NCBI RefSeq assembly: GCF_025336525.1
Contig: NZ_JAOCZP010000012.1
Location: forward strand, 62,001-126,000
Length of the DNA: 64,000 nt
Origin: Chelativorans salis
Lineage (GTDB): Bacteria > Pseudomonadota > Alphaproteobacteria > Rhizobiales > Rhizobiaceae
Direction of reading: 5' to 3'
The position numbers and the translations under genes were made by a program. Below, piece after piece: positions 1-64,000 of the stretch; the first letter of the stretch is position 1; the number at the start of each line of letters is the position of its first letter. A model generated the notes under the pieces. That model was given only the letters and a program-made list of their open reading frames with translations. It was not told the DNA's origin and did not search any database.

Positions 1-643
1 TGTCGACCAGAATCCCATCGAGGTACATTGGTGTTTCCGGCACAGCGACCGGGTGATGCCTCGGCGAAATCGTGCCGTGTAGGAAAGTCAGCGTCTCGGC
101 ATCGTCGAGCGCGCGCACGTTGGGCACGAAGGTAGAAAAGAGGTCCAGCAGCCTGTCGGTCGCGTCCCGGAACCGCGCCAACTCCTGCCGCCAGTTTCTT
201 TCTCCTTCAGTATGGTTGGAGTCGACGAGTGCGCTTTCCGCACGCGCCTGGCCGTCGGGCGGCGGCATGAACAGCAAGGTAAGGTGATAGCGGCTTTCAA
301 AGTGGGCGACCTTTCCTTCAAACGCTGCGCGTCGCTCCTCGTCGACTAGCCATGAGGCAGCGTCCGGGAAACGCGACATTGGATAGTCCAGCGTTTCGAT
401 ACGCTCGGCATCGAAAAACAGCGCCCAGCCGGCGCCGAGCCTCCTCAGTGCATTGTTCGCCCGCGCGCAAATACTGATGAGCTCGGCCTCGGTCGCACTT
501 TCGAGATCGGGACCACGGAATTGGAACGTCCTCTGGAAGCCGCCGTCCTTGTTGAGCACGATTCCAGGCGCGACCAGCGCGGCCCATGGGAGATGGTCGA
601 CAAGCCGGTCGACTTGCAAACGGTATTCAGAAAGACTCAGCAT
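1..643 (-). CDS. trbE: Conjugal transfer ATPase TrbE, N-terminal part (cut by window edge)
   Basis: VirB4-class ATPase of the Trb mating-pair-formation type IV secretion system; it powers pilus assembly and substrate transfer at the inner membrane. Only the first 214 codons are visible and the Walker motifs lie beyond the left edge. The ATG at 643 opens with MLSLSEYR, and a typical TrbE N-terminus follows (LPWAALVAPGIVLNKDGG, then a long alpha/beta region ending near PMYLDGILVD). The start overlaps the end of trbD by 7 bases, as expected for a coupled trb operon, and supports the start choice. The frame is open to position 1 with no stop. Family assignment is firm; completeness cannot be judged. 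Confidence 0.9.
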   Translation of the reverse strand, partial: MLSLSEYRLQVDRLVDHLPWAALVAPGIVLNKDGGFQRTFQFRGPDLESATEAELISICARANNALRRLGAGWALFFDAERIETLDYPMSRFPDAASWLVDEERRAAFEGKVAHFESRYHLTLLFMPPPDGQARAESALVDSNHTEGERNWRQELARFRDATDRLLDLFSTFVPNVRALDDAETLTFLHGTISPRHHPVAVPETPMYLDGILVD

Positions 644-909
644 GCCCACCAGCCCTTTTGGCGAAGGTGCCGGACGAGCACCCTTGCAAAATCCGGATCG
701 CGCCTGGCGGCAAAGACCGCCAGCGTGTGGCCGGCAATCCAAAGCACCAGCCCGGCAATCCACTGCTGCAGGCCAAGCCCGATCGCCGCCGCAACGGTGC
801 CATTGAGGATCGCCACGGCCCGTGGCGCACCGCCCAGGAGGATGGGCTCGGTCAGTGCCCGGTGAACGGGAACCTCAAACCCCTCGACATGCTGCTCTCC
901 GGCGGCCAT
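637..909 (-). CDS. trbD: Conjugal transfer protein TrbD (VirB3-like)
   Basis: Small inner-membrane component of the Trb type IV secretion channel, 90 aa, normal for the family. It begins MAAGEQHVEGFEVPVHRALT, the usual TrbD/VirB3 opening, and has a hydrophobic hairpin at about residues 31-66 (LNGTVAAAIGLGL and IAGLVLWIAGH), followed by the conserved tail DPDFARVLVRHLRQ. Its ATG overlaps the trbC stop by one base (TGATG) and its end overlaps trbE by 7 bases, so trbC, trbD and trbE are almost certainly translated together. VirB3 proteins work with the VirB4 ATPase, here TrbE, which is the next gene. Confidence 0.93.
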   Translation of the reverse strand: MAAGEQHVEGFEVPVHRALTEPILLGGAPRAVAILNGTVAAAIGLGLQQWIAGLVLWIAGHTLAVFAARRDPDFARVLVRHLRQKGWWAC

Positions 910-1217
910 CAGACGAGCGCCCCGCCGCCGAAAGAGAAGAAGGAAAGGAAGAAGCTCGATGCCGCGAAGGCGATGGACAGGCCGAAGACGATCTGGATCA
1001 ATCGCCGGAATCCGCCGGCCGTATCGCCGAAGGCGAGGGTCAGGCCGGTGATGATTATTATGATCACCGCCATGATCTTGGCTACCGGCCCCTGCACCGA
1101 TTCCAAGATTTGCTGCAGCGGCTCTTCCCATGGCATGCCGGAACCGGCCGCATGGGCCGGCATCGCGAGAAGAAGCGCGAGGGCGGCGGACGAATGAAAG
1201 CGAAGCTTCTTGCGCAT
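909..1217 (-). CDS. trbC: Conjugal transfer pilin precursor TrbC (VirB2-like)
   Basis: Major pilin subunit of the Trb mating pore, 102 aa. The start MRKKLRFHSS has a basic N-region followed by a signal-type hydrophobic core and an AHA cleavage-like site near residue 22. Two transmembrane stretches follow, at about residues 46-64 (IMAVIIIIITGLTLAF) and 75-95 (IQIVFGLSIAFAASSFF), as in VirB2/TrbC pilins. A longer in-frame extension upstream would run through trbB in another frame and was rejected. The gene starts 12 bases after trbB and overlaps trbD by one base. TrbC pilins are cyclised in IncP systems by TraF-type peptidases, and a traF lies at 7.8-8.4 kb. Confidence 0.92.
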   Translation of the reverse strand: MRKKLRFHSSAALALLLAMPAHAAGSGMPWEEPLQQILESVQGPVAKIMAVIIIIITGLTLAFGDTAGGFRRLIQIVFGLSIAFAASSFFLSFFSFGGGALV

Positions 1218-1228
1218 GAAGTTGCCTT

Positions 1229-2194
1229 TCAAAGCTGCTGGAGTTGCGGGAGTGTGAGCTGTGTGACGGCGTAGTCGCCATTGCCGTCGAGACCCGTGAC
1301 CTCGGCGATCGCGTCGAGGCGGCGCGACGAGCCGCGCCCGGTGATGAAGACGATTAGATCGATGGCCTCGGCGATGAGGCGACGTGGAACGGTGACAACG
1401 GCTTCCTGGGTAAGCTGTTCGATGCGGTAGAGGGCAGATCGTGCCGAATTGGCGTGCACCGTGGCGATGCCACCTGGATGGCCGGTGTTCCACGCCTTCA
1501 GCATATCGAGGGCTTCAGCACCCCTGACCTCGCCGACGACGATGCGATCGGGTCGGAGCCGCAGCGTTGAGCGCACGAGATCAGCGAGCGTGACTGCACC
1601 GCGCCTTGTCTTGAGCGCGACGCAATCCCTGGCCGCACACTGCAGTTCGCGCGTATCCTCAATCAGAATCACCCGCTCGTCGCTTTCCGCCACCTCGGCG
1701 AGCAGCGCATTGGCAAGCGTCGTCTTGCCCGATGACGTGCCGCCGGCGACCAGGATGTTGCGCCGCTGCCGGATGGCCCTCTTCAGCGCGTCGGCTTGTA
1801 CCGGCATCAAAATTCCGTCGGCAGCGTAATCGGCGAGTGTGTAGAGCTTTGCGGCCGGCTTGCGGATCGCGAAACATGGCACCAGCGCCACCGGCGGCAG
1901 CAGGCCTTCGAACCGCTCTCCGGACGGCAGTTCGGCGCTAACAATTGGATTGTCGGCATGGGCTTCGGCGCGCGCATGCGAGGCGACCAGGCGGATGATG
2001 CGTTCCGCCTCGGACGGATGCATGCGCACGCCGGTATCGAAGCGGCCCTCGCCCAGCCGGTCGAGCCGCAGCGCGCCGTCCGGATTGACCATCACCTCGA
2101 TGACCGACGGGTCGGCCAGCGCATCAGCGATCGCCTGTCCCATGGCGGTGCGCAACATGGCGCGGCGGCGGTGATCGGCCTCCGGAGAGCTCAT
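1229..2194 (-). CDS. trbB: Conjugal transfer ATPase TrbB (VirB11 family)
   Basis: Hexameric cytoplasmic traffic ATPase of the type IV secretion system, 321 aa, family length. The Walker A motif GGTSSGKT is at about residues 151-158. ILIEDTRELQ and the conserved block LRLRPDRIVVGEVRGAEALD follow, with a histidine-box segment TGHPGGIATVHANS, all diagnostic of the VirB11/TrbB family. The ATG overlaps the end of the ribbon-helix-helix gene in an ATGA arrangement, so the two genes are translationally coupled. It is the first of the trb genes proper; trbC, trbD and trbE follow in the order standard for rhizobial ICEs and plasmids. Confidence 0.96.
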   Translation of the reverse strand: MSSPEADHRRRAMLRTAMGQAIADALADPSVIEVMVNPDGALRLDRLGEGRFDTGVRMHPSEAERIIRLVASHARAEAHADNPIVSAELPSGERFEGLLPPVALVPCFAIRKPAAKLYTLADYAADGILMPVQADALKRAIRQRRNILVAGGTSSGKTTLANALLAEVAESDERVILIEDTRELQCAARDCVALKTRRGAVTLADLVRSTLRLRPDRIVVGEVRGAEALDMLKAWNTGHPGGIATVHANSARSALYRIEQLTQEAVVTVPRRLIAEAIDLIVFITGRGSSRRLDAIAEVTGLDGNGDYAVTQLTLPQLQQL

Positions 2195-2604
2195 CCGTCC
2201 CCTCCCCCTGGCTCGTCTTCGCCCAAAGACCGCTTGCCGGAAGCAATCTGGCGGCCCACCTGCTCGACGAATTTCTGAAACCGCTCCTGGGCGATTGCCT
2301 GCGTCGCCTTGTCCGGGATTGGCATGTGGGCGTGAAGCGCGATGGAGAAGCGGATGAAGAGTGCCAGGGTCTCCAGAACCATCTCGGTATCGCGCCGAAC
2401 ACGATCAAGGTCGCGAGACAGGTGGTCGAGCCTCTGGCCATAGCGCCGGTCGAGCTCGTTCTCGCCGCGCCGCTCGATGAAAGCCTCAAGCGCCTTCGCC
2501 ACGATCTCGGACTTGGTGGTCGAAGGATTGCGGCCGAGCCGGTCGAGCTTCCCGCTCAGTTCGCGATCAAGGAGAACCTGATGACGGATGCGTTCGAGCT
2601 TCAT
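2191..2604 (-). CDS. CopG/ribbon-helix-helix protein preceding the trb operon
   Basis: A 137-aa cytoplasmic DNA-binding protein. Residues 1-45 (MKLERIRHQVLL, then TTKSEIVAKALEAFIER) have the beta-strand plus two-helix pattern of MetJ/Arc/CopG regulators. Residues 50-125 are long and helical (LDHLSRDLDRVRRDTEMVLE), probably for oligomerisation. A protein of this kind sits between traG and trbB in many Rhizobiales conjugative elements. It likely controls its own and trb transcription: three 10-bp tandem repeats lie 49-78 bp upstream of its start. The start at 2604 was chosen because it matches the family opening; a longer in-frame extension has no homologous look. The exact target is inferred. 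Confidence 0.82.
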   Translation of the reverse strand: MKLERIRHQVLLDRELSGKLDRLGRNPSTTKSEIVAKALEAFIERRGENELDRRYGQRLDHLSRDLDRVRRDTEMVLETLALFIRFSIALHAHMPIPDKATQAIAQERFQKFVEQVGRQIASGKRSLGEDEPGGGDG

Positions 2605-2652
2605 GCGGCTGGCTCCAGTTGCGGACCGAGCATCGTTGAGAAGCCAGAAAGT

Positions 2653-2682
2653 GCTTATAGCCCTTATATGCGCTGATATGCG
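2653..2682. promoter_or_regulatory. Three tandem 10-bp repeats, candidate operator of the ribbon-helix-helix protein
   Basis: Positions 2653-2662, 2663-2672 and 2673-2682 read GCTTATAGCC, CTTATATGCG and CTGATATGCG on the plus strand, three similar units with exact 10-bp phasing; the last two differ at one base. They lie in the 94-bp gap between traG and the ribbon-helix-helix gene. Ribbon-helix-helix dimers commonly bind tandem half-sites spaced by about one helical turn, so autoregulation is the natural reading, but it is inference. Confidence 0.45.
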
Positions 2683-2698
2683 CCCGGCTATGGAACCG

Positions 2699-4729
2699 TC
2701 AGAAGCCGGGCACGATGTCCTTGTCCTCTCCCATGCCCTTGTTAATGCCGTAGGCACGTCTGGCATTGGAGATTCGGTCGATGACAGTTTTGTTAACCGC
2801 CGAGTCGCCGTCGTCTTCGGCAGGCCCGAACAGGTCACCCTGGCCAGGCGCTTGGGCTACGGCGGAACGCTCCTCGGGCGAGCCGGGATGGCGTTGCAGC
2901 TGGACACCGCCTTCGTCTTCGGACAGCGCGACGGCACTCTCGCCGTCGGTAGCAAGTCGGCGGTCTACACCGCGCACCTGCCCGCTCCAGTCGTCGGATC
3001 GCGGGGCAGGACGATCAGCATCGGGACCGTCACGCAGGACCAGCGAAGGGAGGACCCGCTCAGTGAAGTTATTGTCCTCGTAATAGCGGAGCTTCTTCGC
3101 TCGGATCGGCGGCAAGCCGGAGACCATTACCAGTTCGTCGGCCGGCGGCAGTTGCATTACTTCGCCCGGCGTTAACAGTGGCCGTGCAGTCTCCTGGCGG
3201 CTCACCATGACATGGGAGAGCCAGGGTGCGAGACGATGGCCGGCATAGTTGCGCATGGATCGAAGCTCGGTCGCCACGCCGAGCGCGTCCGAGATGCGCT
3301 TGGCCGTTCGCTCGTCATTTGAGGAAAAGGCAATCCTTACATGGCAGTTGTCGAGGATAGCATTGTTCTCGCCATAGGCCTTGGAGATCTGGTTCAAGGA
3401 TTGTGCAATCAGATAGGCGCGGATGCCATAGCCGGCCATGAAGGCGAGTGCGGTTTCAAAGAAATCGAGGCGTCCGAGCGCCGGAAACTCATCCAGCATC
3501 ATGAGCAGCTGATGCTTACGACTCTTCTTCGGATCGCCCTCCAGCCGCTCCGTCAGACGCCTGCCGATCTGGTTGAGGACCAATCGCACAAGCGGCTTGG
3601 TACGCGAGATGTCCGACGGCGGCACGACCAGATAGAGCGATACTGGACGATCCGCATCCACAAGGTCGGCAATGCGCCAGTCGCAGGACGATGTTGTCGC
3701 CGCAACCGTCGGATCGCGGTAGAGACCGAGAAACGACATGGCGGTCGAAAGCACGCCCGAACGCTCGTTTTCCGACTTGTTCAGAACCTCGCGGGCTGCC
3801 GAGGCGACGGCAGGATGCACCTTCGGATTCCTTGGCGTGCCGAGATGATTGGTTTCCATCATTCGCCTGAGCGTGGCAGTAAATGAGCGCTGCGGGTCTG
3901 ACAGGAAGGTGGCGACTCGGGCGAGCGTCTTTTCCTGTTCGGCATACAGAACGTGCAGGATGGCACCGACGAGCAGTGCATGGCTTGTCTTCTCCCAGTG
4001 ATTGCGCCGCTCCAGGGCGCCTTCCGGGTCGACGAGTATGTCGGCGATGTTCTGGACATCGCGGACCTCGTGGGGACCTCTGCGCACCTCCAGCAACGGA
4101 TTGTAGCGCGCCGATAGCGGATCGGTCGGATTGAACAGGAGGCAGTGCGAGAACTTGGAGCGCCAGCCGGCGGTCAGCTGCCAGTTTTCGCCCTTGATGT
4201 CGTGAATGACGGCCGAGCCGGTCCAGGAAAGAAGCGTCGGCACCACCAGTCCGACTCCCTTGCCCGACCGTGTCGGTGCAAAGGCCATCACATGCTCCGG
4301 CCCGTCATGGCGCAGATAGCGGTCCTTCAGCTTGCCGAGGAAAACGCCAGCGGGATGGAACAGCCTCGCCTTCTCGATCTCTCGCATCGCGGCCCAACGC
4401 GAGGAGCCATATGTCGTCACCATTCCACGCTGCCGTGCCCGCCAAAGGGAGCCGGCGATCGCGGCGGCGCAGCCCACGAAACCGCTCGCGCCGGCAGCCA
4501 TGCCGGCCTTGTTGAAGATTTCTGGCGCATAGGCCCCGAACCGGAACCACCACTCGAACAGCTTCCAGGGCTTGTAGATCGGCCAGCCGAGAACCATGAG
4601 CCATGGCATTCCGAGTTGCTCTTGATAATCCAGCATGTGCGCGCACCATTGCGTCGCCGCCCATACGCCATGAATGACGATGGCGAACACGACAGCGATC
4701 TGGCCAACCAGTATTTTCGTGGGAGTCAT
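2699..4729 (-). CDS. traG: Type IV coupling protein TraG (VirD4 family)
   Basis: Inner-membrane DNA pump that links the relaxosome to the Trb channel, 676 aa. Two N-terminal transmembrane segments (residues about 6-25 and 74-95) are followed by Walker A APTRSGKGVG at 151-160 and Walker B LLMMLDEFPALGRLDF near 410, plus the conserved AYLIAQSLNQI segment. The C-terminal 90 residues are acidic and low in complexity. An in-frame ATG at 4768 exists, but the one at 4729 is preceded by GGAG with a 7-base spacer and gives the usual MTPTKILVGQ start. It is followed by the ribbon-helix-helix gene and trbBCDE, the standard order. Confidence 0.95.
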   Translation of the reverse strand: MTPTKILVGQIAVVFAIVIHGVWAATQWCAHMLDYQEQLGMPWLMVLGWPIYKPWKLFEWWFRFGAYAPEIFNKAGMAAGASGFVGCAAAIAGSLWRARQRGMVTTYGSSRWAAMREIEKARLFHPAGVFLGKLKDRYLRHDGPEHVMAFAPTRSGKGVGLVVPTLLSWTGSAVIHDIKGENWQLTAGWRSKFSHCLLFNPTDPLSARYNPLLEVRRGPHEVRDVQNIADILVDPEGALERRNHWEKTSHALLVGAILHVLYAEQEKTLARVATFLSDPQRSFTATLRRMMETNHLGTPRNPKVHPAVASAAREVLNKSENERSGVLSTAMSFLGLYRDPTVAATTSSCDWRIADLVDADRPVSLYLVVPPSDISRTKPLVRLVLNQIGRRLTERLEGDPKKSRKHQLLMMLDEFPALGRLDFFETALAFMAGYGIRAYLIAQSLNQISKAYGENNAILDNCHVRIAFSSNDERTAKRISDALGVATELRSMRNYAGHRLAPWLSHVMVSRQETARPLLTPGEVMQLPPADELVMVSGLPPIRAKKLRYYEDNNFTERVLPSLVLRDGPDADRPAPRSDDWSGQVRGVDRRLATDGESAVALSEDEGGVQLQRHPGSPEERSAVAQAPGQGDLFGPAEDDGDSAVNKTVIDRISNARRAYGINKGMGEDKDIVPGF

Positions 4730-5032
4730 CGGCTCGCTCCACTGTTCTTTGGCGGACGAGTCAACCATCGCGCCGAGTGTCGAGAAGTGGAACGGCCCCT
4801 ACGTACGACTAGGCACGATCAAGGACTGCGAGCATCATCCGCTGCACGGCATCCACGCGCATCGCCCATTAGCCGCGAGCGAAGCTCCGACGGCAGATTC
4901 TCCAATGCTACTCGATGATCGAGCAGTGAAATTGGCTAGTGAAGAACGGTAGTGGGTCATCTATGCTCTAGCGCGAGCAAATCTCGATGATGGCGACGAT
5001 AAATGCATGCCGTGCCGGCAGACCGCCGCGCA
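4730..5032. other. Intergenic region between the relaxase and traG
   Basis: About 300 bases with no convincing coding frame. The minus strand immediately upstream of traG carries its Shine-Dalgarno site. A short inverted repeat GCTC/GAGC around 4969-4981 is the only structure noticed. It probably holds the traG promoter; no terminator with a T-run was recognised. Confidence 0.4.
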
Positions 5033-7003
5033 TCACGAAACGCTGGGCCCGCTTCTCTGCCGTCCGATCGTCCACGAGATGCCCTCGCGCTGCATCACGC
5101 CGGAGACCTCCTTGCCAATGTGGCGATCGAGAACCGGTCGCCATGGCACAAGCGTGAACTCGCGCGACCTCTCGATGACAGCGTACTTGCCGCTCGCGAG
5201 CTCAACGCAGTGGTGGAGTCTGCCTTCTATCATTTCCCCGGCCCGTGTCTCGACATAGGTAAGACCACGTTCTTTTGAGATCTGGCTGGCGATGCGATTC
5301 AGTTCGCGCCTGTTCAGCGCGATCAACATGTTGTCGCGGTAGATAAGTCGATCCTGCTCATTGCGAGCGAACCCCTGAGCGACGAGCCACTGCTGCCGAC
5401 GGGCCTGGGCATGATGCACTTCGCGACCGAAGCCGGCATCGCGTAAGGGCTCGGGGCTGCCGGAGACCAGTTCACGATCAATCCATGTAGCACCGTCGAA
5501 CTCCACCTGCTGCTCTAGTGACAGTGGCGAGAGCTTGTCGACCCTGACAGGTTCAGCCTTAGCCCTCCGGCGCTCGTAGTCCACCGCACGTTCGAGGTAA
5601 TCTGGCGAGATGATCCACGTGCCGTCCGGCTCGCGCTCCACGCCTCTGGTGGCGCGCCGGATCGCCTCCAGCCGCCGCACGTGAGTTTCGGCGAAGCGAT
5701 CGGTCGCAGATGAATCATGGTTTAGATGGATATCTATATTGTAGCGTCCGTCGTTGGCGGCGGCGATCTCCGCAATGGTGTGGTCAATCTGCCGGGGCTC
5801 GGCATTCCTCGGCGTGACGCGTACGATGCAGCCGTCGGGCGTCGGTTCCGTCGCATCACCTTTGCCGATGTCGATGTAGTGGGTTCTGCCGTCCACGCCA
5901 TCGACGATGAGGTAATGTCGGTCGTTGATGTCGTCCGCGAGTCCGCGCGCGACAACGCTGCCGACAACAGGTTGATCCTGTTGTGCAGATCGATCGTGGA
6001 TATCGTATTCGGCGACGCTGCGGAAACGCCCCTTGCCAGTCAGCTGACGTTGCATGGTATTGATAATGTCGCCGCGCTCGCCCATGCGGCGCAGGATGGG
6101 CTCGAGATCGCGGTTCAGGCGCCACCGGCCAAGACCTGTTTCCTCGGCGAGATCCATCCGCTCCAGCTTCCGCAGACGGCCCTGGTGCAGCGTCTGGCGA
6201 AATGCATCGCGGTGCGTAGGCGAAACAAGTCCATCATTGTCGCGCAGGCGCAGCAGTCGCCGGTCGATGCTGGTAAAGCGATCCTGCTCCATTTCCTGGC
6301 GCAGGGACAGCTCGATCTCGCGGTCGGTACGGGGGCCAAGGTCGAGGCGAACCAGTTCGGCCGCCCGTTCGCGAATGCCACTCGAAATATACTCCCGTGC
6401 GATGACGAGATTTTCGCCCCTGTCGTCGTTGCCGCGGACGATAATGTGGATATGCGGGTTGCCGGTATTAAAATGGTCGACGGCAACCCAGTCGAGCTTC
6501 GTTCCGAGGTCCTCCTCCATCTGCGCCATGAGCCGCCGCGTGAGCGGCTTCAGGTCGTCATACTGGATGCCGTCTTCTGGCGCGACGATGAACCGGAACT
6601 GATGCCGGTCGCCGTCGGCTCTGTCGAGGAAGTCCTTCGCGTCCACGCGATCCCGCTCGGCACCGTAGAGTTCGCCGGGCTCACCCTCCCGAGCGACTCC
6701 ATCGCGCTGAACGTAGCGCAGATGGGCGCGAGCCCCGGCCATGCCCTTGCCGGCCAGCCTGACGATACGCGCCTTGACAACGACCCGCCGCTGGCGGAAG
6801 GCGGCATGGCGATCGCGTGATCTGAGCAGCGCTGCGGCCGCCCCACCGCGCCCTTTCCGGCTCCCCGTGAAGCGACCACCGCGCATGGGCCTACCGCCGG
6901 CTCTGTTAACCGCAGCCTGAATCTGACCGGCGTAGCGCTTACCTGCCTTCGAGCCGCGCGACCGTATTTTGCCGAGCTTCGGCCTGAACTCGTCATCCTT
7001 CAT
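5033..7003 (-). CDS. rlxS: Relaxase of the RlxS/VirD2 type (DUF3363 C-terminal domain)
   Basis: Nicks oriT and pilots the transferred strand into the recipient. The protein is 656 aa. After a basic leader (residues 1-75) comes the catalytic domain: a candidate nucleophilic Tyr in HLRYVQRDG at about residue 97, HQFRFIVAPEDG at 134-145 and the metal-binding three-histidine motif DHFNTGNPHIHIIVRG (His177, 184, 186). The remainder matches the DUF3363 relaxase region (RRLLRLRDNDGLVSP). An ATG at 7099 is in frame, but the one at 7003 has AGAGG six bases upstream and gives the family start MKDDEFRPKLG. It lies downstream of the rdfS-traF-transglycosylase genes, the ICEMlSymR7A order. Confidence 0.92.
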   Translation of the reverse strand: MKDDEFRPKLGKIRSRGSKAGKRYAGQIQAAVNRAGGRPMRGGRFTGSRKGRGGAAAALLRSRDRHAAFRQRRVVVKARIVRLAGKGMAGARAHLRYVQRDGVAREGEPGELYGAERDRVDAKDFLDRADGDRHQFRFIVAPEDGIQYDDLKPLTRRLMAQMEEDLGTKLDWVAVDHFNTGNPHIHIIVRGNDDRGENLVIAREYISSGIRERAAELVRLDLGPRTDREIELSLRQEMEQDRFTSIDRRLLRLRDNDGLVSPTHRDAFRQTLHQGRLRKLERMDLAEETGLGRWRLNRDLEPILRRMGERGDIINTMQRQLTGKGRFRSVAEYDIHDRSAQQDQPVVGSVVARGLADDINDRHYLIVDGVDGRTHYIDIGKGDATEPTPDGCIVRVTPRNAEPRQIDHTIAEIAAANDGRYNIDIHLNHDSSATDRFAETHVRRLEAIRRATRGVEREPDGTWIISPDYLERAVDYERRRAKAEPVRVDKLSPLSLEQQVEFDGATWIDRELVSGSPEPLRDAGFGREVHHAQARRQQWLVAQGFARNEQDRLIYRDNMLIALNRRELNRIASQISKERGLTYVETRAGEMIEGRLHHCVELASGKYAVIERSREFTLVPWRPVLDRHIGKEVSGVMQREGISWTIGRQRSGPSVS

Positions 7004-7069
7004 GCCCGACCTCTGGATGATTTCGACAAAGCCAAGCACCCGTGCCACTGGCCCTCTGGGCTCTGCGGG

Positions 7070-7172
7070 GAGCCTCCTAGAAAAACGATGTGCAGACAAA
7101 GAGATAGTCGCCTCTAGGAGGCTCTACCTTTATCTTGCTTCCGCGGCGGCTACCTGGCAACCTGCTACCTGG
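7070..7172. other. Candidate oriT region: 12-bp inverted repeat and 9-bp direct repeats
   Basis: A perfect 12-bp inverted repeat, GAGCCTCCTAGA at 7070-7081 and TCTAGGAGGCTC at 7113-7124, flanks a 31-base AT-richer spacer. Next to it, GCTACCTGG occurs twice (7149-7157 and 7164-7172), bracketed by CCGCGGC at 7141-7147 and 7174-7180. The block sits directly upstream of the relaxase start, where oriT is often found. Origin function and nic position are inferred, and the repeat could instead act in relaxase-gene expression. Confidence 0.45.
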
Positions 7173-7860
7173 TCCGCGGCTCCTCCTTCACGATCAAACC
7201 GCTTTGTGGCGATCTGAGCGGCACAAGCATTCCACTACTGGGTCCGCGTGCGGGAACGCCATCTCGGAAGAAAAAGAGCGACCGCCCAGAGGGTACATCC
7301 GGCGCCTTCACGGGAGAAGATTCCTCGGGGAACTCGCCCATGTCGGCCGCCGAGAGTCCGGCTTCCCGGAGTTCTTTCAGATAAGAAACCGTCGCTTTCG
7401 GAAGCGGCCTTCCGTCCCGCAAGTGCTCCTCGTAGCGACCCGGTCCGGCATGGTATGCAGCGAACAATCCGGGGAATCCGAAGCGGTCATGCATGGCGCG
7501 AAGATAGGCGGTTCCAGCCAGAATATTGTCCCGCGGATGATGCGGATCGGCGCCGAGCCCGTGCTGGTTGCGCATCTCTCGATAGGTGTCCGGCATCACC
7601 TGCATGAGGCCCATGGCGCCGGCATCGGACGTGATCGGAGAGCCGTCGAGCATGGTCTCGCCGCTACTTTCGGCGTCCATCACGGCGTAGATCCAGGCTT
7701 CTGGAACGTCAAACCGGCGCGAGGCTTGGAAGACAAATTCCTGCCACCTCGCAAGGCGTTGATCGACGGAAATCGCGACCGGCTCGGCGATGGCGGGAGC
7801 GGTGTAGGCGCATGGGGCGACGGCGATCACGCCGAGCATCAAGAGGGTCAGCCGGTCCAT
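7165..7860 (-). CDS. Conjugation-associated lytic transglycosylase (SLT domain)
   Basis: A 231-aa exported peptidoglycan-cleaving enzyme that locally opens the wall for the mating channel. Residues 1-26 form a signal peptide (MDRLTLLMLGVIAVAP, cleavage near AIA). The catalytic Glu lies in YAVMDAESSG at about residue 64, followed by GAMGLMQVMPDTYREM, AGTAYLRAMHDRFG and AAYHAGPGRYEEHL, the classical SLT motifs. The C-terminus past residue 165 is proline-rich and poorly conserved. The start at 7860 overlaps traF by 13 bases; an upstream in-frame start would remove the signal peptide from the N-terminus. It corresponds in position to the transglycosylase gene in the rdfS operon of Mesorhizobium ICEs. 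Confidence 0.92.
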   Translation of the reverse strand: MDRLTLLMLGVIAVAPCAYTAPAIAEPVAISVDQRLARWQEFVFQASRRFDVPEAWIYAVMDAESSGETMLDGSPITSDAGAMGLMQVMPDTYREMRNQHGLGADPHHPRDNILAGTAYLRAMHDRFGFPGLFAAYHAGPGRYEEHLRDGRPLPKATVSYLKELREAGLSAADMGEFPEESSPVKAPDVPSGRSLFFFRDGVPARGPSSGMLVPLRSPQSGLIVKEEPRTR

Positions 7861-8396
7861 AGCGGCACGAGCCTCCCTATGATGTTCGTCGCTGGGACCG
7901 GACCGAAATACCGGCTGTCGAAGGAGCCTGGAGCGTCGGAGTTGAGCAGGAAAACAGCGTCGCCCGCGAGCCTGCGGCAGGCGTTCCACCACGGCAGCGG
8001 ACGGCCCTGACGGTCCGCCCCAAGACGGCGGGCTACGATCTGGCCGCCGATAATAATGATTTCATTGAAAGCGCAGACATGCTCGCCGGGCAGCGCGGCA
8101 ATATGCTTTACCAGTGGAACATTGCCGGACAGATAGCCGCGAATCTCGGCGAGCTCGGCTATGGAGTCGGGCGCGCGGACAAGAACGAGATCGCCTCGAG
8201 CCGGTTCATCGTACCCGACGCGGTAAAGGCCGACAGGCACGCTCGCGGAGGCATTCCACACCAGCCGGGGCAACGGATCGGCGATCGCGGAAAAGCCGAT
8301 CAGCCCGAGGCCGATTGAGGCAATCGCGATGGCATTGCGCGCCCGAGCGCGCCTCAAACGGCTGCCGATCAAGTGGATGGACGGCCGCCGGCTCAT
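7848..8396 (-). CDS. traF: Conjugal peptidase TraF (S26 signal peptidase family)
   Basis: Membrane serine peptidase that processes, and in IncP plasmids cyclises, the TrbC pilin. It is 182 aa with one N-terminal transmembrane helix at about 21-39 (NAIAIASIGLGLIGFSAI). The catalytic Ser is in NASASVPVGLYRV (Ser52) and the Lys in GNVPLVKHIAALPGEHV (Lys97), the Ser/Lys dyad of S26 peptidases. The box GDAVFLLNSDAPGSFDSRYFGPV near the end is also typical. The ATG at 8396 overlaps the end of the excisionase-like gene by a few bases, so both are coupled. A basic RRARARN stretch precedes the membrane helix, as expected for inner-membrane topology. Confidence 0.93.
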   Translation of the reverse strand: MSRRPSIHLIGSRLRRARARNAIAIASIGLGLIGFSAIADPLPRLVWNASASVPVGLYRVGYDEPARGDLVLVRAPDSIAELAEIRGYLSGNVPLVKHIAALPGEHVCAFNEIIIIGGQIVARRLGADRQGRPLPWWNACRRLAGDAVFLLNSDAPGSFDSRYFGPVPATNIIGRLVPLWTG

Positions 8397-8662
8397 GACC
8401 GGCCTCCTGCACCGGCGCTGCCGGAACCCGCCCGACCGTCTTTGCAACCGGGATCATGTGAGCGGCCTTTCGACCAGTCGTCGAGTTCGTCGATGTGGTA
8501 GCGGACATAGCGGCCATGCTTGCGGTATTTCGGGCCGCCGCCAGTCGCCCGCATCTTATCCAGCGTGCGCTGCGACAGGCCGACATAGAAGGCGGCCTGC
8601 GCGGTATTGAGAAACGGGCTGCCTTTTTTGGCGCGCGCCGCGCGCTCGTTTTCGTCGTCCAT
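8393..8662 (-). CDS. rdfS: RdfS-like excisionase / HTH_17 DNA-binding protein
   Basis: An 89-aa winged-helix protein of the MerR/excisionase class (FLNTAQAAFYVGLSQRTLDKM, then GPKYRKHGRYVRYHIDELDDW). It is first in the operon with traF, transglycosylase and relaxase. In ICEMlSymR7A that place is occupied by RdfS, the recombination directionality factor that drives ICE excision and helps transcribe transfer genes; the assignment rests on this synteny plus the fold. Two in-frame ATGs exist, at 8668 and 8662; GCGAGG lies six bases before the second, which I chose. In the known system its transcription is switched on by FseA, also encoded here. Other AlpA-like regulators share the fold, so function is inferred. 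Confidence 0.78.
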   Translation of the reverse strand: MDDENERAARAKKGSPFLNTAQAAFYVGLSQRTLDKMRATGGGPKYRKHGRYVRYHIDELDDWSKGRSHDPGCKDGRAGSGSAGAGGRS

Positions 8663-8801
8663 GATCATCCTCGCTTCGGTTCAGAGAAAGCGGTCGCGAG
8701 GATCGACGAACCGGGACGCTTCAGGGACGGGCGAAGAGTCGGGTGGGGGTTTTCGCCGCCCTTTCGGGCAGGCGACGTTCGGCGGAAATCGCTGGGAAGC
8801 C

Positions 8802-8819
8802 CCCGCGCCGGGGCGCGGG
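8802..8819. terminator. GC-rich hairpin downstream of the DUF736 gene
   Basis: CCCGCGCC (8802-8809) pairs perfectly with GGCGCGGG (8812-8819) over a two-base loop, 17 bases after the DUF736 stop. There is no T-run on the transcribed strand, so it may be a weak terminator or part of the rdfS control region (rdfS starts 140 bases further on). Confidence 0.35.
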
Positions 8820-8835
8820 AGCTCGATGCGGGCGA

Positions 8836-9159
8836 TCAGTCGATCGGGTTCCAGATGACGGCGTAGGTGTCGTCATCGTCCTGGCCGGCGGCTCGGCCGA
8901 GATTGGCGTAGAGCTTACGCGGGCCGAACTCCGGTGCGGCGATGGAAAGGCTCACATACACCTTGCCGGAGGTCTCGCCTGTCCGGATCCAGCCCGCGCC
9001 GACCTCGACGCCCTGCGTCAACACCCGGAAGTCGGGATGGTTGTCGGCGCTCTTGGCCTGGTTAGGCACGATGTCGATTTCGGCGCGGACGCTGAGTGTT
9101 CTCAGTTGGCCCTTGTAGCCGCCGTTTTCCTGCCTGGTAACGTATCCGATTGCGGTCAT
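8836..9159 (-). CDS. DUF736 family protein
   Basis: A 107-aa cytoplasmic protein of unknown biochemical role that is almost always found in conjugative plasmids and ICEs of Alphaproteobacteria. The DUF736 signature is clear: MTAIGYVTRQENGGYKGQL at the start, EIDIVPNQAKSADNHPDFRV, and the end YAVIWNPID. The ATG at 9159 is preceded by AAAGGAGACAGG with a good spacer, while the longer reading to 9231 is not family-like. Its 5-prime leader lies inside a large imperfect inverted repeat (9161-9437). It stands as a single gene between the excisionase-like gene and the DUF2958 gene. Regulation is unknown, but the structured leader is striking. Confidence 0.88.
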   Translation of the reverse strand: MTAIGYVTRQENGGYKGQLRTLSVRAEIDIVPNQAKSADNHPDFRVLTQGVEVGAGWIRTGETSGKVYVSLSIAAPEFGPRKLYANLGRAAGQDDDDTYAVIWNPID

Positions 9160-9160
9160 T

Positions 9161-9437
9161 TTCCTGTCTCCTTTGCTTGTCGCCGGGGACCATCCCCTGC
9201 GATGGCGGACCGTGATGGGCGCGTCCGGCATGCCTGAACCCAGCAGGGCCGTAGCGTGAGCGGAGGACCCGAGTGGACAGCTTTTTTGAAGCGAAGCGGC
9301 GCGAGGAAGCCGCCGCAGGCGGCGGGGAAAAAAGCTGGCGGCGAGGGTTTCAAGGCGGGCCCGAACCGCCCATAGGTCCAGAAGCCAGCCGCAGGGGAAT
9401 GGTCCTCAAGACAAGCAAAGGAAACGGGAGGAACGCG
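9161..9437. repeat. Large imperfect inverted repeat containing the DUF736 leader
   Basis: The left arm (9161-9242, plus strand) and the reverse complement of the right arm (9345-9437) align over about 80 bases: both contain CCTTTGCTTGTC, GGACCAT followed by CCCCTGCG, ATGGGCG and a final TGAA-CCC block. The arms flank about 100 bases with nested hairpins: AGCTTTTTT (9279-9287) with AAAAAAGCT (9328-9336), and inside it GCCGCC/GGCGGC. The left arm carries the DUF736 ribosome-binding site on the minus strand; the right arm presents a similar leader (ACAAGCAAAGGAAACGGG) on the plus strand, but no DUF736-like gene follows it. Confidence 0.6.
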
Positions 9438-9808
9438 CGCGGCAACGCAACCGGCAGGCGGCACGGAGGCGACGGTTTGCGAGCGCTCAGACGTCGTGCC
9501 GGATATGCTGTGGCTTGCAGCTGTCGCCACATCCGACAGCAGAGCGCGTGTGTTGGCGCCCAGCTTTGGGTGCGTGCGGCTGAGGAGGCATGCGCTACGA
9601 GGAAGGCGCGATTAGGCGGCCAATGCGACCAGAAGGCGGGCGAGCGGCAACCGTACAAACGCTGCCGTGAACGATTCGATGCACCACGACCTCGCGCTAC
9701 TCGGCGTCGAGATTGGTTTCGCGCCTGGCTGCAATCTTAGCTCATTTTCTTGCCGCCAGTTGAGCGGTAGCCCTCCCGGCCTCTCGCGGAACGGGTTGGG
9801 CTGAGCAC
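9438..9808. other. Non-coding ICE region
   Basis: About 370 GC-rich bases between the inverted repeat and the end of the DUF2958 gene. Several frames are open, but they are arginine/alanine/serine-rich with no start signal or family look, so I regard none as a gene. No further repeat or terminator was seen. Confidence 0.4.
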
Positions 9809-10225
9809 CTATCGACGCTGATGTTCCACCGAATGCGGCGAAGAACTGGAATTGCACGTGGAAAGGATCGCGGCCTGCCGCAGCACGCGCTCGGCCTTCG
9901 TGATGCCGCCGGCCACATGAGCAGCAAGGAGGTAGATCGAAAGCGGATACTTCCCCTTAAACAGGAGGTCGCGCTCGATGGTGAGGCCAGACGCATTTCG
10001 CACGCTCTGAAGCTTGGCAAGGCTGACCGTGCCAAGCTCGGGCGTGCCGAAGCCGGGATCGCAAAGCCCAAACAGTGTGTCGCCGTCGGGCATCATTTCA
10101 GTGATCAGCCATGTCGCGCTGCCTGCCGGATCGAACAGCTTCACTACCGGCAGGTGATCAGTTCCGGCTTCGCCCGCGCCGTTTTCGAGCAGGCGGGTGC
10201 GGATATCATCGGTGATCAACATCAT
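9809..10225 (-). CDS. DUF2958 family protein
   Basis: A 138-aa protein of unknown function; DUF2958 is another marker family of alphaproteobacterial ICEs and conjugative plasmids. Recognisable segments are MMLITDDIRTRLLENG, HLPVVKLFDPAGSATWLITEM, LFGLCDPGFGTPELGTVSL and IERDLLFKGKYPLSIYLLAAHVAGGI. The last 25 residues, after ITKAERVLRQ, are serine-rich and longer than is usual for the family, so the 3-prime end may have shifted frame at some time. Two adjacent ATGs (10225 and 10222) share the upstream GAGGAGAGACG ribosome-binding site. It is probably transcribed alone, being separated by 460 bases from the FseA genes upstream. Confidence 0.82.
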   Translation of the reverse strand: MMLITDDIRTRLLENGAGEAGTDHLPVVKLFDPAGSATWLITEMMPDGDTLFGLCDPGFGTPELGTVSLAKLQSVRNASGLTIERDLLFKGKYPLSIYLLAAHVAGGITKAERVLRQAAILSTCNSSSSPHSVEHQRR

Positions 10226-10686
10226 CGTCTCTCCTCGTCAACAACAATGGAGGTAGGCAGCACTCTTGCCGGTTTGGTGCATCGTCTCGTCCTCCGCTCG
10301 ACAATCCTCGCGCGCCTCCCCCGGAAGCGGGGGGCGGCGAAACGGGACCGTAAGGGCCCGCCTGTGGAGGCGGACTGCATCCGAAAGGACCGGAACAAAG
10401 TGGAGGACCCGGAGTGAAGGCGGAGGGTCACGGTCTGCCGCGGCGGGTCTAGAAGGAAGTGCCGCCCAGCCCGCGTGGCCGGGGAAAGGACAACAAATGA
10501 AGACGTCGCCCCGAAGGATGGCGGCCATCGGCAGCCCAATGGGCTGCTTGGCGACAGGGGGCGAAGCCGAACGGCCGAGACCGCCCGGGCCTGTCGAGGA
10601 ATGGGCTCGGTCCCACGAGCACCCGGCACACATTGTCAGATGCGCAGTCGCCCAGTTCCGCCGGAATTTCGACACCGCACGAACCC
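10226..10686. other. Intergenic region with paired hairpins upstream of DUF2958
   Basis: There is no convincing gene in about 460 bases. Two perfect inverted repeats lie side by side: GATGGC/GCCATC at 10517-10529 and GCAGCCCA/TGGGCTGC at 10531-10547, each with a one-base loop. A plus-strand frame at 10497-10721 (74 codons, with AAAGGACAACAA before its ATG) is possible, but it runs into the antisense end of the FseA coding region and resembles no family I know. Confidence 0.4.
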
Positions 10687-11193
10687 CTAGAGAAGAAATC
10701 GTCGATACCCGCCATTCATGAGTGCGTAGCCACGCTTTATGGCCCGACGGACCCGGTCGCGAAGGTGGTCGCCGGGATCGCTCCAGTCGGCCCGCACGCG
10801 CGCGTGACCGAACAAAGCCACAGCGATGTCGCGATGGGATGCGCCGGCCAGCGCGCCGTCGAGCGCACGCAGGACGAAGCGCAGCCGGGCATGACGGGGT
10901 TCCACGGGAAAATATCGTGCGGATAGCCTTCCCCTCGTATGGAGATCGTTGAGACAGCCAAGTGCCTTGAGGTGGTGTCTTGCGCGGTCGGGTGGAGCAA
11001 CCGCATCGGTGAGCAGCCGGGCCGGCCGCAGAAGGTTGCCTTGCGTGAGCGACAGTTGCAGATGCCGCTCATCCTCGTGCAGGAGCACGTGCTGACGGCC
11101 TTCCGGCTCAAGAACGACGGCGGCATCACAGGGTAGCCTGCCAAGATCGATCGCGTCGGTCGCGGATGACGAGAAGGCGGTCACGGGCAGCAC
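10687..11193 (-). CDS. Msi171-like DUF2285 protein, C-terminal part of FseA
   Basis: The second half of the frameshift-produced excision activator. The frame codes for a DUF2285-type domain (ATDAIDLGRLPCDAAVVLEP, HVLLHEDERHLQLSLTQG, and a helix-turn-helix-like end RDIAVALFGHARVRADWSDPG then RDRVRRAIKRGYALM). The annotated GTG start has no good ribosome-binding site. Reading this frame backwards, the homology-like sequence continues upstream without a stop to position 11251, inside the upstream gene. That is expected if translation enters by +1 slippage at 11251-11254 rather than initiating here. The fused product would be 267 aa (11491 to 10687). In ICEMlSymR7A the fusion, FseA, activates rdfS. 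Confidence 0.85.
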   Translation of the reverse strand: MLPVTAFSSSATDAIDLGRLPCDAAVVLEPEGRQHVLLHEDERHLQLSLTQGNLLRPARLLTDAVAPPDRARHHLKALGCLNDLHTRGRLSARYFPVEPRHARLRFVLRALDGALAGASHRDIAVALFGHARVRADWSDPGDHLRDRVRRAIKRGYALMNGGYRRFLL

Positions 11194-11491
11194 GTGGAGG
11201 CATTGGCGGGGACACCAGAATACGGCCGCGTCGGAATCGGCCGAGCTGGCGAAACCGGATTCCCCACCCGGTGAGATCAGGAAAGGAAGGGTGCAGCCTG
11301 ACCACGGTCAGATGCGATCCCTCCCGTGCAAGCAACGTCTGCCTGAGCGCCAGCACAAGAACGCTGACAAAGGCGGAGTTGCGCCTGAGAAACTCCCAAG
11401 CCCACCCGAGCCGCGTCAAGCGTGCGGTATGGTGGTAAGTCGCGCCTTCCTGCCATTCCAGCCATCCAGTGTCGTCATTAGTACGGTGCAT
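11126..11491 (-). CDS. Msi172-like protein (DUF6499 type), zero-frame product of the fseA locus
   Basis: A 121-aa product if translated without shifting. Residues 1-80 look conserved (GWLEWQEGATYHHTARLTRLGWAWEFLRRNS then VRLHPSFPDLTGWGIRF), whereas residues 81-121 are arginine-rich and featureless, the sign that the zero frame stops being selected after Phe80. Codon 80 is TTT followed by C, the tRNA-Phe UUU-to-UUC +1 slip established for Mesorhizobium msi172. After the slip the sequence becomes F-ASSADSDAAVFWCPRQ and continues into the DUF2285 part. The ATG at 11491 has GAGGAG eight bases upstream. It is 175 bp downstream of luxI and probably cotranscribed with it from the tra-box promoter. 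Confidence 0.85.
   Translation of the reverse strand: MHRTNDDTGWLEWQEGATYHHTARLTRLGWAWEFLRRNSAFVSVLVLALRQTLLAREGSHLTVVRLHPSFPDLTGWGIRFRQLGRFRRGRILVSPPMPPRAARDRLLVIRDRRDRSWQATL
11251..11254 (-). promoter_or_regulatory. Programmed +1 ribosomal frameshift site (TTTC)
   Basis: On the minus strand, codon 80 of the upstream gene is TTT (11254-11252) followed by C at 11251. Slipping one base forward re-pairs tRNA-Phe on TTC and opens the frame that ends at 10687 (188 codons including the stop). Conserved-looking protein sequence switches frames exactly here. The mechanism is published for ICEMlSymR7A msi172/msi171; its use here is by analogy. Confidence 0.8.
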
Positions 11492-11665
11492 TGCGGCTGC
11501 TCCTCTGGCCGCTACCGGTCGTCGCAGATGATGGTCGATGCCAGGCTACCGACGACGAAAAACACACGCCCCTTGCGCGCAACGACGACGGTCGGACTTT
11601 TCAACATGAATGCACCGCGAGGCGACCGATCAACTGCCTTGCATGGAACCATCATCCGTTGTCCT

Positions 11666-12214
11666 TCAACGTCGACCTATGGGAACGCGGCCGATATCCA
11701 GTTGCACGGCGGCAAGCTGCATCCCGTCTGTTTCAACAAAAGGTCCGAGAATTCGGCATGGGAAGCCGGCAGCCTCAAACCGCACCAGCCAGTCGGGCTC
11801 GATCACGCTGGTAAGGGTGGTAATGCCGAGGGATTTGCATGTCGGGGGGATGGTTTTCATCAGTTGCCGGAACAGTTGCCCTCCCCGACGATCCTTCCTG
11901 ATGAAGAACCGCGACCATTCCCGGATGCAGTGACCGCGCGGCACCGGACCGTCGACAAGATGTGCGAAACGATCCCCGAGAAGATGGCGCGATGTGGTAG
12001 GAAGAAGCCTGTAGCCCCCGGTGACATGACCCTCATGGGTCGCGAGCACGTAGACCGTCTGGGACGTGTCGTATGCGTCCCGTTCCCGACCGTCGGTCCG
12101 GAAGAGATCCGTCCAGCCGCGTTCGGCGACAAAGATCTCGTGCCGCAACCTATAGTGCTCCTCCAGCAGCTCCCGGTAGCGGTGGGCGCCTGCTCCTTTA
12201 ACGACGTGAATCAC
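11666..12214 (-). CDS. traI: Acyl-homoserine lactone synthase (LuxI/TraI family)
   Basis: Makes the AHL quorum-sensing signal from S-adenosylmethionine and an acyl carrier. The protein is 182 aa and carries the invariant residues of the family in order: RLRHEIFVAERGW (Arg, Phe, Trp), ERDAYDT (Asp pair), GGYRLLPT, and IREWSRFFI (Glu, Ser, Arg). The start is either TTG at 12217 or GTG at 12214; AAGGAG is 8 and 11 bases upstream respectively. I chose GTG, which yields MIHVVKG. An 18-bp palindrome resembling a tra box is 57 bp upstream. The LuxR-type regulator lies just upstream and the FseA genes downstream, reproducing the traR-traI1-msi172-msi171 arrangement of Mesorhizobium ICEs. Confidence 0.93.
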   Translation of the reverse strand: MIHVVKGAGAHRYRELLEEHYRLRHEIFVAERGWTDLFRTDGRERDAYDTSQTVYVLATHEGHVTGGYRLLPTTSRHLLGDRFAHLVDGPVPRGHCIREWSRFFIRKDRRGGQLFRQLMKTIPPTCKSLGITTLTSVIEPDWLVRFEAAGFPCRILGPFVETDGMQLAAVQLDIGRVPIGRR

Positions 12215-12270
12215 CAAGACTGCCGCTCCTTGTCCGGAGCGACATTCTTCGGAGAGTGCGCACGCGAGCT

Positions 12271-12288
12271 ATGGCCATTCTTGGCCAT
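12271..12288. promoter_or_regulatory. Tra-box-like palindrome upstream of luxI
   Basis: ATGGCCATTCTTGGCCAT is a perfect 7-bp inverted repeat with a 4-base centre, 18 bp overall, the length of known TraR boxes. It lies between the luxR stop (12305) and the luxI start (12214), at a spacing suited to LuxR-type activation of the luxI-fseA operon. Binding is inferred. Confidence 0.65.
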
Positions 12289-12304
12289 TGACCGGCGCTT
12301 TGGA

Positions 12305-13021
12305 TCAGGCGGCTATCTCCATTAGGGCGAGAGCTTTGACAACCGCTTGAGTGCGCGTGACGCAATCCAGCTTCCGCATCGCGCTGGCGATGTGTTTGTT
12401 GACGGTTGATTCGGAGATGCACAGGATGTGGGAGATGTCCCAGGTTGTCTTGCCGACGGCCACCCAGGTCAGCACTTCGCATTCGCGGTTTGACAGTCGA
12501 GGTCGTCCTTGCCGCGTAGGAATGAGGAGTTGCAGTCTGCTTGCGAAGGTCAGCGAGAGGACATTCAGCGGCTCGAGGATATCCGGTCTCGTGCTTGGCG
12601 ATTCCCCCGCCAGGGATATGCAGCCGCTGCGTGCGTTGCGGACAGGCACCGGAACGCAGAACCCTGCCTTGAGGCCGGCATCCGCGGCTTCCGTCATGAT
12701 CCGGCCTGCCGCCGGACCAAGGTCTCTGGCTCTAATTGTAGCCTCATTCCAGGTGAACGGCTTCGTACAGGAAGCACCGGCGACCGCGACGGGATCCTGC
12801 CTGACGTAGCCGCACGAAAGATAGTGCGACATCCAATCGTCCGGCCAGAAACGCTCCAGGATCAGAGTTTCGAACCTCTGGCCGGAGGCCGGCAAACCGG
12901 TCAGAATAAAGTATCGCAGACCGAATTCTCGGATCGCCGCACGATAGGTCTCGACAAGCGCGTCGATGCCGGTCGCATTCGCCAACAGCAACACATGGTG
13001 GAAAAACTGTGACGCGTTCAT
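12305..13021 (-). CDS. traR: LuxR/TraR-family quorum-sensing regulator
   Basis: A 239-aa transcription factor. Residues about 20-160 form an autoinducer-binding domain (REFGLRYFILTG, WMSHYLSCGYVRQDPV, GLKAGFCVPV). Residues 175-235 are a LuxR helix-turn-helix (LSNRECEVLTWVAVGKTTWD then ISESTVNKHIASAMRKL). It presumably binds the AHL made by the adjacent synthase and activates the tra-box promoter between the two genes. The ATG at 13021 follows GGAGAGGGGAA; a longer in-frame reading to 13096 adds a sequence without domain homology. Inverted repeats at 13039-13072 lie just upstream of its ribosome-binding site and may regulate it. Confidence 0.92.
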   Translation of the reverse strand: MNASQFFHHVLLLANATGIDALVETYRAAIREFGLRYFILTGLPASGQRFETLILERFWPDDWMSHYLSCGYVRQDPVAVAGASCTKPFTWNEATIRARDLGPAAGRIMTEAADAGLKAGFCVPVPVRNARSGCISLAGESPSTRPDILEPLNVLSLTFASRLQLLIPTRQGRPRLSNRECEVLTWVAVGKTTWDISHILCISESTVNKHIASAMRKLDCVTRTQAVVKALALMEIAA

Positions 13022-13038
13022 TTCCCCTCTCCCGAGCC

Positions 13039-13072
13039 CATCCATTTCCACGGATGGCCTGCACAGCAGGCC
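13039..13072. promoter_or_regulatory. Two inverted repeats in the luxR leader
   Basis: CCATCC (13039-13044) pairs with GGATGG (13052-13057), and GGCCTGC (13056-13062) pairs with GCAGGCC (13066-13072) over ACA. They overlap by two bases, so the hairpins are mutually exclusive at the junction. They end 18 bp upstream of the luxR start. A regulatory role (operator or leader hairpin) is inference. Confidence 0.35.
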
Positions 13073-13251
13073 TTCGGCGCCTGCAGTCGCAGCCACCTAC
13101 CTGACATCATCTTGAGCACGTATGAGTTGCGGCGCAAGCCCTGGAACCGGCCAGCCGGCCGGGACGTTAGGACCTGGCGGCAGTCCACGGCCACTCAGCG
13201 AGGAGATGCGCCAAGAGAACGTCCAGGCGTGGAAGCTCCGTCCTATGAAGC

Positions 13252-13482
13252 TCAGCCGGCTCGGTTTCTGCGCTGCAGCTCACTGAAAACCGTGAACCAG
13301 AAACGAAAATCCGTGTCGCGACCGGCATAGCGAGCCGTGAAGGCCGCCGATGCCGCTGCGAGCGATGCCTTTGGACCATACGTTGCGACCGCCGCATCCG
13401 CCGCCTCGGCGGGATCGCCAATGTCCCACAGCGTCAGGTCGCCGTCGCCGGCCATTATTTCCTCATATTTGCGTTCTGCCAT
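13252..13482 (-). CDS. Small conserved-looking hypothetical protein next to luxR
   Basis: A 76-aa soluble acidic protein with no family I can name. It begins MAERKYEEIMAGDGDLTLWD and continues as a helical, alanine-rich body (DPAEAADAAVATYGPKASLA) ending in DFRFWFTVFSELQRR. Coding is supported by a strong ribosome-binding site, GGGAGG six bases before the ATG, by balanced amino-acid use unlike shadow frames, and by its same-strand position upstream of luxR. In related ICEs small regulators such as the antiactivator QseM act on TraR and FseA, but QseM is a DUF2285-type protein and this one does not look like it. The 295 bases upstream (13483-13777) hold no gene I can support. Confidence 0.65.
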   Translation of the reverse strand: MAERKYEEIMAGDGDLTLWDIGDPAEAADAAVATYGPKASLAAASAAFTARYAGRDTDFRFWFTVFSELQRRNRAG

Positions 13483-13777
13483 GCCAAACCTCCCGCGGGT
13501 GTACCGGCGCGGGCGGCAGCTGCCGCTGGGCCGGACGTTGAAAACCCACGGAAGTGAGCCACGATCGCGGGGCGTTTACCCCGGACATAGTCGTGCCGTC
13601 CCTGACCCTTCGGCGGAAGGCGCGAGGCGCAATGAGCTTCGTTTCTCGTATCCTCGCGTAGACTTGAATATTACAGGTTCCGGCGACATGAGCAATCGTC
13701 GGGAAACGCGCGATCGCTTCTGCTAAAGATGGTGCATACGTTTGCCGATTCTGTCTGGAGTGAGCTACTGTAGACGC

Positions 13778-14692
13778 TCAACTCAAATCACCGTTGTCTT
13801 TCAGCATTTCAAGGTGCTCGCGGCAGACCTGCTCGGCCAACTCGTGCAATCGGGCGGTACGCTCACCGAGCCAGGCAAGCGCTTCTTCGCTGATCGCGTA
13901 GTGATTTGAATAGCGGGCCTTTACGTACGCTTCATTCAGCGTATTGAACCAGGAGGTAAATCTCCGCTGATCGCGCGGCCAGACGTCCGCCAGTGCCCTG
14001 TTTTGGTCTTCCGCAAGCGAGCGAAGAAAAGCCAGATTGTGCGAGGGCGGGCTGTAATTGGTCAACACCAGTAGCAATGTCGAGTATGCTTGCTCGATCG
14101 TTTGATGGAGATGAAAGGCCGCCTCCTCCAGGCGGCCCCGACCAAACACGTAGCCGAACGTGTCGAGCAACCCTCGCGAGCGTTGAAAGCGTCCCTCATA
14201 GTGTTCTTTGGCCACCTTATGGGCATCTTCACGCGTCAATGGCCTAGGCTCCGCGAGTGGCTCCTCGTCCAGCTCATAGAGCACGATCCCTTCGCGGCGG
14301 ATATCGGTGAAGAAATATTGCCCCTCGCGCAGCGCCGTGTTCACCTCGCGCCGCGAATGAACAATGAAGCTCACCAGCGTCTTCACGCCGCGGTCGCGCA
14401 AGAGCGTGTCCTTTGCTTTGGCCCAGTAGGCGGCAAAGTCGCCAAGCTTGCGGTTGTTGACGACGATCAGGAGGTCGTAGTCAGATCGGTAGCCCTTCAT
14501 GGTGTGCGGCTCATCCACCCAGTCGCCGCGCGCATAGGAGCCGAACAGGATGATCTTGAGGATGCGACCCTTCTTCTTGAACTCGGCCGTGCCCTCCGCC
14601 AGCGCGTCCTCGAACTCCTCGTGCAGGATATCGACGACGCGCGCCAACTCGCGCTGCTTGTGTTCCGGCAGATGGTCGATGCTTGTCTTCAT
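13778..14692 (-). CDS. Nucleotidyltransferase-HEPN fusion protein
   Basis: A 304-aa two-domain protein. The N-terminal half is a minimal nucleotidyltransferase: GSYARGDW at 51-58 and SDYDLLIVV at 70-78 supply the GS and DxD catalytic motifs. The C-terminal half (about 160-290) is a HEPN-type helical bundle, with KARYSNHYAISEEAL containing the Arg-x-x-x-His element near its end. As separate genes, MNT and HEPN form toxin-antitoxin pairs in which the MNT adenylylates the HEPN RNase; the fused form is common in proteobacterial accessory DNA, with unclear role. It lies just past the ICE regulatory genes and is divergent from the following regulator. An in-cis self-silenced toxin is an inference. 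Confidence 0.8.
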   Translation of the reverse strand: MKTSIDHLPEHKQRELARVVDILHEEFEDALAEGTAEFKKKGRILKIILFGSYARGDWVDEPHTMKGYRSDYDLLIVVNNRKLGDFAAYWAKAKDTLLRDRGVKTLVSFIVHSRREVNTALREGQYFFTDIRREGIVLYELDEEPLAEPRPLTREDAHKVAKEHYEGRFQRSRGLLDTFGYVFGRGRLEEAAFHLHQTIEQAYSTLLLVLTNYSPPSHNLAFLRSLAEDQNRALADVWPRDQRRFTSWFNTLNEAYVKARYSNHYAISEEALAWLGERTARLHELAEQVCREHLEMLKDNGDLS

Positions 14693-15061
14693 CCAGCCCT
14701 GTGCTCGACGCGGCGTGACTGCCGCATGGTTCCCTTATAACAGCATCCGCCGAACGGCAAAGACAGCTGCCGGCAGCGTTGGCCCACCACGTGATCCTCC
14801 GGTGATGCGCATTCGTTCCGGTGGTTTCCTCCGGGGCCAACGGGGGCTTGTGCCGCAAGTATACCCCTAAGAGAGGCGATTTGCCGGTGTAAGATCTACC
14901 ACCTTCACGGCGCTTGGCGAACGCGGTAGGCACCGTCGAGATTGCGCCATTCCGCACCCGTGGATGCCGAACGGCGCTCGTCGTACGGTGGGGAAAGGAC
15001 AGCCTGGGGCCGCAATGTACGTCGCAATCCGCCCGTATTTTGCGCCTCGGCGGGACTGCCC
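14693..15061. promoter_or_regulatory. Divergent intergenic region
   Basis: About 370 bases between the nucleotidyltransferase-HEPN gene (leftward) and the PhoB-like regulator (rightward). It must hold both promoters. I see no strong inverted repeat, small gene or terminator. A rightward in-frame extension of the regulator reaches 14942 but has no domain similarity. Confidence 0.4.
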
Positions 15062-15769
15062 ATGAAGCCATTGGTGGTCATCTGCTCGCAGAGCGCGGAG
15101 TTCTATCTGATCCTCGAGCACATCCTGAGGGTGGACGGCTTCGACAGCGTCCTGGCCGGCAACCTTGAGGAGGCGCTGCGGCTGGCGGCGGAGACTACAC
15201 CGGCTGCTTTCGTCTTGGACTGCGGGCGCAACGGCCTGTTCGGGCCGGACCTGTGCACAAGGCTGAAACAGGAGGAGGTTACGCGTGCAATCCCTGTTGT
15301 GGGGCTGATCGCGCCGGGAGCGGAGGATCAGCACATTGCGCTTCTCAAGGCAGGCGTCGACGAAAGCCTGGTTCGGCCGGTGGCGCCGGCCAAGCTCCTG
15401 GATTATCTACGCGCACGGTTGCCGAGGGCACAGCAGCCGCTCTCTGCGCTGGGTGGTGGAGACACCCTTGTCTACGGCGACCTCGAAATACGGCCCGAAA
15501 GCGGCCGCGTGCGCTGCGGCGGCAAGGAGGTTCAACTCGGGGCGATCGAATTCCGCCTTCTACGGGTTCTCCTCGAATACCCCGACCGGACATTCGGCCG
15601 TGCCGAGCTCATCGCTGCGGCCTGGCCGGAGAACATCCATGTGAGTGCCCGCACGGTCGACGTACATATCAGCCGGTTGCGCAAGGCTTTGCGGAGGCTC
15701 GGCCGACGCGATCTCATCCGCACCGTGCGGGCGGCGGGCTATACACTCAACGATGAAAACGGCGCCTGA
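15062..15769 (+). CDS. PhoB/OmpR-like regulator with degenerate receiver domain
   Basis: A 235-aa protein. Residues 1-120 have the fold pattern of a response-regulator receiver: VLDCGRNGLFGPDLCTRLKQ includes the phospho-acceptor-type Asp. However, the usual acidic pair after the first strand is replaced by ICSQSAEF, and the conserved Lys-Pro is VRPVAP, so phosphorylation may be lost. Residues 135-230 are a winged-helix OmpR DNA-binding domain (EFRLLRVLLEYPDRTFGR, SARTVDVHISRLRKAL, IRTVRAAGYTL). No histidine kinase is adjacent. The start at 15062 gives MKPLVVICSQ, and the same opening appears in the paralogue at 33365, which supports it. It may control the nearby oxoamine synthase cassette, but that is conjecture. 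Confidence 0.85.
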   Translation: MKPLVVICSQSAEFYLILEHILRVDGFDSVLAGNLEEALRLAAETTPAAFVLDCGRNGLFGPDLCTRLKQEEVTRAIPVVGLIAPGAEDQHIALLKAGVDESLVRPVAPAKLLDYLRARLPRAQQPLSALGGGDTLVYGDLEIRPESGRVRCGGKEVQLGAIEFRLLRVLLEYPDRTFGRAELIAAAWPENIHVSARTVDVHISRLRKALRRLGRRDLIRTVRAAGYTLNDENGA

Positions 15770-16150
15770 ACGAGACGATGGGGCCCGGTCCCTCGGCAGC
15801 GAGCACCCTCGCCTGCCAAAACGAAATCAGGGCGCACCGCAGGGCTGTTCGCAACAACCCGTTCGGTCAAAGCAGACCCCGCTTTGGCTCGCCGAAGGCA
15901 CAACAGTCGACAAGCGGATCTTCTCGTTCCACATCGCCGCGTCATTGAGAAGCGGCATTATAAAAATCCAACTGTTCTACATGCAGTGAATATTGCAAGT
16001 TGTGTTTATATATGACGCACATCGGAATTTGTTACTGAAACCTAGCCTCACATTTATTAATATCTTCAATAATTATACTACGAATAACAATAGCGCCTTG
16101 TAGTATTCCTCTAAAGCGAACTCCTCGAGCGGCTCGTCGCCAATATCTTT
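15770..16150. promoter_or_regulatory. AT-rich intergenic region upstream of the oxoamine synthase
   Basis: About 380 bases without a gene. From about 15950 to 16110 the DNA becomes markedly AT-rich compared with everything around it (GTTTATATATGAC, CATTTATTAATATC, CAATAATTATACTACG), which suggests a strong or xenogeneic-type promoter region. No clear repeat was identified. Confidence 0.45.
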
Positions 16151-17410
16151 GTGAGCGCCATCATGCCGGCACAGGACCATGCGCGAAACGCATCGCGCCA
16201 AACACGCTACCGCAACACAGCCTCGGTCATCGACCGTACATGGTCTCATTTCGATGAGGCGTACCGGCGCGGCCTGATGGGTGTCCATTGCCGTTCGACC
16301 GAAGGCCGCACCATCCTTCTGACGAGGGGCAAGCGGCAGGGAAGGCAGGCGACCGACTTCGTGCGCTGTTCGTATCTTGGCCTCGACAACCATCCTGCTG
16401 TGGTCGCGGGAGCTGTGGCGGCGATCGAGGAGTACGGCTCACTTCACTGGTCGTGCGCACGCACGCGGCTGAATTTCGGGCTGGTGGGTGCGCTTGAGGA
16501 AAACCTGTCGCAGCTCTTTTGCGCGCGCGTCATTGCCTATTCGACGGTGATGGTCGCCAACATGGGAGCCCTGCCGATCATCGCCTCGGGACATCTGACG
16601 GGCGGCCGCAAGCCGCGCATGGTATTCGACCGGCTCGCGCATGCATCGCTCGCTTTCCACAAGCCGGTTGTGGCCGATGAGAGCCAGGTAGATACGATCC
16701 CGCACAACGATCTCGACGCCCTGGAGCGGATTTGCCGAAGGCATCCGCAGGTCGCCTATATCTGCGACGGCATCTATTCCATGGGCGGCCAGGCACCGGT
16801 CCGGCAGCTTTCTGAGCTTCAGGAGCGATACGGCCTCTTCCTGTACATCGACGATGCGCATGGGATCTCCATCTTTGGCCAGCGGGGCGAAGGCTTCGCG
16901 CGCTCGCAACTGCCTTCCGACCTTGGCGAGCGCACGATCATCGCTGCCTCGCTCGGAAAGGGGTTCGGCGCGTCGGGCGGAATGCTGATGCTCGGCACCG
17001 CTCGCCAGGAGGCGCTTTTCCGGTGCTATTCCCTGCCGCATGCGTTTTCGGCCTCGCTTAATCTGGCGGCCGTGGGTGCAGCGCTCGCCTCGGCACGGAT
17101 CCATCGCACGTGCGAACTTGCGAACCGCCAGCGCGAGCTTGCGGCGCGGATTGCATTCTTCGACGAGCGGATATGCACCGCCCAGCGCGGAACACCGCTG
17201 CCCATCCGTATGATCAGGATCGGCGACGAGCCTGCGGCCATCGATATTGCCGAGGAACTGTTGGACGAGGGGTTCTACACCTCTGTCACGTTTTTTCCCA
17301 CCGTTGCCCGCGGAGAGGCGGGCATTCGCATCTGCCTGACGGCAAGCCACGACCTTGTCGAACTGGAGAGGCTTTGCCGCAGGATCGACCGGTGCGCAGA
17401 CGCCGGTTGA
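16151..17410 (+). CDS. Alpha-oxoamine synthase family PLP enzyme
   Basis: Fold-type I PLP enzyme of about 419 aa, in the family of KBL, BioF, ALA synthase, serine palmitoyltransferase and CqsA, which condense an amino acid with an acyl-CoA into an alpha-aminoketone with loss of CO2. DDAHGISIFGQRGEG (Asp234, His237) and the PLP lysine in SLGKGFGASGG (Lys270) are intact, and GSLHWSCARTRLNFG fits the family's G-S-x-x-S-R region. It is not beside biotin or haem genes, so housekeeping roles are unlikely. GTG at 16151 and ATG at 16163 are both possible starts, with no convincing ribosome-binding site for either. An exporter and an acetyltransferase follow, suggesting a small-molecule product. Confidence 0.85.
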   Translation: MSAIMPAQDHARNASRQTRYRNTASVIDRTWSHFDEAYRRGLMGVHCRSTEGRTILLTRGKRQGRQATDFVRCSYLGLDNHPAVVAGAVAAIEEYGSLHWSCARTRLNFGLVGALEENLSQLFCARVIAYSTVMVANMGALPIIASGHLTGGRKPRMVFDRLAHASLAFHKPVVADESQVDTIPHNDLDALERICRRHPQVAYICDGIYSMGGQAPVRQLSELQERYGLFLYIDDAHGISIFGQRGEGFARSQLPSDLGERTIIAASLGKGFGASGGMLMLGTARQEALFRCYSLPHAFSASLNLAAVGAALASARIHRTCELANRQRELAARIAFFDERICTAQRGTPLPIRMIRIGDEPAAIDIAEELLDEGFYTSVTFFPTVARGEAGIRICLTASHDLVELERLCRRIDRCADAG

Positions 17411-17530
17411 GGAACGGTCAGCGAACGCAGGATCGTTCTATTTCGACCGGAGGAATCGCGGCAGGCAAGTCAATCGCCGATCCGTCTGAGAGCGGCGACC
17501 CCGCCAACGATAGAAGCAGAGCAAAAACGC

Positions 17531-18430
17531 ATGACCAGCCGTGGAGCCTCAACCGATCGTTCGCGCGTCGCATACATTTTGCTGGCATGTGTGTCGGTCT
17601 GTTGGGCTGGCTCCTACATCCTCACGAGGATCGCCACGGCCGAGATTCCGCCTGCCACCTTGGCAACTGCCAGGCTGATGGTCGCCTACTTTGTCCTTCG
17701 AATCTGGTTGAGGCTGACACACGCCGATCCCCCGAGCGCGGTGCCGGTCCTGTGGGCAGGCTACATTCAGGTAGCCTTGTTTGGGCATGCTGTGCCGCTT
17801 TTTCTCATTGCGGCGGTGTCGGTGAATGTGCCGACAGGCGAAATGGCCGTCCTTGTCGCGACGGCGCCACTTTTCGCGGTGGCTCTGTCGCATCTATTCC
17901 CGCCGGTCATGCCGGCAAGGACGACAGTCCTCGGCCTGCTGGTGGGCGCGCTGGGGCTGCTTGCCTTCTTCGGCGAACCCAATGCGAAGGCGATCGACGC
18001 CGACTGGCAGTCACGATTCATTCTGCTAGGGGCGGCTGCCAGCTATGCGATGTCGGGTCGTGCGGTCGCCAAGCTGCCCGTCGACAATCCCGTGGTCGTC
18101 GGGAGCGCTGTCACGATGTGCGCGATCGCGATGCTGTTGCCGATGAGCCTTATCTTTGACCAGCCCTGGGCAATCTGTCCAAGCCGTGGCGCGATCGCCG
18201 CCACCATGCTGCTTGGCACGGCGTCCACCGCAGTTGCCTATGTCATTTACTATTATCTGATCGGCCTCGGCGGTGCGGCCTTTGCGAGCCTTCATCATTA
18301 CCTCGTTCCAGTCCTGAGTGCGCTGCTTGGGGCAGCCTGTTTCGGCGACATTCCGCAACCCCGGCAAGTCCTGTCCGCCGCCTCAATCGTCTTTGGGGTC
18401 TATCTCCTACGCGGCTTGGCTCGATCATGA
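17531..18430 (+). CDS. EamA/DMT-family transporter
   Basis: Inner-membrane protein of 299 aa with about ten hydrophobic helices in two EamA repeats (first repeat from AYILLACVSVCWAGSYILTR, second from FILLGAAASYAMSGRAVAKL; the final pair is GGAAFASLHHYLVPVLSAL and SAASIVFGVYLLRGLA). Members export amino acids, purines, metabolites or signals. It lies 120 bases after the oxoamine synthase and overlaps the acetyltransferase by four bases (ATGA), so an operon is likely. Export of the oxoamine-derived product is a reasonable inference; the substrate cannot be read from sequence. Confidence 0.9.
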   Translation: MTSRGASTDRSRVAYILLACVSVCWAGSYILTRIATAEIPPATLATARLMVAYFVLRIWLRLTHADPPSAVPVLWAGYIQVALFGHAVPLFLIAAVSVNVPTGEMAVLVATAPLFAVALSHLFPPVMPARTTVLGLLVGALGLLAFFGEPNAKAIDADWQSRFILLGAAASYAMSGRAVAKLPVDNPVVVGSAVTMCAIAMLLPMSLIFDQPWAICPSRGAIAATMLLGTASTAVAYVIYYYLIGLGGAAFASLHHYLVPVLSALLGAACFGDIPQPRQVLSAASIVFGVYLLRGLARS

Positions 18431-18981
18431 TTGCACTGGAGACACGCCGGCTGCTTTTGCGACCTGTGGCGGCATCGGACTTTGCCGATGTGCACCGGCT
18501 GCACACGGATGCATTTGTGGCAGGGGCAATCTTCGGCGGGCAGGCCCCGTCCCGCAGGGACACGCGTCGACGGATGCAGCACTATCTGCGGGACTGGCAG
18601 CGCCACGGCTTTGGCTTTTTCGCGGTCCTTCTAAAGAGTGGACAGGATGGCGATGTATTCGTTGGCCGCGCCGGTCTACGCTATTTTGAAGATACCTCCG
18701 ACGTCGAATACGGTCACTGCTTCTTCGGGCATGCGGCAGGCCGAGGAATTGGTCCCGAAGCCGGCAGAGCCGTACTGGACTTCGCTTTCTGTCGGCTCAA
18801 GGTGCATCGCATCGTCGCCGTTGTCCGGGCGGAGAATGAACGCGGGGTGCGGGCGGTCGAAAAGATTGGCTTCAAGCATGCTGACGATCGCATACACGGC
18901 GACGGCATCAAATGCGTGTTTGTTATTCATGGCCCTGAAAGCGCAACAGCCGGCTCAGCCAGCAGGCATCATAAGAAATGA
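18427..18981 (+). CDS. GNAT-family N-acetyltransferase (RimJ/RimL-like)
   Basis: A 184-aa acetyl-CoA-dependent acyltransferase. It opens MIALETRRLLLRPVAASDFA, typical of the RimJ/RimL subgroup; the acetyl-CoA loop is in FFGHAAGRGIGPEAGRAVLD, a variant of the Q/RxxGxG/A motif, and the C-terminal VRAENERGVRAVEKIGFK is canonical. Its start overlaps the EamA stop by four bases, so it is coupled to the exporter. In context it may acetylate the amine made by the upstream PLP enzyme, or confer self-protection; ribosomal-protein acetylation is the default alternative. The following 268 bases (18982-19249) contain no gene I can support. Confidence 0.88.
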   Translation: MIALETRRLLLRPVAASDFADVHRLHTDAFVAGAIFGGQAPSRRDTRRRMQHYLRDWQRHGFGFFAVLLKSGQDGDVFVGRAGLRYFEDTSDVEYGHCFFGHAAGRGIGPEAGRAVLDFAFCRLKVHRIVAVVRAENERGVRAVEKIGFKHADDRIHGDGIKCVFVIHGPESATAGSASRHHKK

Positions 18982-19249
18982 GCAGGGCGGAGACGCTATG
19001 GCGGTCTGGGCCATCAAGGATTATAGCGCGACGATCTGGGTGGAAGACGAACTCTCACTTTGATCGTAGCGCCGCAGAGGATCGGGAACGCAAGGGAGGG
19101 AAGCCAGCAATGGTCTGTGACAGGACGGCAGGCTGGCACTTGTCCTTGGCAAGGCAATGGGTCTTGGAGGCGTCGCCAGCGGGCGCACGCCGGTGCCGAC
19201 AATCTCAGCCTTGGCAGTGCGTTAGGCCGCAGCTCGCTCGTCGGATAAT

Positions 19250-20668
19250 CTAGGCGCAAAGTCCGATCCTTGCGGAGATCGCGCGTGCCGAACGGTGCGC
19301 TTGAGTGGTCACGGCGACCTCGTCAATGCCGGTGACAACGCGCCCGGCATCGACAGTCCTGCGGCCTGCAACAAAAACGCTTCTGATTGTGTGCCGGCCG
19401 CCAATCACAGCCAGTTCAAGCGCTGGATCAGAGGCGAAGCCAATCGCTTCATTCGGCTGTCGTATGACAAAATCAGCTTGTTTCCCGACTTCCAAGCTGC
19501 CAACCTCGTCCTCGGCGCCGACGGTTGCGGCAGCCCCCGACGTGCGCATCCGCAACACCTCCTTCGCAGCCACGGGATCTCCGGCAGCTGTCGAAGCGCA
19601 CAAGGCCAAAGTCCCAAGACCGTCGAACGCGCTGGCGCGGGGGATGTCACTGGCGATCCCGATCGGAATGCCCGACCTTTGCAGGGCGGCCATGCGCGCC
19701 TGCGTGCCGGGACGGCCGAGCATCTGCAGCTGCCCGTATGGACACCAGACCACCCGGACGCCGCGATCGGCCAGAAGTGCGATTTCGTTCTTACGGATCA
19801 AGTTCATGTGGATGAAGGTCACATTGGGGCCGAGGAAGCCGCGACCGTCGAGGTAGGTCAGAAGCGGCTGATCCAGAATGTTTTCCCGGTTGAGTTGAAA
19901 GGCGGGAAGATAACCAAGATGCTCTTGGAGACGGACCCCGCTCGCGCACGCCAAATCCAGCGCTGCCTGATAAAGCTCGGGCGAATCCGTTGCTTCTCCA
20001 TATAGACCGATGAAGGCCCTTACCAGACCGTCCCGATCCCTGTTCCGAAAGAGCTGCGAGCCCAAGCGTCCAAGCGCCTCGTCCAAGCCCGATGGCCATC
20101 GCGCTAGAAAGCTTTCGCTGGCAAGTTCGGGTAAGTTGATGGCCAGCGATGCCGCGCGATCGGCAATGTAGGGATCCGCCAGCCAGATGCGGATATTGGC
20201 TTGGTCGGCGACGGCTGCCACTGCGTCAGGCGCAAAGATCGTACCGGGATCGACAAACCCCGTGTATCCACATTTGAGGTAGTCCAGGGCCGCCAGTAGA
20301 GCGCTCGCCTGCTCATCCTCCGGAGTCAAGGCGCCCTTCCAATGTCCCATTGTAATGGGTTTGCCCTCCATCAGGGGCAGCACTGAGCGCGCCGTATATT
20401 GTGACACGTGAACATGTGCGTCGATAAAGCCTGGGTGGAGCGCGGCGCCGCCAGCGTCGATCACCTCGTCAGCCGAATATCGGGCGAGAATGCTCCGTCC
20501 GGCTCCCAGCGCGAGGATCCGACCATCTCGGACGGCCAGTGCGCCACCAGCGATAACCGTATCCTGGGCATCCATCGTGAACACTGAAGCGTTGTGAACA
20601 ACGAGATCACATGGCTCTGGGGCGTTGGAAGGCAAACGCTGGTCCGTCGAGGTCGAGTCGTGCTGCAT
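19250..20668 (-). CDS. Amidohydrolase of the TRZ/ATZ (cytosine-deaminase-like) family
   Basis: Metal-dependent hydrolase or deaminase, 472 aa. HPGFIDAHVHVSQ provides the HxH pair (His85, His87); LQEHLGYLP, VTFIHMN and IASDIPRASAFDG supply the other two histidines and the Asp of the active site. The C-terminal composite-sheet region reads GAEDEVGSLEVGKQADFVI. Relatives act on triazines, aminopurines, S-adenosylhomocysteine or guanidine/amide compounds; the substrate here is unknown. It is divergent from the first binding-protein gene. An operator-like TTTGATGCAACATA sits 203 bp upstream of its start, matching four others in this region, so it probably belongs to the GntR regulon. Confidence 0.88.
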   Translation of the reverse strand: MQHDSTSTDQRLPSNAPEPCDLVVHNASVFTMDAQDTVIAGGALAVRDGRILALGAGRSILARYSADEVIDAGGAALHPGFIDAHVHVSQYTARSVLPLMEGKPITMGHWKGALTPEDEQASALLAALDYLKCGYTGFVDPGTIFAPDAVAAVADQANIRIWLADPYIADRAASLAINLPELASESFLARWPSGLDEALGRLGSQLFRNRDRDGLVRAFIGLYGEATDSPELYQAALDLACASGVRLQEHLGYLPAFQLNRENILDQPLLTYLDGRGFLGPNVTFIHMNLIRKNEIALLADRGVRVVWCPYGQLQMLGRPGTQARMAALQRSGIPIGIASDIPRASAFDGLGTLALCASTAAGDPVAAKEVLRMRTSGAAATVGAEDEVGSLEVGKQADFVIRQPNEAIGFASDPALELAVIGGRHTIRSVFVAGRRTVDAGRVVTGIDEVAVTTQAHRSARAISARIGLCA

Positions 20669-20870
20669 GGCAAAACGTCCGCAAGAGCAAGCCTAGTGTT
20701 AGTAGGAAGCGGCGATGGCAGGCGCGCGTTGCCTGCAGATGCCTGTCCGTGCAGCGGACGGGCGATGTGGCATTGTGACGATTGCAGGCGGACTGATCGA
20801 GACTGGCACGGGTGGCGCCTCCGCTTTGATCGGTTTTGCAACTCGATGGGGTATTATCGTCATCCTGACG

Positions 20871-20884
20871 TTTGATGCAACATA
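20871..20884. promoter_or_regulatory. GntR-type operator, site 1 (amidohydrolase side)
   Basis: TTTGATGCAACATA; on the opposite strand TATGTTGCATCAAA, one mismatch from the site before the aminotransferase gene. It lies in the 428-base divergent region 20669-21096 between the amidohydrolase and the first binding-protein gene. That region otherwise holds no gene. Confidence 0.55.
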
Positions 20885-21037
20885 AATCCTGATTCCATGC
20901 CGCCCGGCTGAATAAGGCCAAGCCGTAAGAAAGGATCAGCCGCAGCGCTGAATAACAGCCAGCGCGCGGATTGCCTCGCCCGCACACAGGCCTCAGCGCC
21001 TATCCAGCCGCCGCATGCTTGACGGGCTTGTTGGTTG

Positions 21038-21051
21038 TTTGTTACATCAAA
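21038..21051. promoter_or_regulatory. GntR-type operator, site 2 (first binding protein)
   Basis: TTTGTTACATCAAA, 45 bp upstream of the binding-protein start. The bases that follow (TTTCATATTTTAAGTCGCC) closely match those after the site before the ABC ATPase gene, so the two promoters look duplicated. Confidence 0.6.
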
Positions 21052-21096
21052 TTTCATATTTTAAGTCGCCATCACAATCGTTCAGGAGGAGCGGAC

Positions 21097-22239
21097 ATGG
21101 GAGAACCAGGAATTGCAAGGACCGTGACGCGTCGTCACGTGCTGGCGCTTTCCGCGAGCGCCTTCGCCACGGCGGGTTTCGGCATCCATCCGTTCGATGT
21201 GCGGGCAGCCACCGGCTTTGAAGGCCTTGCCGAGGGCGCTCACGCAGCCGGCGAAAGCCAGGTGGTGGTGGCCGGTGGAACCGGCGCATATGGTGAGCTT
21301 GTCCGGGAGCACTTTTATGTCCCCTTCACGGCGGCCACGGGCATAAACGTGGTCACAACGGGCGGAAGCTACGGCGACAAACTCGCGAAGCTGAAAGCAA
21401 TGGCGAGCATTGGGCGTGTCGAATGGGACGTGATTACCCTTTCGGCCGATATGCTGACACCCGATGTCGCGGACTTGCTCTTTGACCTGGGGGACTGCGC
21501 AATGCTCCCCGACGTCGGCCTTCGCGGCGTCGATGGCGCGTGCCTCGGTCACGGCGTCTTGTTCGACGTCGGTGGCGCAGTTCTTGCTTTTGACGAGCGC
21601 AGCTTTCCCGACAACCGGCGTCAGCCATCCAACTGGGTGGACTTTTGGGACGTGGAAACATTCCCCGGACCTCGAGCGCTGCCGAATATCGGCACTCCGT
21701 GGTGGTCGCTGATGGCGGCCCTGCAAGCGGATGGCGTCGGCCGCGATGATCTGTTTCCGCTCGATCTCGATCGCGCTTTTGCCAAGCTCGACGAAATCAA
21801 GCCGCATATAAGCGTGTGGTGGAGAAGCGGTGATCAGAGCCAGCAGATGTTCCGCACGCGCGAAGTGGTGATGGGCATGCTCTTTTCGGGTCGCGCCTTC
21901 AGACTTCGCAGGGAAGGCCTGCCTATCAGCGTCAGTTGGCATGGCGCCATTATGGATGCAGCGCTTTGGGCCCTGACGCAAGGTGCGCCACATCCGAATG
22001 CCGGCTTGGCGCTCCTGGATTTCATCTATACGAGGCCAAGAGCGCATGCCGTGTTCGCGGAGGAATCCTTCGGTTCCACGGCCCAGCGTGAAGCGCTCAA
22101 TTTCCTGTCGGAAGAATCCCACCAGGCAAGTGCGGTCAATCCCGCCAACTGGTCCCAGATCGTGGATGTCGACCGAAGCTGGCTGGCTGCCAATCGCCAG
22201 GCCGTGCTGGAGCGATGGAACTTGTGGCTGGCAAGCTGA
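21097..22239 (+). CDS. ABC transporter substrate-binding protein 1 (polyamine/PotD-like, Tat signal)
   Basis: Periplasmic binding protein of 380 aa. The N-terminus TVTRRHVLALSASAFATAG is a twin-arginine export signal, with a probable cleavage after VRA near residue 36. The mature part has VVVAGGTGAYGELVREHFYVPF and, later, NWVDFWDVETFPGPRALPN, the spermidine/putrescine-type binding-protein signature. The C-terminus, VDVDRSWLAANRQAVLERW, is shared with the second binding protein, so the two are paralogues. The start at 21097 follows AGGAGGAGCGGAC. The cognate permeases and ATPase are at 28.6-31.5 kb. An operator for the GntR regulator lies just upstream. Confidence 0.92.
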   Translation: MGEPGIARTVTRRHVLALSASAFATAGFGIHPFDVRAATGFEGLAEGAHAAGESQVVVAGGTGAYGELVREHFYVPFTAATGINVVTTGGSYGDKLAKLKAMASIGRVEWDVITLSADMLTPDVADLLFDLGDCAMLPDVGLRGVDGACLGHGVLFDVGGAVLAFDERSFPDNRRQPSNWVDFWDVETFPGPRALPNIGTPWWSLMAALQADGVGRDDLFPLDLDRAFAKLDEIKPHISVWWRSGDQSQQMFRTREVVMGMLFSGRAFRLRREGLPISVSWHGAIMDAALWALTQGAPHPNAGLALLDFIYTRPRAHAVFAEESFGSTAQREALNFLSEESHQASAVNPANWSQIVDVDRSWLAANRQAVLERWNLWLAS

Positions 22240-22386
22240 GGCAAGCAACGTCCAGGCGCATGTGATTGCCGGCGGGGTGCCCACCGTACAGCCTCGGCAG
22301 GGGCGGCCGTGGTGCGAGGGACGCGGCTAGCCGACGCCTGGACTGGATGTTGCTAACTCAGCCAGCCCAGGATGGCGTCTTGCACC

Positions 22387-23478
22387 TCACTGCGCGATCC
22401 ACCTGTTCCACCGCTCGACGATCTCCGCATGGTGGTTGGCGAGCCAAGTGTAGTCGACTTCCACCACGCCCTTGAAGTTATCGGGAAAGATTGGGCTGTC
22501 CTCTTTATCGGACTGAGGCAGCAGCTCCAGCGCCGACTTGGTGGTGGGTGAGGCGGCGATCGCCTGCGCGAAAGCAGCCTGGACCTCTGGATGATCGAAA
22601 TACCAGTTGAGGAAGCGCAGCGCGTTCTGCCGGTTCGGCGCGCCCTTAAACACCACCCAATCCGCTTCGTTGAGGGTCCAGCCCCGCCAAACCCGCTGCA
22701 GCGGCAGTCCCTCGTCGCGAAGGAAGTCGATGCGCGTGTTCCACACGAGCGTCATGGCGACCTCCTGATCACGGAGCGCACGCTGGATCTGGTCGCCCGT
22801 CTTCCACCAAAGGGAAATATGCGGCCGAATCTGGTCCAGCTTGTCGAACGCGCGATCGAGATCGAGCGGGAAGAGCTTGTCCGGCGCGACGCCGTCGGCA
22901 AGTAGAGCGCCGATCAGCACGCGCCAAGGCGTGCTGAAGTTCGGCAGCGATCGCGGTCCCGGAAAGTCGGCGACGTTGAAGAAATCGTTCCAGCTACTGG
23001 GTGCGCCACCATCGAACATCGTGCGGTTTGCGGTCAAGAGCGTGGCGCCGTAGGTCGGCACGACGCCGAAGCGATGGCAGATCTCGCCGGCGCCATCGGA
23101 CTTTGCCTTGGAAACCAGGGCGCAGTCTTCGCCAAGATCGACAAGCAGGCGGTTGCGCGCGGGCACGAACACATCGCCGGAGCCTGCCTCCATCATGTCC
23201 CACTGCAGATGTCCCGCTTCCGACATGGCCATCGCTTTTGCCCAAAACTCCCCCGTGGTGCCGCTGACGAGCACCACCTCGATACCGGTCTGCCGGGAAA
23301 AGGGCTCGAAGACGAACTCCCTGAGCTTGCGCTCGTAGTCCCCTCCCGTTGCCGCCATCACCAGCCGACCGTTTTCCCCGCCAGACGCTTGGGACAATGG
23401 GACCACGGACAGAGCCGCGGCAAGGATGTATGCGAAGAAGCCGACACGATTGGCGGCCAGCGCGTAGGAATCCCTCAT
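22387..23478 (-). CDS. ABC transporter substrate-binding protein 2 (polyamine/PotD-like)
   Basis: A 363-aa exported protein with a Sec-type signal peptide (residues about 10-32, VGFFAYILAAALSVVPLSQA). It is clearly related to binding protein 1: both have WNDFFNVADFPGPRSLPN-like and FPLDLDRAFDKLDQIRPHIS-like segments and end in a W-L-A-N-x-x-x-x-x-x-E-R-W motif. The ATG at 23478 is preceded by GGAGGAGAGC; a GTG twelve bases earlier is the alternative. It is convergent with binding protein 1. The perfect operator TTTGATGTATCAAA lies 32 bp upstream. Two binding proteins for one set of permeases suggests two ligands or affinities. Confidence 0.92.
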   Translation of the reverse strand: MRDSYALAANRVGFFAYILAAALSVVPLSQASGGENGRLVMAATGGDYERKLREFVFEPFSRQTGIEVVLVSGTTGEFWAKAMAMSEAGHLQWDMMEAGSGDVFVPARNRLLVDLGEDCALVSKAKSDGAGEICHRFGVVPTYGATLLTANRTMFDGGAPSSWNDFFNVADFPGPRSLPNFSTPWRVLIGALLADGVAPDKLFPLDLDRAFDKLDQIRPHISLWWKTGDQIQRALRDQEVAMTLVWNTRIDFLRDEGLPLQRVWRGWTLNEADWVVFKGAPNRQNALRFLNWYFDHPEVQAAFAQAIAASPTTKSALELLPQSDKEDSPIFPDNFKGVVEVDYTWLANHHAEIVERWNRWIAQ

Positions 23479-23509
23479 GCTCTCCTCCACAATTAGACGC
23501 TTTTTGATG

Positions 23510-23523
23510 TTTGATGTATCAAA
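23510..23523. promoter_or_regulatory. GntR-type operator, site 3 (second binding protein)
   Basis: TTTGATGTATCAAA, the most symmetric of the five sites (6-bp perfect arms, two-base centre), in the gap between the SDR stop and the second binding-protein gene. Confidence 0.65.
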
Positions 23524-23619
23524 ATTTGACAGCGAGAGTACACTGCGTCAACGAAAAATCTGGCCCGGCGCCGCCCTGCGGCTCGGCGTCAGGACGACAA
23601 GCGCATCCTGGCGCAAAGT

Positions 23620-24396
23620 CTAGGGCGTGAACTCGCCGCCGTTCACATCGAGCACGGCGCCGTTGATAAAGTCGGCTTGCGGGGCGGCGAGGAAGAGGAC
23701 GGCGCGGGCGATGTCTTCCGCATGTCCGAGGCGTCCGATCGGGATGCGGGAAAGTGCCTCTCTGTTTGCGGGCGAGTCGGTCGGACCGGCCATATCGGTT
23801 GCGATGCGCCCCGGCGCGACGGTGTTTGCGGTGATTCCGAATTGCGCATATTCGCTCACGATGGACCGGGAAAGCCCGAGCAGGCCGCTCTTGGATGCAG
23901 CATAGGCCGCGCCGGCGATACGTGGGATGGTCCGGCCGGCCAGGGAGCCGATGAAGACGATTCTGCCGCTCCGCCGCTTGACCATCCCCGGCAGGGCACA
24001 CCGGCAGCAAACGAGCGCACCGGTGAGGTTGATCGAGAGCACGTCCTGCCATTCGTCGGGATCGACGTCTTCGACCCGGACGCGGCCACCGTTGCGCTTT
24101 GGGGAATATCCTGCGTTGCACACAAGAATTGCCGGCGGCGCCCAACGTGCTTCGACCTCGGCGAAGAAACCGCGCACTGCAGCGACCTCCCGCAGATCCA
24201 CCGCCTGCGAGAAGATGCGGCCGCGGCCATGGCGGGCGGACAGCGTATCGCTGGCGGCAATCACGCGGTCTGGCTGGTGGCTGAAGAATGCGACCCGGTA
24301 GCCAGCCCGCAGGAGCGCGTTGGCGGTTGCCAGTCCGATCCCGCTGGACCCCCCGGTGACTACAGCAACCTGGGCTTGATGATCTGCGTGGCTCAT
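23620..24396 (-). CDS. SDR-family oxidoreductase
   Basis: Classical short-chain dehydrogenase/reductase of 258 aa with the NAD(P)-binding motif VVTGGSSGIGLATA near residue 12, the NAG motif (ILVCNAGYSP), catalytic Ser in IVFIGSLAG, YAASK (Tyr-x-x-x-Lys), and a FabG-like C-terminus (DFINGAVLDVNGGEF). The substrate is unknown. The ATG overlaps the end of the TPP-enzyme gene by four bases, and that gene overlaps the aminotransferase gene, so the three form one operon in the order aminotransferase, TPP enzyme, SDR. It may reduce or oxidise the carbonyl product formed by the other two enzymes; this is inference. Confidence 0.9.
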   Translation of the reverse strand: MSHADHQAQVAVVTGGSSGIGLATANALLRAGYRVAFFSHQPDRVIAASDTLSARHGRGRIFSQAVDLREVAAVRGFFAEVEARWAPPAILVCNAGYSPKRNGGRVRVEDVDPDEWQDVLSINLTGALVCCRCALPGMVKRRSGRIVFIGSLAGRTIPRIAGAAYAASKSGLLGLSRSIVSEYAQFGITANTVAPGRIATDMAGPTDSPANREALSRIPIGRLGHAEDIARAVLFLAAPQADFINGAVLDVNGGEFTP

Positions 24397-26138
24397 GGCG
24401 CGCGCTCCAGGGTTACTGGCTCTGTTTCAGGACGATCAAGCGTGCCCTCGAAGAGCGACAGGGGCGGATGTGCATCGGGATCGGTGACGGCCTCGATCAG
24501 CCATGGCGTCCCCGATGCGATTGCCGTGCGCAACGCAGGCAGCATTTCGTGCGCCTCGCGCACCACCGTGGCATCGCAGCCGCAGGCTTGCGCAAGGGCA
24601 GCGTGATCCACAGGCGAGAGACGGCAGGCGCTTGTATAGTTTCCGAATTTCACGGTTTCCGCGTCCTTCTGGTAGCCCAGTACGCCGTTGTTGAGCACGA
24701 TCACGGTTACCGCGATGTTGAGGCGAACCATGGTCTCCAGCTCCGCCCACGCATGCGCGAAGCCGCCGTCGCCAACAATGGCCACGACAGGATCGGTGGG
24801 GGCGGCGAGCTTGGCGCCGATGGCCAACGGCAACCCCCAGCCGAGTCCGGCAAGGCCGCGTGGGGTCAAGAACCTCTGCCCGGCGGCAAGAGCGGTGAGC
24901 TGGCCGACCACCCACATGGAGGAATAGCTGGCATCCGCGACCACAGTCGTGTGCGGGGTGAGACATCGCTGCAGGTCGGCCATGATCCGCTCCGGCCGAA
25001 GCGGACTGGCGTCGGAGTCCACATGCTTCCTGCGCTCGGCTTCGAATGCGGCGCGTCGCTGCGCAATGCGCCGCTCGAGCACGCCGCGCTCCGATCGGCG
25101 CAAGGACAGGTCGTGCCGGGTCAAAGCGTCCGTCAGTGCCGTCAGTGTTTCGGCGGCGTCCCCGACAAGGCGCAGCGCCTCGTAGTTGCGTCCGATCTCG
25201 TTCGGGTCGATGTCGATATGGATGATATGCGCGGACAGGGGAATGGAACGCCAGGTGTCGGTACCGTTCTGATTGGTGCGGGTTCCAATAAGCAGCACGA
25301 CATCGGCTTCCTGGAGGAACTGTCTGGAATGGTGCCCCAGCGATCCTGGTCCGGTGAGCGAGCCAAGGACACCCATCGATAATGGATGAGTCTCGTCCAC
25401 CGCCCCCTTCCCCATATTCGTCGTCACGACCGGCAGGTGTGCGACCTTTTGCAGGCGGGAGACGGCTTCGGGTGCTCCCGGCGTCAGCGCTCCGCCGCCG
25501 GCCATCGCCACGGGAGCGCATGCCTGGGCAAGCAGGTCGGCGGCGGCCGTGATCGCCAGATCGTGCGGCCGATACCTGTCCAGGGGCCAAGTCCCGAACG
25601 AGGCGCTTCTCGGATGCGGCGGCGTGGGAGCCAGATCCCGCAGCAGATCGGCGGGCAGAAGCAGCACTGCCGGGCCTGCACGCCCGCTGCCGGCCGCGGC
25701 AAAGGCGGCATCCACGTGGTCTTCCACGCGATCGGCCGCAAGCAGCCGCCTGACCCACTTAGCGCAGGACTGAAAGAGTGTGATGTGGTCGATCTCCTGG
25801 AAAGCGTTGCGATCGATGTGCGGCCGCTCCACTTCCTGGACAAGGGCGACAACCGGTACGCTTGCCTTGAGCGCTTCGGCAAGCGGCGGCACCAGTAAGG
25901 TGGCGGCTGGGCCGTTCTGGGCGGTAACCACCGGAATGCGGCCGGAGCGGCGCGCATAGCCGTCGGCCATCGCCCCACCCATGTTTTCCTGGCGATAGGC
26001 GATCTGCCGGATTCCCAACTCTTCGCAGGCCAGTATCACGGCCGAAGGCAAGCTCTGCGAAAACACGACCTCCACGCCGTGGCGTTGCAGCGATTTGGCG
26101 ATGCGCATTGCGACGGTTTCGGTCTCAGGCGCCGCCAT
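24393..26138 (-). CDS. Thiamine-pyrophosphate enzyme, acetolactate-synthase-like
   Basis: A 581-aa large-subunit-type TPP enzyme with three domains: N-terminal Pyr domain (IAYRQENMGGAMADGYAR with the catalytic Glu region), central domain (CAPVAMAGGGALTPGAPEAV) and C-terminal PP domain with the Mg/TPP motif IVGDGGFAHAWAELETMV followed by VIVLNNG. It is close to acetolactate synthase, oxalyl-CoA decarboxylase or sulfoacetaldehyde acetyltransferase relatives; no small regulatory subunit accompanies it, so a catabolic decarboxylase or carboligase is more likely than branched-chain amino acid synthesis. It sits between an aminotransferase and an SDR with overlapping ends on both sides. A 2-oxo acid from transamination is a plausible substrate. 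Confidence 0.87.
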   Translation of the reverse strand: MAAPETETVAMRIAKSLQRHGVEVVFSQSLPSAVILACEELGIRQIAYRQENMGGAMADGYARRSGRIPVVTAQNGPAATLLVPPLAEALKASVPVVALVQEVERPHIDRNAFQEIDHITLFQSCAKWVRRLLAADRVEDHVDAAFAAAGSGRAGPAVLLLPADLLRDLAPTPPHPRSASFGTWPLDRYRPHDLAITAAADLLAQACAPVAMAGGGALTPGAPEAVSRLQKVAHLPVVTTNMGKGAVDETHPLSMGVLGSLTGPGSLGHHSRQFLQEADVVLLIGTRTNQNGTDTWRSIPLSAHIIHIDIDPNEIGRNYEALRLVGDAAETLTALTDALTRHDLSLRRSERGVLERRIAQRRAAFEAERRKHVDSDASPLRPERIMADLQRCLTPHTTVVADASYSSMWVVGQLTALAAGQRFLTPRGLAGLGWGLPLAIGAKLAAPTDPVVAIVGDGGFAHAWAELETMVRLNIAVTVIVLNNGVLGYQKDAETVKFGNYTSACRLSPVDHAALAQACGCDATVVREAHEMLPALRTAIASGTPWLIEAVTDPDAHPPLSLFEGTLDRPETEPVTLERAP

Positions 26139-27492
26139 CGGAATTCCTCCCGTTCAACTCAGCCAGGAAAGCTTCGAAAACGCGCACGATCTTGTCGATT
26201 TCCGCCGCACCCATCGGCGTTGAAAGACATGCCGCCGCATCCGGAAGAATGATGCCGTGTCGCAGGAAGAACCGGGACATGCTGCCCATCGTCTGGGCTT
26301 CCATGGTGTTCCAGCAAGCTTCCCGGAATTCCTTTGGTGGTGACGGTTTGGGATGGATGCGAAAAAGCGAGGCCGCCCCCGTCACGCTGAACGGCGCGCC
26401 GGAGCGTGTGATGGCTCCCTCCAGTTCCGCACGCAGCGTGGCGCCCAGCTCGTCGAGACGGGCAAAGGCGGCTTGATCGAGCGCCTCCATTGCCGCGCAA
26501 CCGGCAACCATCGAGATCGGATTGGCTGAGAAGGTCCCGCCCTGAGGAAGCAGCGGTCGACCATGTCCGGCATCGAACACGGCCATCACGTCAGCGCGAC
26601 CGCCAACGGCGCCGATCGGAAATCCCCCTCCGATGATCTTTCCAAGGGCGAACAGATCCGGCTCGAGCCCGCAGCGAGACGCGGCGCCATGATAGCCTTG
26701 CCGAAAGTTCAGGACCTCGTCGCATACGATGAGCACCCCCAGCGAACGGGCGGTCTCCTGGAGCGCGGAGATGAACGCCGGCTCTGGAGTCACCAGACCG
26801 GCTCGGCTCGGCATCGGATCGATCACGATTGTCGCAAGCCGATGGGCGTTGCGCTCCAAGAGCTTGATCGCGCCGTCCGCATCATTGAGCCGCAGCACGA
26901 TCGTTTCATCGAGCACCGAGGCTGGCATGCCGCGATAGTACGGCACCGAAGCTGGAGCGTCGGCCCGCCCCCAATTATCAGGAGAACTGGCCTGCGCCAC
27001 TTCGACCCAATCATAGGCGCCGTGATAAGCGCCTTCGATTTTTGCGATGGCGCTTCGACCCGTGAATGCACGTGCTGCCTTTATCGCGAACATGACCGCC
27101 TCTGTGCCCGTATTGACGAAGCGGATGCGCTCGAGACGGGGCACGCGCTCGCATAGAAGCGTGCCGAGCGCTATTTCCGCCTCGGTTGGGCTCGCGAAGC
27201 AGCTGCCGCTTCGCAATTGCCGCTCTACGGCAGAGATCACGGGCGCGAAGGCATGACCATGGATGAGGGTCGTGAAGTTCGCGTTGAGATCGAGGAATCG
27301 CGCGCCATCAGCGTCGGTAAGATAAGGCCCCTCGCCGCCAGCAATGTAGCGTGGCGTGGGGTTGCGCTCGATCGTAACGCGCGATGTGCCATCGGGAAAG
27401 ACGCGACGGGCGCGCTGAAACAGACTTGCCGAGCGCGATCCCGGCACTGGATCTATCATCGAACTGTCGAGCCGATCGGACAGAGTCGGCAT
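26125..27492 (-). CDS. Class III aminotransferase (glutamate-1-semialdehyde-aminomutase-like)
   Basis: PLP enzyme of 455 aa. RIRFVNTGTEAVMFAIKAAR, the pyridine-stacking and cofactor segment LIVCDEVLNFRQGYHGAA, and the PLP-Lys region FALGKIIGGGFPIGAVGGRA are intact. It resembles HemL-type aminomutases, but the setting (ABC importer, GntR regulator, TPP enzyme) points to catabolic transamination of an imported amino compound rather than haem synthesis. It is first gene of the aminotransferase-TPP enzyme-SDR operon and overlaps the next gene by 14 bases. An operator-like TTTGATGCAACAAA lies 70 bp upstream of its start. Confidence 0.9.
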   Translation of the reverse strand: MPTLSDRLDSSMIDPVPGSRSASLFQRARRVFPDGTSRVTIERNPTPRYIAGGEGPYLTDADGARFLDLNANFTTLIHGHAFAPVISAVERQLRSGSCFASPTEAEIALGTLLCERVPRLERIRFVNTGTEAVMFAIKAARAFTGRSAIAKIEGAYHGAYDWVEVAQASSPDNWGRADAPASVPYYRGMPASVLDETIVLRLNDADGAIKLLERNAHRLATIVIDPMPSRAGLVTPEPAFISALQETARSLGVLIVCDEVLNFRQGYHGAASRCGLEPDLFALGKIIGGGFPIGAVGGRADVMAVFDAGHGRPLLPQGGTFSANPISMVAGCAAMEALDQAAFARLDELGATLRAELEGAITRSGAPFSVTGAASLFRIHPKPSPPKEFREACWNTMEAQTMGSMSRFFLRHGIILPDAAACLSTPMGAAEIDKIVRVFEAFLAELNGRNSDGGA

Positions 27493-27561
27493 TGCTTCAT
27501 GCCTCCGGTTGTTGCCATCACTGAGGCCCTCAGGCCGAGCGAATAAAAGCGCCTTTTGGTA

Positions 27562-27575
27562 TTTGATGCAACAAA
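27562..27575. promoter_or_regulatory. GntR-type operator, site 4 (aminotransferase operon)
   Basis: TTTGATGCAACAAA (reverse complement TTTGTTGCATCAAA) in the 119-base gap between the GntR gene's end and the aminotransferase start. Confidence 0.6.
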
Positions 27576-27611
27576 AATCTTATCATGCCCTCCCGGTGGT
27601 GCTGCCTGCCG

Positions 27612-28325
27612 CTATTCGACCAGGGATGAAAGGTGCCGATAGCCGCTGCGGATATCGTTCTCAATTGCCGCGCGCACGGCGGCTGCATCGCCGTCCTGCA
27701 GGCCGTGCAATGCCCACATATGATTGGACACACCTGTGCGGGACTGCGCGAATTCTGGATAAAGATCGTTAAAAGACGGCCCGATCTGGAGCCACAGCGT
27801 TTCGATCATTATGACCAGCCGGACCATGCCGCTGCGGCGATAGATAAGAAAGTGGAAATCCTTGTTGGCGTCCAGAACTTCGGTATAGCGTGACTCGTCG
27901 AGACCCTGGTTGATCCGCTCCTGCAGGCGTTCGAGCTCCACGATATCGGCTGGGGTCACATTGGCTGCCGCCTTCTGCGCCGCCAGTCCCTCCAGCGCCA
28001 GGCGAATGGCCGTTATCTCATCGAGCGCGGCAAGCGTCAGCTGCGGCACGATCACCGTCTTGGGTCCAAGGTTTACGAGCGCTCCCTCGCCGATCAATCG
28101 GGTAATGGCGTCGCGTGCCGGTGTGGTGCTCACATGGAGTGCCTGCGCAACCGAGCGCATGGTCAGTTTGGTCCCTGGGCGCAGCGCCCCACGGATGAGG
28201 GAGTCCTTCAAGCTCGCATATGCGCGCTCGCCGAGGCTCTGGTGCCGGTCGATCGCCGCGAGCTCTCCGGGAAGCGAGGCTGGTTTCCTTCCTTTTGTCG
28301 CATCATGCATGGCAGCGATCCTCAT
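27612..28325 (-). CDS. GntR-family transcriptional regulator (FCD subfamily)
   Basis: A 237-aa repressor-type regulator. Residues about 30-95 are the GntR winged helix (RAYASLKDSLIRGALRPGTK, MRSVAQALHVSTTPARDAIT). The remainder is an all-helical FCD ligand domain with metal-type residues (DANKDFHFLIYRRSG, and histidines in SNHMWALHG). FCD regulators usually bind a carboxylic or amino acid intermediate and recognise short palindromes. It lies between the aminotransferase operon and the ABC importer operon, and five matching TTTGTTRCATCAAA-like sites occur only near these genes, so it is the natural regulator of the whole 19-33 kb cluster. No clear site directly precedes its own start. Confidence 0.9.
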   Translation of the reverse strand: MRIAAMHDATKGRKPASLPGELAAIDRHQSLGERAYASLKDSLIRGALRPGTKLTMRSVAQALHVSTTPARDAITRLIGEGALVNLGPKTVIVPQLTLAALDEITAIRLALEGLAAQKAAANVTPADIVELERLQERINQGLDESRYTEVLDANKDFHFLIYRRSGMVRLVIMIETLWLQIGPSFNDLYPEFAQSRTGVSNHMWALHGLQDGDAAAVRAAIENDIRSGYRHLSSLVE

Positions 28326-28464
28326 GGTGGCGGCGCCGTCCTGGTCCAGCCGGCATACCTCAAGCGAATCGGGCCAGCGCCTAACGCACTCAGTTTATGC
28401 GTACAGGAGCCGTGTCACCAGTCGGCATGGCGAATTGCGCCAAGCTTGACAGCAGGGCCTCCTT

Positions 28465-28478
28465 TTTGTTACACCAAA
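28465..28478. promoter_or_regulatory. GntR-type operator, site 5 (ABC importer operon)
   Basis: TTTGTTACACCAAA, 180 bp upstream of the ATPase start, followed by TTTCAAATGTTAAGTCGGCG, a close copy of the bases following site 2. The promoter of the importer operon is therefore probably here, with a leader of about 150 bases. Confidence 0.55.
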
Positions 28479-28657
28479 TTTCAAATGTTAAGTCGGCGTC
28501 ACGATCCCGCTTGGCAATCTGAGACGTGAAGGAGAATGGTCGCGCACCCTCAGCCCCCGTCGCGACGCCCTTCCAATGCTGGCAGGTGGCATCGACGCGG
28601 TGCAGATCGGTGAGCCGGGAGGACGGGCTGGTCCTTCCGCAACATGAGAGGTTGGCG

Positions 28658-29752
28658 ATGCATGGAGCGAGTGTCTCCCTTCGAGAGCTGGGCAAGAGCT
28701 ACGGGCCGGTGCCGGCAGTCGAGCGGCTGGCGATCGACATTCGACCGGGCGAGTTTCTTTCCCTCCTCGGTCCCTCCGGATCAGGCAAGACCACCCTTCT
28801 CATGATGGTGGCAGGATTCGAGCGGCCGGACACGGGAGCGATTTGGATCGGCGACCGCAACATCACGCAGGTGGCGCCGAACCGGCGCGACATTGGCATG
28901 GTCTTCCAGCGCTATGCGCTCTTTCCCCACATGACGGTTGCCGAGAATGTCGCCTTTCCCTTGCGCATGCGCGGATTCCCTAAGACGAGAATATCGCAGA
29001 GCGTCGCCGAAGCTTTGTCCCTTGTGCAGTTGGAAGGACTGGAAAAACGCCTGCCCGCCCAATTGTCGGGCGGCCAGCAGCAGCGGGTGGCGGTGGCGCG
29101 TGCGCTCGTGTTCGAGCCCGCGGTGCTGCTCATGGACGAGCCGCTCGGGGCGCTCGACAAGAAGCTTCGCGAACAGATGCAGATCGAGATCAAGCGTCTC
29201 CAGCAGAGTTTGGGCATCACCGTAATCTACGTCACCCACGATCAGGAGGAGGCGTTGACGATGTCCGACCGCATTGCTGTCTTGCGCGACGGTTACCTGG
29301 AGCAGGTTGGATCCCCTGCCGACCTGTATGACGCGCCAGCCACAGCCTTCGTCGCCGACTTCATCGGCAAGATGAACTTCCTGGACGGGATATGCCGCAA
29401 ACTTGGCGCGGATTGCCTTGAAGTCGATTTGGGCCGGAGCGGCACGATCATCCTTCCGCAGCAACCGGTGGCGAGCGCGCCCCCGCTGCAGCAGGGGCAA
29501 CGGGTGCGATTGGCGGTTCGGCCTGAGCGGATGAAGCTCGATCGGCATGACGACCGCAAGATTTCCGGCGTCATCGAGGCCGTGATTTTCGCAGGCGCGT
29601 CACACACCTTCCTCATCCGGCTTGCCGGCGGGGAGATCATTCATGTTCAGACACAGGCGACCCATGGTGGCTCTCTGCCGCAGGAAGGCGACCGCATCGG
29701 CTTCGTCATCCCGGACGACGCCGTGCATGTCTTCCCGCAGGCGGAGTGCTGA
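28658..29752 (+). CDS. ABC transporter ATP-binding protein (PotA-like)
   Basis: Cytoplasmic ATPase of 364 aa. Walker A GPSGSGKTTLLMMVAG, Q-loop FQRYALFPHMTVAENVAFP, signature LSGGQQQRVAVARAL, Walker B VLLMDEPLGALD and switch His (VIYVTHDQEEAL) are all present. The C-terminal 110 residues form a TOBE/OB domain (RLAVRPERMKLD), as in polyamine- and spermidine/putrescine-type importers. The start at 28658 follows GAGAGG with six bases; a longer frame to 28526 is unlikely. It leads an operon with two permeases and an M81 hydrolase, preceded by the GntR operator site 5. Substrate unknown, probably an amine or amino-acid-like compound. Confidence 0.94.
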   Translation: MHGASVSLRELGKSYGPVPAVERLAIDIRPGEFLSLLGPSGSGKTTLLMMVAGFERPDTGAIWIGDRNITQVAPNRRDIGMVFQRYALFPHMTVAENVAFPLRMRGFPKTRISQSVAEALSLVQLEGLEKRLPAQLSGGQQQRVAVARALVFEPAVLLMDEPLGALDKKLREQMQIEIKRLQQSLGITVIYVTHDQEEALTMSDRIAVLRDGYLEQVGSPADLYDAPATAFVADFIGKMNFLDGICRKLGADCLEVDLGRSGTIILPQQPVASAPPLQQGQRVRLAVRPERMKLDRHDDRKISGVIEAVIFAGASHTFLIRLAGGEIIHVQTQATHGGSLPQEGDRIGFVIPDDAVHVFPQAEC

Positions 29753-29756
29753 AGCG

Positions 29757-30638
29757 ATGTGGACAGCGCTTCAGCGGCGGTTCCGCGACGGCTCCTCCTC
29801 GCCAAGGGAATATGGGACGGCAATGTCGCTCGGCCTCGTTGCCCCGCTTTTGCTCTTGCTGCTGATTGCCTTCGTCTATCCTGTCGGACGCCTCCTGTGG
29901 AACAGCATTTTTGCGCCGGACGCGACGCTTGTCCACTACGGCCGCATCATCGAGGAGCCACTCTATCTCCTTGTCCTTTGGCGCACGCTTGAGATTGCCT
30001 TCGTTGTGACTGTGCTTGCCTTCCTGCTGGGCTATCCGGTCGCCTATGCGATGGCGCGCATGTCCGGCCGACGGGCGATGCTGGTCGCCGCCTGCGTTCT
30101 TGTCCCCCTGTGGACGAGCGCGCTCGTTCGGTCGTACGCCTGGATCGTAATCCTGCAACGAAACGGGATCGTCAACGATCTCCTGGAAGAGGCGGGCCTC
30201 ATCGAGACACCACTGCGGCTCCTCTACACAAAGGGGGCGGTCATCCTGGCGATGACGCACGTCCTGCTGCCCTTCATGATCCTGCCGATCTACTCGATCC
30301 TGCGAAACATTCCCGACGAGCTTGCGAAGGCCGCGCGCAATCTCGGGGCCAGCGCGCCGCAGGCCTTCCTTCGCATTACCTTGCCGCTCAGCCTGCCGGG
30401 CGCTGCAGCCGGTACGCTCATGACATTCATCCTGGCTCTCGGTTTCTACATCACGCCTGCTTTGGTGGGTGGTCCACGCACCCTCATGATGTCCACGTTG
30501 ATGGCGCAGCAGACGACGGAGCTGCTCGACTGGCCGTTCGCGGGTGCGCTGTCGGCCGTGCTGTTGGCATCAACGCTCCTGCTCGTCGTTCTTTATCGCC
30601 GGGCGCTTTCGTTCAACAAGGGGTTCAAGATTGGCTGA
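29757..30638 (+). CDS. ABC transporter permease 1 (PotB-like)
   Basis: Inner-membrane permease of 293 aa with six hydrophobic helices and the EAA loop (ELAKAARNLGASAPQAFLRI then LPLSLPG) that contacts the ATPase. The first helix is MSLGLVAPLLLLLLIAFVYP. The ATG at 29757 is four bases past the ATPase stop, whose last codons contain a GGAGTG ribosome-binding site. PotB-type permeases pair with PotC-type ones, and that gene follows directly. Nothing unusual in length or composition. Confidence 0.93.
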   Translation: MWTALQRRFRDGSSSPREYGTAMSLGLVAPLLLLLLIAFVYPVGRLLWNSIFAPDATLVHYGRIIEEPLYLLVLWRTLEIAFVVTVLAFLLGYPVAYAMARMSGRRAMLVAACVLVPLWTSALVRSYAWIVILQRNGIVNDLLEEAGLIETPLRLLYTKGAVILAMTHVLLPFMILPIYSILRNIPDELAKAARNLGASAPQAFLRITLPLSLPGAAAGTLMTFILALGFYITPALVGGPRTLMMSTLMAQQTTELLDWPFAGALSAVLLASTLLLVVLYRRALSFNKGFKIG

Positions 30639-31488
30639 TATCGACCTAGCTCTTGCCGCACGAACGGCAAAAGAACGCAGCCAGGCGGGGATGACAAGCG
30701 TGACTGGGGTCGTGGCGGCGCTGGGACTCGGACTGATCCTGTTCTTTCTCCTTTTTCCCACGCTCATCGTCGTCCCGATGTCGGTTGGGACGGCGTCCCA
30801 CATCGAGTTCCCGCCCCGCGGCATTACGCTCAGGTGGTACATCGAGTATTTTCACGATCCGGACTGGATGGCTGCGACCTGGTTCAGCCTGCGCGTCGCC
30901 ATCGCCACGACTTTCTCGGCAACGCTGGTCGGCACGCTGGCCGCAATCGCGCTCGTGCGCGGACGCCTTCCGGGCAAGGAATTTCTTCAGGCGTTCACGC
31001 TCGCACCGCTGGTGGTCCCCCACATCGTGATAGCTGTCGCACTGTACCTCACCTTCGCACCACTCGGCCTGACAGGCAATCTCACTGGCTTCGTGATCGC
31101 CCACACGATGCTCGCGGTCCCTTATGTCGTTGTCACGGTGAGTGCTGCCCTGCAACGCTTCGATCCCGCGCTGGAGCTTGCTGCGCTCAACTGCGGCGCA
31201 ACCCGCATCCAGGCGTTCTTCTATATCGTCCTGCCCAACATCCTGCCCGGCGTTGCAGCTGGCGCCGTCTTCGCCTTCCTCGCATCCTTCGACGAGGCGA
31301 CGGTCGCCTTCTTCATTTCCGGCATCGAGGGAAAAACGATCACTCGCAAGATGTTCGAGGACATCGATTTCAATCTCACGCCGGTCATCGCGGCGGTCTC
31401 GACTGTCCTGACGGTGCTTTCCCTTATCTTGATGGGCATGATCGAGATTGCGCGGCGGAGGAGCGGATATGGCGGCCCTCGCCGCTGA
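30631..31488 (+). CDS. ABC transporter permease 2 (PotC-like)
   Basis: Second membrane subunit, about 285 aa, with six helices and the EAA loop LELAALNCGATRIQAFFYIV followed by LPNILPG. The start is uncertain: a TTG at 30631 with AAGGGG upstream overlaps the first permease by eight bases and would give an operon-like coupling, while an ATG at 30691 trims the basic N-terminus to MTSVTGVVAALG. I chose the TTG because of the ribosome-binding site and overlap. Together with the PotA/PotB-like genes it forms the translocation unit served by the two binding proteins at 21-23.5 kb. Confidence 0.9.
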   Translation: MADIDLALAARTAKERSQAGMTSVTGVVAALGLGLILFFLLFPTLIVVPMSVGTASHIEFPPRGITLRWYIEYFHDPDWMAATWFSLRVAIATTFSATLVGTLAAIALVRGRLPGKEFLQAFTLAPLVVPHIVIAVALYLTFAPLGLTGNLTGFVIAHTMLAVPYVVVTVSAALQRFDPALELAALNCGATRIQAFFYIVLPNILPGVAAGAVFAFLASFDEATVAFFISGIEGKTITRKMFEDIDFNLTPVIAAVSTVLTVLSLILMGMIEIARRRSGYGGPRR

Positions 31489-33118
31489 CCGGACCGTCGC
31501 AAACAGAAGAGAGAGTGGAAGCTTTCTGATGACAGCGCGCATGCCACGAGGAACGGGAGATGTCCAGTCAGCGACAAGCCGCAGGAGGCGGCGAATTCTG
31601 GTCGGCTGCATTTTCCACGAGTCTCACGGCTTCAGCCCCCACGTTACGACGGGTGATCAGTTCGAGATTTACCGAGGCGGCAAATTGATCGATCAGGCGC
31701 ACCGTTCAAGCACAACCCTTGGCGGGATCGTCTCAAAGGCGCAAGATCTGGATCTCTCTGTTGTGCCGTCCGTTTCAGTCAGCGCTCCACCCGCTGGTCC
31801 GGTAGACCATGGATTCTACATGACGATTCGTGATGAGCTTGTCGATCTGGCGCGGCGCGAGGCCTGCGACGCGGTTGCACTCGAGTTGCACGGCGCCATG
31901 GGGACGACCGAACTTGCGGATGCCGAGGGTGATCTGCTCGCAGCGCTGAGCCAGGCCGTCGGACCGGATATTCCGATCGGGATTGGGCTTGACCTGCATG
32001 CGCATGTGACGGGCGCAATGCTGGGTGCCGTCGACATCTGCATCGCCTGCAAGGAGAACCCCCATTCCGATGTCGTTCGATGCGGCGAACGGGTGGTCGA
32101 AGGACTACTGGCCATGCTCGATGGAGACCTGAGGCCAGTGACGGCGATGGCGAAGGCGCCGATGATCCTGCCGGGGGCTGCGGAAACTGCCGAAGGCCCG
32201 CTTGCTGCGGTGCACGCCAGGGCCCGGTCTATCCAAGCCGCGCACCCCGAGATATGGGATATATCGCTATACAATGTCTTCCGCTATGTGGACGACGAGG
32301 ACATCGGCCAGGCGGCTGTCGTCATCTCGAACGGAGCAAGCGACAGCGGCGTGCAGGCAGCAGAGGAGCTCGCTAGATTGTTTTGGGAGTGGCGCGAGCG
32401 CTTCCACGACGATCTCCTTTCGATCGACCAGGCGCTTGACATTGTGGCGACGGGGGATGGGCAACGGCCGTATGTGTTGGCAGACATGGGGGACCGGGTA
32501 TTGGCCGGCGCACCGGGCGACAGCACCGCAATCATCGCACGGGCGCTAGCGCGCTCTGACGGGCTTCGCGGCGCCATCCCAGTCACCGATCCCGACAGCG
32601 TCGAGGCCGCCACGGCGGCCGGTGTCGGCGCTCATGTGACACTGGACATCGGCGGACGCCTGACGCCCGGCTTTTCGCCCCTGAAGATCACAGGCACTAT
32701 CACGGGGGTCGGTGACGGTCGTTTCATCATGGCAGGCCCGTTCCGGGGTGGCGAGGAGACGAGCCTTGGCCAGACGGCCGTTCTTGTCGTCGACGATCGA
32801 TTGCGAATCCTGCTGACAAGCAAGCCGGGCTTCACACATGATCCGGCGGCCTTCACGAGCCAGGGGATCGACCTGAGATCTCAGGACTTTGTGGTCGTGA
32901 AATCCGGCTACCACTTCAAACTCAATTTCGCGGGCATCGGCACACCGCTGAGCCTGACGTCTCCCGGCATCGGATATTACACACGCGGGCAGCTCGACTG
33001 GAAGAAGGCCCGCTTTTGGCCGGAGCACGACTTTGGTGAGGCTCGGATCGAAGCAGTCCTTTCCAACGTTCTAACCAGCCAGTTCCACCGCCCTCACCGC
33101 GATCCGCGAATGCGGTAG
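31469..33118 (+). CDS. M81-family metallohydrolase (MlrC/microcystinase-C-like)
   Basis: About 549 aa. After a short basic leader, RRRRILVGCIFHESHGFSP matches the M81 opening, followed by DAVALELHGAMGTTELADAEG, IGLDLHAHVTGAML and ENPHSDVV, the Asp/His metal-site segments of DUF1485/MlrC proteins. The C-terminal domain (about 340-520) also matches (ADMGDRVLAGAPGDSTAIIA). The start at 31469 has GGAGGAGCGGAT upstream and overlaps permease 2 by 20 bases; ATG 31529 is an alternative. MlrC cleaves linear peptide products of microcystin, but most relatives are uncharacterised and occur beside ABC importers. Here it is likely to hydrolyse the imported substrate. Confidence 0.86.
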   Translation: MAALAADRTVANRRESGSFLMTARMPRGTGDVQSATSRRRRRILVGCIFHESHGFSPHVTTGDQFEIYRGGKLIDQAHRSSTTLGGIVSKAQDLDLSVVPSVSVSAPPAGPVDHGFYMTIRDELVDLARREACDAVALELHGAMGTTELADAEGDLLAALSQAVGPDIPIGIGLDLHAHVTGAMLGAVDICIACKENPHSDVVRCGERVVEGLLAMLDGDLRPVTAMAKAPMILPGAAETAEGPLAAVHARARSIQAAHPEIWDISLYNVFRYVDDEDIGQAAVVISNGASDSGVQAAEELARLFWEWRERFHDDLLSIDQALDIVATGDGQRPYVLADMGDRVLAGAPGDSTAIIARALARSDGLRGAIPVTDPDSVEAATAAGVGAHVTLDIGGRLTPGFSPLKITGTITGVGDGRFIMAGPFRGGEETSLGQTAVLVVDDRLRILLTSKPGFTHDPAAFTSQGIDLRSQDFVVVKSGYHFKLNFAGIGTPLSLTSPGIGYYTRGQLDWKKARFWPEHDFGEARIEAVLSNVLTSQFHRPHRDPRMR

Positions 33119-33138
33119 TCGCCAGCCTGCGGCTCATG

Positions 33139-33157
33139 GTACCCCGACATCGGGTAC
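33139..33157. terminator. Short inverted repeat after the M81 gene
   Basis: GTACCC (33139-33144) and GGGTAC (33152-33157), 20 bases past the M81 stop, can form a small hairpin. No T-run follows, so termination is only a possibility. The rest of 33119-33364 holds no gene. Confidence 0.3.
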
Positions 33158-33364
33158 TGACACACAGGTGCGAGATGTTCAAAAGAAGCCAACAAGTCCC
33201 GGCGGGTACGACGGTCTGGACGCCGTATAGGGCGGCATGAAACCGCTTCAGTCGGCGCGCCGCGGACGTCGTGGCGGTTCTTGCAGTGGGTGCGGCGCAC
33301 GGCGCTGCTTTGTCCGATGCACACATGTGGGCCCGCCCGCATCTCTAGGAGAAAAGGGCCTCCA

Positions 33365-34098
33365 ATGAAGCCGCTCGTGGTCATTGTTCGCAGGACGCGG
33401 AACTCTATCTTGTCCTCGACCATATAATCGATGTGGACGGCTTCGGAAGCGAACTGGCCTGCAGTCTGGAAGGCGCTCTGCAACTGGTGGCGAAGAAGAT
33501 GCCGGCAGCTGTCATCCTCGATTGCCGGGCGGACGGCATACCGGCTCCGCGCCTGTGCACCCGGTTGAAGCAGGACAAGATCACGCGACCCGCTCCGGTC
33601 GTGGCACTCGTCGCGCCGCAGGCGGACGACAAGCACATCGCGCTCCTGCAAGCCGGCGCCGACGTGACCTTCGTGCGACCGTTGGTGCCGGCAAGGTTGC
33701 TGGCTTATCTGCGCAAGCGGGTGTGTTCGGCCGATCGGAGCGGCGAATATGCCCTGGCCTTCGACGACATCGAAATGCGGCCCGATAGCTACCGCGTGCG
33801 ACGGCGCGGTCAGGAGATTCAGCTCAGTTCAATCGAGTTCCACATCCTCCGGCATTTGGTGGATCACCGTGGCCAGGCGTTCAGCCGCGAAGCGCTGATC
33901 GGCGTCGCCTGGCCGACCACGATCCACGTGAGCCTGCGCACGGTCGACGTGCATGTAAGTCGCATGCGCAAAGCATTAAGGCGGATCGGCTGTCATGCTC
34001 TCAGCCGCACCATCCGGTCCGAAGGATACAGCTTTGGAGACGAAGTCGGCTCCTGTAACGCGCTCGAACCGAACGGCATGCCCCGACCGCCAAACTGA
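33365..34098 (+). pseudogene. PhoB-like regulator, paralogue of the gene at 15062, with N-terminal frameshift
   Basis: From the ATG at 33365 the DNA reads M-K-P-L-V-V-I like the 15062 gene, then meets a stop after 20 codons. One base appears to be missing at about 33384: restoring it gives S-Q-D-A-E-L-Y-L-V-L-D-H-I-I-D-V-D-G-F-G, in frame with the rest. The remaining frame (from GTG 33433, 221 codons) keeps ILDCRADGIPAPRLCTRLKQ and a full winged helix (SLRTVDVHVSRMRKALRRIG). So it is either a recently frameshifted gene, a sequencing error, or a protein restarted at 33433 that lacks the first receiver strand. The AGGAG before 33365 is still present. Confidence 0.7.
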
Positions 34099-34206
34099 CA
34101 GATTCGGCAGATCGTACAAACCGCTGGAGGGAAGCGAAGAACAAAATGTCCTGACGCGCCGCCGCATCATCTTCATCTTGCCCGAAATGCGTCCTAAGGC
34201 GGCTTC

Positions 34207-35235
34207 ATGCTAAAGTGCCCAGTCGCGATTCTTGTCTTTCTCCTTGGCCTTTCCATCGCCGCTCACGGCGAAGAGGGCCTGGCGCAGCGTCTTGAAAAGC
34301 TCCTTGACGAGGCCGAGCGCCTAACACCGCTACAAACGGTCGTCGTCGCGCACGTGGGCGCGGTGGTGGCCGAACGCGGCTATCGCGGCCACTCGCCGGA
34401 GCGCCCTGCCAACATCAAGTCCGCCTCAAAGTCGATCATCTCCGCACTCGTCGGCATTGCCATCGACAAGGGCGTGCTCGAAGGCCCCAACCAAAAGATC
34501 GCCCCGCTCCTTCAAACCGACCTGCCTGCCGACCCGGATCCCCGGCTCAAAGAGGTGACAATCGGCCATCTGCTTTCCATGCAGGCAGGGCTGGGGCGCA
34601 CTTCGGGCTCCAACTACGGACGCTGGGTGGCAAGCGACAATTGGGTTCGGGCGGCGCTCGCCATGCCCTTCGACGACGAACCGGGCGGTGCCATGCTCTA
34701 TTCCACCGGCTCGACGCATCTCCTTTCGGCAATCCTGACGCGCCGGACCGGCCGCTCTACGCTGGAACTGGCGCGTGAATGGCTGGGGCCGCAGGATGGC
34801 TTTTCCATCGCCGCCTGGGACCGTGATCCGCAGGGCATTTATCTCGGCGGCAACCAGATGGCCATGAGCCCGCGCTCGCTGCTGGCCTTCGGCGAGCTCT
34901 ACCGCAACGGCGGGGTGAGTCGTGACGGAGAGCAACTCGTGCCGGCCGATTGGATCAAGCTCTCGTGGAAGCCGCGCACCGCCTCCCGCTTCACTGGCGA
35001 TGGCTACGGCTATGGCTGGTTCATGCGCGAGTCTGCGGACGAAGAAGTCTTCTATGGCTGGGGCTATGGCGGTCAGATGGTCTACGTCGTGCCGGGACGG
35101 GCGCTAACTGTGGTCATGATATCCAATGAGAACGGCCCCGCCGGTCGCAGCGGCCATCGCGATGATCTCCACGCGTTGCTCAAGCGGATCATCGAGGTGA
35201 CGGATGGCGTGCGCAAGGAAGCGCTGACCGAGTAG
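34207..35235 (+). CDS. Serine hydrolase of the beta-lactamase class C / DD-peptidase fold
   Basis: Exported 342-aa protein with a Sec signal peptide at 1-21 (CPVAILVFLLGLSIAAHG). The nucleophile motif SASK is at residues 72-75, a second motif LYSTGSTHLLSA contains the Tyr of Y-x-N/S, and the C-terminal GWGYGGQMVYVVPG region takes the place of the third (K/H-x-G) box. Such proteins are mostly esterases or peptidases rather than antibiotic-resistance enzymes, and true AmpC features are not evident. No operon partner: it begins about 110 bases after the frameshifted regulator and is followed by a long non-coding stretch (35236-35507). Confidence 0.85.
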   Translation: MLKCPVAILVFLLGLSIAAHGEEGLAQRLEKLLDEAERLTPLQTVVVAHVGAVVAERGYRGHSPERPANIKSASKSIISALVGIAIDKGVLEGPNQKIAPLLQTDLPADPDPRLKEVTIGHLLSMQAGLGRTSGSNYGRWVASDNWVRAALAMPFDDEPGGAMLYSTGSTHLLSAILTRRTGRSTLELAREWLGPQDGFSIAAWDRDPQGIYLGGNQMAMSPRSLLAFGELYRNGGVSRDGEQLVPADWIKLSWKPRTASRFTGDGYGYGWFMRESADEEVFYGWGYGGQMVYVVPGRALTVVMISNENGPAGRSGHRDDLHALLKRIIEVTDGVRKEALTE

Positions 35236-35507
35236 ATACCAGAAGATAATGTAGTACCAGGCGACATACACGCGCGGGAACTGACCCGGGGGGCAATTCG
35301 AGATCACGGCGGCCGCATCCTCGTGACCTGCCGCTCGCACCGGCGGCAGGCCGTGGTTCTTAACTTAAGAGCGAACAGAAATTGCGAGCGTAACATTCTT
35401 CATGCTTAGCGCCCGTCTTGATCGCTACTTCAGAGCAGGGGCGGAGAAATCAGCACTCTGATGGCTGGGAAAACGCGTCTTCCAGAGGGAGAACCCAGCG
35501 GCTCGTA

Positions 35508-35835
35508 TCATCTACGTCGAGCAGCCCGGCATGTCGGTATCGGGGTGAGTTCCCGGTCAAGCCCCTGGGAGCCCCATAATGGGCCAGAATGTTCGTGATG
35601 AGGCAGGCCCTCCTCCAAGTCATCTCTGGCGCCGATGGATGGCTCCAGGTCACCGCCCTCCTCTCATGTCCGCGTCGCCCTCCAATTTGTCAAAGAGGTT
35701 CACAAGCGCCTCGATTGTCGTTTCCAGGTGAAGGCGGAGAGATGGCGTCATGCTGATGAAGATGGTCGCTGATTGCGAGTCCTTCTCCTTTGACGCTTCC
35801 TCGCGGATAGTGTCCTTCCTCCCGTCCCTTGTCAC
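35508..35835 (-). pseudogene. Frameshifted remnant of a conserved small protein
   Basis: The first frame gives LETTIEALVNLFDKLEGDAD and stops shortly after. Skipping one extra A in the ATGAGAGGAGG stretch (about 35665-35675) opens a second frame that continues sensibly: EEGGDLEPSIGARDDLEEGLP, then WGSQGLDRELTPIPTCRAARRR and a stop at 35508. The pattern (helical start, acidic middle with D-A-D and L-E-P-S) resembles short acidic hypothetical proteins frequent in Rhizobiales. I read it as one gene broken by a single-base insertion. ATG 35835 or 35751 could be the start. Function unknown. Confidence 0.5.
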
Positions 35836-35973
35836 ACATTCGAGCAGGTCCGTAATGTTCGCCCGTTATGGTGATAGCCTGACCACGAACGCTCTCTACG
35901 GACTCGCAGACGTCTTCGGCTAAGGGCATCTGGCGTTGACCACGATCCCCGCCGATGCTCTACCGCTCCATGC

Positions 35974-36372
35974 TCAGCGCGGTGGCAAAACCGCCTGATC
36001 GGTGAAGAAAATATTGGTGAGGAGCGACCGCACGGAAATCAGGCCGTTTGTGTTGTCGATCATGTCCGAGGAGATCGAAGGCTGCGCCAGCAGGACGGCG
36101 AGAACCGAACGCACGACGGCGAGGTCAGCCCTGAAGCGATCACGGAATGCTGCGCCTTCCGGGTCGGCCAGCCCTTGGTCGAGCGCTTGTTCGAGATCAT
36201 CGAGCGCCGCGTTAAAGCGCTTGAGGTAGCGGCGGATCTGGCTCTCGCCGCCACCTTCCTCCATGTCGCGCTTTCGGCCCTGAGCCGCATAGGCCAGCAT
36301 GAACTCATAGGATTCCTCGATGCGGTCGAAGGCGTCGCGCATGGCGTTCGCCTGCGTCATCAGGTCGGTCAT
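35974..36372 (-). CDS. Hypothetical protein downstream of the cytochrome b561 gene
   Basis: A 132-aa soluble, helical protein with no signal peptide and no family I recognise. It contains MRDAFDRIEESYEFMLAYAA, a charged middle with SQIRRYLKRFNAALDDLEQA (coiled-coil-like) and a hydrophobic stretch VVRSVLAVLLAQ. The ATG overlaps the cytochrome stop by four bases (ATGA), which strongly suggests a real, translationally coupled gene belonging to the molybdenum-hydroxylase operon. A role as assembly factor or soluble accessory of the enzyme is possible, but nothing in the sequence shows it. Confidence 0.75.
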   Translation of the reverse strand: MTDLMTQANAMRDAFDRIEESYEFMLAYAAQGRKRDMEEGGGESQIRRYLKRFNAALDDLEQALDQGLADPEGAAFRDRFRADLAVVRSVLAVLLAQPSISSDMIDNTNGLISVRSLLTNIFFTDQAVLPPR

Positions 36373-36971
36373 GATTTACCCTTTCTGGCCTTTTCCGGCC
36401 CTTGTCCGCCGATCATGGCGACGAGGAAGCTCCGATGCTCGGGTAGGAGAGCGAAGTAGACGTGGAGAGTAAACAGAAACAGCAGCACCAGCGATGCCGC
36501 GCCGTGAATGACGTAGATGATCCCCCAGCTGTAGTCGCTCAGGATCGACGGATCGCGCCTCCAGAAGGTCGTGTCGATCTTGGCGAGCATAAGGAGGCCC
36601 GTCACCAGGAGGACCAGGATGGTCGTCGCTGCAGCGAGGTGAAAGCCCTTTTGAAATGCGTCGTACTTCGCCTCCGCAAGAGCTTCTGGCCCAATGCCGC
36701 GCGCAGCCTGCGCAATTTCGCGGATGTCGTCGGGCCCGGGGACCATTCCACGCACGCCGTGGACGAAGAACACGCGAAAGAGATGGAAGAGCACGAGAAG
36801 CGTCAGTGCCACGCCTGATATCCAGTGTAGGGGTACCCAGTCGAACCTGAATCCGACAATCGGCAGGAAGGCGGTCGCCCCCAGCACGATGACGGAAACC
36901 GCCATACCCCAGTGAAATAGTCGATCGGCAAGGCGGTGGCGCACGCCGTGATGCCGGATCGGAGTGTTCAT
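36369..36971 (-). CDS. Cytochrome b561-type membrane protein (formate dehydrogenase gamma-like)
   Basis: A 200-aa inner-membrane dihaem cytochrome b candidate with four helices (MAVSVIVLGATAFLPIVGF, HWISGVALTLLVLFHLFRVF, GFHLAAATTILVLLVTGLLML, VIHGAASLVLLFLFTLHVYF). His residues at helix ends (RLFHWGM, LHWISG, VLFHLFR, KGFHLAA, VIHGAA, LHVYF) fit haem ligation. It is in the operon of a Tat-exported molybdenum hydroxylase, so it probably takes electrons from that enzyme in the periplasm and passes them to quinone. This linkage is inferred from context. The downstream unknown gene overlaps by four bases. Confidence 0.87.
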   Translation of the reverse strand: MNTPIRHHGVRHRLADRLFHWGMAVSVIVLGATAFLPIVGFRFDWVPLHWISGVALTLLVLFHLFRVFFVHGVRGMVPGPDDIREIAQAARGIGPEALAEAKYDAFQKGFHLAAATTILVLLVTGLLMLAKIDTTFWRRDPSILSDYSWGIIYVIHGAASLVLLFLFTLHVYFALLPEHRSFLVAMIGGQGPEKARKGKS

Positions 36972-37024
36972 GCGTTCGTATTCCTTCGGATTTGGCTGAG
37001 GGTGTGGTGGCGCCGGACAGGAGG

Positions 37025-37171
37025 TCAGTCCGCCCGGCGCAGCGCCCTTACGACGAGATGCAGGACAATTACGACGGCGGCAGCCGCGACCGGCAGCCAG
37101 AGGATGTCCCAGTTCACCCCGACGAGCATCCTCTGGCCGAAAGCGTCCTGCGTATGCCGGAGCAACTCCAT
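37025..37171 (-). CDS. 48-aa single-span membrane protein in the molybdenum-hydroxylase operon
   Basis: Starts two bases after the FAD-subunit stop and encodes MELLRHTQDAFGQRMLVGVN followed by a hydrophobic helix (ILWLPVAAAAVVIVLHLVV) and a basic end VRALRRAD, i.e. a one-pass protein with positive-inside C-terminus. Tight spacing and plausible topology support it. No family is recognised; it could anchor the exported enzyme or bridge it to the cytochrome b encoded next (53 bp downstream). Confidence 0.55.
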   Translation of the reverse strand: MELLRHTQDAFGQRMLVGVNWDILWLPVAAAAVVIVLHLVVRALRRAD

Positions 37172-37173
37172 GG

Positions 37174-38163
37174 CTAGGCTAGGGACCGGATCGCGCGCAC
37201 GGCGAGGTTTTCCATCAGCGGAACCTTGAAGTGGTTGAAGTTCAAGGGCTCCGCGCCCCGCGCCGCGACGCGCTTGACGAGCGTTTCCAGTTCCTCGCCG
37301 GGCGTTTCCCCGCGCGCCAGGCTTTCCACGTCGGTGAGCCGCCGCGGTATGCATTGCACGGCACCGCAGACGATCGAGATGTCGGAGATCGCGCTGCCCT
37401 CCATGGTCGCCGCCATGGCGATGTTGGCGAGCGCGAAGTCCCATGTATTGCGGTCGGCCACCTTCTCGAAATATTGGCGCGATCCGGCCCATTTGCCGGG
37501 GATGCGGATGCCGACGAGAATGTCGCCCCGCTCCAGCATGGTCATGCGGGTTATGTCGATGTCGGGGCCGATGAAGAAATCTGCAGCCGCCACCTCGCGC
37601 CGGTTCCCACCCCGCTCCACGATGAATGCCGCTTCCAGTGCGGTCAGCGCGATCGCCGTATCCGAAGGCGTCACAGCCACGCAGCGGCTCACGCCGAAGA
37701 GCGCGTGCTCGCGGTTCATCGCCGTGGGCGTGTTGGCGTAGCAGGTGTTGCCCCCGGCCCGGTAACAGGGAAACCCGTCGCGATAATAGGTGCAGCGCGT
37801 GTCCTGCGAGACATTGCCGCCGATGGTGCCCTTGTTGCGAATCTGCGGCGAGGCGACCCGCAGCGCCGCCTGTGCCAGCGCAGGAAAGCGGCTTTGGACC
37901 TCCTCGCTCTCGTTCACCTCGGTGAGCGTGGTCGTCGCGCCGATCCAAAGTCCGCCGTCGTCCTCCTCGCGAATCCCATGCAGGTCGGGAATGTTGGCGA
38001 CGTCGACGAGCACAGAGGGTTGTTTCACCCTGTGCTTGAACCAGTCCAGGCTGTCCATGCCACCGGCGATGATCCAGGCATCCTCGTGATCGCCGAGGAT
38101 AGCCTGAGCATCCGCTAACGTGGCCGGCTGGAAAAGCTCGAAATTGTGCATCACATCAGTCAT
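37174..38163 (-). CDS. Molybdenum hydroxylase FAD-binding subunit (CoxM/YagS-like)
   Basis: A 329-aa subunit of a xanthine-dehydrogenase-family enzyme that carries FAD. It opens NFELFQPATLADAQAILGDH, then AGGMDSLDWFKHR (FAD loop), ASPQIRNKGTIGGNVSQDTR and YHRDG-like CTYYRDGFPCYRAGG, where the cysteine-containing insert resembles the 4Fe-4S-binding insert of YagS-type aldehyde oxidoreductases; the spacing should be checked. No signal peptide of its own, so it would be exported with the Tat-signal partner. It lies 22 bases downstream of the large subunit, in the order 2Fe-2S, molybdopterin, FAD, which differs from the E. coli paoABC order. Confidence 0.9.
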   Translation of the reverse strand: MTDVMHNFELFQPATLADAQAILGDHEDAWIIAGGMDSLDWFKHRVKQPSVLVDVANIPDLHGIREEDDGGLWIGATTTLTEVNESEEVQSRFPALAQAALRVASPQIRNKGTIGGNVSQDTRCTYYRDGFPCYRAGGNTCYANTPTAMNREHALFGVSRCVAVTPSDTAIALTALEAAFIVERGGNRREVAAADFFIGPDIDITRMTMLERGDILVGIRIPGKWAGSRQYFEKVADRNTWDFALANIAMAATMEGSAISDISIVCGAVQCIPRRLTDVESLARGETPGEELETLVKRVAARGAEPLNFNHFKVPLMENLAVRAIRSLA

Positions 38164-38185
38164 TGTATCCTCCTCCCGAGCTCGC

Positions 38186-40600
38186 TCACACCGTGTTCGT
38201 GGCGAGCGGCACGTGGGATTGCGGCCGCCCTTCCGCCGCGTTCAGGATCATGTCGGAGACCACCGGCGTGCGGTTGAACAGGTGTCCGCCCAGCGCATCA
38301 GAGATGGCACATATGAGCGCCGAGGAGGCAGCCCCTTCGAGAGGCTCGCCGATGCCCTTGGTGCCCATCGGGCTCTGTGTATCCGGCTGGTCGACCGCTG
38401 CCCAGTTCATCTGTGCCGGCATATCCAGATACGTCGCCGGCTTGGCCTGATAGAGCGCCTGGGCGTTGGGCCGGCCATATTGCGGATCGTAGACGTGCCG
38501 TTCTGTCGTGGCGAGGCCGAAGCCCATCATGGCACCGCCGCGCACTTGCGCGGCCAACCCCATCGGATGGATGACCGTGCCGCAGTCGGCGACGCAGTGA
38601 TAATCGAGGATCTCGAACTTTCCGGTCTCCATGTCGACATCGACCTCGATGAAGGCAGCCGCCAGGGCTGGGACGGTGGCGTCCTTCGGCAGGTTGTCCT
38701 TGGCCACTCCAATCAGGCCGGTCCCGGCGATGGCACCAGCGGAAGCCCTGGTCATCGTGTCGATATCGTCGGGAAGCTCCTGGCCGTCGTACCGGCCGCC
38801 CATCTCGATGGCCTTCTGCGCGGCTTCGGCGAAGGACATGCCGGCACTCTCGTCGCCGATCCTGACCACGCGCTCGTCCTTCAGCTCGTAGTCATCGGCA
38901 TCCCCACCCAGCGTGGTAGCTGCGATCTCCTTGAGTTTCTGGGCAGCGTCCATCGCGGCGACATAGTTCGTCCGCGCCATGGTGAAGTTGGTGTTCGAAC
39001 CGAACTGGCCGAGATTCCACGGCAGATGCTTCGTGGTGCCGCCATATTCCAGCACGACCCGGTCCCAGTCATAGCCGAGGGCCTCTGCGGCGATGCGCGA
39101 GGTCGAGGCATAGGAAAAGGTCCCGAGATTGCCGACACCGGTGTGCACGTGCAGGATCCCGTCGGGCGTGATACGCACCAGCCCGTCGAAGCCGTTCGAG
39201 CCAGCAGTGTGATAGGCCTGTCCGATGCCATAGCCGCGCACCTTGGAGCCGTTGCGCATGCCGGACTGCTTCGAGCGCTCGACCCAGTTGAACGCCTCGG
39301 CACCCGTTTCCAGGGCCTCCCTCAGATAAGCGGAGGTCACCGGTCCCTGATCTGGGCCGTATTTGGCACCCACACCGCCCCCGGGCGCGTTGGCAAGCCG
39401 GAGCGCAAGCCGCTCGATGCCAAGCTCGCGCGCGGCCTTGTCCAGAAGCGGCTCAAACATGTTGGCCGCCTGGTTCTCGCCCGGGCCGCGCTGTGCGCCT
39501 TTGGGCACGGTGTTTGTCAGCACCGGGGTCGCGCGGAAGCGCATCGCTTCAGGCTGGAATACGATAATCGCCGCGGAGCCGACATTGTTGAAGTCCGGGA
39601 AGCCCGAATTGGGGCCGAGATCCTGGACCACATAGATGTCGGCCGCCAGCATGCGCCCTTCCTTGCTGAAGCCGAGCTTTGCCCAGCCCTGGAAGCCCGC
39701 GCGGGCGGAGCCGTTGTTGTATTCCTCGTTGCGGCTGACACGCAGCAGGCAGGGACGACCGTTAAGCTTGCGCGACACCAGCGCGGGAAGCGCCATTAGC
39801 GGATAGCTCGCAGCCTTGCCGCCGAAGCCGCCGCCGCAGAACTCCGAAACCAGGACCAACTCCGACGGCTCGATGCCGATCAGGTTGGCCAGGCCGGGCT
39901 GCGCAAAGGCTGTCGACTGGGTGGACCCCCAGACATGGCACTTGCCGCCCTCCCAATAGGCTGCGGCGGAGCGGGGCTCCATCGCGTGATGGGCGTTCGA
40001 GGCATGCACGAAGCTTTCCTCGACGATGACGGTGGAGTTGGCGAAGCCGTCTTCAAGATCGCCGAAGCTCCATTCCACAGGCGCCTCGCCACGGGGCAAG
40101 GCATTCTCGCCGGCCAGGGCGAAGTCGCGGCCCGACCATTTCAGCTCTTGCGCGTCGATGCCTCGGCCGGCGACGTTCATGCCGGCGAGCGCGTTAGGCC
40201 CGTCGGGCTGCAGGCTTGCGAGCGGGTCGATCACGAAGGGCATAAGCTCCATGTCCACCCGAACAGCGGCGATGGCGTCGGCGGCCGCCTGTTCGGTCTC
40301 GGCCGCGATCGCCAGGATCGGCTGGCCGAAAGAGGCGGGCTCGTTGCTGAGGATCGGAAAGCCGACCGGCGAGTCAGGCTGTTTCACCTCCTCAGGCAGC
40401 AGATGGCCGAGATAGCCAGGAACCTTTTCGGCCTCGCTCAGGTCGATGTTCCTGACCATGCCATGCGGCATAGGCGAGCCGTAGAACTTGACATGCGCCA
40501 TGCCGTCGGCCCGGAAATCCTCGGCATAATTGGCCGCGCCGGTGACCTTGGCCTCGATATCCGGCGGGATGAAGTTCTTACCGATAAGTTTGTAAGCCAT
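38186..40600 (-). CDS. Molybdenum hydroxylase molybdopterin-binding subunit (xanthine dehydrogenase family)
   Basis: An 804-aa catalytic subunit. It has the family opening KLIGKNFIPPDIEAKVTGAANYAEDFRADG, the substrate channel segment HHAMEPRSAAAYWEGGKC, SEFCGGGFGGKAASYP (molybdopterin loop), the region RGPGENQAANMFEPLLDKAA, and near the C-terminus GTKGIGEPLEGAASSA, containing the catalytic Glu. The spacing and sequence fit aldehyde or N-heterocycle oxidising enzymes of the YagR/IorB class; substrate cannot be told. It lacks its own signal and would use the Tat signal of the 2Fe-2S subunit encoded four bases upstream. A molybdenum-cofactor chaperone (XdhC) is not in this operon. Confidence 0.93.
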   Translation of the reverse strand: MAYKLIGKNFIPPDIEAKVTGAANYAEDFRADGMAHVKFYGSPMPHGMVRNIDLSEAEKVPGYLGHLLPEEVKQPDSPVGFPILSNEPASFGQPILAIAAETEQAAADAIAAVRVDMELMPFVIDPLASLQPDGPNALAGMNVAGRGIDAQELKWSGRDFALAGENALPRGEAPVEWSFGDLEDGFANSTVIVEESFVHASNAHHAMEPRSAAAYWEGGKCHVWGSTQSTAFAQPGLANLIGIEPSELVLVSEFCGGGFGGKAASYPLMALPALVSRKLNGRPCLLRVSRNEEYNNGSARAGFQGWAKLGFSKEGRMLAADIYVVQDLGPNSGFPDFNNVGSAAIIVFQPEAMRFRATPVLTNTVPKGAQRGPGENQAANMFEPLLDKAARELGIERLALRLANAPGGGVGAKYGPDQGPVTSAYLREALETGAEAFNWVERSKQSGMRNGSKVRGYGIGQAYHTAGSNGFDGLVRITPDGILHVHTGVGNLGTFSYASTSRIAAEALGYDWDRVVLEYGGTTKHLPWNLGQFGSNTNFTMARTNYVAAMDAAQKLKEIAATTLGGDADDYELKDERVVRIGDESAGMSFAEAAQKAIEMGGRYDGQELPDDIDTMTRASAGAIAGTGLIGVAKDNLPKDATVPALAAAFIEVDVDMETGKFEILDYHCVADCGTVIHPMGLAAQVRGGAMMGFGLATTERHVYDPQYGRPNAQALYQAKPATYLDMPAQMNWAAVDQPDTQSPMGTKGIGEPLEGAASSALICAISDALGGHLFNRTPVVSDMILNAAEGRPQSHVPLATNTV

Positions 40601-40604
40601 GGCT

Positions 40605-41288
40605 TCAGACCCTCTCTGCGGCTTTCATGACGCCGCGCAGATAGTGGTCGTAGGCACCGCACCGACAGAGATTGCCGGACATCGCAAGGCGCGCCTCTTC
40701 GACCGTCGGGTTCGGGTTCCTGTTCAAAAGCGCGACCGCGGTCACGACCTGGCCGGGCGTGCAGAAACCGCATTGGGGGGCGATCTCCTCGATGAAGGCC
40801 TGCTGCACCGGGTGCAACGTACCGTCCTCCCCGGCCACGCCTTCCACAGTCGTGATCTCGCTGTCGCGGACACGGTGGGTCAGCGTCGAGCAGGAATATA
40901 TGGTGGTCCCGTCGGCGATTACTGTGCAGGCCCCGCATTCGCCCTGGTTGCAGCCGATCTTGGTCCCGGTCAGTCCCAGGCGGTAGCGGAGCGTGGTCGC
41001 CAGCGTCTCGTTCGGCGCCACCTCCACGCTGCGGGCTCGGCCGTTGACGGTGAGACGCACCAGCCGCTCGACGGCGCGCGTATCTGCCCGCGCGGGCGTG
41101 GTAGCGGAGAACAGATAGGCCGAGCCGCCGATCACCACGCCGGAACAGACAACGCCGCGCAGAAAGTTGCGCCGCGTCATATGCAGCGGTCGCCATAACG
41201 GAGTCTCCCCGGTATGTCCGCGGTTCGGCCGCGGTGCCGGTCCCGGCACGTAGTCGACCGTTGGATCGTAGGGTCCGTAGGTTTCCAT
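40605..41288 (-). CDS. Molybdenum hydroxylase 2Fe-2S subunit with Tat signal (YagT-like)
   Basis: A 227-aa iron-sulfur subunit. Twin-arginine signal MTRRNFLRGVVCSGVVIGG starts at residue 37 after an unusually long hydrophilic leader; an in-frame ATG at 41180 would begin directly at MTRRNF, so the true start is uncertain. Two 2Fe-2S clusters are evident: CNQGECGACTVI with CSTLTHRV, and CGFCTPGQ with CRCGAYDHYLRG. The export signal places the whole enzyme in the periplasm. It is the first gene of an operon of at least six genes reading to 35974. Confidence 0.92.
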   Translation of the reverse strand: METYGPYDPTVDYVPGPAPRPNRGHTGETPLWRPLHMTRRNFLRGVVCSGVVIGGSAYLFSATTPARADTRAVERLVRLTVNGRARSVEVAPNETLATTLRYRLGLTGTKIGCNQGECGACTVIADGTTIYSCSTLTHRVRDSEITTVEGVAGEDGTLHPVQQAFIEEIAPQCGFCTPGQVVTAVALLNRNPNPTVEEARLAMSGNLCRCGAYDHYLRGVMKAAERV

Positions 41289-41394
41289 GAGTGGCTCCTC
41301 CCGGTCATGCGGCCTGGCAGGATGAGCACGTGTCCTTGTGAGGCCGCGTTAGTGTGTTGCCCACACTTTGACAGAATACTAGACTTTCTGATGA

Positions 41395-41853
41395 ATGGAG
41401 ACAACGTGTCGAAGGATTTTCGGCATGAGGAAACACAATTGTGTGATAGTAACCGACCTAAACCTCCGTCTCGCTTGGGCGCGGGAAGTCTTTATCGCTC
41501 TTAAAACTGGACTTATATGTTCATGTTTTATTGTCGCAGCGACCGTCTTCTGCCTTTCCCCGAGCTATGCAGATCGCCATTGCCTGCCATCGCTGGAGGC
41601 ATTCTACGGCGCGCGATACGCGCTGCGGGACGAATCTCTTGCCTGTTCTGTTGCGCTGGAGCGGAGCCTGGAAGCGCTGCAGTCTGCCCTTGACCGTGCA
41701 AACGCCTGCGGATGTGACGAACTCTCCGCAAGCATGCAGGCTCTCATCGAGGGAGCCGGCGACGACGACGGTGCAAGCTGCCAGAGCCGCGTCTCGGATA
41801 TCTTAGGCCAAACAGAGCAGGTGAAAGCCCTCGTCGAAATGTGCCACCACTGA
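41395..41853 (+). CDS. Hypothetical exported cysteine-containing protein
   Basis: Up to 152 aa; an internal ATG at 41425 (MRKHNCVIVTDLN) is an equally good start. A hydrophobic stretch TGLICSCFIVAATVFCLSPS with SYADRH after it looks like a signal peptide cleaved after YA. The mature part has five to six cysteines in a pattern (HCLPS, ACSVAL, ACGCDELS, SCQSR, MCHH) suggesting disulfides in a periplasmic or secreted helical protein. I know no family. It is divergent from the molybdenum-hydroxylase operon, with about 106 bases between the starts, so it may share regulation. Confidence 0.55.
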   Translation: METTCRRIFGMRKHNCVIVTDLNLRLAWAREVFIALKTGLICSCFIVAATVFCLSPSYADRHCLPSLEAFYGARYALRDESLACSVALERSLEALQSALDRANACGCDELSASMQALIEGAGDDDGASCQSRVSDILGQTEQVKALVEMCHH

Positions 41854-41952
41854 CATGCCACGCCTTCCGCATGCTAGCTCTGCCTGACCGATTCTAAGGT
41901 CGGCATTGACCGACTCGCAGCTCCGCGCGGTGAAAATCCCCAAGGCAGCGCG

Positions 41953-42048
41953 GGGTTCACGCTGGGCGGGCGCGGGTATAGGCTCAATTGCAATGAAGGC
42001 GAGAACCATCTCCACGGTGGTGCCGTAGGATTTGACCGGCGCGTCTGA
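41953..42048 (+). pseudogene. Aldose 1-epimerase (GalM) fragment
   Basis: The plus-strand frame from about 41953 encodes GFTLGGRGYRLNCNEGENHLHGGAVGFDRRV and then a stop. NHLHGG-x-x-GFDRRV is the signature of galactose mutarotase around its active-site histidine. Only about 31 residues remain, with nothing recognisable on either side, so this is a relic. Confidence 0.6.
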
Positions 42049-42050
42049 GG

Positions 42051-42451
42051 CGAGGCATGAATTCGCGACAATCGATGAACGGCTCGAGGCGCGCGGAACC
42101 CACCCTGGAGGTGTCGAGGCAATCCCGACACCAGGCCATACCGATAACAACACTTGCTATCTGGTCAATGCGCAGAGCGGCGAAACCTACCTCTTTGTCG
42201 GTGACGTCCTTTTCCCGTCTCGTGGAATCTGGCAGGCCGCCGCCTTTATTGAAGACGGTGGCGACAAGGATCAGCTCAAGGCCAGTCTCGAACTACTCTC
42301 GGAGCTCTCCCCTGACGTAGTCCTCTTTAGTACAGCCGTTGCCGATCCGGCAGTGCACCTTTTCACGCCCGAGAAATGGCGCAGCGCCCTTGTCGAAGCT
42401 TCATGTTCGCTCGATCATGATCGAGCCTCACCCCCGCGGCCCGAAAATTAG
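42051..42451 (+). pseudogene. Metallo-beta-lactamase-fold protein, N-terminally truncated
   Basis: Encodes the C-terminal half of an MBL-fold hydrolase: EAIPTPGHTDNNTCYLV (third metal His) and TYLFVGDVLFPS (metal Asp), but the HxHxDH motif that should come about 70 residues earlier is absent, replaced by the galM relic just upstream. The nominal start is a TTG at 42032 without ribosome-binding site. The remaining frame is intact for about 130 codons, so truncation rather than random decay seems to have inactivated it. No active-site completeness means it is very unlikely to be an enzyme. About 230 bases after it (42452-42683) hold no gene. Confidence 0.6.
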
Positions 42452-42683
42452 CAATTCGCGGAGGAACTCACACAAGCTGGACCCTTGGGAGACTTTTCGC
42501 TTTTCACGCTGGAACCAATCCCAAGGCGTGGCTCAGTACCGCCCCATACCAGTCGAACTGAAGGAAACTACAATGCCAGTTCCTCTCTTTTGCTTAAACT
42601 CAGCTGCCCTTCTACGCGGTCCGAATGCGGGCACCAGATTTGGCTTGAAAGGCGGGGTATCGGTTCTGCAGTGTCATTGTGGC

Positions 42684-43598
42684 CTACCCGCTTTGTTCAC
42701 GAAAAACCTCAAGCTCGCGTTTGAAACGATCCACAAGCCATGCCGCAGCTGGACCGTAGGGCGTATCGGCCGCGTGCATGGCATAGAGCGAATAGTCAGT
42801 TGGCGGATAAGGATCCAGCGACAGTTCGACCAGCCGGCCCTTCGATATGTCATCCTCGACCATCCATTTCGGCAGCCCACCCCAGCCTAGACCTGCCAGA
42901 ATCAGGGCGTGCTTGGTCGCGGCATCGGTCACGCGCCAGGTGTTGAAGGCATGGACCCCGAAGTCTTTTCCCCTGGTGTGGTTCGTGGGGTCCGTAATCA
43001 CGATCTGGAATTCCTCGCGGACGATCGACGAGGGAACGGGCCCATCGGCCACGGCCAACGGATGGCCCGGAGCGGCGACAGGGATGAACTGCGATTGCCC
43101 CACCTTGTGGCTGACGAATTCATCATGGCTGGTCGCCGGCGCGCCGGCAATACCGACATGCACCTCGTGTTTCAGGACCAGATCCCAGACGACTCCGAGG
43201 GCGCCGGTATAAAGGCGCACACTCACTGTCGGGTATTCGCTTCGAAATGCCTTCAGGACGGTTGTAAAAACCGGCGTGGGCAGAAGCACGTCGACCGCGA
43301 CCACAACCTCACCTTCAAGACCCTGACCCAGCCCGCGGGCCCGCGCACGCAGGAGCTGCAGGCCGGCAACCATGCGGCGCGCATCCTCCAGAAGTGTGAG
43401 GCCCGCCTCGGTCAGCTGCGGCCGGCGTGTGCCTGTACGGTCGAAGAGGTTTACCTCAAGCTGCGCTTCCAGATTGGCGATCGTGTAGCTGATCACCGAT
43501 TGAGCCCGGTTGAGCTTGCGGGCCGCGGCCGAAAAGCTCCCTGCCTCCGCGACAGCAAGAAAGACCTGCAATTGGTCGAGCGTGGGATTGGCTTCCAT
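42684..43598 (-). CDS. LysR-family transcriptional regulator
   Basis: A 304-aa regulator: the winged helix at 1-65 (LDQLQVFLAVAEAGSFSAAA, then RAQSVISYTIANLEAQLEV) and a periplasmic-binding-like effector domain (about 90-295, VVVAVDVLLPTPVFTTVLKA). It is divergent from the azoreductase gene; the 125-base region between them has a dyad CAAT-N7-ATTG at about 43608-43622 that may be its binding site. LysR/azoreductase or LysR/quinone-reductase divergent pairs are common and usually react to quinones or electrophiles. The effector is unknown here. Confidence 0.92.
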   Translation of the reverse strand: MEANPTLDQLQVFLAVAEAGSFSAAARKLNRAQSVISYTIANLEAQLEVNLFDRTGTRRPQLTEAGLTLLEDARRMVAGLQLLRARARGLGQGLEGEVVVAVDVLLPTPVFTTVLKAFRSEYPTVSVRLYTGALGVVWDLVLKHEVHVGIAGAPATSHDEFVSHKVGQSQFIPVAAPGHPLAVADGPVPSSIVREEFQIVITDPTNHTRGKDFGVHAFNTWRVTDAATKHALILAGLGWGGLPKWMVEDDISKGRLVELSLDPYPPTDYSLYAMHAADTPYGPAAAWLVDRFKRELEVFREQSG

Positions 43599-43723
43599 GA
43601 TATATCAATTTTCTCGATTGTTTCCAGCGATATTTTCCCAGTTTTCAGGATGGCTGTCCATCGCCAGATTGCGTCTATGCAATCCGCTTGGCAACTGCCG
43701 GGCAAAGCAAAAGGACAGAAGCC

Positions 43724-44341
43724 ATGACCTCCATCCTGCTCGTTACCTCAAGCCCGCGCGGCGAGGCCTCCCATTCCACACGGCTCGCAACCGAGCTGGC
43801 GGACAAACTGCGCACGACGCAATCGGCCGCAACCTTGGTAAAACGCGACCTCGTTCAGGATCCTCTTCCGCATATCGAACCCGATTTTGCTTCGGGCATC
43901 TATACGCCGGCGGACGATCGTAGCGAGAAGCAGGCGCGGCTGGTGGCCGTTTCCGATGCGGCGGTCGATGAGGTTCTTGCGGCAGACACGATCGTGATTG
44001 CCACGGGAATCATCAACTTCAGCATCTCCTCGACGTTGAAGTCCTGGCTCGACCACGTGGCGCGTGCCGGCCGCACCTTCCGCTACACCGAGAGCGGTCC
44101 CGAAGGCCTGGTCAAGAACAAGAAGGTCTACCTGGTCGTTGCTTCGGGCGGAGTCTATTCGCAGGGGGCCGCCGCTGTGTTCGACCATGCCGTCCCCTAC
44201 CTGAAGACTCTGCTCACTTTCCTGGGAATGTCCGATATCGAAGTCATTCGCATCGAGGGCGTCGGGATGGGTGCAGAGGCGGAACAAAGGGCGCTTTCAA
44301 GTGCACTGAACGTCGTCTCCGAACTCGCGATGGCTGCCTGA
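43724..44341 (+). CDS. azoR: FMN-dependent NADH azoreductase (AzoR/AcpD family)
   Basis: A 205-aa flavodoxin-like quinone/azo-compound reductase. It begins MTSILLVTSSPRGEASHSTR (the phosphate-binding loop S-P-R), and has NFSISSTLKSWLDHVARAGR with the flavin contact region, and VVASGGVYSQGA. The ATG at 43724 follows AAAAGGACAGAAGCC. Physiologically these enzymes detoxify quinones with two-electron reduction. It is divergent from a LysR gene that likely controls it. Confidence 0.92.
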   Translation: MTSILLVTSSPRGEASHSTRLATELADKLRTTQSAATLVKRDLVQDPLPHIEPDFASGIYTPADDRSEKQARLVAVSDAAVDEVLAADTIVIATGIINFSISSTLKSWLDHVARAGRTFRYTESGPEGLVKNKKVYLVVASGGVYSQGAAAVFDHAVPYLKTLLTFLGMSDIEVIRIEGVGMGAEAEQRALSSALNVVSELAMAA

Positions 44342-44919
44342 TCTCCGCTCGGCTGGAAGATCACCCTGGATCGCAGCAGCGCGGCCGTTCCCAAGGTGGT
44401 CTTTCCACCCCTTTTTAATCAACCGCCCCACACAGCGACCAGCCGTCATGAAGAACCCATCAAACACGGTGCACATCATCGCCCTTGCGGCCTGTTTTGC
44501 CGTGCACTACGCGATGGTGAGTGACTCTCACCTTTCCGGAATCCGGCGCGCGTTGCAAACCATGACGGGTCCTGCCGACGAGACGATGGTTCCCGAGCGG
44601 CAGCACGCGCTCCCGATTGCCCCGCTCGTCGCAGGCGGATGGAAGCCTGAGAGCTATCAACCGGCGCAAAAGCGAATTAAGCAAAGGCCTTCTTTTGAGC
44701 CCGCCGCTACATAGGTGGCTCGAGTCAGACGGTGCCACCCAACGGCAGACTGGGTGTATTTGCGGGAGGGGCGAAATGACACGCTAGCGCAGCGACTAAG
44801 CGCTGGGGATCGTCGCACTGCCGGCTTCAGGTCGCAGCGCGTGGCCGATTCGATCAATACGGTTCCAACCCACGGGGATAAATTGGGCACATCGACCAAC
44901 GACAGATGGAGCCACGACA
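44342..44919. other. Intergenic region, no supported gene
   Basis: About 580 bases between azoR and the frameshifted SDR. A plus-strand frame 44448-44714 (88 codons, MKNPSNTVHIIALAACFAVH) has a mildly hydrophobic start but no ribosome-binding site or family look. I see no repeat or terminator worth naming. Confidence 0.4.
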
Positions 44920-45799
44920 ATGACTATCTTCGTCACAGGTGCGACCGGGACGGTCGCAAGCCAACTCATCCAGCCACTCAGGCACGCCGGCCACACGGTC
45001 CGCGCGATGGTGCACTCTGAAAAGAAGGCGCGACAACCGGCAGCGCTGGGCGCGGAGACGGTCGTCGCTGACTACGCCGATCCAGCGTCGCTCGATTGCG
45101 CCTTTGCCGGCATCGAAACCGCACTCCTCCTGACGCCACCGCATGCGCGGGCGGCGGACTGGGCGAGTGCGGCAATTGCGGCCGCAAAACGCGCTGGCGT
45201 AAAGCGGATCGTGCGCATCTCCGCCGTTAAGGCAGCGCACGACGGTCCCAACGACAATTCGCGCCAGCACGCGCGCACGGATGACGAGATCGCCGGTCGG
45301 CCTGGATTTCGTGATCCTGCGGCCGCACTTCTTCATGAACAACTGCCTGTTCGGCGCCGCCGAAAGCATCGCATCGGATGGCACCGTCCGATATGCCCTC
45401 GGCGACGCCAGGGTCGGGATGGTCGATCCGCGCGACATTTCAGACACCGCAGCGCGGGCGCTGATCGATCCCCGCTGGGATGGTGGCACCTACGATCTGA
45501 CCGGGCCGCAATCCATCTCCGGTCACGATGTCGCCGAGTACCTGTCGGCCGAACTCGGCCGTAAGGTACGCTACGTCTCCATTGCACCCGAGGCAGCGGC
45601 AGACCTGGTTCGCAGCATGGGAGGCAACGAATGGCAGGCGGAAGCCACCAGGGGGTATTTCAGCGCCTATGCGTCGGGTTGGGGTGACTTCACGACGGAC
45701 TGGGTGCCGAAGATTTCCGGGCATGCCGCCCGCCCCTTCTCCCAGTTCGCCCGTGAAGTCATGCTGCCGGCCCTGAAACTCCGTGCAGACGCGGCATAG
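44920..45799 (+). pseudogene. NmrA-like NAD(P)-binding SDR with a one-base frameshift
   Basis: The first frame (from ATG 44920) gives a proper atypical-SDR start, MTIFVTGATGTVASQLIQPL, with TALLLTPPHAR and VKRIVRISAVKAA, up to RTDDEIAG. At about 45297 the homology jumps frame: GLDFVILRPHFFMNNCLFGA through SISGHDVAEYLSAELGRKV to a normal stop at 45799. Inserting one base in GCCGGTCGGCC would restore a 293-residue protein with the usual motif R-T-D-x-E-I-x-x-S-G-L. So the gene is complete apart from one base: a fresh pseudogene, a sequencing error, or (less likely) a slip site. Confidence 0.8.
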
Positions 45800-45850
45800 T
45801 CGGTATTGGACGACCGGCCGAAGCGCTTGAAGCTTCGTGCGTGAACACTT

Positions 45851-45878
45851 GAAAGGCGGCCCATGTGGGCCGCCTTTC
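45851..45878. terminator. Bidirectional terminator hairpin
   Basis: GAAAGGCGGCCCA (45851-45863) pairs perfectly with TGGGCCGCCTTTC (45866-45878) over two bases. The 13-bp stem carries A and T ends on both strands and lies exactly between the convergent SDR and VOC genes. This is a standard Rho-independent, two-way terminator. Confidence 0.85.
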
Positions 45879-45884
45879 ACTTTC

Positions 45885-46256
45885 TCACTTGTCCGACCAC
45901 ACCGCCAGCTCGTAACCGTCGGGATCGGCGAAGTGGAAGCGGCGGCCGCCCGGGAAGGAATAGGCGGGCTTCACGATCTTGGCGCCAGCCTCCTCGACGC
46001 GGCGCTGGGTCCCGGCGAGATCGGTGGCGTAGAGGATCACCAGAGGACCGCGGGTTTCGGCCGGATGGTCGCGAACCTTGTCACGGCCGAGAGCAAAGCC
46101 GCCGGTAAGGCGGCCATCATTGAACTCACAGTAGCCTGGACCGTAGTCCTTGAAGGACCAGCCGAATGCCTTGCCGTAGAAATCGCGCGAGCGCACGATG
46201 TCGCCGACGGTGAACTCGACATAATCGATGCGTTGATCGTTTCCGGAATTGGCCAT
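45885..46256 (-). CDS. VOC (glyoxalase/bleomycin-resistance fold) family protein
   Basis: A 123-aa protein of the vicinal-oxygen-chelate fold: two beta-alpha-beta-beta-beta modules, the first with RIDYVEFTVGDIVRSRDFYG and GWSFKDYGPGYCEFNDG, the second with FHFADPDGYELAVW near the end. It could be an isomerase, dioxygenase or binding protein. Its end abuts the two-way terminator. It is cotranscribed with the SRPBCC gene 27 bases upstream and the AraC-type gene before that; this trio is common in proteobacteria. Confidence 0.88.
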   Translation of the reverse strand: MANSGNDQRIDYVEFTVGDIVRSRDFYGKAFGWSFKDYGPGYCEFNDGRLTGGFALGRDKVRDHPAETRGPLVILYATDLAGTQRRVEEAGAKIVKPAYSFPGGRRFHFADPDGYELAVWSDK

Positions 46257-46283
46257 TGGGTTTCTCCTTTCGAGATTTGAAGC

Positions 46284-46685
46284 TCAGCGTTCAAGCAATG
46301 CCTTGAGGGCGTTCAGGTCGCGTTCTACTGCTGCGGCGTCGGCGGCGAAGATTTCGTCCGTCATGCCCGGCATCTTCAGCAGGGTGAACATGATCTCGGC
46401 GCCAGTGCCGTTCGGGATCACGCGCATGGCGTTGTGGGTTTCGCGGCCGTCCTCGGTGAACACCGTATGGTCGAGGACGCCATACGCGTTGGGCGTCGAG
46501 AAGCGGATTCGGATAGGGCGGCCGTCGGGATCCTCGGCAGTCCAATCGTCTCCGGTTTCCTCAAACCGCCTGCCCAGGCCGGCGGCCCAGCGCGGGAAGT
46601 TCTGTGGGATTGAGGCGAAGTCATAGACCTCGCGCCAGTCGCGTCCGATCGATACCGAGATCGTGCGGGCTTGATGGATCGTCAT
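46284..46685 (-). CDS. SRPBCC-domain protein
   Basis: A 133-aa START/Bet v1-like ligand-binding protein: ISVSIGRDWREVYDFASIPQNFPRWAAGLG opens the fold, with VLDHTVFTEDGRETHNAMRVIPNGTGAEIMFTLLKMPGM giving the long strands and DEIFAADAAAVERDLNALKALLE the C-terminal helix. Ligand unknown. It lies 72 bases after the AraC-type gene and before the VOC gene on the same strand. Confidence 0.85.
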   Translation of the reverse strand: MTIHQARTISVSIGRDWREVYDFASIPQNFPRWAAGLGRRFEETGDDWTAEDPDGRPIRIRFSTPNAYGVLDHTVFTEDGRETHNAMRVIPNGTGAEIMFTLLKMPGMTDEIFAADAAAVERDLNALKALLER

Positions 46686-46757
46686 GTTTGCCTCCTTCGA
46701 TCAGGAGGCAAAACAATAGAAATATGATGCGCGGGCGTATTGAATGAAACGGCCAGG

Positions 46758-47537
46758 TCAGGCAGTGATTTGCGAGAGGATCGCGGCCGGCGAGAAGCCC
46801 GAGAGACGCCGCACTTCGCGCGTGAGATGCGCCTGATCGGAATATCCCGCCGCGAAGGCGATATCGGCCAGGCGCGGCTCATGGGCCCGGTGGGCCAAGG
46901 CAAGAAAGCGCTGGAAGCGCAGAATGCGGTCGAGCGTCTTCGGCCCGTAGCCGAACGTCTCCTGGCAATGGCGGCGCAGCGTTCGCGGGCTGACGTCCAG
47001 CCGGTCGAGAATGATCACCATGCCGCGCCCGGCCGACTCTGTCCTCAGCGCATTGAAGACGAAGCCGAACTCCGCCGAGGGTGGGTCGATGTCGGGCGCC
47101 AATTGCGAGAAAAGCGCCTCCATGGTCCGCATTCGCCCCGCCGGCGATGGCACGTCGCCGATCCTTTGCGCGATTGCGTTTGCCCGTGGCCCCCAGAATT
47201 CGCGCAGCGCGATGCGGCGACCTACGATCTCCGACATGGGAAGGCCAAGCCACCTGCGTGCAGCACCAGGACGGAAGCGGGCGCCGATGACGGTGCTGCC
47301 GGCGGTGAGCGGCGAGACAGCGACGGCCACATCTGGCCCCGCCACGATCAACTCCCCGTCGATCCACGTGATGTCGACGCAGCCATCCGGTACGACCGCC
47401 AGGCAGCTGGGGCCGTCGGGTCGTAACGTGTTGGACCAGGTGCACTGGAAATGCCTTTCGAGGGCCATCGGAGGCCGGTACTCGGCGTATTCGCCGATCA
47501 CGCCCGAAAGGACTAAGTCATCTTCCTGCGGTTTCAT
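46758..47537 (-). CDS. AraC-family regulator with DUF6597-like N-terminus
   Basis: A 259-aa regulator. Residues 10-120 form the DUF6597-type sensor with CTWSNTL and VVPDGCVDITWIDGELIVAGP; residues 150-255 carry the AraC double helix-turn-helix (LDVSPRTLRRHCQETFGYGP, then LADIAFAAGYSDQAHLTREV). The ATG at 47537 follows GGGAGGGCGGTG, with the longer reading to 47648 rejected for lack of homology. Probably controls its own downstream genes (SRPBCC and VOC) in response to an unknown ligand. Confidence 0.92.
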   Translation of the reverse strand: MKPQEDDLVLSGVIGEYAEYRPPMALERHFQCTWSNTLRPDGPSCLAVVPDGCVDITWIDGELIVAGPDVAVAVSPLTAGSTVIGARFRPGAARRWLGLPMSEIVGRRIALREFWGPRANAIAQRIGDVPSPAGRMRTMEALFSQLAPDIDPPSAEFGFVFNALRTESAGRGMVIILDRLDVSPRTLRRHCQETFGYGPKTLDRILRFQRFLALAHRAHEPRLADIAFAAGYSDQAHLTREVRRLSGFSPAAILSQITA

Positions 47538-47702
47538 CACCGCCCTCCCTCGCACAACTCTGGGCAGCGCCGTCTCAACGCAACAACAATATTTTGCATT
47601 ACATATTTGTTCCAGTCTTGAGCATGGCGCCAACAAGCCTGCCGCCAACAGCGCTACGCAAGGCGATCGTCTATCAGTGCACCTTTCTCGATAGTGGAGC
47701 TG

Positions 47703-48020
47703 TCATGTCCTCTCCGCCAGAATGCCGCGCCATATCCGCCCGTCGATTGAAAGCAGGCCGAATGCGATCAGCGCCATTCCGGTCAATTCCGACAAGCTCA
47801 AGGTCTCGCCGAGGAAGAGGAAGCCCAGCAGGATGGCGGTTACGGGTATCAGCATCGTGACAAGCAGCAAATTGGTGGCGCCCGCTGTTTTCAGAACGCG
47901 GAAGTAGATCAGATAAGCTGCTGCGGTTGTGGCCACGAGCAGGCCGGCCGCCGCCATGATCGTGCCCGACTCGCAGTAACCGCATTGCGGCACGCGCGCG
48001 TCGATCCGGGCCTGCTGCAC
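47703..48020 (-). pseudogene. Chimera of an IorA-like 2Fe-2S domain and an EamA transporter end
   Basis: A 105-codon open frame made of two unrelated pieces. Codons 1-28 (VQQARIDARVPQCGYC, then SGTIMAAAGLL) are the internal 2Fe-2S motif of isoquinoline-1-oxidoreductase/CoxS-type subunits. From codon 29 (VATTAAAYLIYFRVLKTAGA) to the end (SLSELTGMALIAFGLL) the protein is the last 75 residues of an EamA transporter. Neither part can function alone. This looks like the scar of a deletion or recombination joining two genes of the same strand; upstream of 48020 the iorA frame meets a stop. Confidence 0.7.
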
Positions 48021-48096
48021 GTTGGCCTGTCACATCGCAAACGATGGCGAACTGATGTGTTCCGCGAGGATGTGAGCATCCGCCGCGACAGCCTTG

Positions 48097-48876
48097 CTAA
48101 TCATGCCCGTAAGAGTCCGACTCACCAGCCACGGAGGCACTAATTCTCCCCGCCGTCTTTCGGAGCGCTTCCAAGGCTTCCCTGGTGAATTCGTCTCCGA
48201 AGTGCGAGTTGGCGCCCACGAGGGAGATTCCTGCAATCATACGCCCGGTGCCCGACAGTACAGGCACGCCAATCGCCGTAATCTCCGCTTCCCGCTCCCC
48301 TCGGCAGAACGAGTAGCCGTCCTTGCGGACCTGCTCAATTTCGACTTTCAAGCGCTGCGCGTCGACCACGGTTTGGGGCGTGTAAGCCTGCAGTTCCTGG
48401 CTGGAAAGAAAACTCTCCACTTGCTCATTCGTCAGGCTGGCGAGCCACAGCTTACCGTTCGCCGTGCAATGCATCTCCAGTGGCTCGCCCACGCCCATAT
48501 TGAGTGAATAGGACCGCGAGGAATTGGCGCTCGCAATCACGACCATCCGGTTATTGCGGTAGGTGGTGGCAATCGCCGTCTCCCGGAAACGGGACGCCAG
48601 ATCGTCAAGATATGGCTGCGCAATTCTCGCAATAATGTCCGATGACGCGGCGATCGAACCCAGGTCCGCAAGCGCAAGCCCAAGCCGGTACTGCCCGCGA
48701 CGTTCGGATACCAGGGCGCCGGCCACCTCCAAAGTGCGAAGAAAACGATGTGCGGTTATGGGCGTAAGTCCCAACTCTTTGCAAACAATCTGACTTGTCA
48801 GGCTTTGGCGCCCATTCGAGAACAGCGACAGGATCTCGAACGCCGTCAAAACAGAGTTATTCAGTTGCTCGCTCAT
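48097..48876 (-). CDS. IclR-family transcriptional regulator
   Basis: A 259-aa regulator: the winged helix at about 8-65 (NNSVLTAFEILSLFSNGRQS, ITAHRFLRTLEVAGAL) and the IclR effector domain (about 80-250, NMGVGEPLEMHCTANGKLWL; SFCRGEREAEITAIGVPV). The start at 48876 gives MSEQLNNSVLTAF; AGGGATAC precedes it. IclR proteins frequently control aromatic catabolism. This gene sits at the 3-prime end of the TRAP/aromatic cluster and may act on the AT-rich palindrome at 55364-55393, though other targets are possible. Confidence 0.92.
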   Translation of the reverse strand: MSEQLNNSVLTAFEILSLFSNGRQSLTSQIVCKELGLTPITAHRFLRTLEVAGALVSERRGQYRLGLALADLGSIAASSDIIARIAQPYLDDLASRFRETAIATTYRNNRMVVIASANSSRSYSLNMGVGEPLEMHCTANGKLWLASLTNEQVESFLSSQELQAYTPQTVVDAQRLKVEIEQVRKDGYSFCRGEREAEITAIGVPVLSGTGRMIAGISLVGANSHFGDEFTREALEALRKTAGRISASVAGESDSYGHD

Positions 48877-49054
48877 GTATCCCTGGCCCAACTAATGCGA
48901 CGGCTCTTTGTAAAAGCAAAGGGCGATCCGAACTCCAACGCAGACAGCCTTCCAACCGTCCGCAGAACCCCGTTCAAAGATAGATGCAGGCGAGCTCGTG
49001 TCTTTGAACGGCCGCACGCGGCAACGGATTTGCCCCTGCCGCGAGGAACATTGA

Positions 49055-50377
49055 TCAACCTATCCAGGCAGGGAAAAACAGCACGAGCGCCGGAAACGCA
49101 ACGATGATTGCAACACGCAAGAGCTCGACAGCAAAAAAGGGGAATGCACCCTTGAAGGTCTCCATCATCGGAACATCTTTGGCCATGGCGTTGATGACGA
49201 AAACATTCATCCCCACCGGAGGCGTTATCAGCCCCAACTCAACCACGATCAAGGCCAGAATGCCAAACCACATCTTGGTTTCATTCTCTGTCAGCCCGAA
49301 GTTCAACTCGGAAATCACCGGCCAAAAAAAAGGCAAGGTCAGCAGGACGATTGAGAGGGAATCCATAAACATTCCGAGAACAATCAGAGCGATAAGGACG
49401 AGCAACAGCAGGAAGTAGGGAGGCAGTCCTGATTCGAGCATCACTTGTGCCGCCGCTTGCGGCACTCCGCCTCGCGACATGAATATTTCCAGAAGCTCCG
49501 CGCCCAGGACGATGAGATAAATCATACCCGCATTTTTCGCGGTGGCGAGAATGGCCTCGATTATGTCTTCTAGCGTCAGGAGCCCGGTGACGAAGCCGTA
49601 AGCGAGAACAAGGAACACGCCGATCGAAGCGGCGGCTGTCGCGGTATAGAAACCGGCATACATGCCGCCTAGCATGATCCCGAAAACAAGTATAACAGGT
49701 ACAGCTCCAAGCGTCGCCGAAACCAGTTCTTTCCGAGTGACGACACTGCCTTTCGGCCCCGCATTTGGGACAAACAAGGTGTAGAACCAAATTGTAGCGA
49801 CAAAGAAAAGCACTGCGAGCAGGCTGGGGAACATCGCCGCGGAGAACATCTGGATGATGTTGGCCTCGACGATCACCGAATAGACGACGAGAACAATCGA
49901 GGGTGGGATGAGAATGCCCAGTGTGCCGCCTGCCGCCAACGTGCCGGTCGCGAGCGCGGAAGAATAATTGTAACGTCGCAATTCGGGCAGCGCGACCTTG
50001 CCCATTGTCGATGCGGTGGCCAGTGAAGAACCGCAAACGGCTCCGAAGCCTGCGCAAGCGGCAATCGCTGCCATCGCCACCCCGCCCCGGAAATGGCCAA
50101 GCCATGCATTTGCGGCCCTGAACAGGCCGTAGGACAAGTTGGACCTGGATGCGAGGTGCCCCATCAGGATGAACAGGGGCACCACCGATAGATCGTAATT
50201 TGAGAAGGTGCCGTAAGCCAGCGACTTCATCTGCGAGAGCAATATTGCGGGCCCGGACAGCATCCAAATGCCGGCCAGTCCAACGGCTGTCATCGCGTAG
50301 GCAATTGGCACACGGACTGCGATAAGCCCTACAAGGGCAACAACGCCCATTATTCCGACTAGAAATTCGCCGTCCAC
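49055..50377 (-). CDS. TRAP transporter large permease (DctM family)
   Basis: A 440-aa inner-membrane protein with about 12 hydrophobic helices, typical of the TRAP large subunit: VGLIAVRVPIAYAMTAVGLAG near the start, the conserved PLFILMGHLASRSNLSYGLF, GTLGILIPPSIVLVVY and GLITPPVGMNVFVINAMAKD. It forms the sodium-coupled channel with the DctQ-like subunit encoded 47 bases upstream. Substrate specificity lies in the DctP-like protein. It is the last transporter gene of the cluster; a weak CTTTG/CAAAG dyad follows at about 48905-48920. Confidence 0.95.
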   Translation of the reverse strand: MDGEFLVGIMGVVALVGLIAVRVPIAYAMTAVGLAGIWMLSGPAILLSQMKSLAYGTFSNYDLSVVPLFILMGHLASRSNLSYGLFRAANAWLGHFRGGVAMAAIAACAGFGAVCGSSLATASTMGKVALPELRRYNYSSALATGTLAAGGTLGILIPPSIVLVVYSVIVEANIIQMFSAAMFPSLLAVLFFVATIWFYTLFVPNAGPKGSVVTRKELVSATLGAVPVILVFGIMLGGMYAGFYTATAAASIGVFLVLAYGFVTGLLTLEDIIEAILATAKNAGMIYLIVLGAELLEIFMSRGGVPQAAAQVMLESGLPPYFLLLLVLIALIVLGMFMDSLSIVLLTLPFFWPVISELNFGLTENETKMWFGILALIVVELGLITPPVGMNVFVINAMAKDVPMMETFKGAFPFFAVELLRVAIIVAFPALVLFFPAWIG

Positions 50378-50424
50378 GGCACTCCCCCGAAATTTATGCG
50401 ACCAGCTAGCGCAACGCCTGTTGC

Positions 50425-50958
50425 CTAGCTGCTCATTCCTGCCTCGACTTCCTCGGGCAGTTTTCCCTGCTTTGCCTGAATGAGATTCGCTATTGCCGCC
50501 AAAGCGAACAGCAGCAATGAAACAAGGGTCGGGACGTAGGCATACCAGATAGGAATCTGATAGATCGCCGTTGTCTCCCGATATTCATAGACGTCTTCAA
50601 ACCCGGCACTCATGCGCCAAAGCAAAAAGAGCGCCCAGGCCAATCCGAACAGCGCGCCTACACCGCCAAGAAAGACAATCACACGCCTCTCAAGGCCCGC
50701 GGTGAAAATATCAGCGGTCACGTTCGAGCCTGAAATCTGGCAATACGGTACCGCCATGAACATTGAGACGGCCGCCCCCATCTGTACCAGTTCATAGACG
50801 CCTGGTACGGGCTTGTTGATCAGCGCCGCCATCACGACGCTGACCACATTGACGGCCACGAGCGCGAAGAGAACGACGCCACCGCCGAGCGCCCACCATT
50901 TACAGATATTGCGCGTCAACGAGACGAAGATATCCTGTCGGGAAGTCGCGGCCGCCAT
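50425..50958 (-). CDS. TRAP transporter small permease (DctQ family)
   Basis: A 177-aa protein with four transmembrane helices (WALGGGVVLFALVAVNVVSVVMAAL, YELVQMGAAVSMFMAVPYCQ, VIVFLGGVGALFGLAWALFLLW, PIWYAYVPTLVSLLLFALAAIANL). The block PGVYELVQMGAAVSMFMAV is the conserved core of DctQ proteins. It lies between the binding-protein gene (26 bp gap) and the large permease. Confidence 0.93.
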   Translation of the reverse strand: MAAATSRQDIFVSLTRNICKWWALGGGVVLFALVAVNVVSVVMAALINKPVPGVYELVQMGAAVSMFMAVPYCQISGSNVTADIFTAGLERRVIVFLGGVGALFGLAWALFLLWRMSAGFEDVYEYRETTAIYQIPIWYAYVPTLVSLLLFALAAIANLIQAKQGKLPEEVEAGMSS

Positions 50959-50984
50959 TTTGGAACACCTATGCTTAGGGTAGC

Positions 50985-52079
50985 CTATTTCGAATGTGCA
51001 GCGATTTTTTCCTGCGCCGCCTTGACCAGATTCTCAGCATCAATGCCGTTTGAACCGGCTTCTTCGATCCAACGACTGACCACGGTGTCCATGGCGGCGG
51101 TGAACGCCGCGCTTCCTTCCGGGGTCAAATTGATGTGGCTATTGCCCGCATCCCCGATGATCTTCAGGCCCACCGTCTCGAAGCTGGCCCAAATCTGGCC
51201 AACTTCGCGCAACCAATCCTCATCGGAATTGTCGAGGAATGCCTTCTGAATATCCTCGGGCAGGCCGTTCCAGCGATCGAGATTCATGGAAACCTGAAAG
51301 ACGCTCGTGCCTAACCGTCCGCCATCGGCAAGTTCGATCTGATAATCGGTCAAATCCTGCAGCTGAAGGGCGGGCACGATTTCAAACGGAACCAGACCGC
51401 CATCGACCACGCCCCGCGACAGAGCCTGAGGGAAATCGGGAACAGGCATGGAGACAGGATTCGCACCCAACGCCTCGACGACCCAAGCTCCGGTTCTGGT
51501 TGGGGTCCTGAGCGTCTTACCCTGAAGATCGGACGGCGAGTGAACTTCAGTATCCACAGTATGAATTGCCTGCCCGGCGTGCACATGCTGGAACAGAACC
51601 TTTACGCCGACATGCTCTTCGGCAAGATACTCATCGAACAGTTCGGCAAGCGCCAGGTTTGTGGCGACCGGGTCGTTGAAGTGGACATTCGGCAACTCGA
51701 ACACTTCCGTGCGTGGAAACAGGCCCGGAGTGTAGCCGTTCAAGGTCCAAACCAAATCCACCACGCCGTCGCGAGCCTGCCGGATCAGTTCGGGGGGTGT
51801 CCCTCCGAGGGACATTGCGGGGTAGATTTCGATCTTTACCCGCCCGTCGGAGGCTTCCTCTATCCGCTTCGCCCAAGGCTCCAGCATCGCATGATGCGCG
51901 GGCGCCTTGGGACCGAGGAAGTGATGTAGGTTAAAGGTGAACTCCTGTGCCACCGAAGGCATCACCATCAGGGCCACTGCGCCGAAGGCGCCCAAGACAA
52001 GGCCCTGTTTACACTGTAACCAGCCCGTCAGCGAAGGGTGCCCCCTCGATTTTGTTCCATTCGATATGCAGCTAGACAT
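50985..52079 (-). CDS. TRAP transporter substrate-binding protein (DctP family)
   Basis: Periplasmic binding protein, 364 aa, with a signal peptide (GLVLGAFGAVALMVMPSVAQ). Recognisable TRAP motifs: FNLHHFLGPKAPAHHAMLEPWAKRIEEAS, the IEIYPAMSLGGTPPELIRQA start of domain 2, and GKTLRTPTRTGAWVVEALGANPV, which holds the carboxylate-binding Arg. The start at 52079 is preceded by AGGGAGGAAGACC. It starts 49 bases after the benzoylformate decarboxylase stop, in the same operon, so the ligand is probably an aromatic carboxylate such as mandelate, benzoylformate or a hydroxybenzoate. Confidence 0.93.
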   Translation of the reverse strand: MSSCISNGTKSRGHPSLTGWLQCKQGLVLGAFGAVALMVMPSVAQEFTFNLHHFLGPKAPAHHAMLEPWAKRIEEASDGRVKIEIYPAMSLGGTPPELIRQARDGVVDLVWTLNGYTPGLFPRTEVFELPNVHFNDPVATNLALAELFDEYLAEEHVGVKVLFQHVHAGQAIHTVDTEVHSPSDLQGKTLRTPTRTGAWVVEALGANPVSMPVPDFPQALSRGVVDGGLVPFEIVPALQLQDLTDYQIELADGGRLGTSVFQVSMNLDRWNGLPEDIQKAFLDNSDEDWLREVGQIWASFETVGLKIIGDAGNSHINLTPEGSAAFTAAMDTVVSRWIEEAGSNGIDAENLVKAAQEKIAAHSK

Positions 52080-52128
52080 GGTCTTCCTCCCTTTGTTCAA
52101 CACGTTGCGTACGGTTCCTCCACACGGC

Positions 52129-53745
52129 CTAGTAGAGTATGTGAACTTCCGGATCGACGACGACCTCCAGAAGCCTCGGCCCCGTGCTCTCCAAATTTTT
52201 CCTCAAGGCGTCCTCCAACTCGGCGGAAGTCCGTACCCGTTGCGCGGGGCACCCCATGGACTTCGCCAGGTGGAGGAAATCCAATCCCTGCACATCGATG
52301 CCCGGGACATCCTGCACCTGCAGCGTGCGACTGAACGAGCGCATGGCGCCGTAGCCACCATTGTTCAGGACCAGAACGGTGAGATTCACATTGTGCTGGA
52401 TGGCGGTCCACAAAGCCTGGGGCGAATACATGAACGAGCCGTCACCAATGACACACACGATCTTCTGCTCGGGCCTGGCAAGACCGAGGCCGACAGCGCC
52501 GGGCAGACCATAACCAAGCCCGCCACTCGACATCGTGTAGAAGCCGCCCCATTCTCGAATGCGGACGAAGTCTTGCATGATGGGCCGGGTGGACGGCGAC
52601 TCCTCTATCATGACCATTCCAGGCGCCCAGAGTTTTCCCAGACAGTAGAAGAAATACGCCGGCGTGATTTCCTTGACGACCTTTGGGCTTTTTGGCGGAC
52701 TTTTCATGCTGCCCGCCGGATTTATGGTCTCGGGCAGAAGCGCCGCCAGTGCGGGTATGCTGAATTTCAGGCTGCCGAGAATACTCAGGCCCAAAGGCGC
52801 GGATGCGGCGGTCAAGTGGTCGGTCGTCAAGTGAAAAAGCGATATATCGCTCTCTACCAGCCGGGATTGCCCGGACACGTGATACGTGAAGACCGGCGCG
52901 CCGATGACGCCGACGGCGTCGTATTTCTCCAGCGCCTCGGAGACCTTTTCGGGTGCCGCGGGCAGGAAGCCCGCGAAAAGAGGATGGTCTTCCGGAAACA
53001 CGACCCGGGCCGCGAACGGGGCCGCAAGCACGGGGATGTTCATCCGCTCCGCAAGCCCGACCAGTGCCCGCCCGGCGTCCTCTTCGTCGACTTCGGGCCC
53101 CACAACCAGGACGGGAGCCTTGGCGCCGAGCAGCATGGCCGCCGCCTTCTCGATCAGCGACGGGTCCGGCGCAGTATCAATTGAGATCTCGCGGTCCCTC
53201 ACCCGCCGGCAGCGCGCCGCCCAGTCGTCCACCGGAACGGATACGAATGTGGGGCCCCAGGGCCGCTGCATGGCAATGCGGTAGGCCTGCGCGATCGCCG
53301 CGGGAACGTCTTCGGGACGCGCCGGCTCGATGCTGTATTTCACATAGGGCTTCGGAAAGCTCGGCGCGTCTGTCGCGCCGAGAAAGGGCTGATTCAACAA
53401 CAGATCACGCGATTGCTGTCCGGCGATGATCACCATCGGCGCGCGATTCTTGTACGCCGTGAACACATTGCCAAGCGAATGGCCGAGGCCGGCGGCGGAA
53501 TGGAGATTCACGAAGGCGGCTTTCCCGGTAGCCCGCGCATAGCCGTCGGCCATGCCGACGACGGATGCTTCCTGCAGTGCCAGAACATACCGTATGTCGC
53601 TCGGCCAGCGGTCCAGCATCGGCAATTCCGTGGAGCCCGGATTCCCGAAAAACGTATCCACGCCGACCGAGCGGAGAAAATCGAAGGTTGCTTCCCGGAC
53701 AGTTGTCCAGTCGGAACGCGTTTCAGATGTGCTTTGCAGATTCAT
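52129..53745 (-). CDS. mdlC: Benzoylformate decarboxylase-like TPP enzyme
   Basis: A 538-aa thiamine-diphosphate decarboxylase expected to turn benzoylformate (or a ring-hydroxylated form) into the benzaldehyde plus CO2. The N-terminus has TFFGNPGSTELPMLD with the catalytic Ser/Glu region and FVNLHSAAGLGHSLGNVFTA, where NLHSAAG contains the active-site histidine typical of benzoylformate decarboxylase. The PP domain carries VIGDGSFMYSPQALWTAIQH followed by VLNNGGYGAM. It lies between the aldehyde dehydrogenase and TRAP genes. A mandelate dehydrogenase is not seen in the window, so benzoylformate itself or another donor may be the entry point. Confidence 0.87.
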   Translation of the reverse strand: MNLQSTSETRSDWTTVREATFDFLRSVGVDTFFGNPGSTELPMLDRWPSDIRYVLALQEASVVGMADGYARATGKAAFVNLHSAAGLGHSLGNVFTAYKNRAPMVIIAGQQSRDLLLNQPFLGATDAPSFPKPYVKYSIEPARPEDVPAAIAQAYRIAMQRPWGPTFVSVPVDDWAARCRRVRDREISIDTAPDPSLIEKAAAMLLGAKAPVLVVGPEVDEEDAGRALVGLAERMNIPVLAAPFAARVVFPEDHPLFAGFLPAAPEKVSEALEKYDAVGVIGAPVFTYHVSGQSRLVESDISLFHLTTDHLTAASAPLGLSILGSLKFSIPALAALLPETINPAGSMKSPPKSPKVVKEITPAYFFYCLGKLWAPGMVMIEESPSTRPIMQDFVRIREWGGFYTMSSGGLGYGLPGAVGLGLARPEQKIVCVIGDGSFMYSPQALWTAIQHNVNLTVLVLNNGGYGAMRSFSRTLQVQDVPGIDVQGLDFLHLAKSMGCPAQRVRTSAELEDALRKNLESTGPRLLEVVVDPEVHILY

Positions 53746-53836
53746 GGGCCGCAAGATTCTCTATGTATTTGGAGTCAAAGCCGGGAGCCGGCGGGTCGGA
53801 TGATGACACCGCCAGTCCAACCAGCCAGGGCATGGC

Positions 53837-55285
53837 TTAGAACGGATAGTGCTGATGAGGATCCTCGATGGTGATCCAGCGCAATTCCGTGAACTGCTCC
53901 ACACCGGACTGGCCGCCGAATTTTCCGTAACCGGACGCCTTTGTCCCGCCGAACGGCATCTGGGCCTCATCGGCAACCGTCGGGCCATTGATATGGCAGA
54001 TGCCGGAGTCGATTGCCTCCGCGACGCGAAGCGTTTCGTTGATATCGGAGCCGAATACCGAGGCGGCGAGGCCGTAGGAACTGTCGTTGGCCAATTCGAT
54101 GGCGTGCTCGGTATCCCTTGCGCGCAAGACCGCCACGATCGGGCCAAAACTTTCTTCGCTGTAAAGCTCCATGTCCTTGACGACACCGTCGACAATCGTC
54201 GCAGGCATGATCGTTCCGCTTTCGGGAACGCCGCCCGTAGCGACCTTCGCCCCTTTGTTCTCGGCATCTTCGACAAGAGAGCGAACGTTCTCGATGATGT
54301 CGGCATCGACCACCGACCCAAGCACCACATTCTGGGCGGGATCTCCGTACGGAAGCGACTTGGCCTTTTCAACGAAGCGCTTGACGAACTCGGCCGCAAT
54401 GGACTCGTCGACGATCACGCGCTCTGTCGACATGCAGATCTGGCCCTGGTTCATGAATGCGCCGAATGCCGCCGCGTTCACCGCCGCGTCGATATCCGCA
54501 TCCTTGAGCACAATCATCGGCGCCTTTCCGCCGAGCTCGAGCAGAACCGGCTTTAGATGCTTTCCGGCCTGTTCCGCAACGATGCGCCCGACACGGGTCG
54601 AACCCGTGAAGTTGATGCGCTTGACATTCGGATGCGCGATGAGCGCGGAAACGACTTCGGGCGCACCTTCAGCAGAGTGGGTCACGACATTGATCACCCC
54701 CTTCGGCAGCCCACCCCGCTCGAAGATCTCGCCGATCATGCGGTGCGTGTGCGGGCACCGTTCCGATGCTTTTAGAATGACGCTGTTTCCGCAAGCGATC
54801 GGCATGACGACAGCCCGGACGCTGAGAATAATCGGCGCGTTCCAGGGCGCCATGCCCACCAGAACGCCGACCGGACGCCGCACCGCCATGGCCAGGCTGC
54901 CCGGCTTGTCGCTGGGGATGACCTCGCCCTTGAGCTGCGTCGTCATTGCTGCCGCTTCGCGGATCATTCCTGCCGCGAGCTTGACGTTGAAGCCGAGCCA
55001 GATCTTCGTGGCGCCGGTTTCCCCGGCCGCGACTTCCATGAACTCGGACGCTGCCGCCTCGAATTCGTCCGCGACTTTGAGAAGGATTGCCCGCCGCGCG
55101 CTTGGGCCAACCTTCGACCACGTTTTGAATGCCTCGGACGCACACGCAACGGCATTGTCCACATCGGCTTTGGTAGCCGCCGGCGCAGTCGTGACGACTT
55201 CGCACGAGATCGGGTTCCTGCGCTCAAAGTAGTTCGAGTTGCTGGAAGCAACGAACTCACCACCTAAAAGCATATCGATTTTCAT
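53837..55285 (-). CDS. Aldehyde dehydrogenase (benzaldehyde/vanillin type)
   Basis: A 482-aa NAD(P)-dependent dehydrogenase. Cofactor loop FTGSTRVGRIVAEQA, catalytic Glu in LELGGKAPMIV and catalytic Cys in GAFMNQGQICMSTERVIV are intact; the end KASGYGKFGGQSGVEQFTELRWI is typical of salicylaldehyde/benzaldehyde/vanillin dehydrogenases. It should oxidise the aldehyde released by the decarboxylase encoded 91 bases downstream. An AT-rich region with a 9-bp inverted repeat lies 79-108 bp upstream of its start, so a second promoter within the cluster begins here. Confidence 0.93.
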   Translation of the reverse strand: MKIDMLLGGEFVASSNSNYFERRNPISCEVVTTAPAATKADVDNAVACASEAFKTWSKVGPSARRAILLKVADEFEAAASEFMEVAAGETGATKIWLGFNVKLAAGMIREAAAMTTQLKGEVIPSDKPGSLAMAVRRPVGVLVGMAPWNAPIILSVRAVVMPIACGNSVILKASERCPHTHRMIGEIFERGGLPKGVINVVTHSAEGAPEVVSALIAHPNVKRINFTGSTRVGRIVAEQAGKHLKPVLLELGGKAPMIVLKDADIDAAVNAAAFGAFMNQGQICMSTERVIVDESIAAEFVKRFVEKAKSLPYGDPAQNVVLGSVVDADIIENVRSLVEDAENKGAKVATGGVPESGTIMPATIVDGVVKDMELYSEESFGPIVAVLRARDTEHAIELANDSSYGLAASVFGSDINETLRVAEAIDSGICHINGPTVADEAQMPFGGTKASGYGKFGGQSGVEQFTELRWITIEDPHQHYPF

Positions 55286-55363
55286 CGCTTCCTCCCTTTG
55301 GTCGCAGATGGCCGGGGTTTGGATCGCCCCCGATCTGCTCGAACATGGTCTAATTGAAGTTAT

Positions 55364-55393
55364 CTATATTAGCAATACAAAGGTCTAATATAG
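55364..55393. promoter_or_regulatory. AT-rich palindrome, candidate operator before the aldehyde dehydrogenase gene
   Basis: CTATATTAG (55364-55372) and CTAATATAG (55385-55393) form a perfect 9-bp inverted repeat with a 12-base spacer, centres 21 bp (two helical turns) apart. GGTCTAAT also occurs twice in direct orientation (55347-55354, 55382-55389). The position in the 167-base promoter gap suggests IclR or AraC binding. Confidence 0.5.
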
Positions 55394-55452
55394 GTGCGAT
55401 GCCCTGCCGCAAGACTGTTCCCGATGGGTCGCCATAACGATGGCGTTCGGCA

Positions 55453-56301
55453 TCAGGGGTCCCGCGCCGTTGGCGTCAGGACGAAATCGAAATGCGAGCA
55501 CCACTCCGTTTCGCCTCCGACATGCTCGAACGGAGCGACCAACGTTTCTTTCACGCCGAACACCGTATCGGAGGTGATGTAGGGGTCGTCGCCGACGAAT
55601 GTGTGGGTCACGAGTTTCTGGTATCCAGGGGCGGTCACCAGGAAATGCATGTGCGCCGGCCGATAGGGGTGCCGTCCCAGCGCCCTCAGCATCTTGCCGA
55701 CCGGCCCGTCATCGGGGATGGGATAGCTCACGGGCTTGATGCCGATGAAGCTGTACCTGCCGCCCTCGCCGGTCGTGAAGATGCCGCGGTTGTTCCATTT
55801 CGGCTGGATACCCGGCTGCTGTACGTCGTAGAACCCTTCGGCGTTGTCGGACCAGACATCGATCTTGGCGCCCTCGATCGGCTCACCTTGAAGATCGACG
55901 ACGCGCCCCTCGTAGAGGCAGGTCTCCCCCTTTCCGTCGAGCGAGATGTTCTCCCCCATCGCCCGCTCCGGCGCACCGGCCACGTGGAAAGGGCCAAAGA
56001 CAGTATTCTCCGTCGCGCCCACAGGACGGCGATTGTTCATGGCGTCGACCAGCATCGAGAAGCCGAGGACATCCGACAGCAGGATGAATTCCTGACGCTC
56101 GCCCGAGCATATCTGGCCGGTCTTCGTCAGGAAATCGATACCAATGTCCCACTCCTCCTGGGTCGGATGAATCTCCTTGGCAAAATTGTGCAGGTGCTTG
56201 GTCAGGCACGCCATCACCTCCTTCAGCCGCGGATCCACGTCGCTACCCATGCGGGCGTTGACGGCCTCGACTGAACCTTCCTCGGTGAAAAACTGTGTCA
56301 T
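55453..56301 (-). CDS. Intradiol ring-cleavage dioxygenase (hydroxyquinol/catechol 1,2-dioxygenase)
   Basis: A 282-aa non-haem Fe(III) enzyme cleaving between the two ring hydroxyls. The four iron ligands are visible: Tyr158 (EGFYDVQQ), Tyr193 (KPVSYPIPDDGPVG), His217 and His219 (RPAHMHFLV). The N-terminal helical dimerisation domain (EVMACLTKHLHNFAKEIHPT) fits hydroxyquinol dioxygenases. Since maleylacetate reductase follows 14 bases upstream in the same operon, hydroxyquinol is the more likely substrate than catechol, giving maleylacetate. The start at 56301 follows GGGAGGTTCGAG. Confidence 0.92.
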   Translation of the reverse strand: MTQFFTEEGSVEAVNARMGSDVDPRLKEVMACLTKHLHNFAKEIHPTQEEWDIGIDFLTKTGQICSGERQEFILLSDVLGFSMLVDAMNNRRPVGATENTVFGPFHVAGAPERAMGENISLDGKGETCLYEGRVVDLQGEPIEGAKIDVWSDNAEGFYDVQQPGIQPKWNNRGIFTTGEGGRYSFIGIKPVSYPIPDDGPVGKMLRALGRHPYRPAHMHFLVTAPGYQKLVTHTFVGDDPYITSDTVFGVKETLVAPFEHVGGETEWCSHFDFVLTPTARDP

Positions 56302-56314
56302 CTCGAACCTCCCG

Positions 56315-57382
56315 TTACGGACGCTTGCCCTCATAAGCGTCTTGCAGCAGCGCGCGCACCGCGTCGCGCTCGAAGGCACGCGGATTCCAGTAGGAATTCT
56401 GCACGGCAAGCTCGGCGACACGATCCAGATCGCTCTCCGACACGCCTAGCGATTTGAGCGCTAGCGGCGCCCCCAGCTTCTCGGCAAGGTCAAACAGCCC
56501 CCCGCCGGCGGTATCGCTTCCCAGAAGATCGGCGACCGGCCTGAGGCGATCGCCCGCAACGAATTCGTTGAATGCGGTGGTATGCGGCAGCACGATCGCG
56601 TGCGTTTCCGCATGAGGCAGATTCAAGGTGCCGCCGAGCGTGTGGCAGAGCTTGTGATGCAACGCCATCCCCACCTGGGCGAGCACCGTTCCGCAGAGCC
56701 AGGCTCCAAACAGCGTTTCTTCGCGCGCAACCACATCCGTCGGCGCCGCGATGACACGAGGCAGGCCCTCCGCGAAAGCACGGATGCCTTCCAACGCTAA
56801 CGCCGAGGAAAGCCGACTGGCATCCCGCGCATAGAGTCCCTCGACGGAGTGGGCCATGGCATTGAGCGCGCTTGTCACGGTCAGGTCCACCGGCAGCGTT
56901 GCGATCAGATCGGCATCGTAGACGACGACTTCCGGCTGAACTCCTGGTGATTTGAGAGTCGTCTTCACACCATTCTCGGTCTGGCCGAGCACCGGCGTCG
57001 CCTCGGAACCCGCATAGGTCGTGGGCAGGACGATCTGCGGCAGGTTGGTGCGGTACGCGATCGCTTTGCCGAGCCCGATGGTCGATCCGCCGCCGATAGC
57101 GATTGTGCAATCCGCCCTGCTCGCGCGGATCTCCGCCATCGCCTCTTCCGTGACCTCCACCGGTGTATGCATGGCGGCGCCTGAGAACAGGCCTGCGGCG
57201 CGGTCACCCAGCGACTGAACGATTTCCTGCCCTTGAGCGACCTGCTGCGGCGTTGTCAGGATCAATGCGCGCGAAACGCCCAGAGCGTCCATTTCCTGCC
57301 CGAGATCGCGGCGTGCGCCCCGTTCAAAGCGGACACGAACAACTTGCCCCGCAGGATCGAAACCAGCGTGAAAGACCGGCAT
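56315..57382 (-). CDS. Maleylacetate reductase (iron-type alcohol dehydrogenase family)
   Basis: A 355-aa NAD(P)H enzyme reducing maleylacetate to 3-oxoadipate. Motifs: IAIGGGSTIGLGKAIAYRTN (nucleotide binding), LPTTYAGSEATPVLGQTENG, and the metal-site-region NAMAHSVEGLYA and HHKLCHTLGGTLNLPHAETH with conserved histidines, all typical of MacA/TfdF-type enzymes. The start at 57382 lies four bases beyond the monooxygenase stop; the longer reading overlaps that gene. The pairing with the intradiol dioxygenase is the standard lower pathway for hydroxyquinol. Confidence 0.92.
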   Translation of the reverse strand: MPVFHAGFDPAGQVVRVRFERGARRDLGQEMDALGVSRALILTTPQQVAQGQEIVQSLGDRAAGLFSGAAMHTPVEVTEEAMAEIRASRADCTIAIGGGSTIGLGKAIAYRTNLPQIVLPTTYAGSEATPVLGQTENGVKTTLKSPGVQPEVVVYDADLIATLPVDLTVTSALNAMAHSVEGLYARDASRLSSALALEGIRAFAEGLPRVIAAPTDVVAREETLFGAWLCGTVLAQVGMALHHKLCHTLGGTLNLPHAETHAIVLPHTTAFNEFVAGDRLRPVADLLGSDTAGGGLFDLAEKLGAPLALKSLGVSESDLDRVAELAVQNSYWNPRAFERDAVRALLQDAYEGKRP

Positions 57383-57386
57383 CGGA

Positions 57387-58598
57387 TTAGGCCGTCTTCT
57401 TCTGGAAGCCGGCAATGTTGCGGTAAGAGGCCGCGACCTGCTCCAGCTCCTCCGCCGTGATCAAATCCTCGATCTTGTCGTCGGGGCCCTTGACGCGCGC
57501 GTCCGCAATGTCGAGCACCTGCTCCGGACCGCCTTCGCGGTTGGTGAGCACCACCCTGGTGGCCACCGGCAGGCGGATTTCCTCGTAGGCTTTCAGCCCT
57601 TCAGGACCGGCATTCTCGGCCAGGCAATCGACCAGAACACGGCCGTCCATCATCGCCTGGCTCGCGCCGTTGGCGCCGATCGGATACATCGGATGCGCGG
57701 CATCGCCCAGCAGGGTGACCCGGCCCTGCGTCCAGAACGGCAGCGGGTCGCGATCGATCATCGGGAATTCGGTCACGCCTTCGCTCGCCTGCATGATCTT
57801 GACAAGGTCCATGTCGCTCATCTGGAATTGTTTGAACGGCGTGACGTAATCGAGCGTTGCGCCACGGGTCCAATCGGCGTCCTGGATGTGGCGCGGCCTT
57901 TCAACGCGCACTTCCGCCACCCAATTGGTCAGCGCCTTGCCCCGTTTGCGCAGCTTTTCGCTGATCGGATACATCACGAATTTCACGTCGTGGTTGCCGG
58001 CGATCACCATCGTGCGGCCGTCACCGATTTGATCCATCTCGACAGCGCCACGAAACATCATGGTGCCCTCGTAGCACAACGGTCCTTCATTGGGATGCAG
58101 CTGCTCGCGCACCTTTGAACGCAACCCATCCGCCCCGATCAATAGATCGGCCTCATGGGTGTTGCCATCGGCAAACCGCACAGTGACGTTGTCATCCGTC
58201 TGGCTGAAGCCCTCGACGAGCTTTCCCGTTTCAACCGCATCGGCTCCGAGGCGTTCACGGACGGCATCAAGCAGCAAAAACTGAAATTCGCCGCGGTGGA
58301 TCGAGTATTGCGGAGCCGCAAAACCCGCCTCGATACTGCGCGGGTCAGACTGGATCAGCTGTCCGTATTTGGTGCGGTACTCGATGCAACGGGTTCGGAT
58401 CGCAATCCTGTCCAGAGCCGGACCCAGGCCGAGATCGTGCAGCACCTTAGAGGAATGCGGCATGACATTGATGCCGACGCCAAGCGGTCTGATCGCCGGC
58501 ACGGCCTCGAAAACCTTGACCTCAAAACCTTCTTCATGCAGGCAAAGAGCCGCCGTCAAGCCGCCTATACCGGCGCCCGCGATCGCGATCCTGATCAC
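57387..58598 (-). CDS. FAD-dependent aromatic monooxygenase (salicylate/hydroxybenzoate hydroxylase-like)
   Basis: A 403-aa group A flavoprotein hydroxylase: FAD motif AGAGIGGLTAALCLHEEG at the N-terminus, DG motif LLIGADGLRSKVREQL around residue 160, and GRVTLLGDAAHPMYPIGANG near 300. Relatives include salicylate 1-hydroxylase and 4-hydroxybenzoate 1-hydroxylase, which decarboxylate as they hydroxylate, and 3-hydroxybenzoate 6-hydroxylase. In context a decarboxylating hydroxylation of a (di)hydroxybenzoate towards hydroquinone or hydroxyquinol fits best. It is first gene of the operon and divergent from the AraC regulator. Confidence 0.9.
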   Translation of the reverse strand: MIRIAIAGAGIGGLTAALCLHEEGFEVKVFEAVPAIRPLGVGINVMPHSSKVLHDLGLGPALDRIAIRTRCIEYRTKYGQLIQSDPRSIEAGFAAPQYSIHRGEFQFLLLDAVRERLGADAVETGKLVEGFSQTDDNVTVRFADGNTHEADLLIGADGLRSKVREQLHPNEGPLCYEGTMMFRGAVEMDQIGDGRTMVIAGNHDVKFVMYPISEKLRKRGKALTNWVAEVRVERPRHIQDADWTRGATLDYVTPFKQFQMSDMDLVKIMQASEGVTEFPMIDRDPLPFWTQGRVTLLGDAAHPMYPIGANGASQAMMDGRVLVDCLAENAGPEGLKAYEEIRLPVATRVVLTNREGGPEQVLDIADARVKGPDDKIEDLITAEELEQVAASYRNIAGFQKKTA

Positions 58599-58744
58599 CG
58601 CGTCCTCCCTTGTGTACTACAGAGCTGGCACTAGCCGCCATTGGACGGGCATTGCTGTGCCTGTTGCTCTCGTTGGGATTCTGCGACTTTCAGGCGCGAA
58701 AACAATTCACACCCATGATATAAAATAGCACAATTTCAACTTTC

Positions 58745-59653
58745 GTGCTGGCGATGAACAAAACCAAACTCGATCGCGACAAATATGTGTTGGGGGATGC
58801 ATCCGCCCATGTGGGATTTCTGAATTGCGAGAGAATCTCCGAACGCAGCCATATCCACGGATGGGAGGTCGACACGCATTACCACGAGGGCTTGTCGCAA
58901 CTGTTCGTCTTCGGCCAGGGTCATGTCGAGAGCCGCATTGACTACACGCGGCGTACGATCGACGCCCCCGCCATTGCCTGGCTTCCCGCGCTTTGCAGCC
59001 ATGCTTTCAGTTACCAGAAGGATATGGAAGGCTGGGTCATCACGGTTCCCACAGCCGATGTGTCCCGGCTGGCTGCCGGGCGTGTCTGGCTTGAAGGATG
59101 GATCAGCCGACCACAGATGCTGTGTGGGGAGCAACACAGCGAGCAACTGGCCGAAGCCGAACGCCTGTCCAGAAGGATCGAGCGCGAGCACCGAAGCCAT
59201 GGCGAGGAGCGCAACATTGTTCTGGAGTCGCTATTTCTGCTCGCACTGGTGACCCTCCATCGCGGACTTGCAATCGCACACAGTGCAAAGGCCGGCATCA
59301 CCGACCGGCGGCAGCATCTGGTCAACCAGTTCCAGGAGCGCCTCGACCGCCACGTGAGCGCGATGCGTTCGGTCGCCGAATACGCAGACATGCTGTCGGT
59401 AACGCCCACCCACCTGTCGCGCACGGTCAAATCGGTTACCGGCCGGACGGCGGGCGAGATCATTCACGACAGGGTGATGCTCGAGGCAAAACGGCAACTC
59501 GTCTTCACCGACAACTCCATCTCGGAGATCGCCTACGCGTTGAAGTTCTCAACACCCTCCTACTTTACGCGGTTTTTCTCGATGCAGACCGGCGAAAATC
59601 CGCGCTCGTTTCGACGGCGGATGCGGATTCCGACCAACACGTTGGGCAAATGA
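58745..59653 (+). CDS. AraC-family regulator (PobR/HpaA-like)
   Basis: About 302 aa. Residues 20-130 form a cupin-type sensor (HGWEVDTHYHEGLSQLFVFG), residues 190-295 the AraC helix-turn-helix pair (RSVAEYADMLSVTPTHLSRT, ISEIAYALKFSTPSYFTRFF). The overall layout resembles 4-hydroxybenzoate (PobR) and 4-hydroxyphenylacetate (HpaA) activators. GTG 58745 or ATG 58754 may be the start. Divergent from the monooxygenase gene across 146 bases (58599-58744), the usual place for an activator of the pathway. Probable inducer: a hydroxybenzoate. Confidence 0.9.
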   Translation: MLAMNKTKLDRDKYVLGDASAHVGFLNCERISERSHIHGWEVDTHYHEGLSQLFVFGQGHVESRIDYTRRTIDAPAIAWLPALCSHAFSYQKDMEGWVITVPTADVSRLAAGRVWLEGWISRPQMLCGEQHSEQLAEAERLSRRIEREHRSHGEERNIVLESLFLLALVTLHRGLAIAHSAKAGITDRRQHLVNQFQERLDRHVSAMRSVAEYADMLSVTPTHLSRTVKSVTGRTAGEIIHDRVMLEAKRQLVFTDNSISEIAYALKFSTPSYFTRFFSMQTGENPRSFRRRMRIPTNTLGK

Positions 59654-59711
59654 ATGATCAGCGGCAGGTCACGGACCGCGAGTGCGACTGGCCGCAGGCT
59701 TTGGCAATCCT

Positions 59712-60110
59712 TCACAGCGAAGCGGCAAAGTCCGTGCTGACGGTCTGGGCTTCCCAATCCTCCATCTCCCGGACGACCTCCTCCAGTTTGCTCTGTGCGC
59801 GCTGCAAGGCGTCAGAGCCGAGCAGTAGATGCAGCGGTGGATTGTCGATTTGACGGCTTCGACGATGACACGATCGCCAAGCTGATTGTGGTTGACCTGT
59901 GCCAGCTTCGCCATGGTCGCAGCCCCGGTATCGTCATAAGCCGTGTCTTCACTAATGCTCTTGCGGACGGACGTCCAGGAAATCCGTCCGGAACTGTCCC
60001 GGAGCGACTGCGGTGCCCCTTATACCAAGCGGAGCAACTTCTTGCGACAATGACGCCGAGAAGCCCCCGAACGCATATCTGGCAGGGAGCCAGTTGCAAG
60101 GAGCTTGTGG
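59712..60110 (-). pseudogene. SDR-family oxidoreductase, multiply frameshifted C-terminal part
   Basis: Reading leftward from about 60085: ARYAFGGFSASLSQEVAPLG and VAPGQFRTDFLD in one frame; SVRKSISEDTAYDDTGAATM in a second; then NPPLHLLLGSDALQRAQSKL and DWEAQTVSTDFAASL with a normal stop at 59712 in a third. These are consecutive pieces of one classical SDR of the oxidoreductase/retinol-dehydrogenase-like type, so at least two indels have hit it. The N-terminal half (NAD site) is not recognisable in 60110-60350. Confidence 0.75.
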
Positions 60111-60350
60111 ACTACCAGGATCGCGCGCGTGCCTGCGCGATCTGGTAAGAGAAGGCACACTGTCATGAAGCCAGCCGGGGCTTCCCGCGAACAGGGGGAC
60201 GGCGGGCGGTAGGGAGGCCAGCTCTCCGGCGGGGTCGACGCCACTTCCCGGCCGACATGCGAGTCCGTCGGGTTCACGAGCGCGCCTGATGTGACTTCGC
60301 CCCCGCATTGATGTACAGCTCCCGCGCCGGTTTCGTAGCCGGGAGCGCAT

Positions 60351-60925
60351 GTGCACGATCGAAGGATCAGATTCCGTCACATCCGGGCATTCCTCGAAAT
60401 TGCGAGCAGCGCAGCGTCAGCCGCGCCGCGGAACGGTTGCACACGGCGCAACCGGCCGTATCGCGCACATTGCGCGAACTGGAGACGGAAATCGGCAAGC
60501 CGCTGTTCGACCGTACCTCCGACGGGCTGATCCTGACGGAAGCGGGGCAGAGGCTCTACCACTTCGCCGACACCGGCATGAGCCATGTGGCAGTGGGTGT
60601 GGCGGAGGCATCGGGACAGGGACGATCGGAACTGGTGACGCTGGGCGCGCTGCCCAACATCACCCGACGCGTGCTCCCGGACGTAATCCTTCAGTTCAAG
60701 CGCATCCACCCCGATGTCATCGTGCGGCTGCTGACAGGCACCAATGTCGAGTTGCTGAACAAGCTCAGGGCTGGCGAAGTCGACTTCGTGATCGGACGAC
60801 TTTCGGACCCGGAAACGATGACCGGGCTGAGCTTCGAGCATCTGCTCTATGAGATCATGGCCTTCGCCGCGCGCGCCGGGCACCCGCTTGCGGGGCAGGA
60901 GCATGTGACACTGAGCGAGATCAAG
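60351..60925 (+). pseudogene. LysR-family regulator (PcaQ-like), truncated and frameshifted
   Basis: GTG 60351 (GGGAG five bases upstream) starts HDRRIRFRHIRAFLEIASS; near 60413 one frame change is needed to reach SVSRAAERLHTAQPAVSRTL, a perfect PcaQ/LysR helix-turn-helix. The effector domain continues (VELLNKLRAGEVDFVIGRLS, FAARAGHPLAG) but ends abruptly around 60925, where antisense sequence of a different gene begins. So the protein lost its C-terminal third. PcaQ-type regulators respond to protocatechuate-derived intermediates, which is compatible with the neighbouring aromatic cluster. Confidence 0.75.
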
Positions 60926-61150
60926 ACCCTGTTCGGCAAAAAGCGCCTTGTTCCAGTGCAGACCGGTGGTGGCGTGGCGGAACGGGATCGCCGTCAGCTT
61001 GCCGTCATGCGTCAACGCCTTTTTCAGCGGCTCGGGGATCGATTCGAGGATTTCGATCGGCTCCGCGGCGATCCGCTCGTCCAGCGGTTCGAGCAGCGCC
61101 GCGATGCGAGGCGTGCGGAACTTGTTGATGACGAAGGCGAAATCGATGCG
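60925..61150 (-). pseudogene. ABC sugar-type substrate-binding protein fragment
   Basis: Reading leftward from about 61150: RIDFAFVINKFRTPRIAALL, IAAEPIEILESIPEPLKKAL, then THDGKLTAIPFRHATTGLHW and NKALFAEQGLD. This is the typical family-1 extracellular solute-binding segment between domains. It starts and ends without a gene context and abuts the truncated LysR, so the junction at about 60925 is a recombination breakpoint. Confidence 0.7.
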
Positions 61151-61419
61151 CTCATGCCGTGGAACTACACGAACTGAACGGCCTCAGCTTGCCGCTTACG
61201 CTGCACTTCTTCTCTATCGAATTTGACAGAAGAGCGCGCAGAAGATGAGTGTGGAGGAGACCGGGGATCGTCTCAGCAGGGTGGTTCTCTGCCGTCTGTC
61301 TCGCCGATCGGAACGAGCAGGTTGCGGACGGAGCGGTCGTCGCCAAGCCGTTTATCGAATGGCGTATTCGGGGCCGCAAGTCGCCTGTCCGCTTGTAGCG
61401 AACACACCCGGGAAAGCTA

Positions 61420-61630
61420 CCATTCCGTGGGTGCTATAATGGCGAAGCGGCCAGCCTGATCGCGCAACAACCCACCGCTTCAGTCCTACCGGGCAGCGAT
61501 AGACATCCTTGTCCTTGAGATACCGGAAATGCTGCTTGACGAAGAGCCCCTTGATGCGATTGCCCAACGTCATGGGCTCGGGCATGGTTACCGTGACGTT
61601 CTGCTTGACGCAGGCGAGAACCTCTCCGCT
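61420..61630 (-). pseudogene. IS1182-type transposase fragment
   Basis: One frame encodes SGEVLACVKQNVTVTMPEPM, then GNRIKGLFVKQHFRYLKDKD and VYRCPVGLKRW. The pattern (acid/Cys turn, P-x-P, short linker, F-x-K-x-x-F-x-Y, D-x-Y-x-C-P-x-G) is that of the middle of IS1182-family transposases. The catalytic ends are missing. Sequence between 61150 and 61420 holds nothing I recognise. Confidence 0.6.
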
Positions 61631-61649
61631 GTTGAACCTACGGCACGAG

Positions 61650-61820
61650 GAGAAGATCAATGCATCTTATATCAGCCGCATCCTGCGACTGACGATGCTG
61701 ACCCCGGACATCGTCGAGGCGATCCTCGATGGTCGGCAGCCGCTTGGGCTGACCCTGCCAGTGCTGCTGCGGCCGTTTCCGGTGGAGTGGGAGGCGCAGC
61801 GGCGGGCAGTCTGCTGCTGA
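61650..61820 (+). pseudogene. Site-specific recombinase C-terminal fragment
   Basis: Encodes EEKINASYISRILRLTMLTP, DIVEAILDGRQPLGLTL and FPVEWEAQRRAVC before a stop at 61820. This is the standard tail of alphaproteobacterial large serine-recombinase/recombinase-associated proteins found on mobile DNA. The catalytic domain is absent. It is a sign of past integration at this spot. Confidence 0.6.
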
Positions 61821-61933
61821 GCGACCTCGGCACTGGCTGCCAATCTTTATCCTGGTCGAAGCATCTGCATGCCGCGAATGCTGCGAATTGATCGGTGCGA
61901 ACCTACGACTATAATTGGTCAGCACGTTCCGCT

Positions 61934-62320
61934 TCACGCCGACCGCTGGATGAACACCTCGTGCATTGCGGCGCGGAGACCGCCCAAGCTGAAGGGTTTC
62001 TTCAGTCGCGGCGCATCCCTGAGCACAGGCACATCGCCGTTGCGGCTGGCGTAGCCGGTGACCAGCAGGAACGGAACCGCGCGGCGCACAAGCTCCTCGG
62101 CGGCCGGAAGAATCGTCTGCCCGTGCAAGTTGAGGTCGAGAAGCGCGCCATCGACCGGATTTTCCCGAATGGCCTCTACGGCCGCCTCGACCGTCGCAAC
62201 CGTCCCGACGATCTCGCACTGGAGGTCGCGCAGCATGTCCTCGATATCCATGAGGACAAAGGTCTCGTCCTCGGCGACGAGAATGCGCAACCCGGTCAGA
62301 CTCTCACGTCGCCGTTCCAT
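61934..62320 (-). CDS. Single-domain response regulator
   Basis: A 128-aa receiver-only protein: RILVAEDETFVLMDIEDML gives the acidic pair, VDGALLDLNLHGQ the phospho-Asp, FLLVTGYAS the Thr region and RLKKPFSLGGL the conserved Lys-Pro, all present. No output domain. It starts four bases after the end of the sensor-kinase gene on the same strand, so it is the likely phospho-target of that HWE kinase or a phosphate sink. Typical of rhizobial general-stress and chemotaxis-like circuits. Confidence 0.9.
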   Translation of the reverse strand: MERRRESLTGLRILVAEDETFVLMDIEDMLRDLQCEIVGTVATVEAAVEAIRENPVDGALLDLNLHGQTILPAAEELVRRAVPFLLVTGYASRNGDVPVLRDAPRLKKPFSLGGLRAAMHEVFIQRSA

Positions 62321-62323
62321 CTC

Positions 62324-64000
62324 TCATCCCGTGTCCGAACGCGGAGGAGGGGCATCCCGTCGGGGAAAACTCACCTCGCAGAGGAACCCGTCCTCGCGGA
62401 ATTCCACCTTCGTGTCGCCGCCAAGCTCATGGGATGCACTACGCTCGATCAGGCTGGTGCCGAAGCCCTTGTGGGATGGCGGGTTCACGGGCGGGCCGCC
62501 GGTCTCGACCCATTTCAGACGAACCCTCTGGCCGTTCTCGCCATTGTCCAGCCGCCACGACACCTGAAGGCGGCCGTCGTGGTTGGACAGCGCACCATAT
62601 TTCACGGCGTTGGTGGCAAGCTCATGCAGGATCATCACCAACGCGACACCGGTTTGGGGGCTCAGGAGCAGTCTGGGACCATCCAGCACGACCCGGTCGC
62701 CCATGCGATACGGCTCCAGCGTGCGGAGGGCGAGCTGGCCAATCTCAGCGCCCGTCCAATCCTCGTCGACCAGCAGGTCATGGGCGCGGGCGAGCGCGTG
62801 CACGCGACCTTCGAAGGCTGGCCTGAACTCATCGAGCGAGCTGCTTCGCCGCAGCGTCTGCGATGCGATGGATTGAACCATCGCAAGGGTGTTTTTGACG
62901 CGGTGGCTGAGCTCGCCGATCAGGGTCTCGCGGTGTGCCTCGGCTTGCTTGCGCTCAGTGATGTCCTCGATCGCCAACAGGATCAGTTCCAGGCGATCGC
63001 CGTCGCGAGACAGCTTGCGCGCGTTGAGCAGCATGTGCCGCCTGCCAAGGCGCGGGAAAACGTGGTCGACCCCGAAGCCATCGAACGCATCGTTCTGCGA
63101 CAGGATGTCGTTGAGCAGCCGCCGCAACTCCGGGATATCCCAGGCGCCGTGGTCCAGGTCATGCAACAGAGCCCCTTCCGACTCCTCCCGCGGACATCCG
63201 AACGCCTCAACGAAGGCCGGGTTGACCGATTGGACCCGCAGATCGCCGTCGAGAACCAGCAAGGGATGCCGCACCGTTTCGACGATGGCTTGAGCGTAGA
63301 TGCGGGCCTCGTCGGCGGCGTCCGCCGCCTGCTTGCGTGCGGTGATATCGGTGAAGGTGGCGACGACGCCGGCGATCCGGTTGTCGTGCGTGCGGTAGGG
63401 GATGAGGCGCCGCAAATACCAGCGACCGGCATCGCCCTGGACCTCGGCGTCGCACCGGATCAGTTTTTCGAGCACGATCTTGGCGTCACGCAGCAGGGCC
63501 TCGTCTGCGACCTTCAATGTGAAATGGCTGACGGGCCGGCCGATGTCGCTCGCCACGAGGTCAAGCAGATCCATGCTGGCCGGCGAGAACCACTTGATGC
63601 GAAGATCCGTGTCAAGGAACACCGTGGCGAGATCGGTGCCCGTCAAGAGATTGTTGAGATGGTCGGTGGTCTCCTCCAGCTCCTGGTTCTTGTGCTGGAG
63701 TTGGTTGTTGACCGTGTGAAGCTCCTCGTTGAACGACTGCAGTTCCTCCTTGGAAGTCTCCAGTTCCTCGTTGGTCGACTGGAGCTCCTCGTTCATCGAG
63801 GTGATTTCCTCGTTGGACGCCTTCAGCTCCTCATTGGCGCCCTCCATCTGCTCGACTGTGTTCTTCAACTCGGCGCGCGTCGCCTTCAGCTCGTCTTCCA
63901 GCGCGCGTTCGGCGCCGCTGCCTTCCTTGCCGCCGTCTTGCGGGGCCGCGGGGGAAGCCTGCGGCGGTTCCTCGCTGCGGAAGCTGACCAGCAACAGACC
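62324..64000 (-). CDS. CheB/CheR-PAS-HWE histidine kinase, C-terminal part (cut by window edge)
   Basis: The frame is open at the right edge, so the N-terminal CheB methylesterase and CheR methyltransferase domains are expected outside the window. Visible: a coiled-coil typical of these fusions (ELKNTVEQMEGANEELKASN, EEITSMNEELQSTNEELETS), two PAS domains (about codons 105-230 and 235-350 of the visible part), and an HWE kinase core with phospho-His in ELSHRVKNTLAMVQSIA, HELATNAVKYGALSNH and the W-x-E motif LKWVETGGPPV. It lacks the G-box length of classical kinases, as expected for HWE. Its partner receiver follows directly. The ligand or light cue is unknown. Confidence 0.92.
   Translation of the reverse strand, partial: GLLLVSFRSEEPPQASPAAPQDGGKEGSGAERALEDELKATRAELKNTVEQMEGANEELKASNEEITSMNEELQSTNEELETSKEELQSFNEELHTVNNQLQHKNQELEETTDHLNNLLTGTDLATVFLDTDLRIKWFSPASMDLLDLVASDIGRPVSHFTLKVADEALLRDAKIVLEKLIRCDAEVQGDAGRWYLRRLIPYRTHDNRIAGVVATFTDITARKQAADAADEARIYAQAIVETVRHPLLVLDGDLRVQSVNPAFVEAFGCPREESEGALLHDLDHGAWDIPELRRLLNDILSQNDAFDGFGVDHVFPRLGRRHMLLNARKLSRDGDRLELILLAIEDITERKQAEAHRETLIGELSHRVKNTLAMVQSIASQTLRRSSSLDEFRPAFEGRVHALARAHDLLVDEDWTGAEIGQLALRTLEPYRMGDRVVLDGPRLLLSPQTGVALVMILHELATNAVKYGALSNHDGRLQVSWRLDNGENGQRVRLKWVETGGPPVNPPSHKGFGTSLIERSASHELGGDTKVEFREDGFLCEVSFPRRDAPPPRSDTG

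Follow-up and report, generated by a model that had tools for sequence, protein, structure and literature searches.

A split fseA gene with a candidate +1 frameshift site between a luxR-luxI pair and an rdfS operon

INTRODUCTION

The activator FseA of ICEMlSymR7A in Mesorhizobium is the closest described counterpart of the gene analyzed here. It is encoded in two parts, msi172 and msi171, joined by a programmed +1 frameshift that has been reviewed (PMC5009743) and placed in a circuit model (PMC11963761). PMC10359603 reports 4709 FseA homologues, about 61% of them with a conserved +1 site, and proposes a Shine-Dalgarno-like reading of the stretch ahead of the slip. The same paper describes the FseA box as two inverted hexamers 15 to 16 bp apart upstream of rdfS, ties Tyr19, Phe34, and Arg37 of FseA and Arg28 and Asp31 of QseM to the contact between the two proteins, and states that RovC activates a type VI secretion system. 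PMC8627217 reports that plasmids with this conjugation system have kept rdfS and that rearrangement of top-level regulators is frequent.

Here, we describe a split fseA gene in a 64-kb window, by which we mean the whole stretch of DNA analyzed (C3:62001-126000), from the 144-kb contig C3 of a 5.66-Mb draft genome. We put the probability at about 0.88 that this gene belongs to the ICEMlSymR7A (Msi172-Msi171) family and slips +1 to make FseA, linking a quorum signal to the rdfS operon.

RESULTS AND DISCUSSION

A split gene with both FseA domains

Both halves of fseA lie on the minus strand. The first, msi172-like half (11126-11491) is a frame-0 open reading frame (ORF) of 121 aa that matches DUF6499 (PF20109) at 34.1 bits (cut-off, 23.8) in a profile search and has the AWEFLRRN motif at residues 31 to 38. 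The second, msi171-like half (10687-11250) is read in the +1 frame past the slip and matches DUF2285 (PF10074) at 77.2 bits (cut-off, 26.4), so the domains follow one another as in the FseA family. The candidate slip site TTT-C (11251-11254) is positioned at codon 80, where a UUU in the P site would re-pair on UUC; a Shine-Dalgarno-like TGGGGA formed by Trp-Gly codons (11261-11266) precedes it, with the slip codon 6 nt further on. The sequence-only reading had placed a change of frame exactly at this TTT-C and had described a +1 frame that reads ASSADSDAAVFWCPRQ after the slip and runs to 10687 to give a fusion of 267 aa, and our analysis returned the same coordinates and length. Residues 81 to 121 of the frame-0 ORF form a tail that is absent from the fusion. 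This tail is not conserved among homologues, in which the distance from the AWEFLRRN motif to the frame-0 stop ranges from 126 nt to 900 nt or more.

The coincidence of the frame change with a TTTC is weak evidence by itself because the first half holds three in-frame TTTC up to the slip (codons 34, 70, and 80). The case for the slip site rests instead on its WG-x-x-F context and on the comparison with homologues.

The AlphaFold2 model of the fusion, built from the fusion and 42 other rows, has a mean pLDDT of 93.7 and a pTM of 0.89, and junction residue 80 falls inside a predicted strand (residues 78 to 81). The only Foldseek match at E < 0.001 was RovC (6xz5; E = 2.7e-09), giving the fused protein a predicted RovC-like fold. 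RovC, a single-ORF protein of Yersinia, also matches the fusion in sequence over each of its halves, the stretch in the first half being weak alone (8.5 bits; i-Evalue, 14).

The slip codon is conserved among shifted homologues

We compared 79 named loci, others from a search that gave matches in 24 of 61 genomes, and a small number of further loci. These hold 97 AWEFLRRN-type sites in 95 loci, and tblastn matched the second half for 94 of them: 81 in frame +1, 11 in frame, and 2 in frame +2. A non-redundant set of 70, in which the first 200 nt differ, contains 58, 10, and 2 copies in these classes, respectively. The 58 consist of 56 counted copies, L018 (assigned by eye from WDVLF with TTTC), and the window itself, counted once as L093. 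Left out of the slip count were redundant copies, the two frame +2 copies, which are degenerate (L019_6 and L021_10), and L111, L114, and L115, which gave no second-half tblastn match, although all three have WGLRF in the first half.

All 58 non-redundant shifted copies, window included, have TTT as the slip codon, and the base after it is C in 52 of them and T in the other 6. A looser k-mer clustering leaves 34 shifted representatives, 28 with TTTC and 6 with TTTT. Elsewhere in 56 of the shifted genes, TTT accounts for 161 of 474 Phe codons (34%). As the compared sequences are related, no probability is attached to this conservation. At the level of sequence, the TTT-C at codon 80 of the window fseA corresponds to the conserved +1 site predicted to join the halves in the FseA family. 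The variant TTT-T occurs in L017, L020, L027, L030, L095, and L102, where the +1 codon is still Phe.

At the position of the TGGGGA ahead of the slip, 56 of the 57 other shifted copies have TGGGGN or TGGAGC, and L018 has TGGGAC. Because the amino acids Trp-Gly force the TGGGG, it offers little support for a Shine-Dalgarno role. Pooled substitutions against 22 homologues, analyzed with phase weights set by hand, put the switch of codon phase at nt 234 of the gene, close to the TTT at nt 237-239 (0-based). When single pairs are taken, the two-log-unit interval of the change point includes nt 237 in 14 of 22 and lies earlier, in a stretch of low protein conservation, in the remaining 8.

RNA structure was considered as a stimulator of the slip and rejected. 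No conserved structure was detected downstream of the slip (alifold 0.0 for 31 representatives, a diverse set with low power), and the predicted fold of the window around the slip is ordinary (z of -0.15 and -0.69). The 60 nt upstream give a z of -2.36, with only -0.27 kcal/mol.

Relatives with both halves in one frame

Some fseA relatives have both halves in one frame (L085, L087-L092, and L121, as well as L097 and L118). Ten non-redundant copies were called in frame; seven of them (L085, L087, L088, L089, L090, L091, and L121) read cleanly as one ORF, and L037, also scored as in frame, has a stop between the halves. Six in-frame relatives keep the Phe codon and follow it with G (TTC-GAA in L089, L090, L092, and L097; TTT-GAA in L118; TTT-GTA in L121), and three have no Phe at the slip position (L085, L087, and L088). 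The clean in-frame relatives are thus without a slippery site. Homologues fused in one frame without TTTC had been proposed in advance as evidence that would overturn the frameshift. Such relatives do occur, but they do not speak against the fusion; they are an alternative evolved state that has also been published, and they support the fused protein as the functional product.

In L015 and L041, the two halves share a frame only through an upstream frame change, and the slip region is kept. These are possible frameshift-independent or degenerate alleles.

An FseA box ahead of the rdfS operon

Downstream of fseA, also on the minus strand, lie genes for DUF2958 (9809-10225) and DUF736 (8836-9159), both conserved neighbors. 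An FseA box, GGCGAA-N16-TTCGCC (8730-8757, minus strand), is located 67 nt ahead of the rdfS ATG, a layout matching that given in PMC10359603. The excisionase-like gene rdfS (8393-8662; HTH_17, PF12728, with TIGR01764 below its cut-off) heads a minus-strand series continued by the signal peptidase gene traF (7848-8396; PF10502, with TIGR02771 at 96.8 bits, just under its cut-off of 100.25) and a lytic transglycosylase-like gene (7165-7860) placed in the operon by position and conservation and named from sequence. Next on this strand are the relaxase gene rlxS (5033-7039; NF041267 relax_RlxS at 1031 bits, cut-off 850) and a gene for a traG-like coupling protein (2699-4729), named from its position and its similarity to L089. 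Alongside RlxS, the conjugation genes include trbB, matched in L089, and other trb genes named by order and sequence.

The exact FseA box occurs once in the 64-kb window, ahead of rdfS, and versions with one mismatch are found at two other places (6346-6373 and 36325-36352). With a spacer of 14 to 18 bp allowed, 10 of 30 related rdfS leaders contain the exact box, nine with a 16-bp spacer and L026 with 17. These 10 are all the leaders whose RdfS is at least 60% (61 to 89%) identical to that of the window, and the 20 leaders without the box all precede more distant RdfS proteins (46 to 56% identity). The window RdfS is 73 to 89% identical to the copies in L020, L026, L030, L031, L077, L078, L080, and L081. 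These eight loci and L033 are the nine among the 79 named loci with the order luxI-fseA-DUF736-rdfS-traF; the remaining loci are cut short, have no luxI, or are arranged differently.

A luxR-luxI pair of a separate clade

Upstream of fseA on the minus strand are luxI (11666-12214; AHL synthase, PF00765), the GTG start of which aligns with the ATG of relatives, and luxR (12305-13021; PF03472 and GerE). The pair adjoins fseA and matches the NCBIfam TraR/TraI equivalogs far below cut-off. It is 59 to 66% identical to the pairs of L012, L014, L097/L126, and L118/L127, compared with 26 to 44% for LuxR and 32 to 40% for LuxI against all other matched FseA-linked copies, the latter two ranges over the matching stretches. 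A candidate LuxR box, the perfect 7-4-7 palindrome ATGGCCA-AGAA-TGGCCAT (12271-12288, minus strand), is positioned 56 nt ahead of luxI and is the sole mismatch-free 7-4-7 form in the 3 kb scanned. Similar palindromes were seen by eye in L012, L014, L097, and L118.

A minus-strand hairpin and T run that match the terminator consensus (11563-11581) separate luxI from fseA and could limit read-through. This terminator-like site makes cotranscription of luxI and fseA uncertain.

The luxI leader contains a predicted minus-strand hairpin (12221-12244) that holds the GGAG ribosome-binding site (z of -2.77; stability equaled by 2 of 200 shuffles), and relatives of both luxI clades have comparable predicted hairpins ahead of luxI. 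Across 19 Mesorhizobium-type leaders, 80% of cells are paired, compared with at most 53% when the structure is slid; the structure was drawn from one row, and the window clade and L096 stand outside the count. Covariation support in this set is mixed: of 500 shuffles, 4 equal or exceed the covariation score, 251 the count of pairs with changes on both sides, and 90 the count of pair types. The hairpin could provide translational control of AHL synthesis. Among the papers listed by our literature search on traI/luxI hairpins, none dealt with this leader; the review PMC7143759 reports that RNase E and the small RNA RcsR1 target the 5' untranslated region of sinI, another gene of the luxI type.

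Beyond luxR, the window contains a module (13252-18430) common to L012, L014, L126, and L127, which comprises a 76-aa ORF, a response regulator, and an AOS-type PLP enzyme. The 76-aa ORF (13252-13482, minus strand), upstream of luxR and conserved with this luxRI clade, matched nothing in Pfam or NCBIfam at E 0.01. The EamA transporter of the module is present in three of the four loci, L127 being the exception, and a 304-aa gene occurs in L126 and L127. The AOS-type enzyme scores above the cut-off for NF005697, an uncharacterized subfamily, and below it for alpha-hydroxyketone autoinducer synthases.

An FseA-family gene follows luxI in four of the five loci of this clade. It is split in the window and L014 and in one frame in L126 and L127, where the gene after luxI is a diverged FseA. 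No fseA was recognized beside the luxRI clade and module of L012.

Alternative explanations

The split could have arisen in a decayed or mis-sequenced gene, with a random one-base indel breaking an in-frame fseA and no fusion being made. The in-frame relatives described above and the two degenerate frame +2 copies, which show decay within the FseA family, lend something to this idea, but the same codon is shifted in the 58 non-redundant copies from many assemblies, always as TTT followed by C or T, codon-phase constraint is seen in both halves, and the fused model is confident. We rejected sequencing error or decay as the cause of a split so common to homologues, and consider this explanation barely credible. 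Also very improbable is that the two halves act separately, the DUF6499 half working alone and the DUF2285 half starting alone, for example, at the GTG at 11193. A GTG-started ORF of 168 aa does run from 11193 to 10687, and QseM is a functional lone DUF2285 domain according to PMC10359603. However, a start at 11193 drops fusion residues 81 to 99, which carry a conserved FW motif, and leaves aside that RovC is one chain matching both halves, that the model packs the halves as a single fold, and that the frame-0 tail is unconserved.

A third alternative is compatible with the frameshift and concerns the regulators only: luxR-luxI might belong to the response-regulator/AOS module and lie outside the circuit, with the adjacency to fseA a coincidence of insertion. 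The same luxRI clade sits with the module in L012, L014, L126, and L127, in the first of these with no fseA recognized, and the terminator-like site separates luxI from fseA. Yet an FseA-family gene comes after luxI in most loci of the clade, twice split and twice in frame, and luxI-fseA adjacency is also common in Mesorhizobium-type loci; we therefore regard a coincidence as unlikely, although well short of implausible.

Our preferred reading thus remains a split fseA that slips +1 and connects a quorum signal with the rdfS operon. The DNA itself contains both halves, the conserved slip codon, the box, the palindrome, and the gene order, and the predicted fold follows from the translation; slippage and its efficiency, the AHL response, rdfS activation, and any effect on transfer are proposed by homology with described systems. 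Most ribosomes would make only the DUF6499 half with the frame-0 tail, and a minority would slip +1 at UUU-C behind the Shine-Dalgarno-like UGGGG(A), tRNA-Phe re-pairing on UUC, to yield the 267-aa RovC-like FseA. LuxR and the LuxI-made signal would probably act at the palindrome (12288-12271) to activate luxI-fseA, and FseA would bind the box at 8757-8730 and turn on rdfS-traF-lytic transglycosylase-rlxS. If FseA drives the rdfS operon in this way, the frameshift would gate the step from population signal to DNA transfer.

QseM and the nature of the element

A whole-genome search for DUF2285-only proteins found no QseM-like gene on the 144-kb contig C3, and the window and L008 were likewise without a match. 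The only such match in the genome is on contig C14, beside a second split fseA. This second copy (WGLRF, TTT-CCC; C14:259991-261091, L007) has the QseM-like gene upstream and is part of a conjugative-looking element. A QseM-like match outside fseA is present in 38 of the 79 named loci, 30 of them with the match at most 1 kb from the AWEFLRRN motif. The other 41 have none, so the absence of QseM near fseA is common; all nine loci with the order luxI-fseA-DUF736-rdfS-traF do hold a match.

Judged by their residues, it is possible that the C14 QseM cross-inhibits the window FseA, since both keep those tied to QseM-FseA contact. We offer tentatively, as a doubtful proposal, that the conjugation module swapped its quorum-sensing head for the LuxR/LuxI pair of another module and is without its own QseM, in which case the main remaining brake would be the frameshift, perhaps together with the luxI hairpin, or the C14 QseM acting in trans. 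If the latter were true, one mobile element would be restraining another. Contig C3, with no QseM found on it, is a setting in which to ask what restrains transfer when the known brake is missing.

The terms ICE and excision, used in the sequence-only reading, overstate what contig C3 contains. Searches of its 144 kb with the Phage_integrase and Recombinase profiles turned up neither a tyrosine nor a large serine recombinase, which leaves RdfS without a known partner on this contig. No tRNA genes were found in the window or in L008-L011, RepC was found on C1 and C15 and not on C3, and the ends of C3 share no 21-mers. In a draft assembly such as this one, further parts of the element may lie on other contigs. 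The element on C3 may be an ICE, a plasmid, or a remnant. An integrase candidate is located near an end of contig C7, beside an apparent Xre/RES pair.

Comparison with described systems

The window fseA shares with FseA (Msi172-Msi171) of ICEMlSymR7A the split DUF6499 and DUF2285 domains, AWEFLRRN at residues 31 to 38, and the +1 shift at a Phe codon past the WG motif. Tyr19, Phe34, and Arg37 are at their published positions, and D211 is the match of Asp210. For this numbering, we used the Mesorhizobium plasmid copy L013, 53% identical to the window fusion, as a stand-in with published numbering for the R7A sequence. The likeness extends to an FseA box with a 16-bp spacer ahead of rdfS and to the RlxS relaxase. 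The window differs in that its LuxR/LuxI pair belongs to another clade and that neither a QseM-like gene nor an integrase was found on contig C3. The earlier suggestion of an FseA-type frameshift circuit is strongly supported, at the level of sequence, by the luxR-luxI-fseA-rdfS chain, the domains, the slip conservation, the RovC-like fold, the FseA box, and RlxS, but the claim that the locus reproduces the R7A circuit goes too far, given the other LuxR/LuxI clade and the contig without QseM. The antiactivator QseM, a lone DUF2285, has the same domain as the second half of fseA, and a comparison by eye with L013 shows counterparts of Arg28 and Asp31 in the C14 copy.

The FseA system itself is known, and a literature search of limited coverage returned no paper linking Nitratireductor with FseA. 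The case described here has a different quorum-sensing pair and lacks the usual inhibitor gene alongside. The window fseA supports a ribosomal slip as a gate on conjugation in the FseA family, and the split (window and L014) and one-frame (L126 and L127) genes in related quorum-sensing modules provide a natural comparison for the costs and benefits of the frameshift. By its sequence, the window fseA is a further case of the ICEMlSymR7A-type system, already published for thousands of homologues. RovC of Yersinia (PDB 6xz5) resembles its fused product in predicted fold over the full length and in sequence across both halves and, unlike the window fseA, is encoded in a single reading frame.
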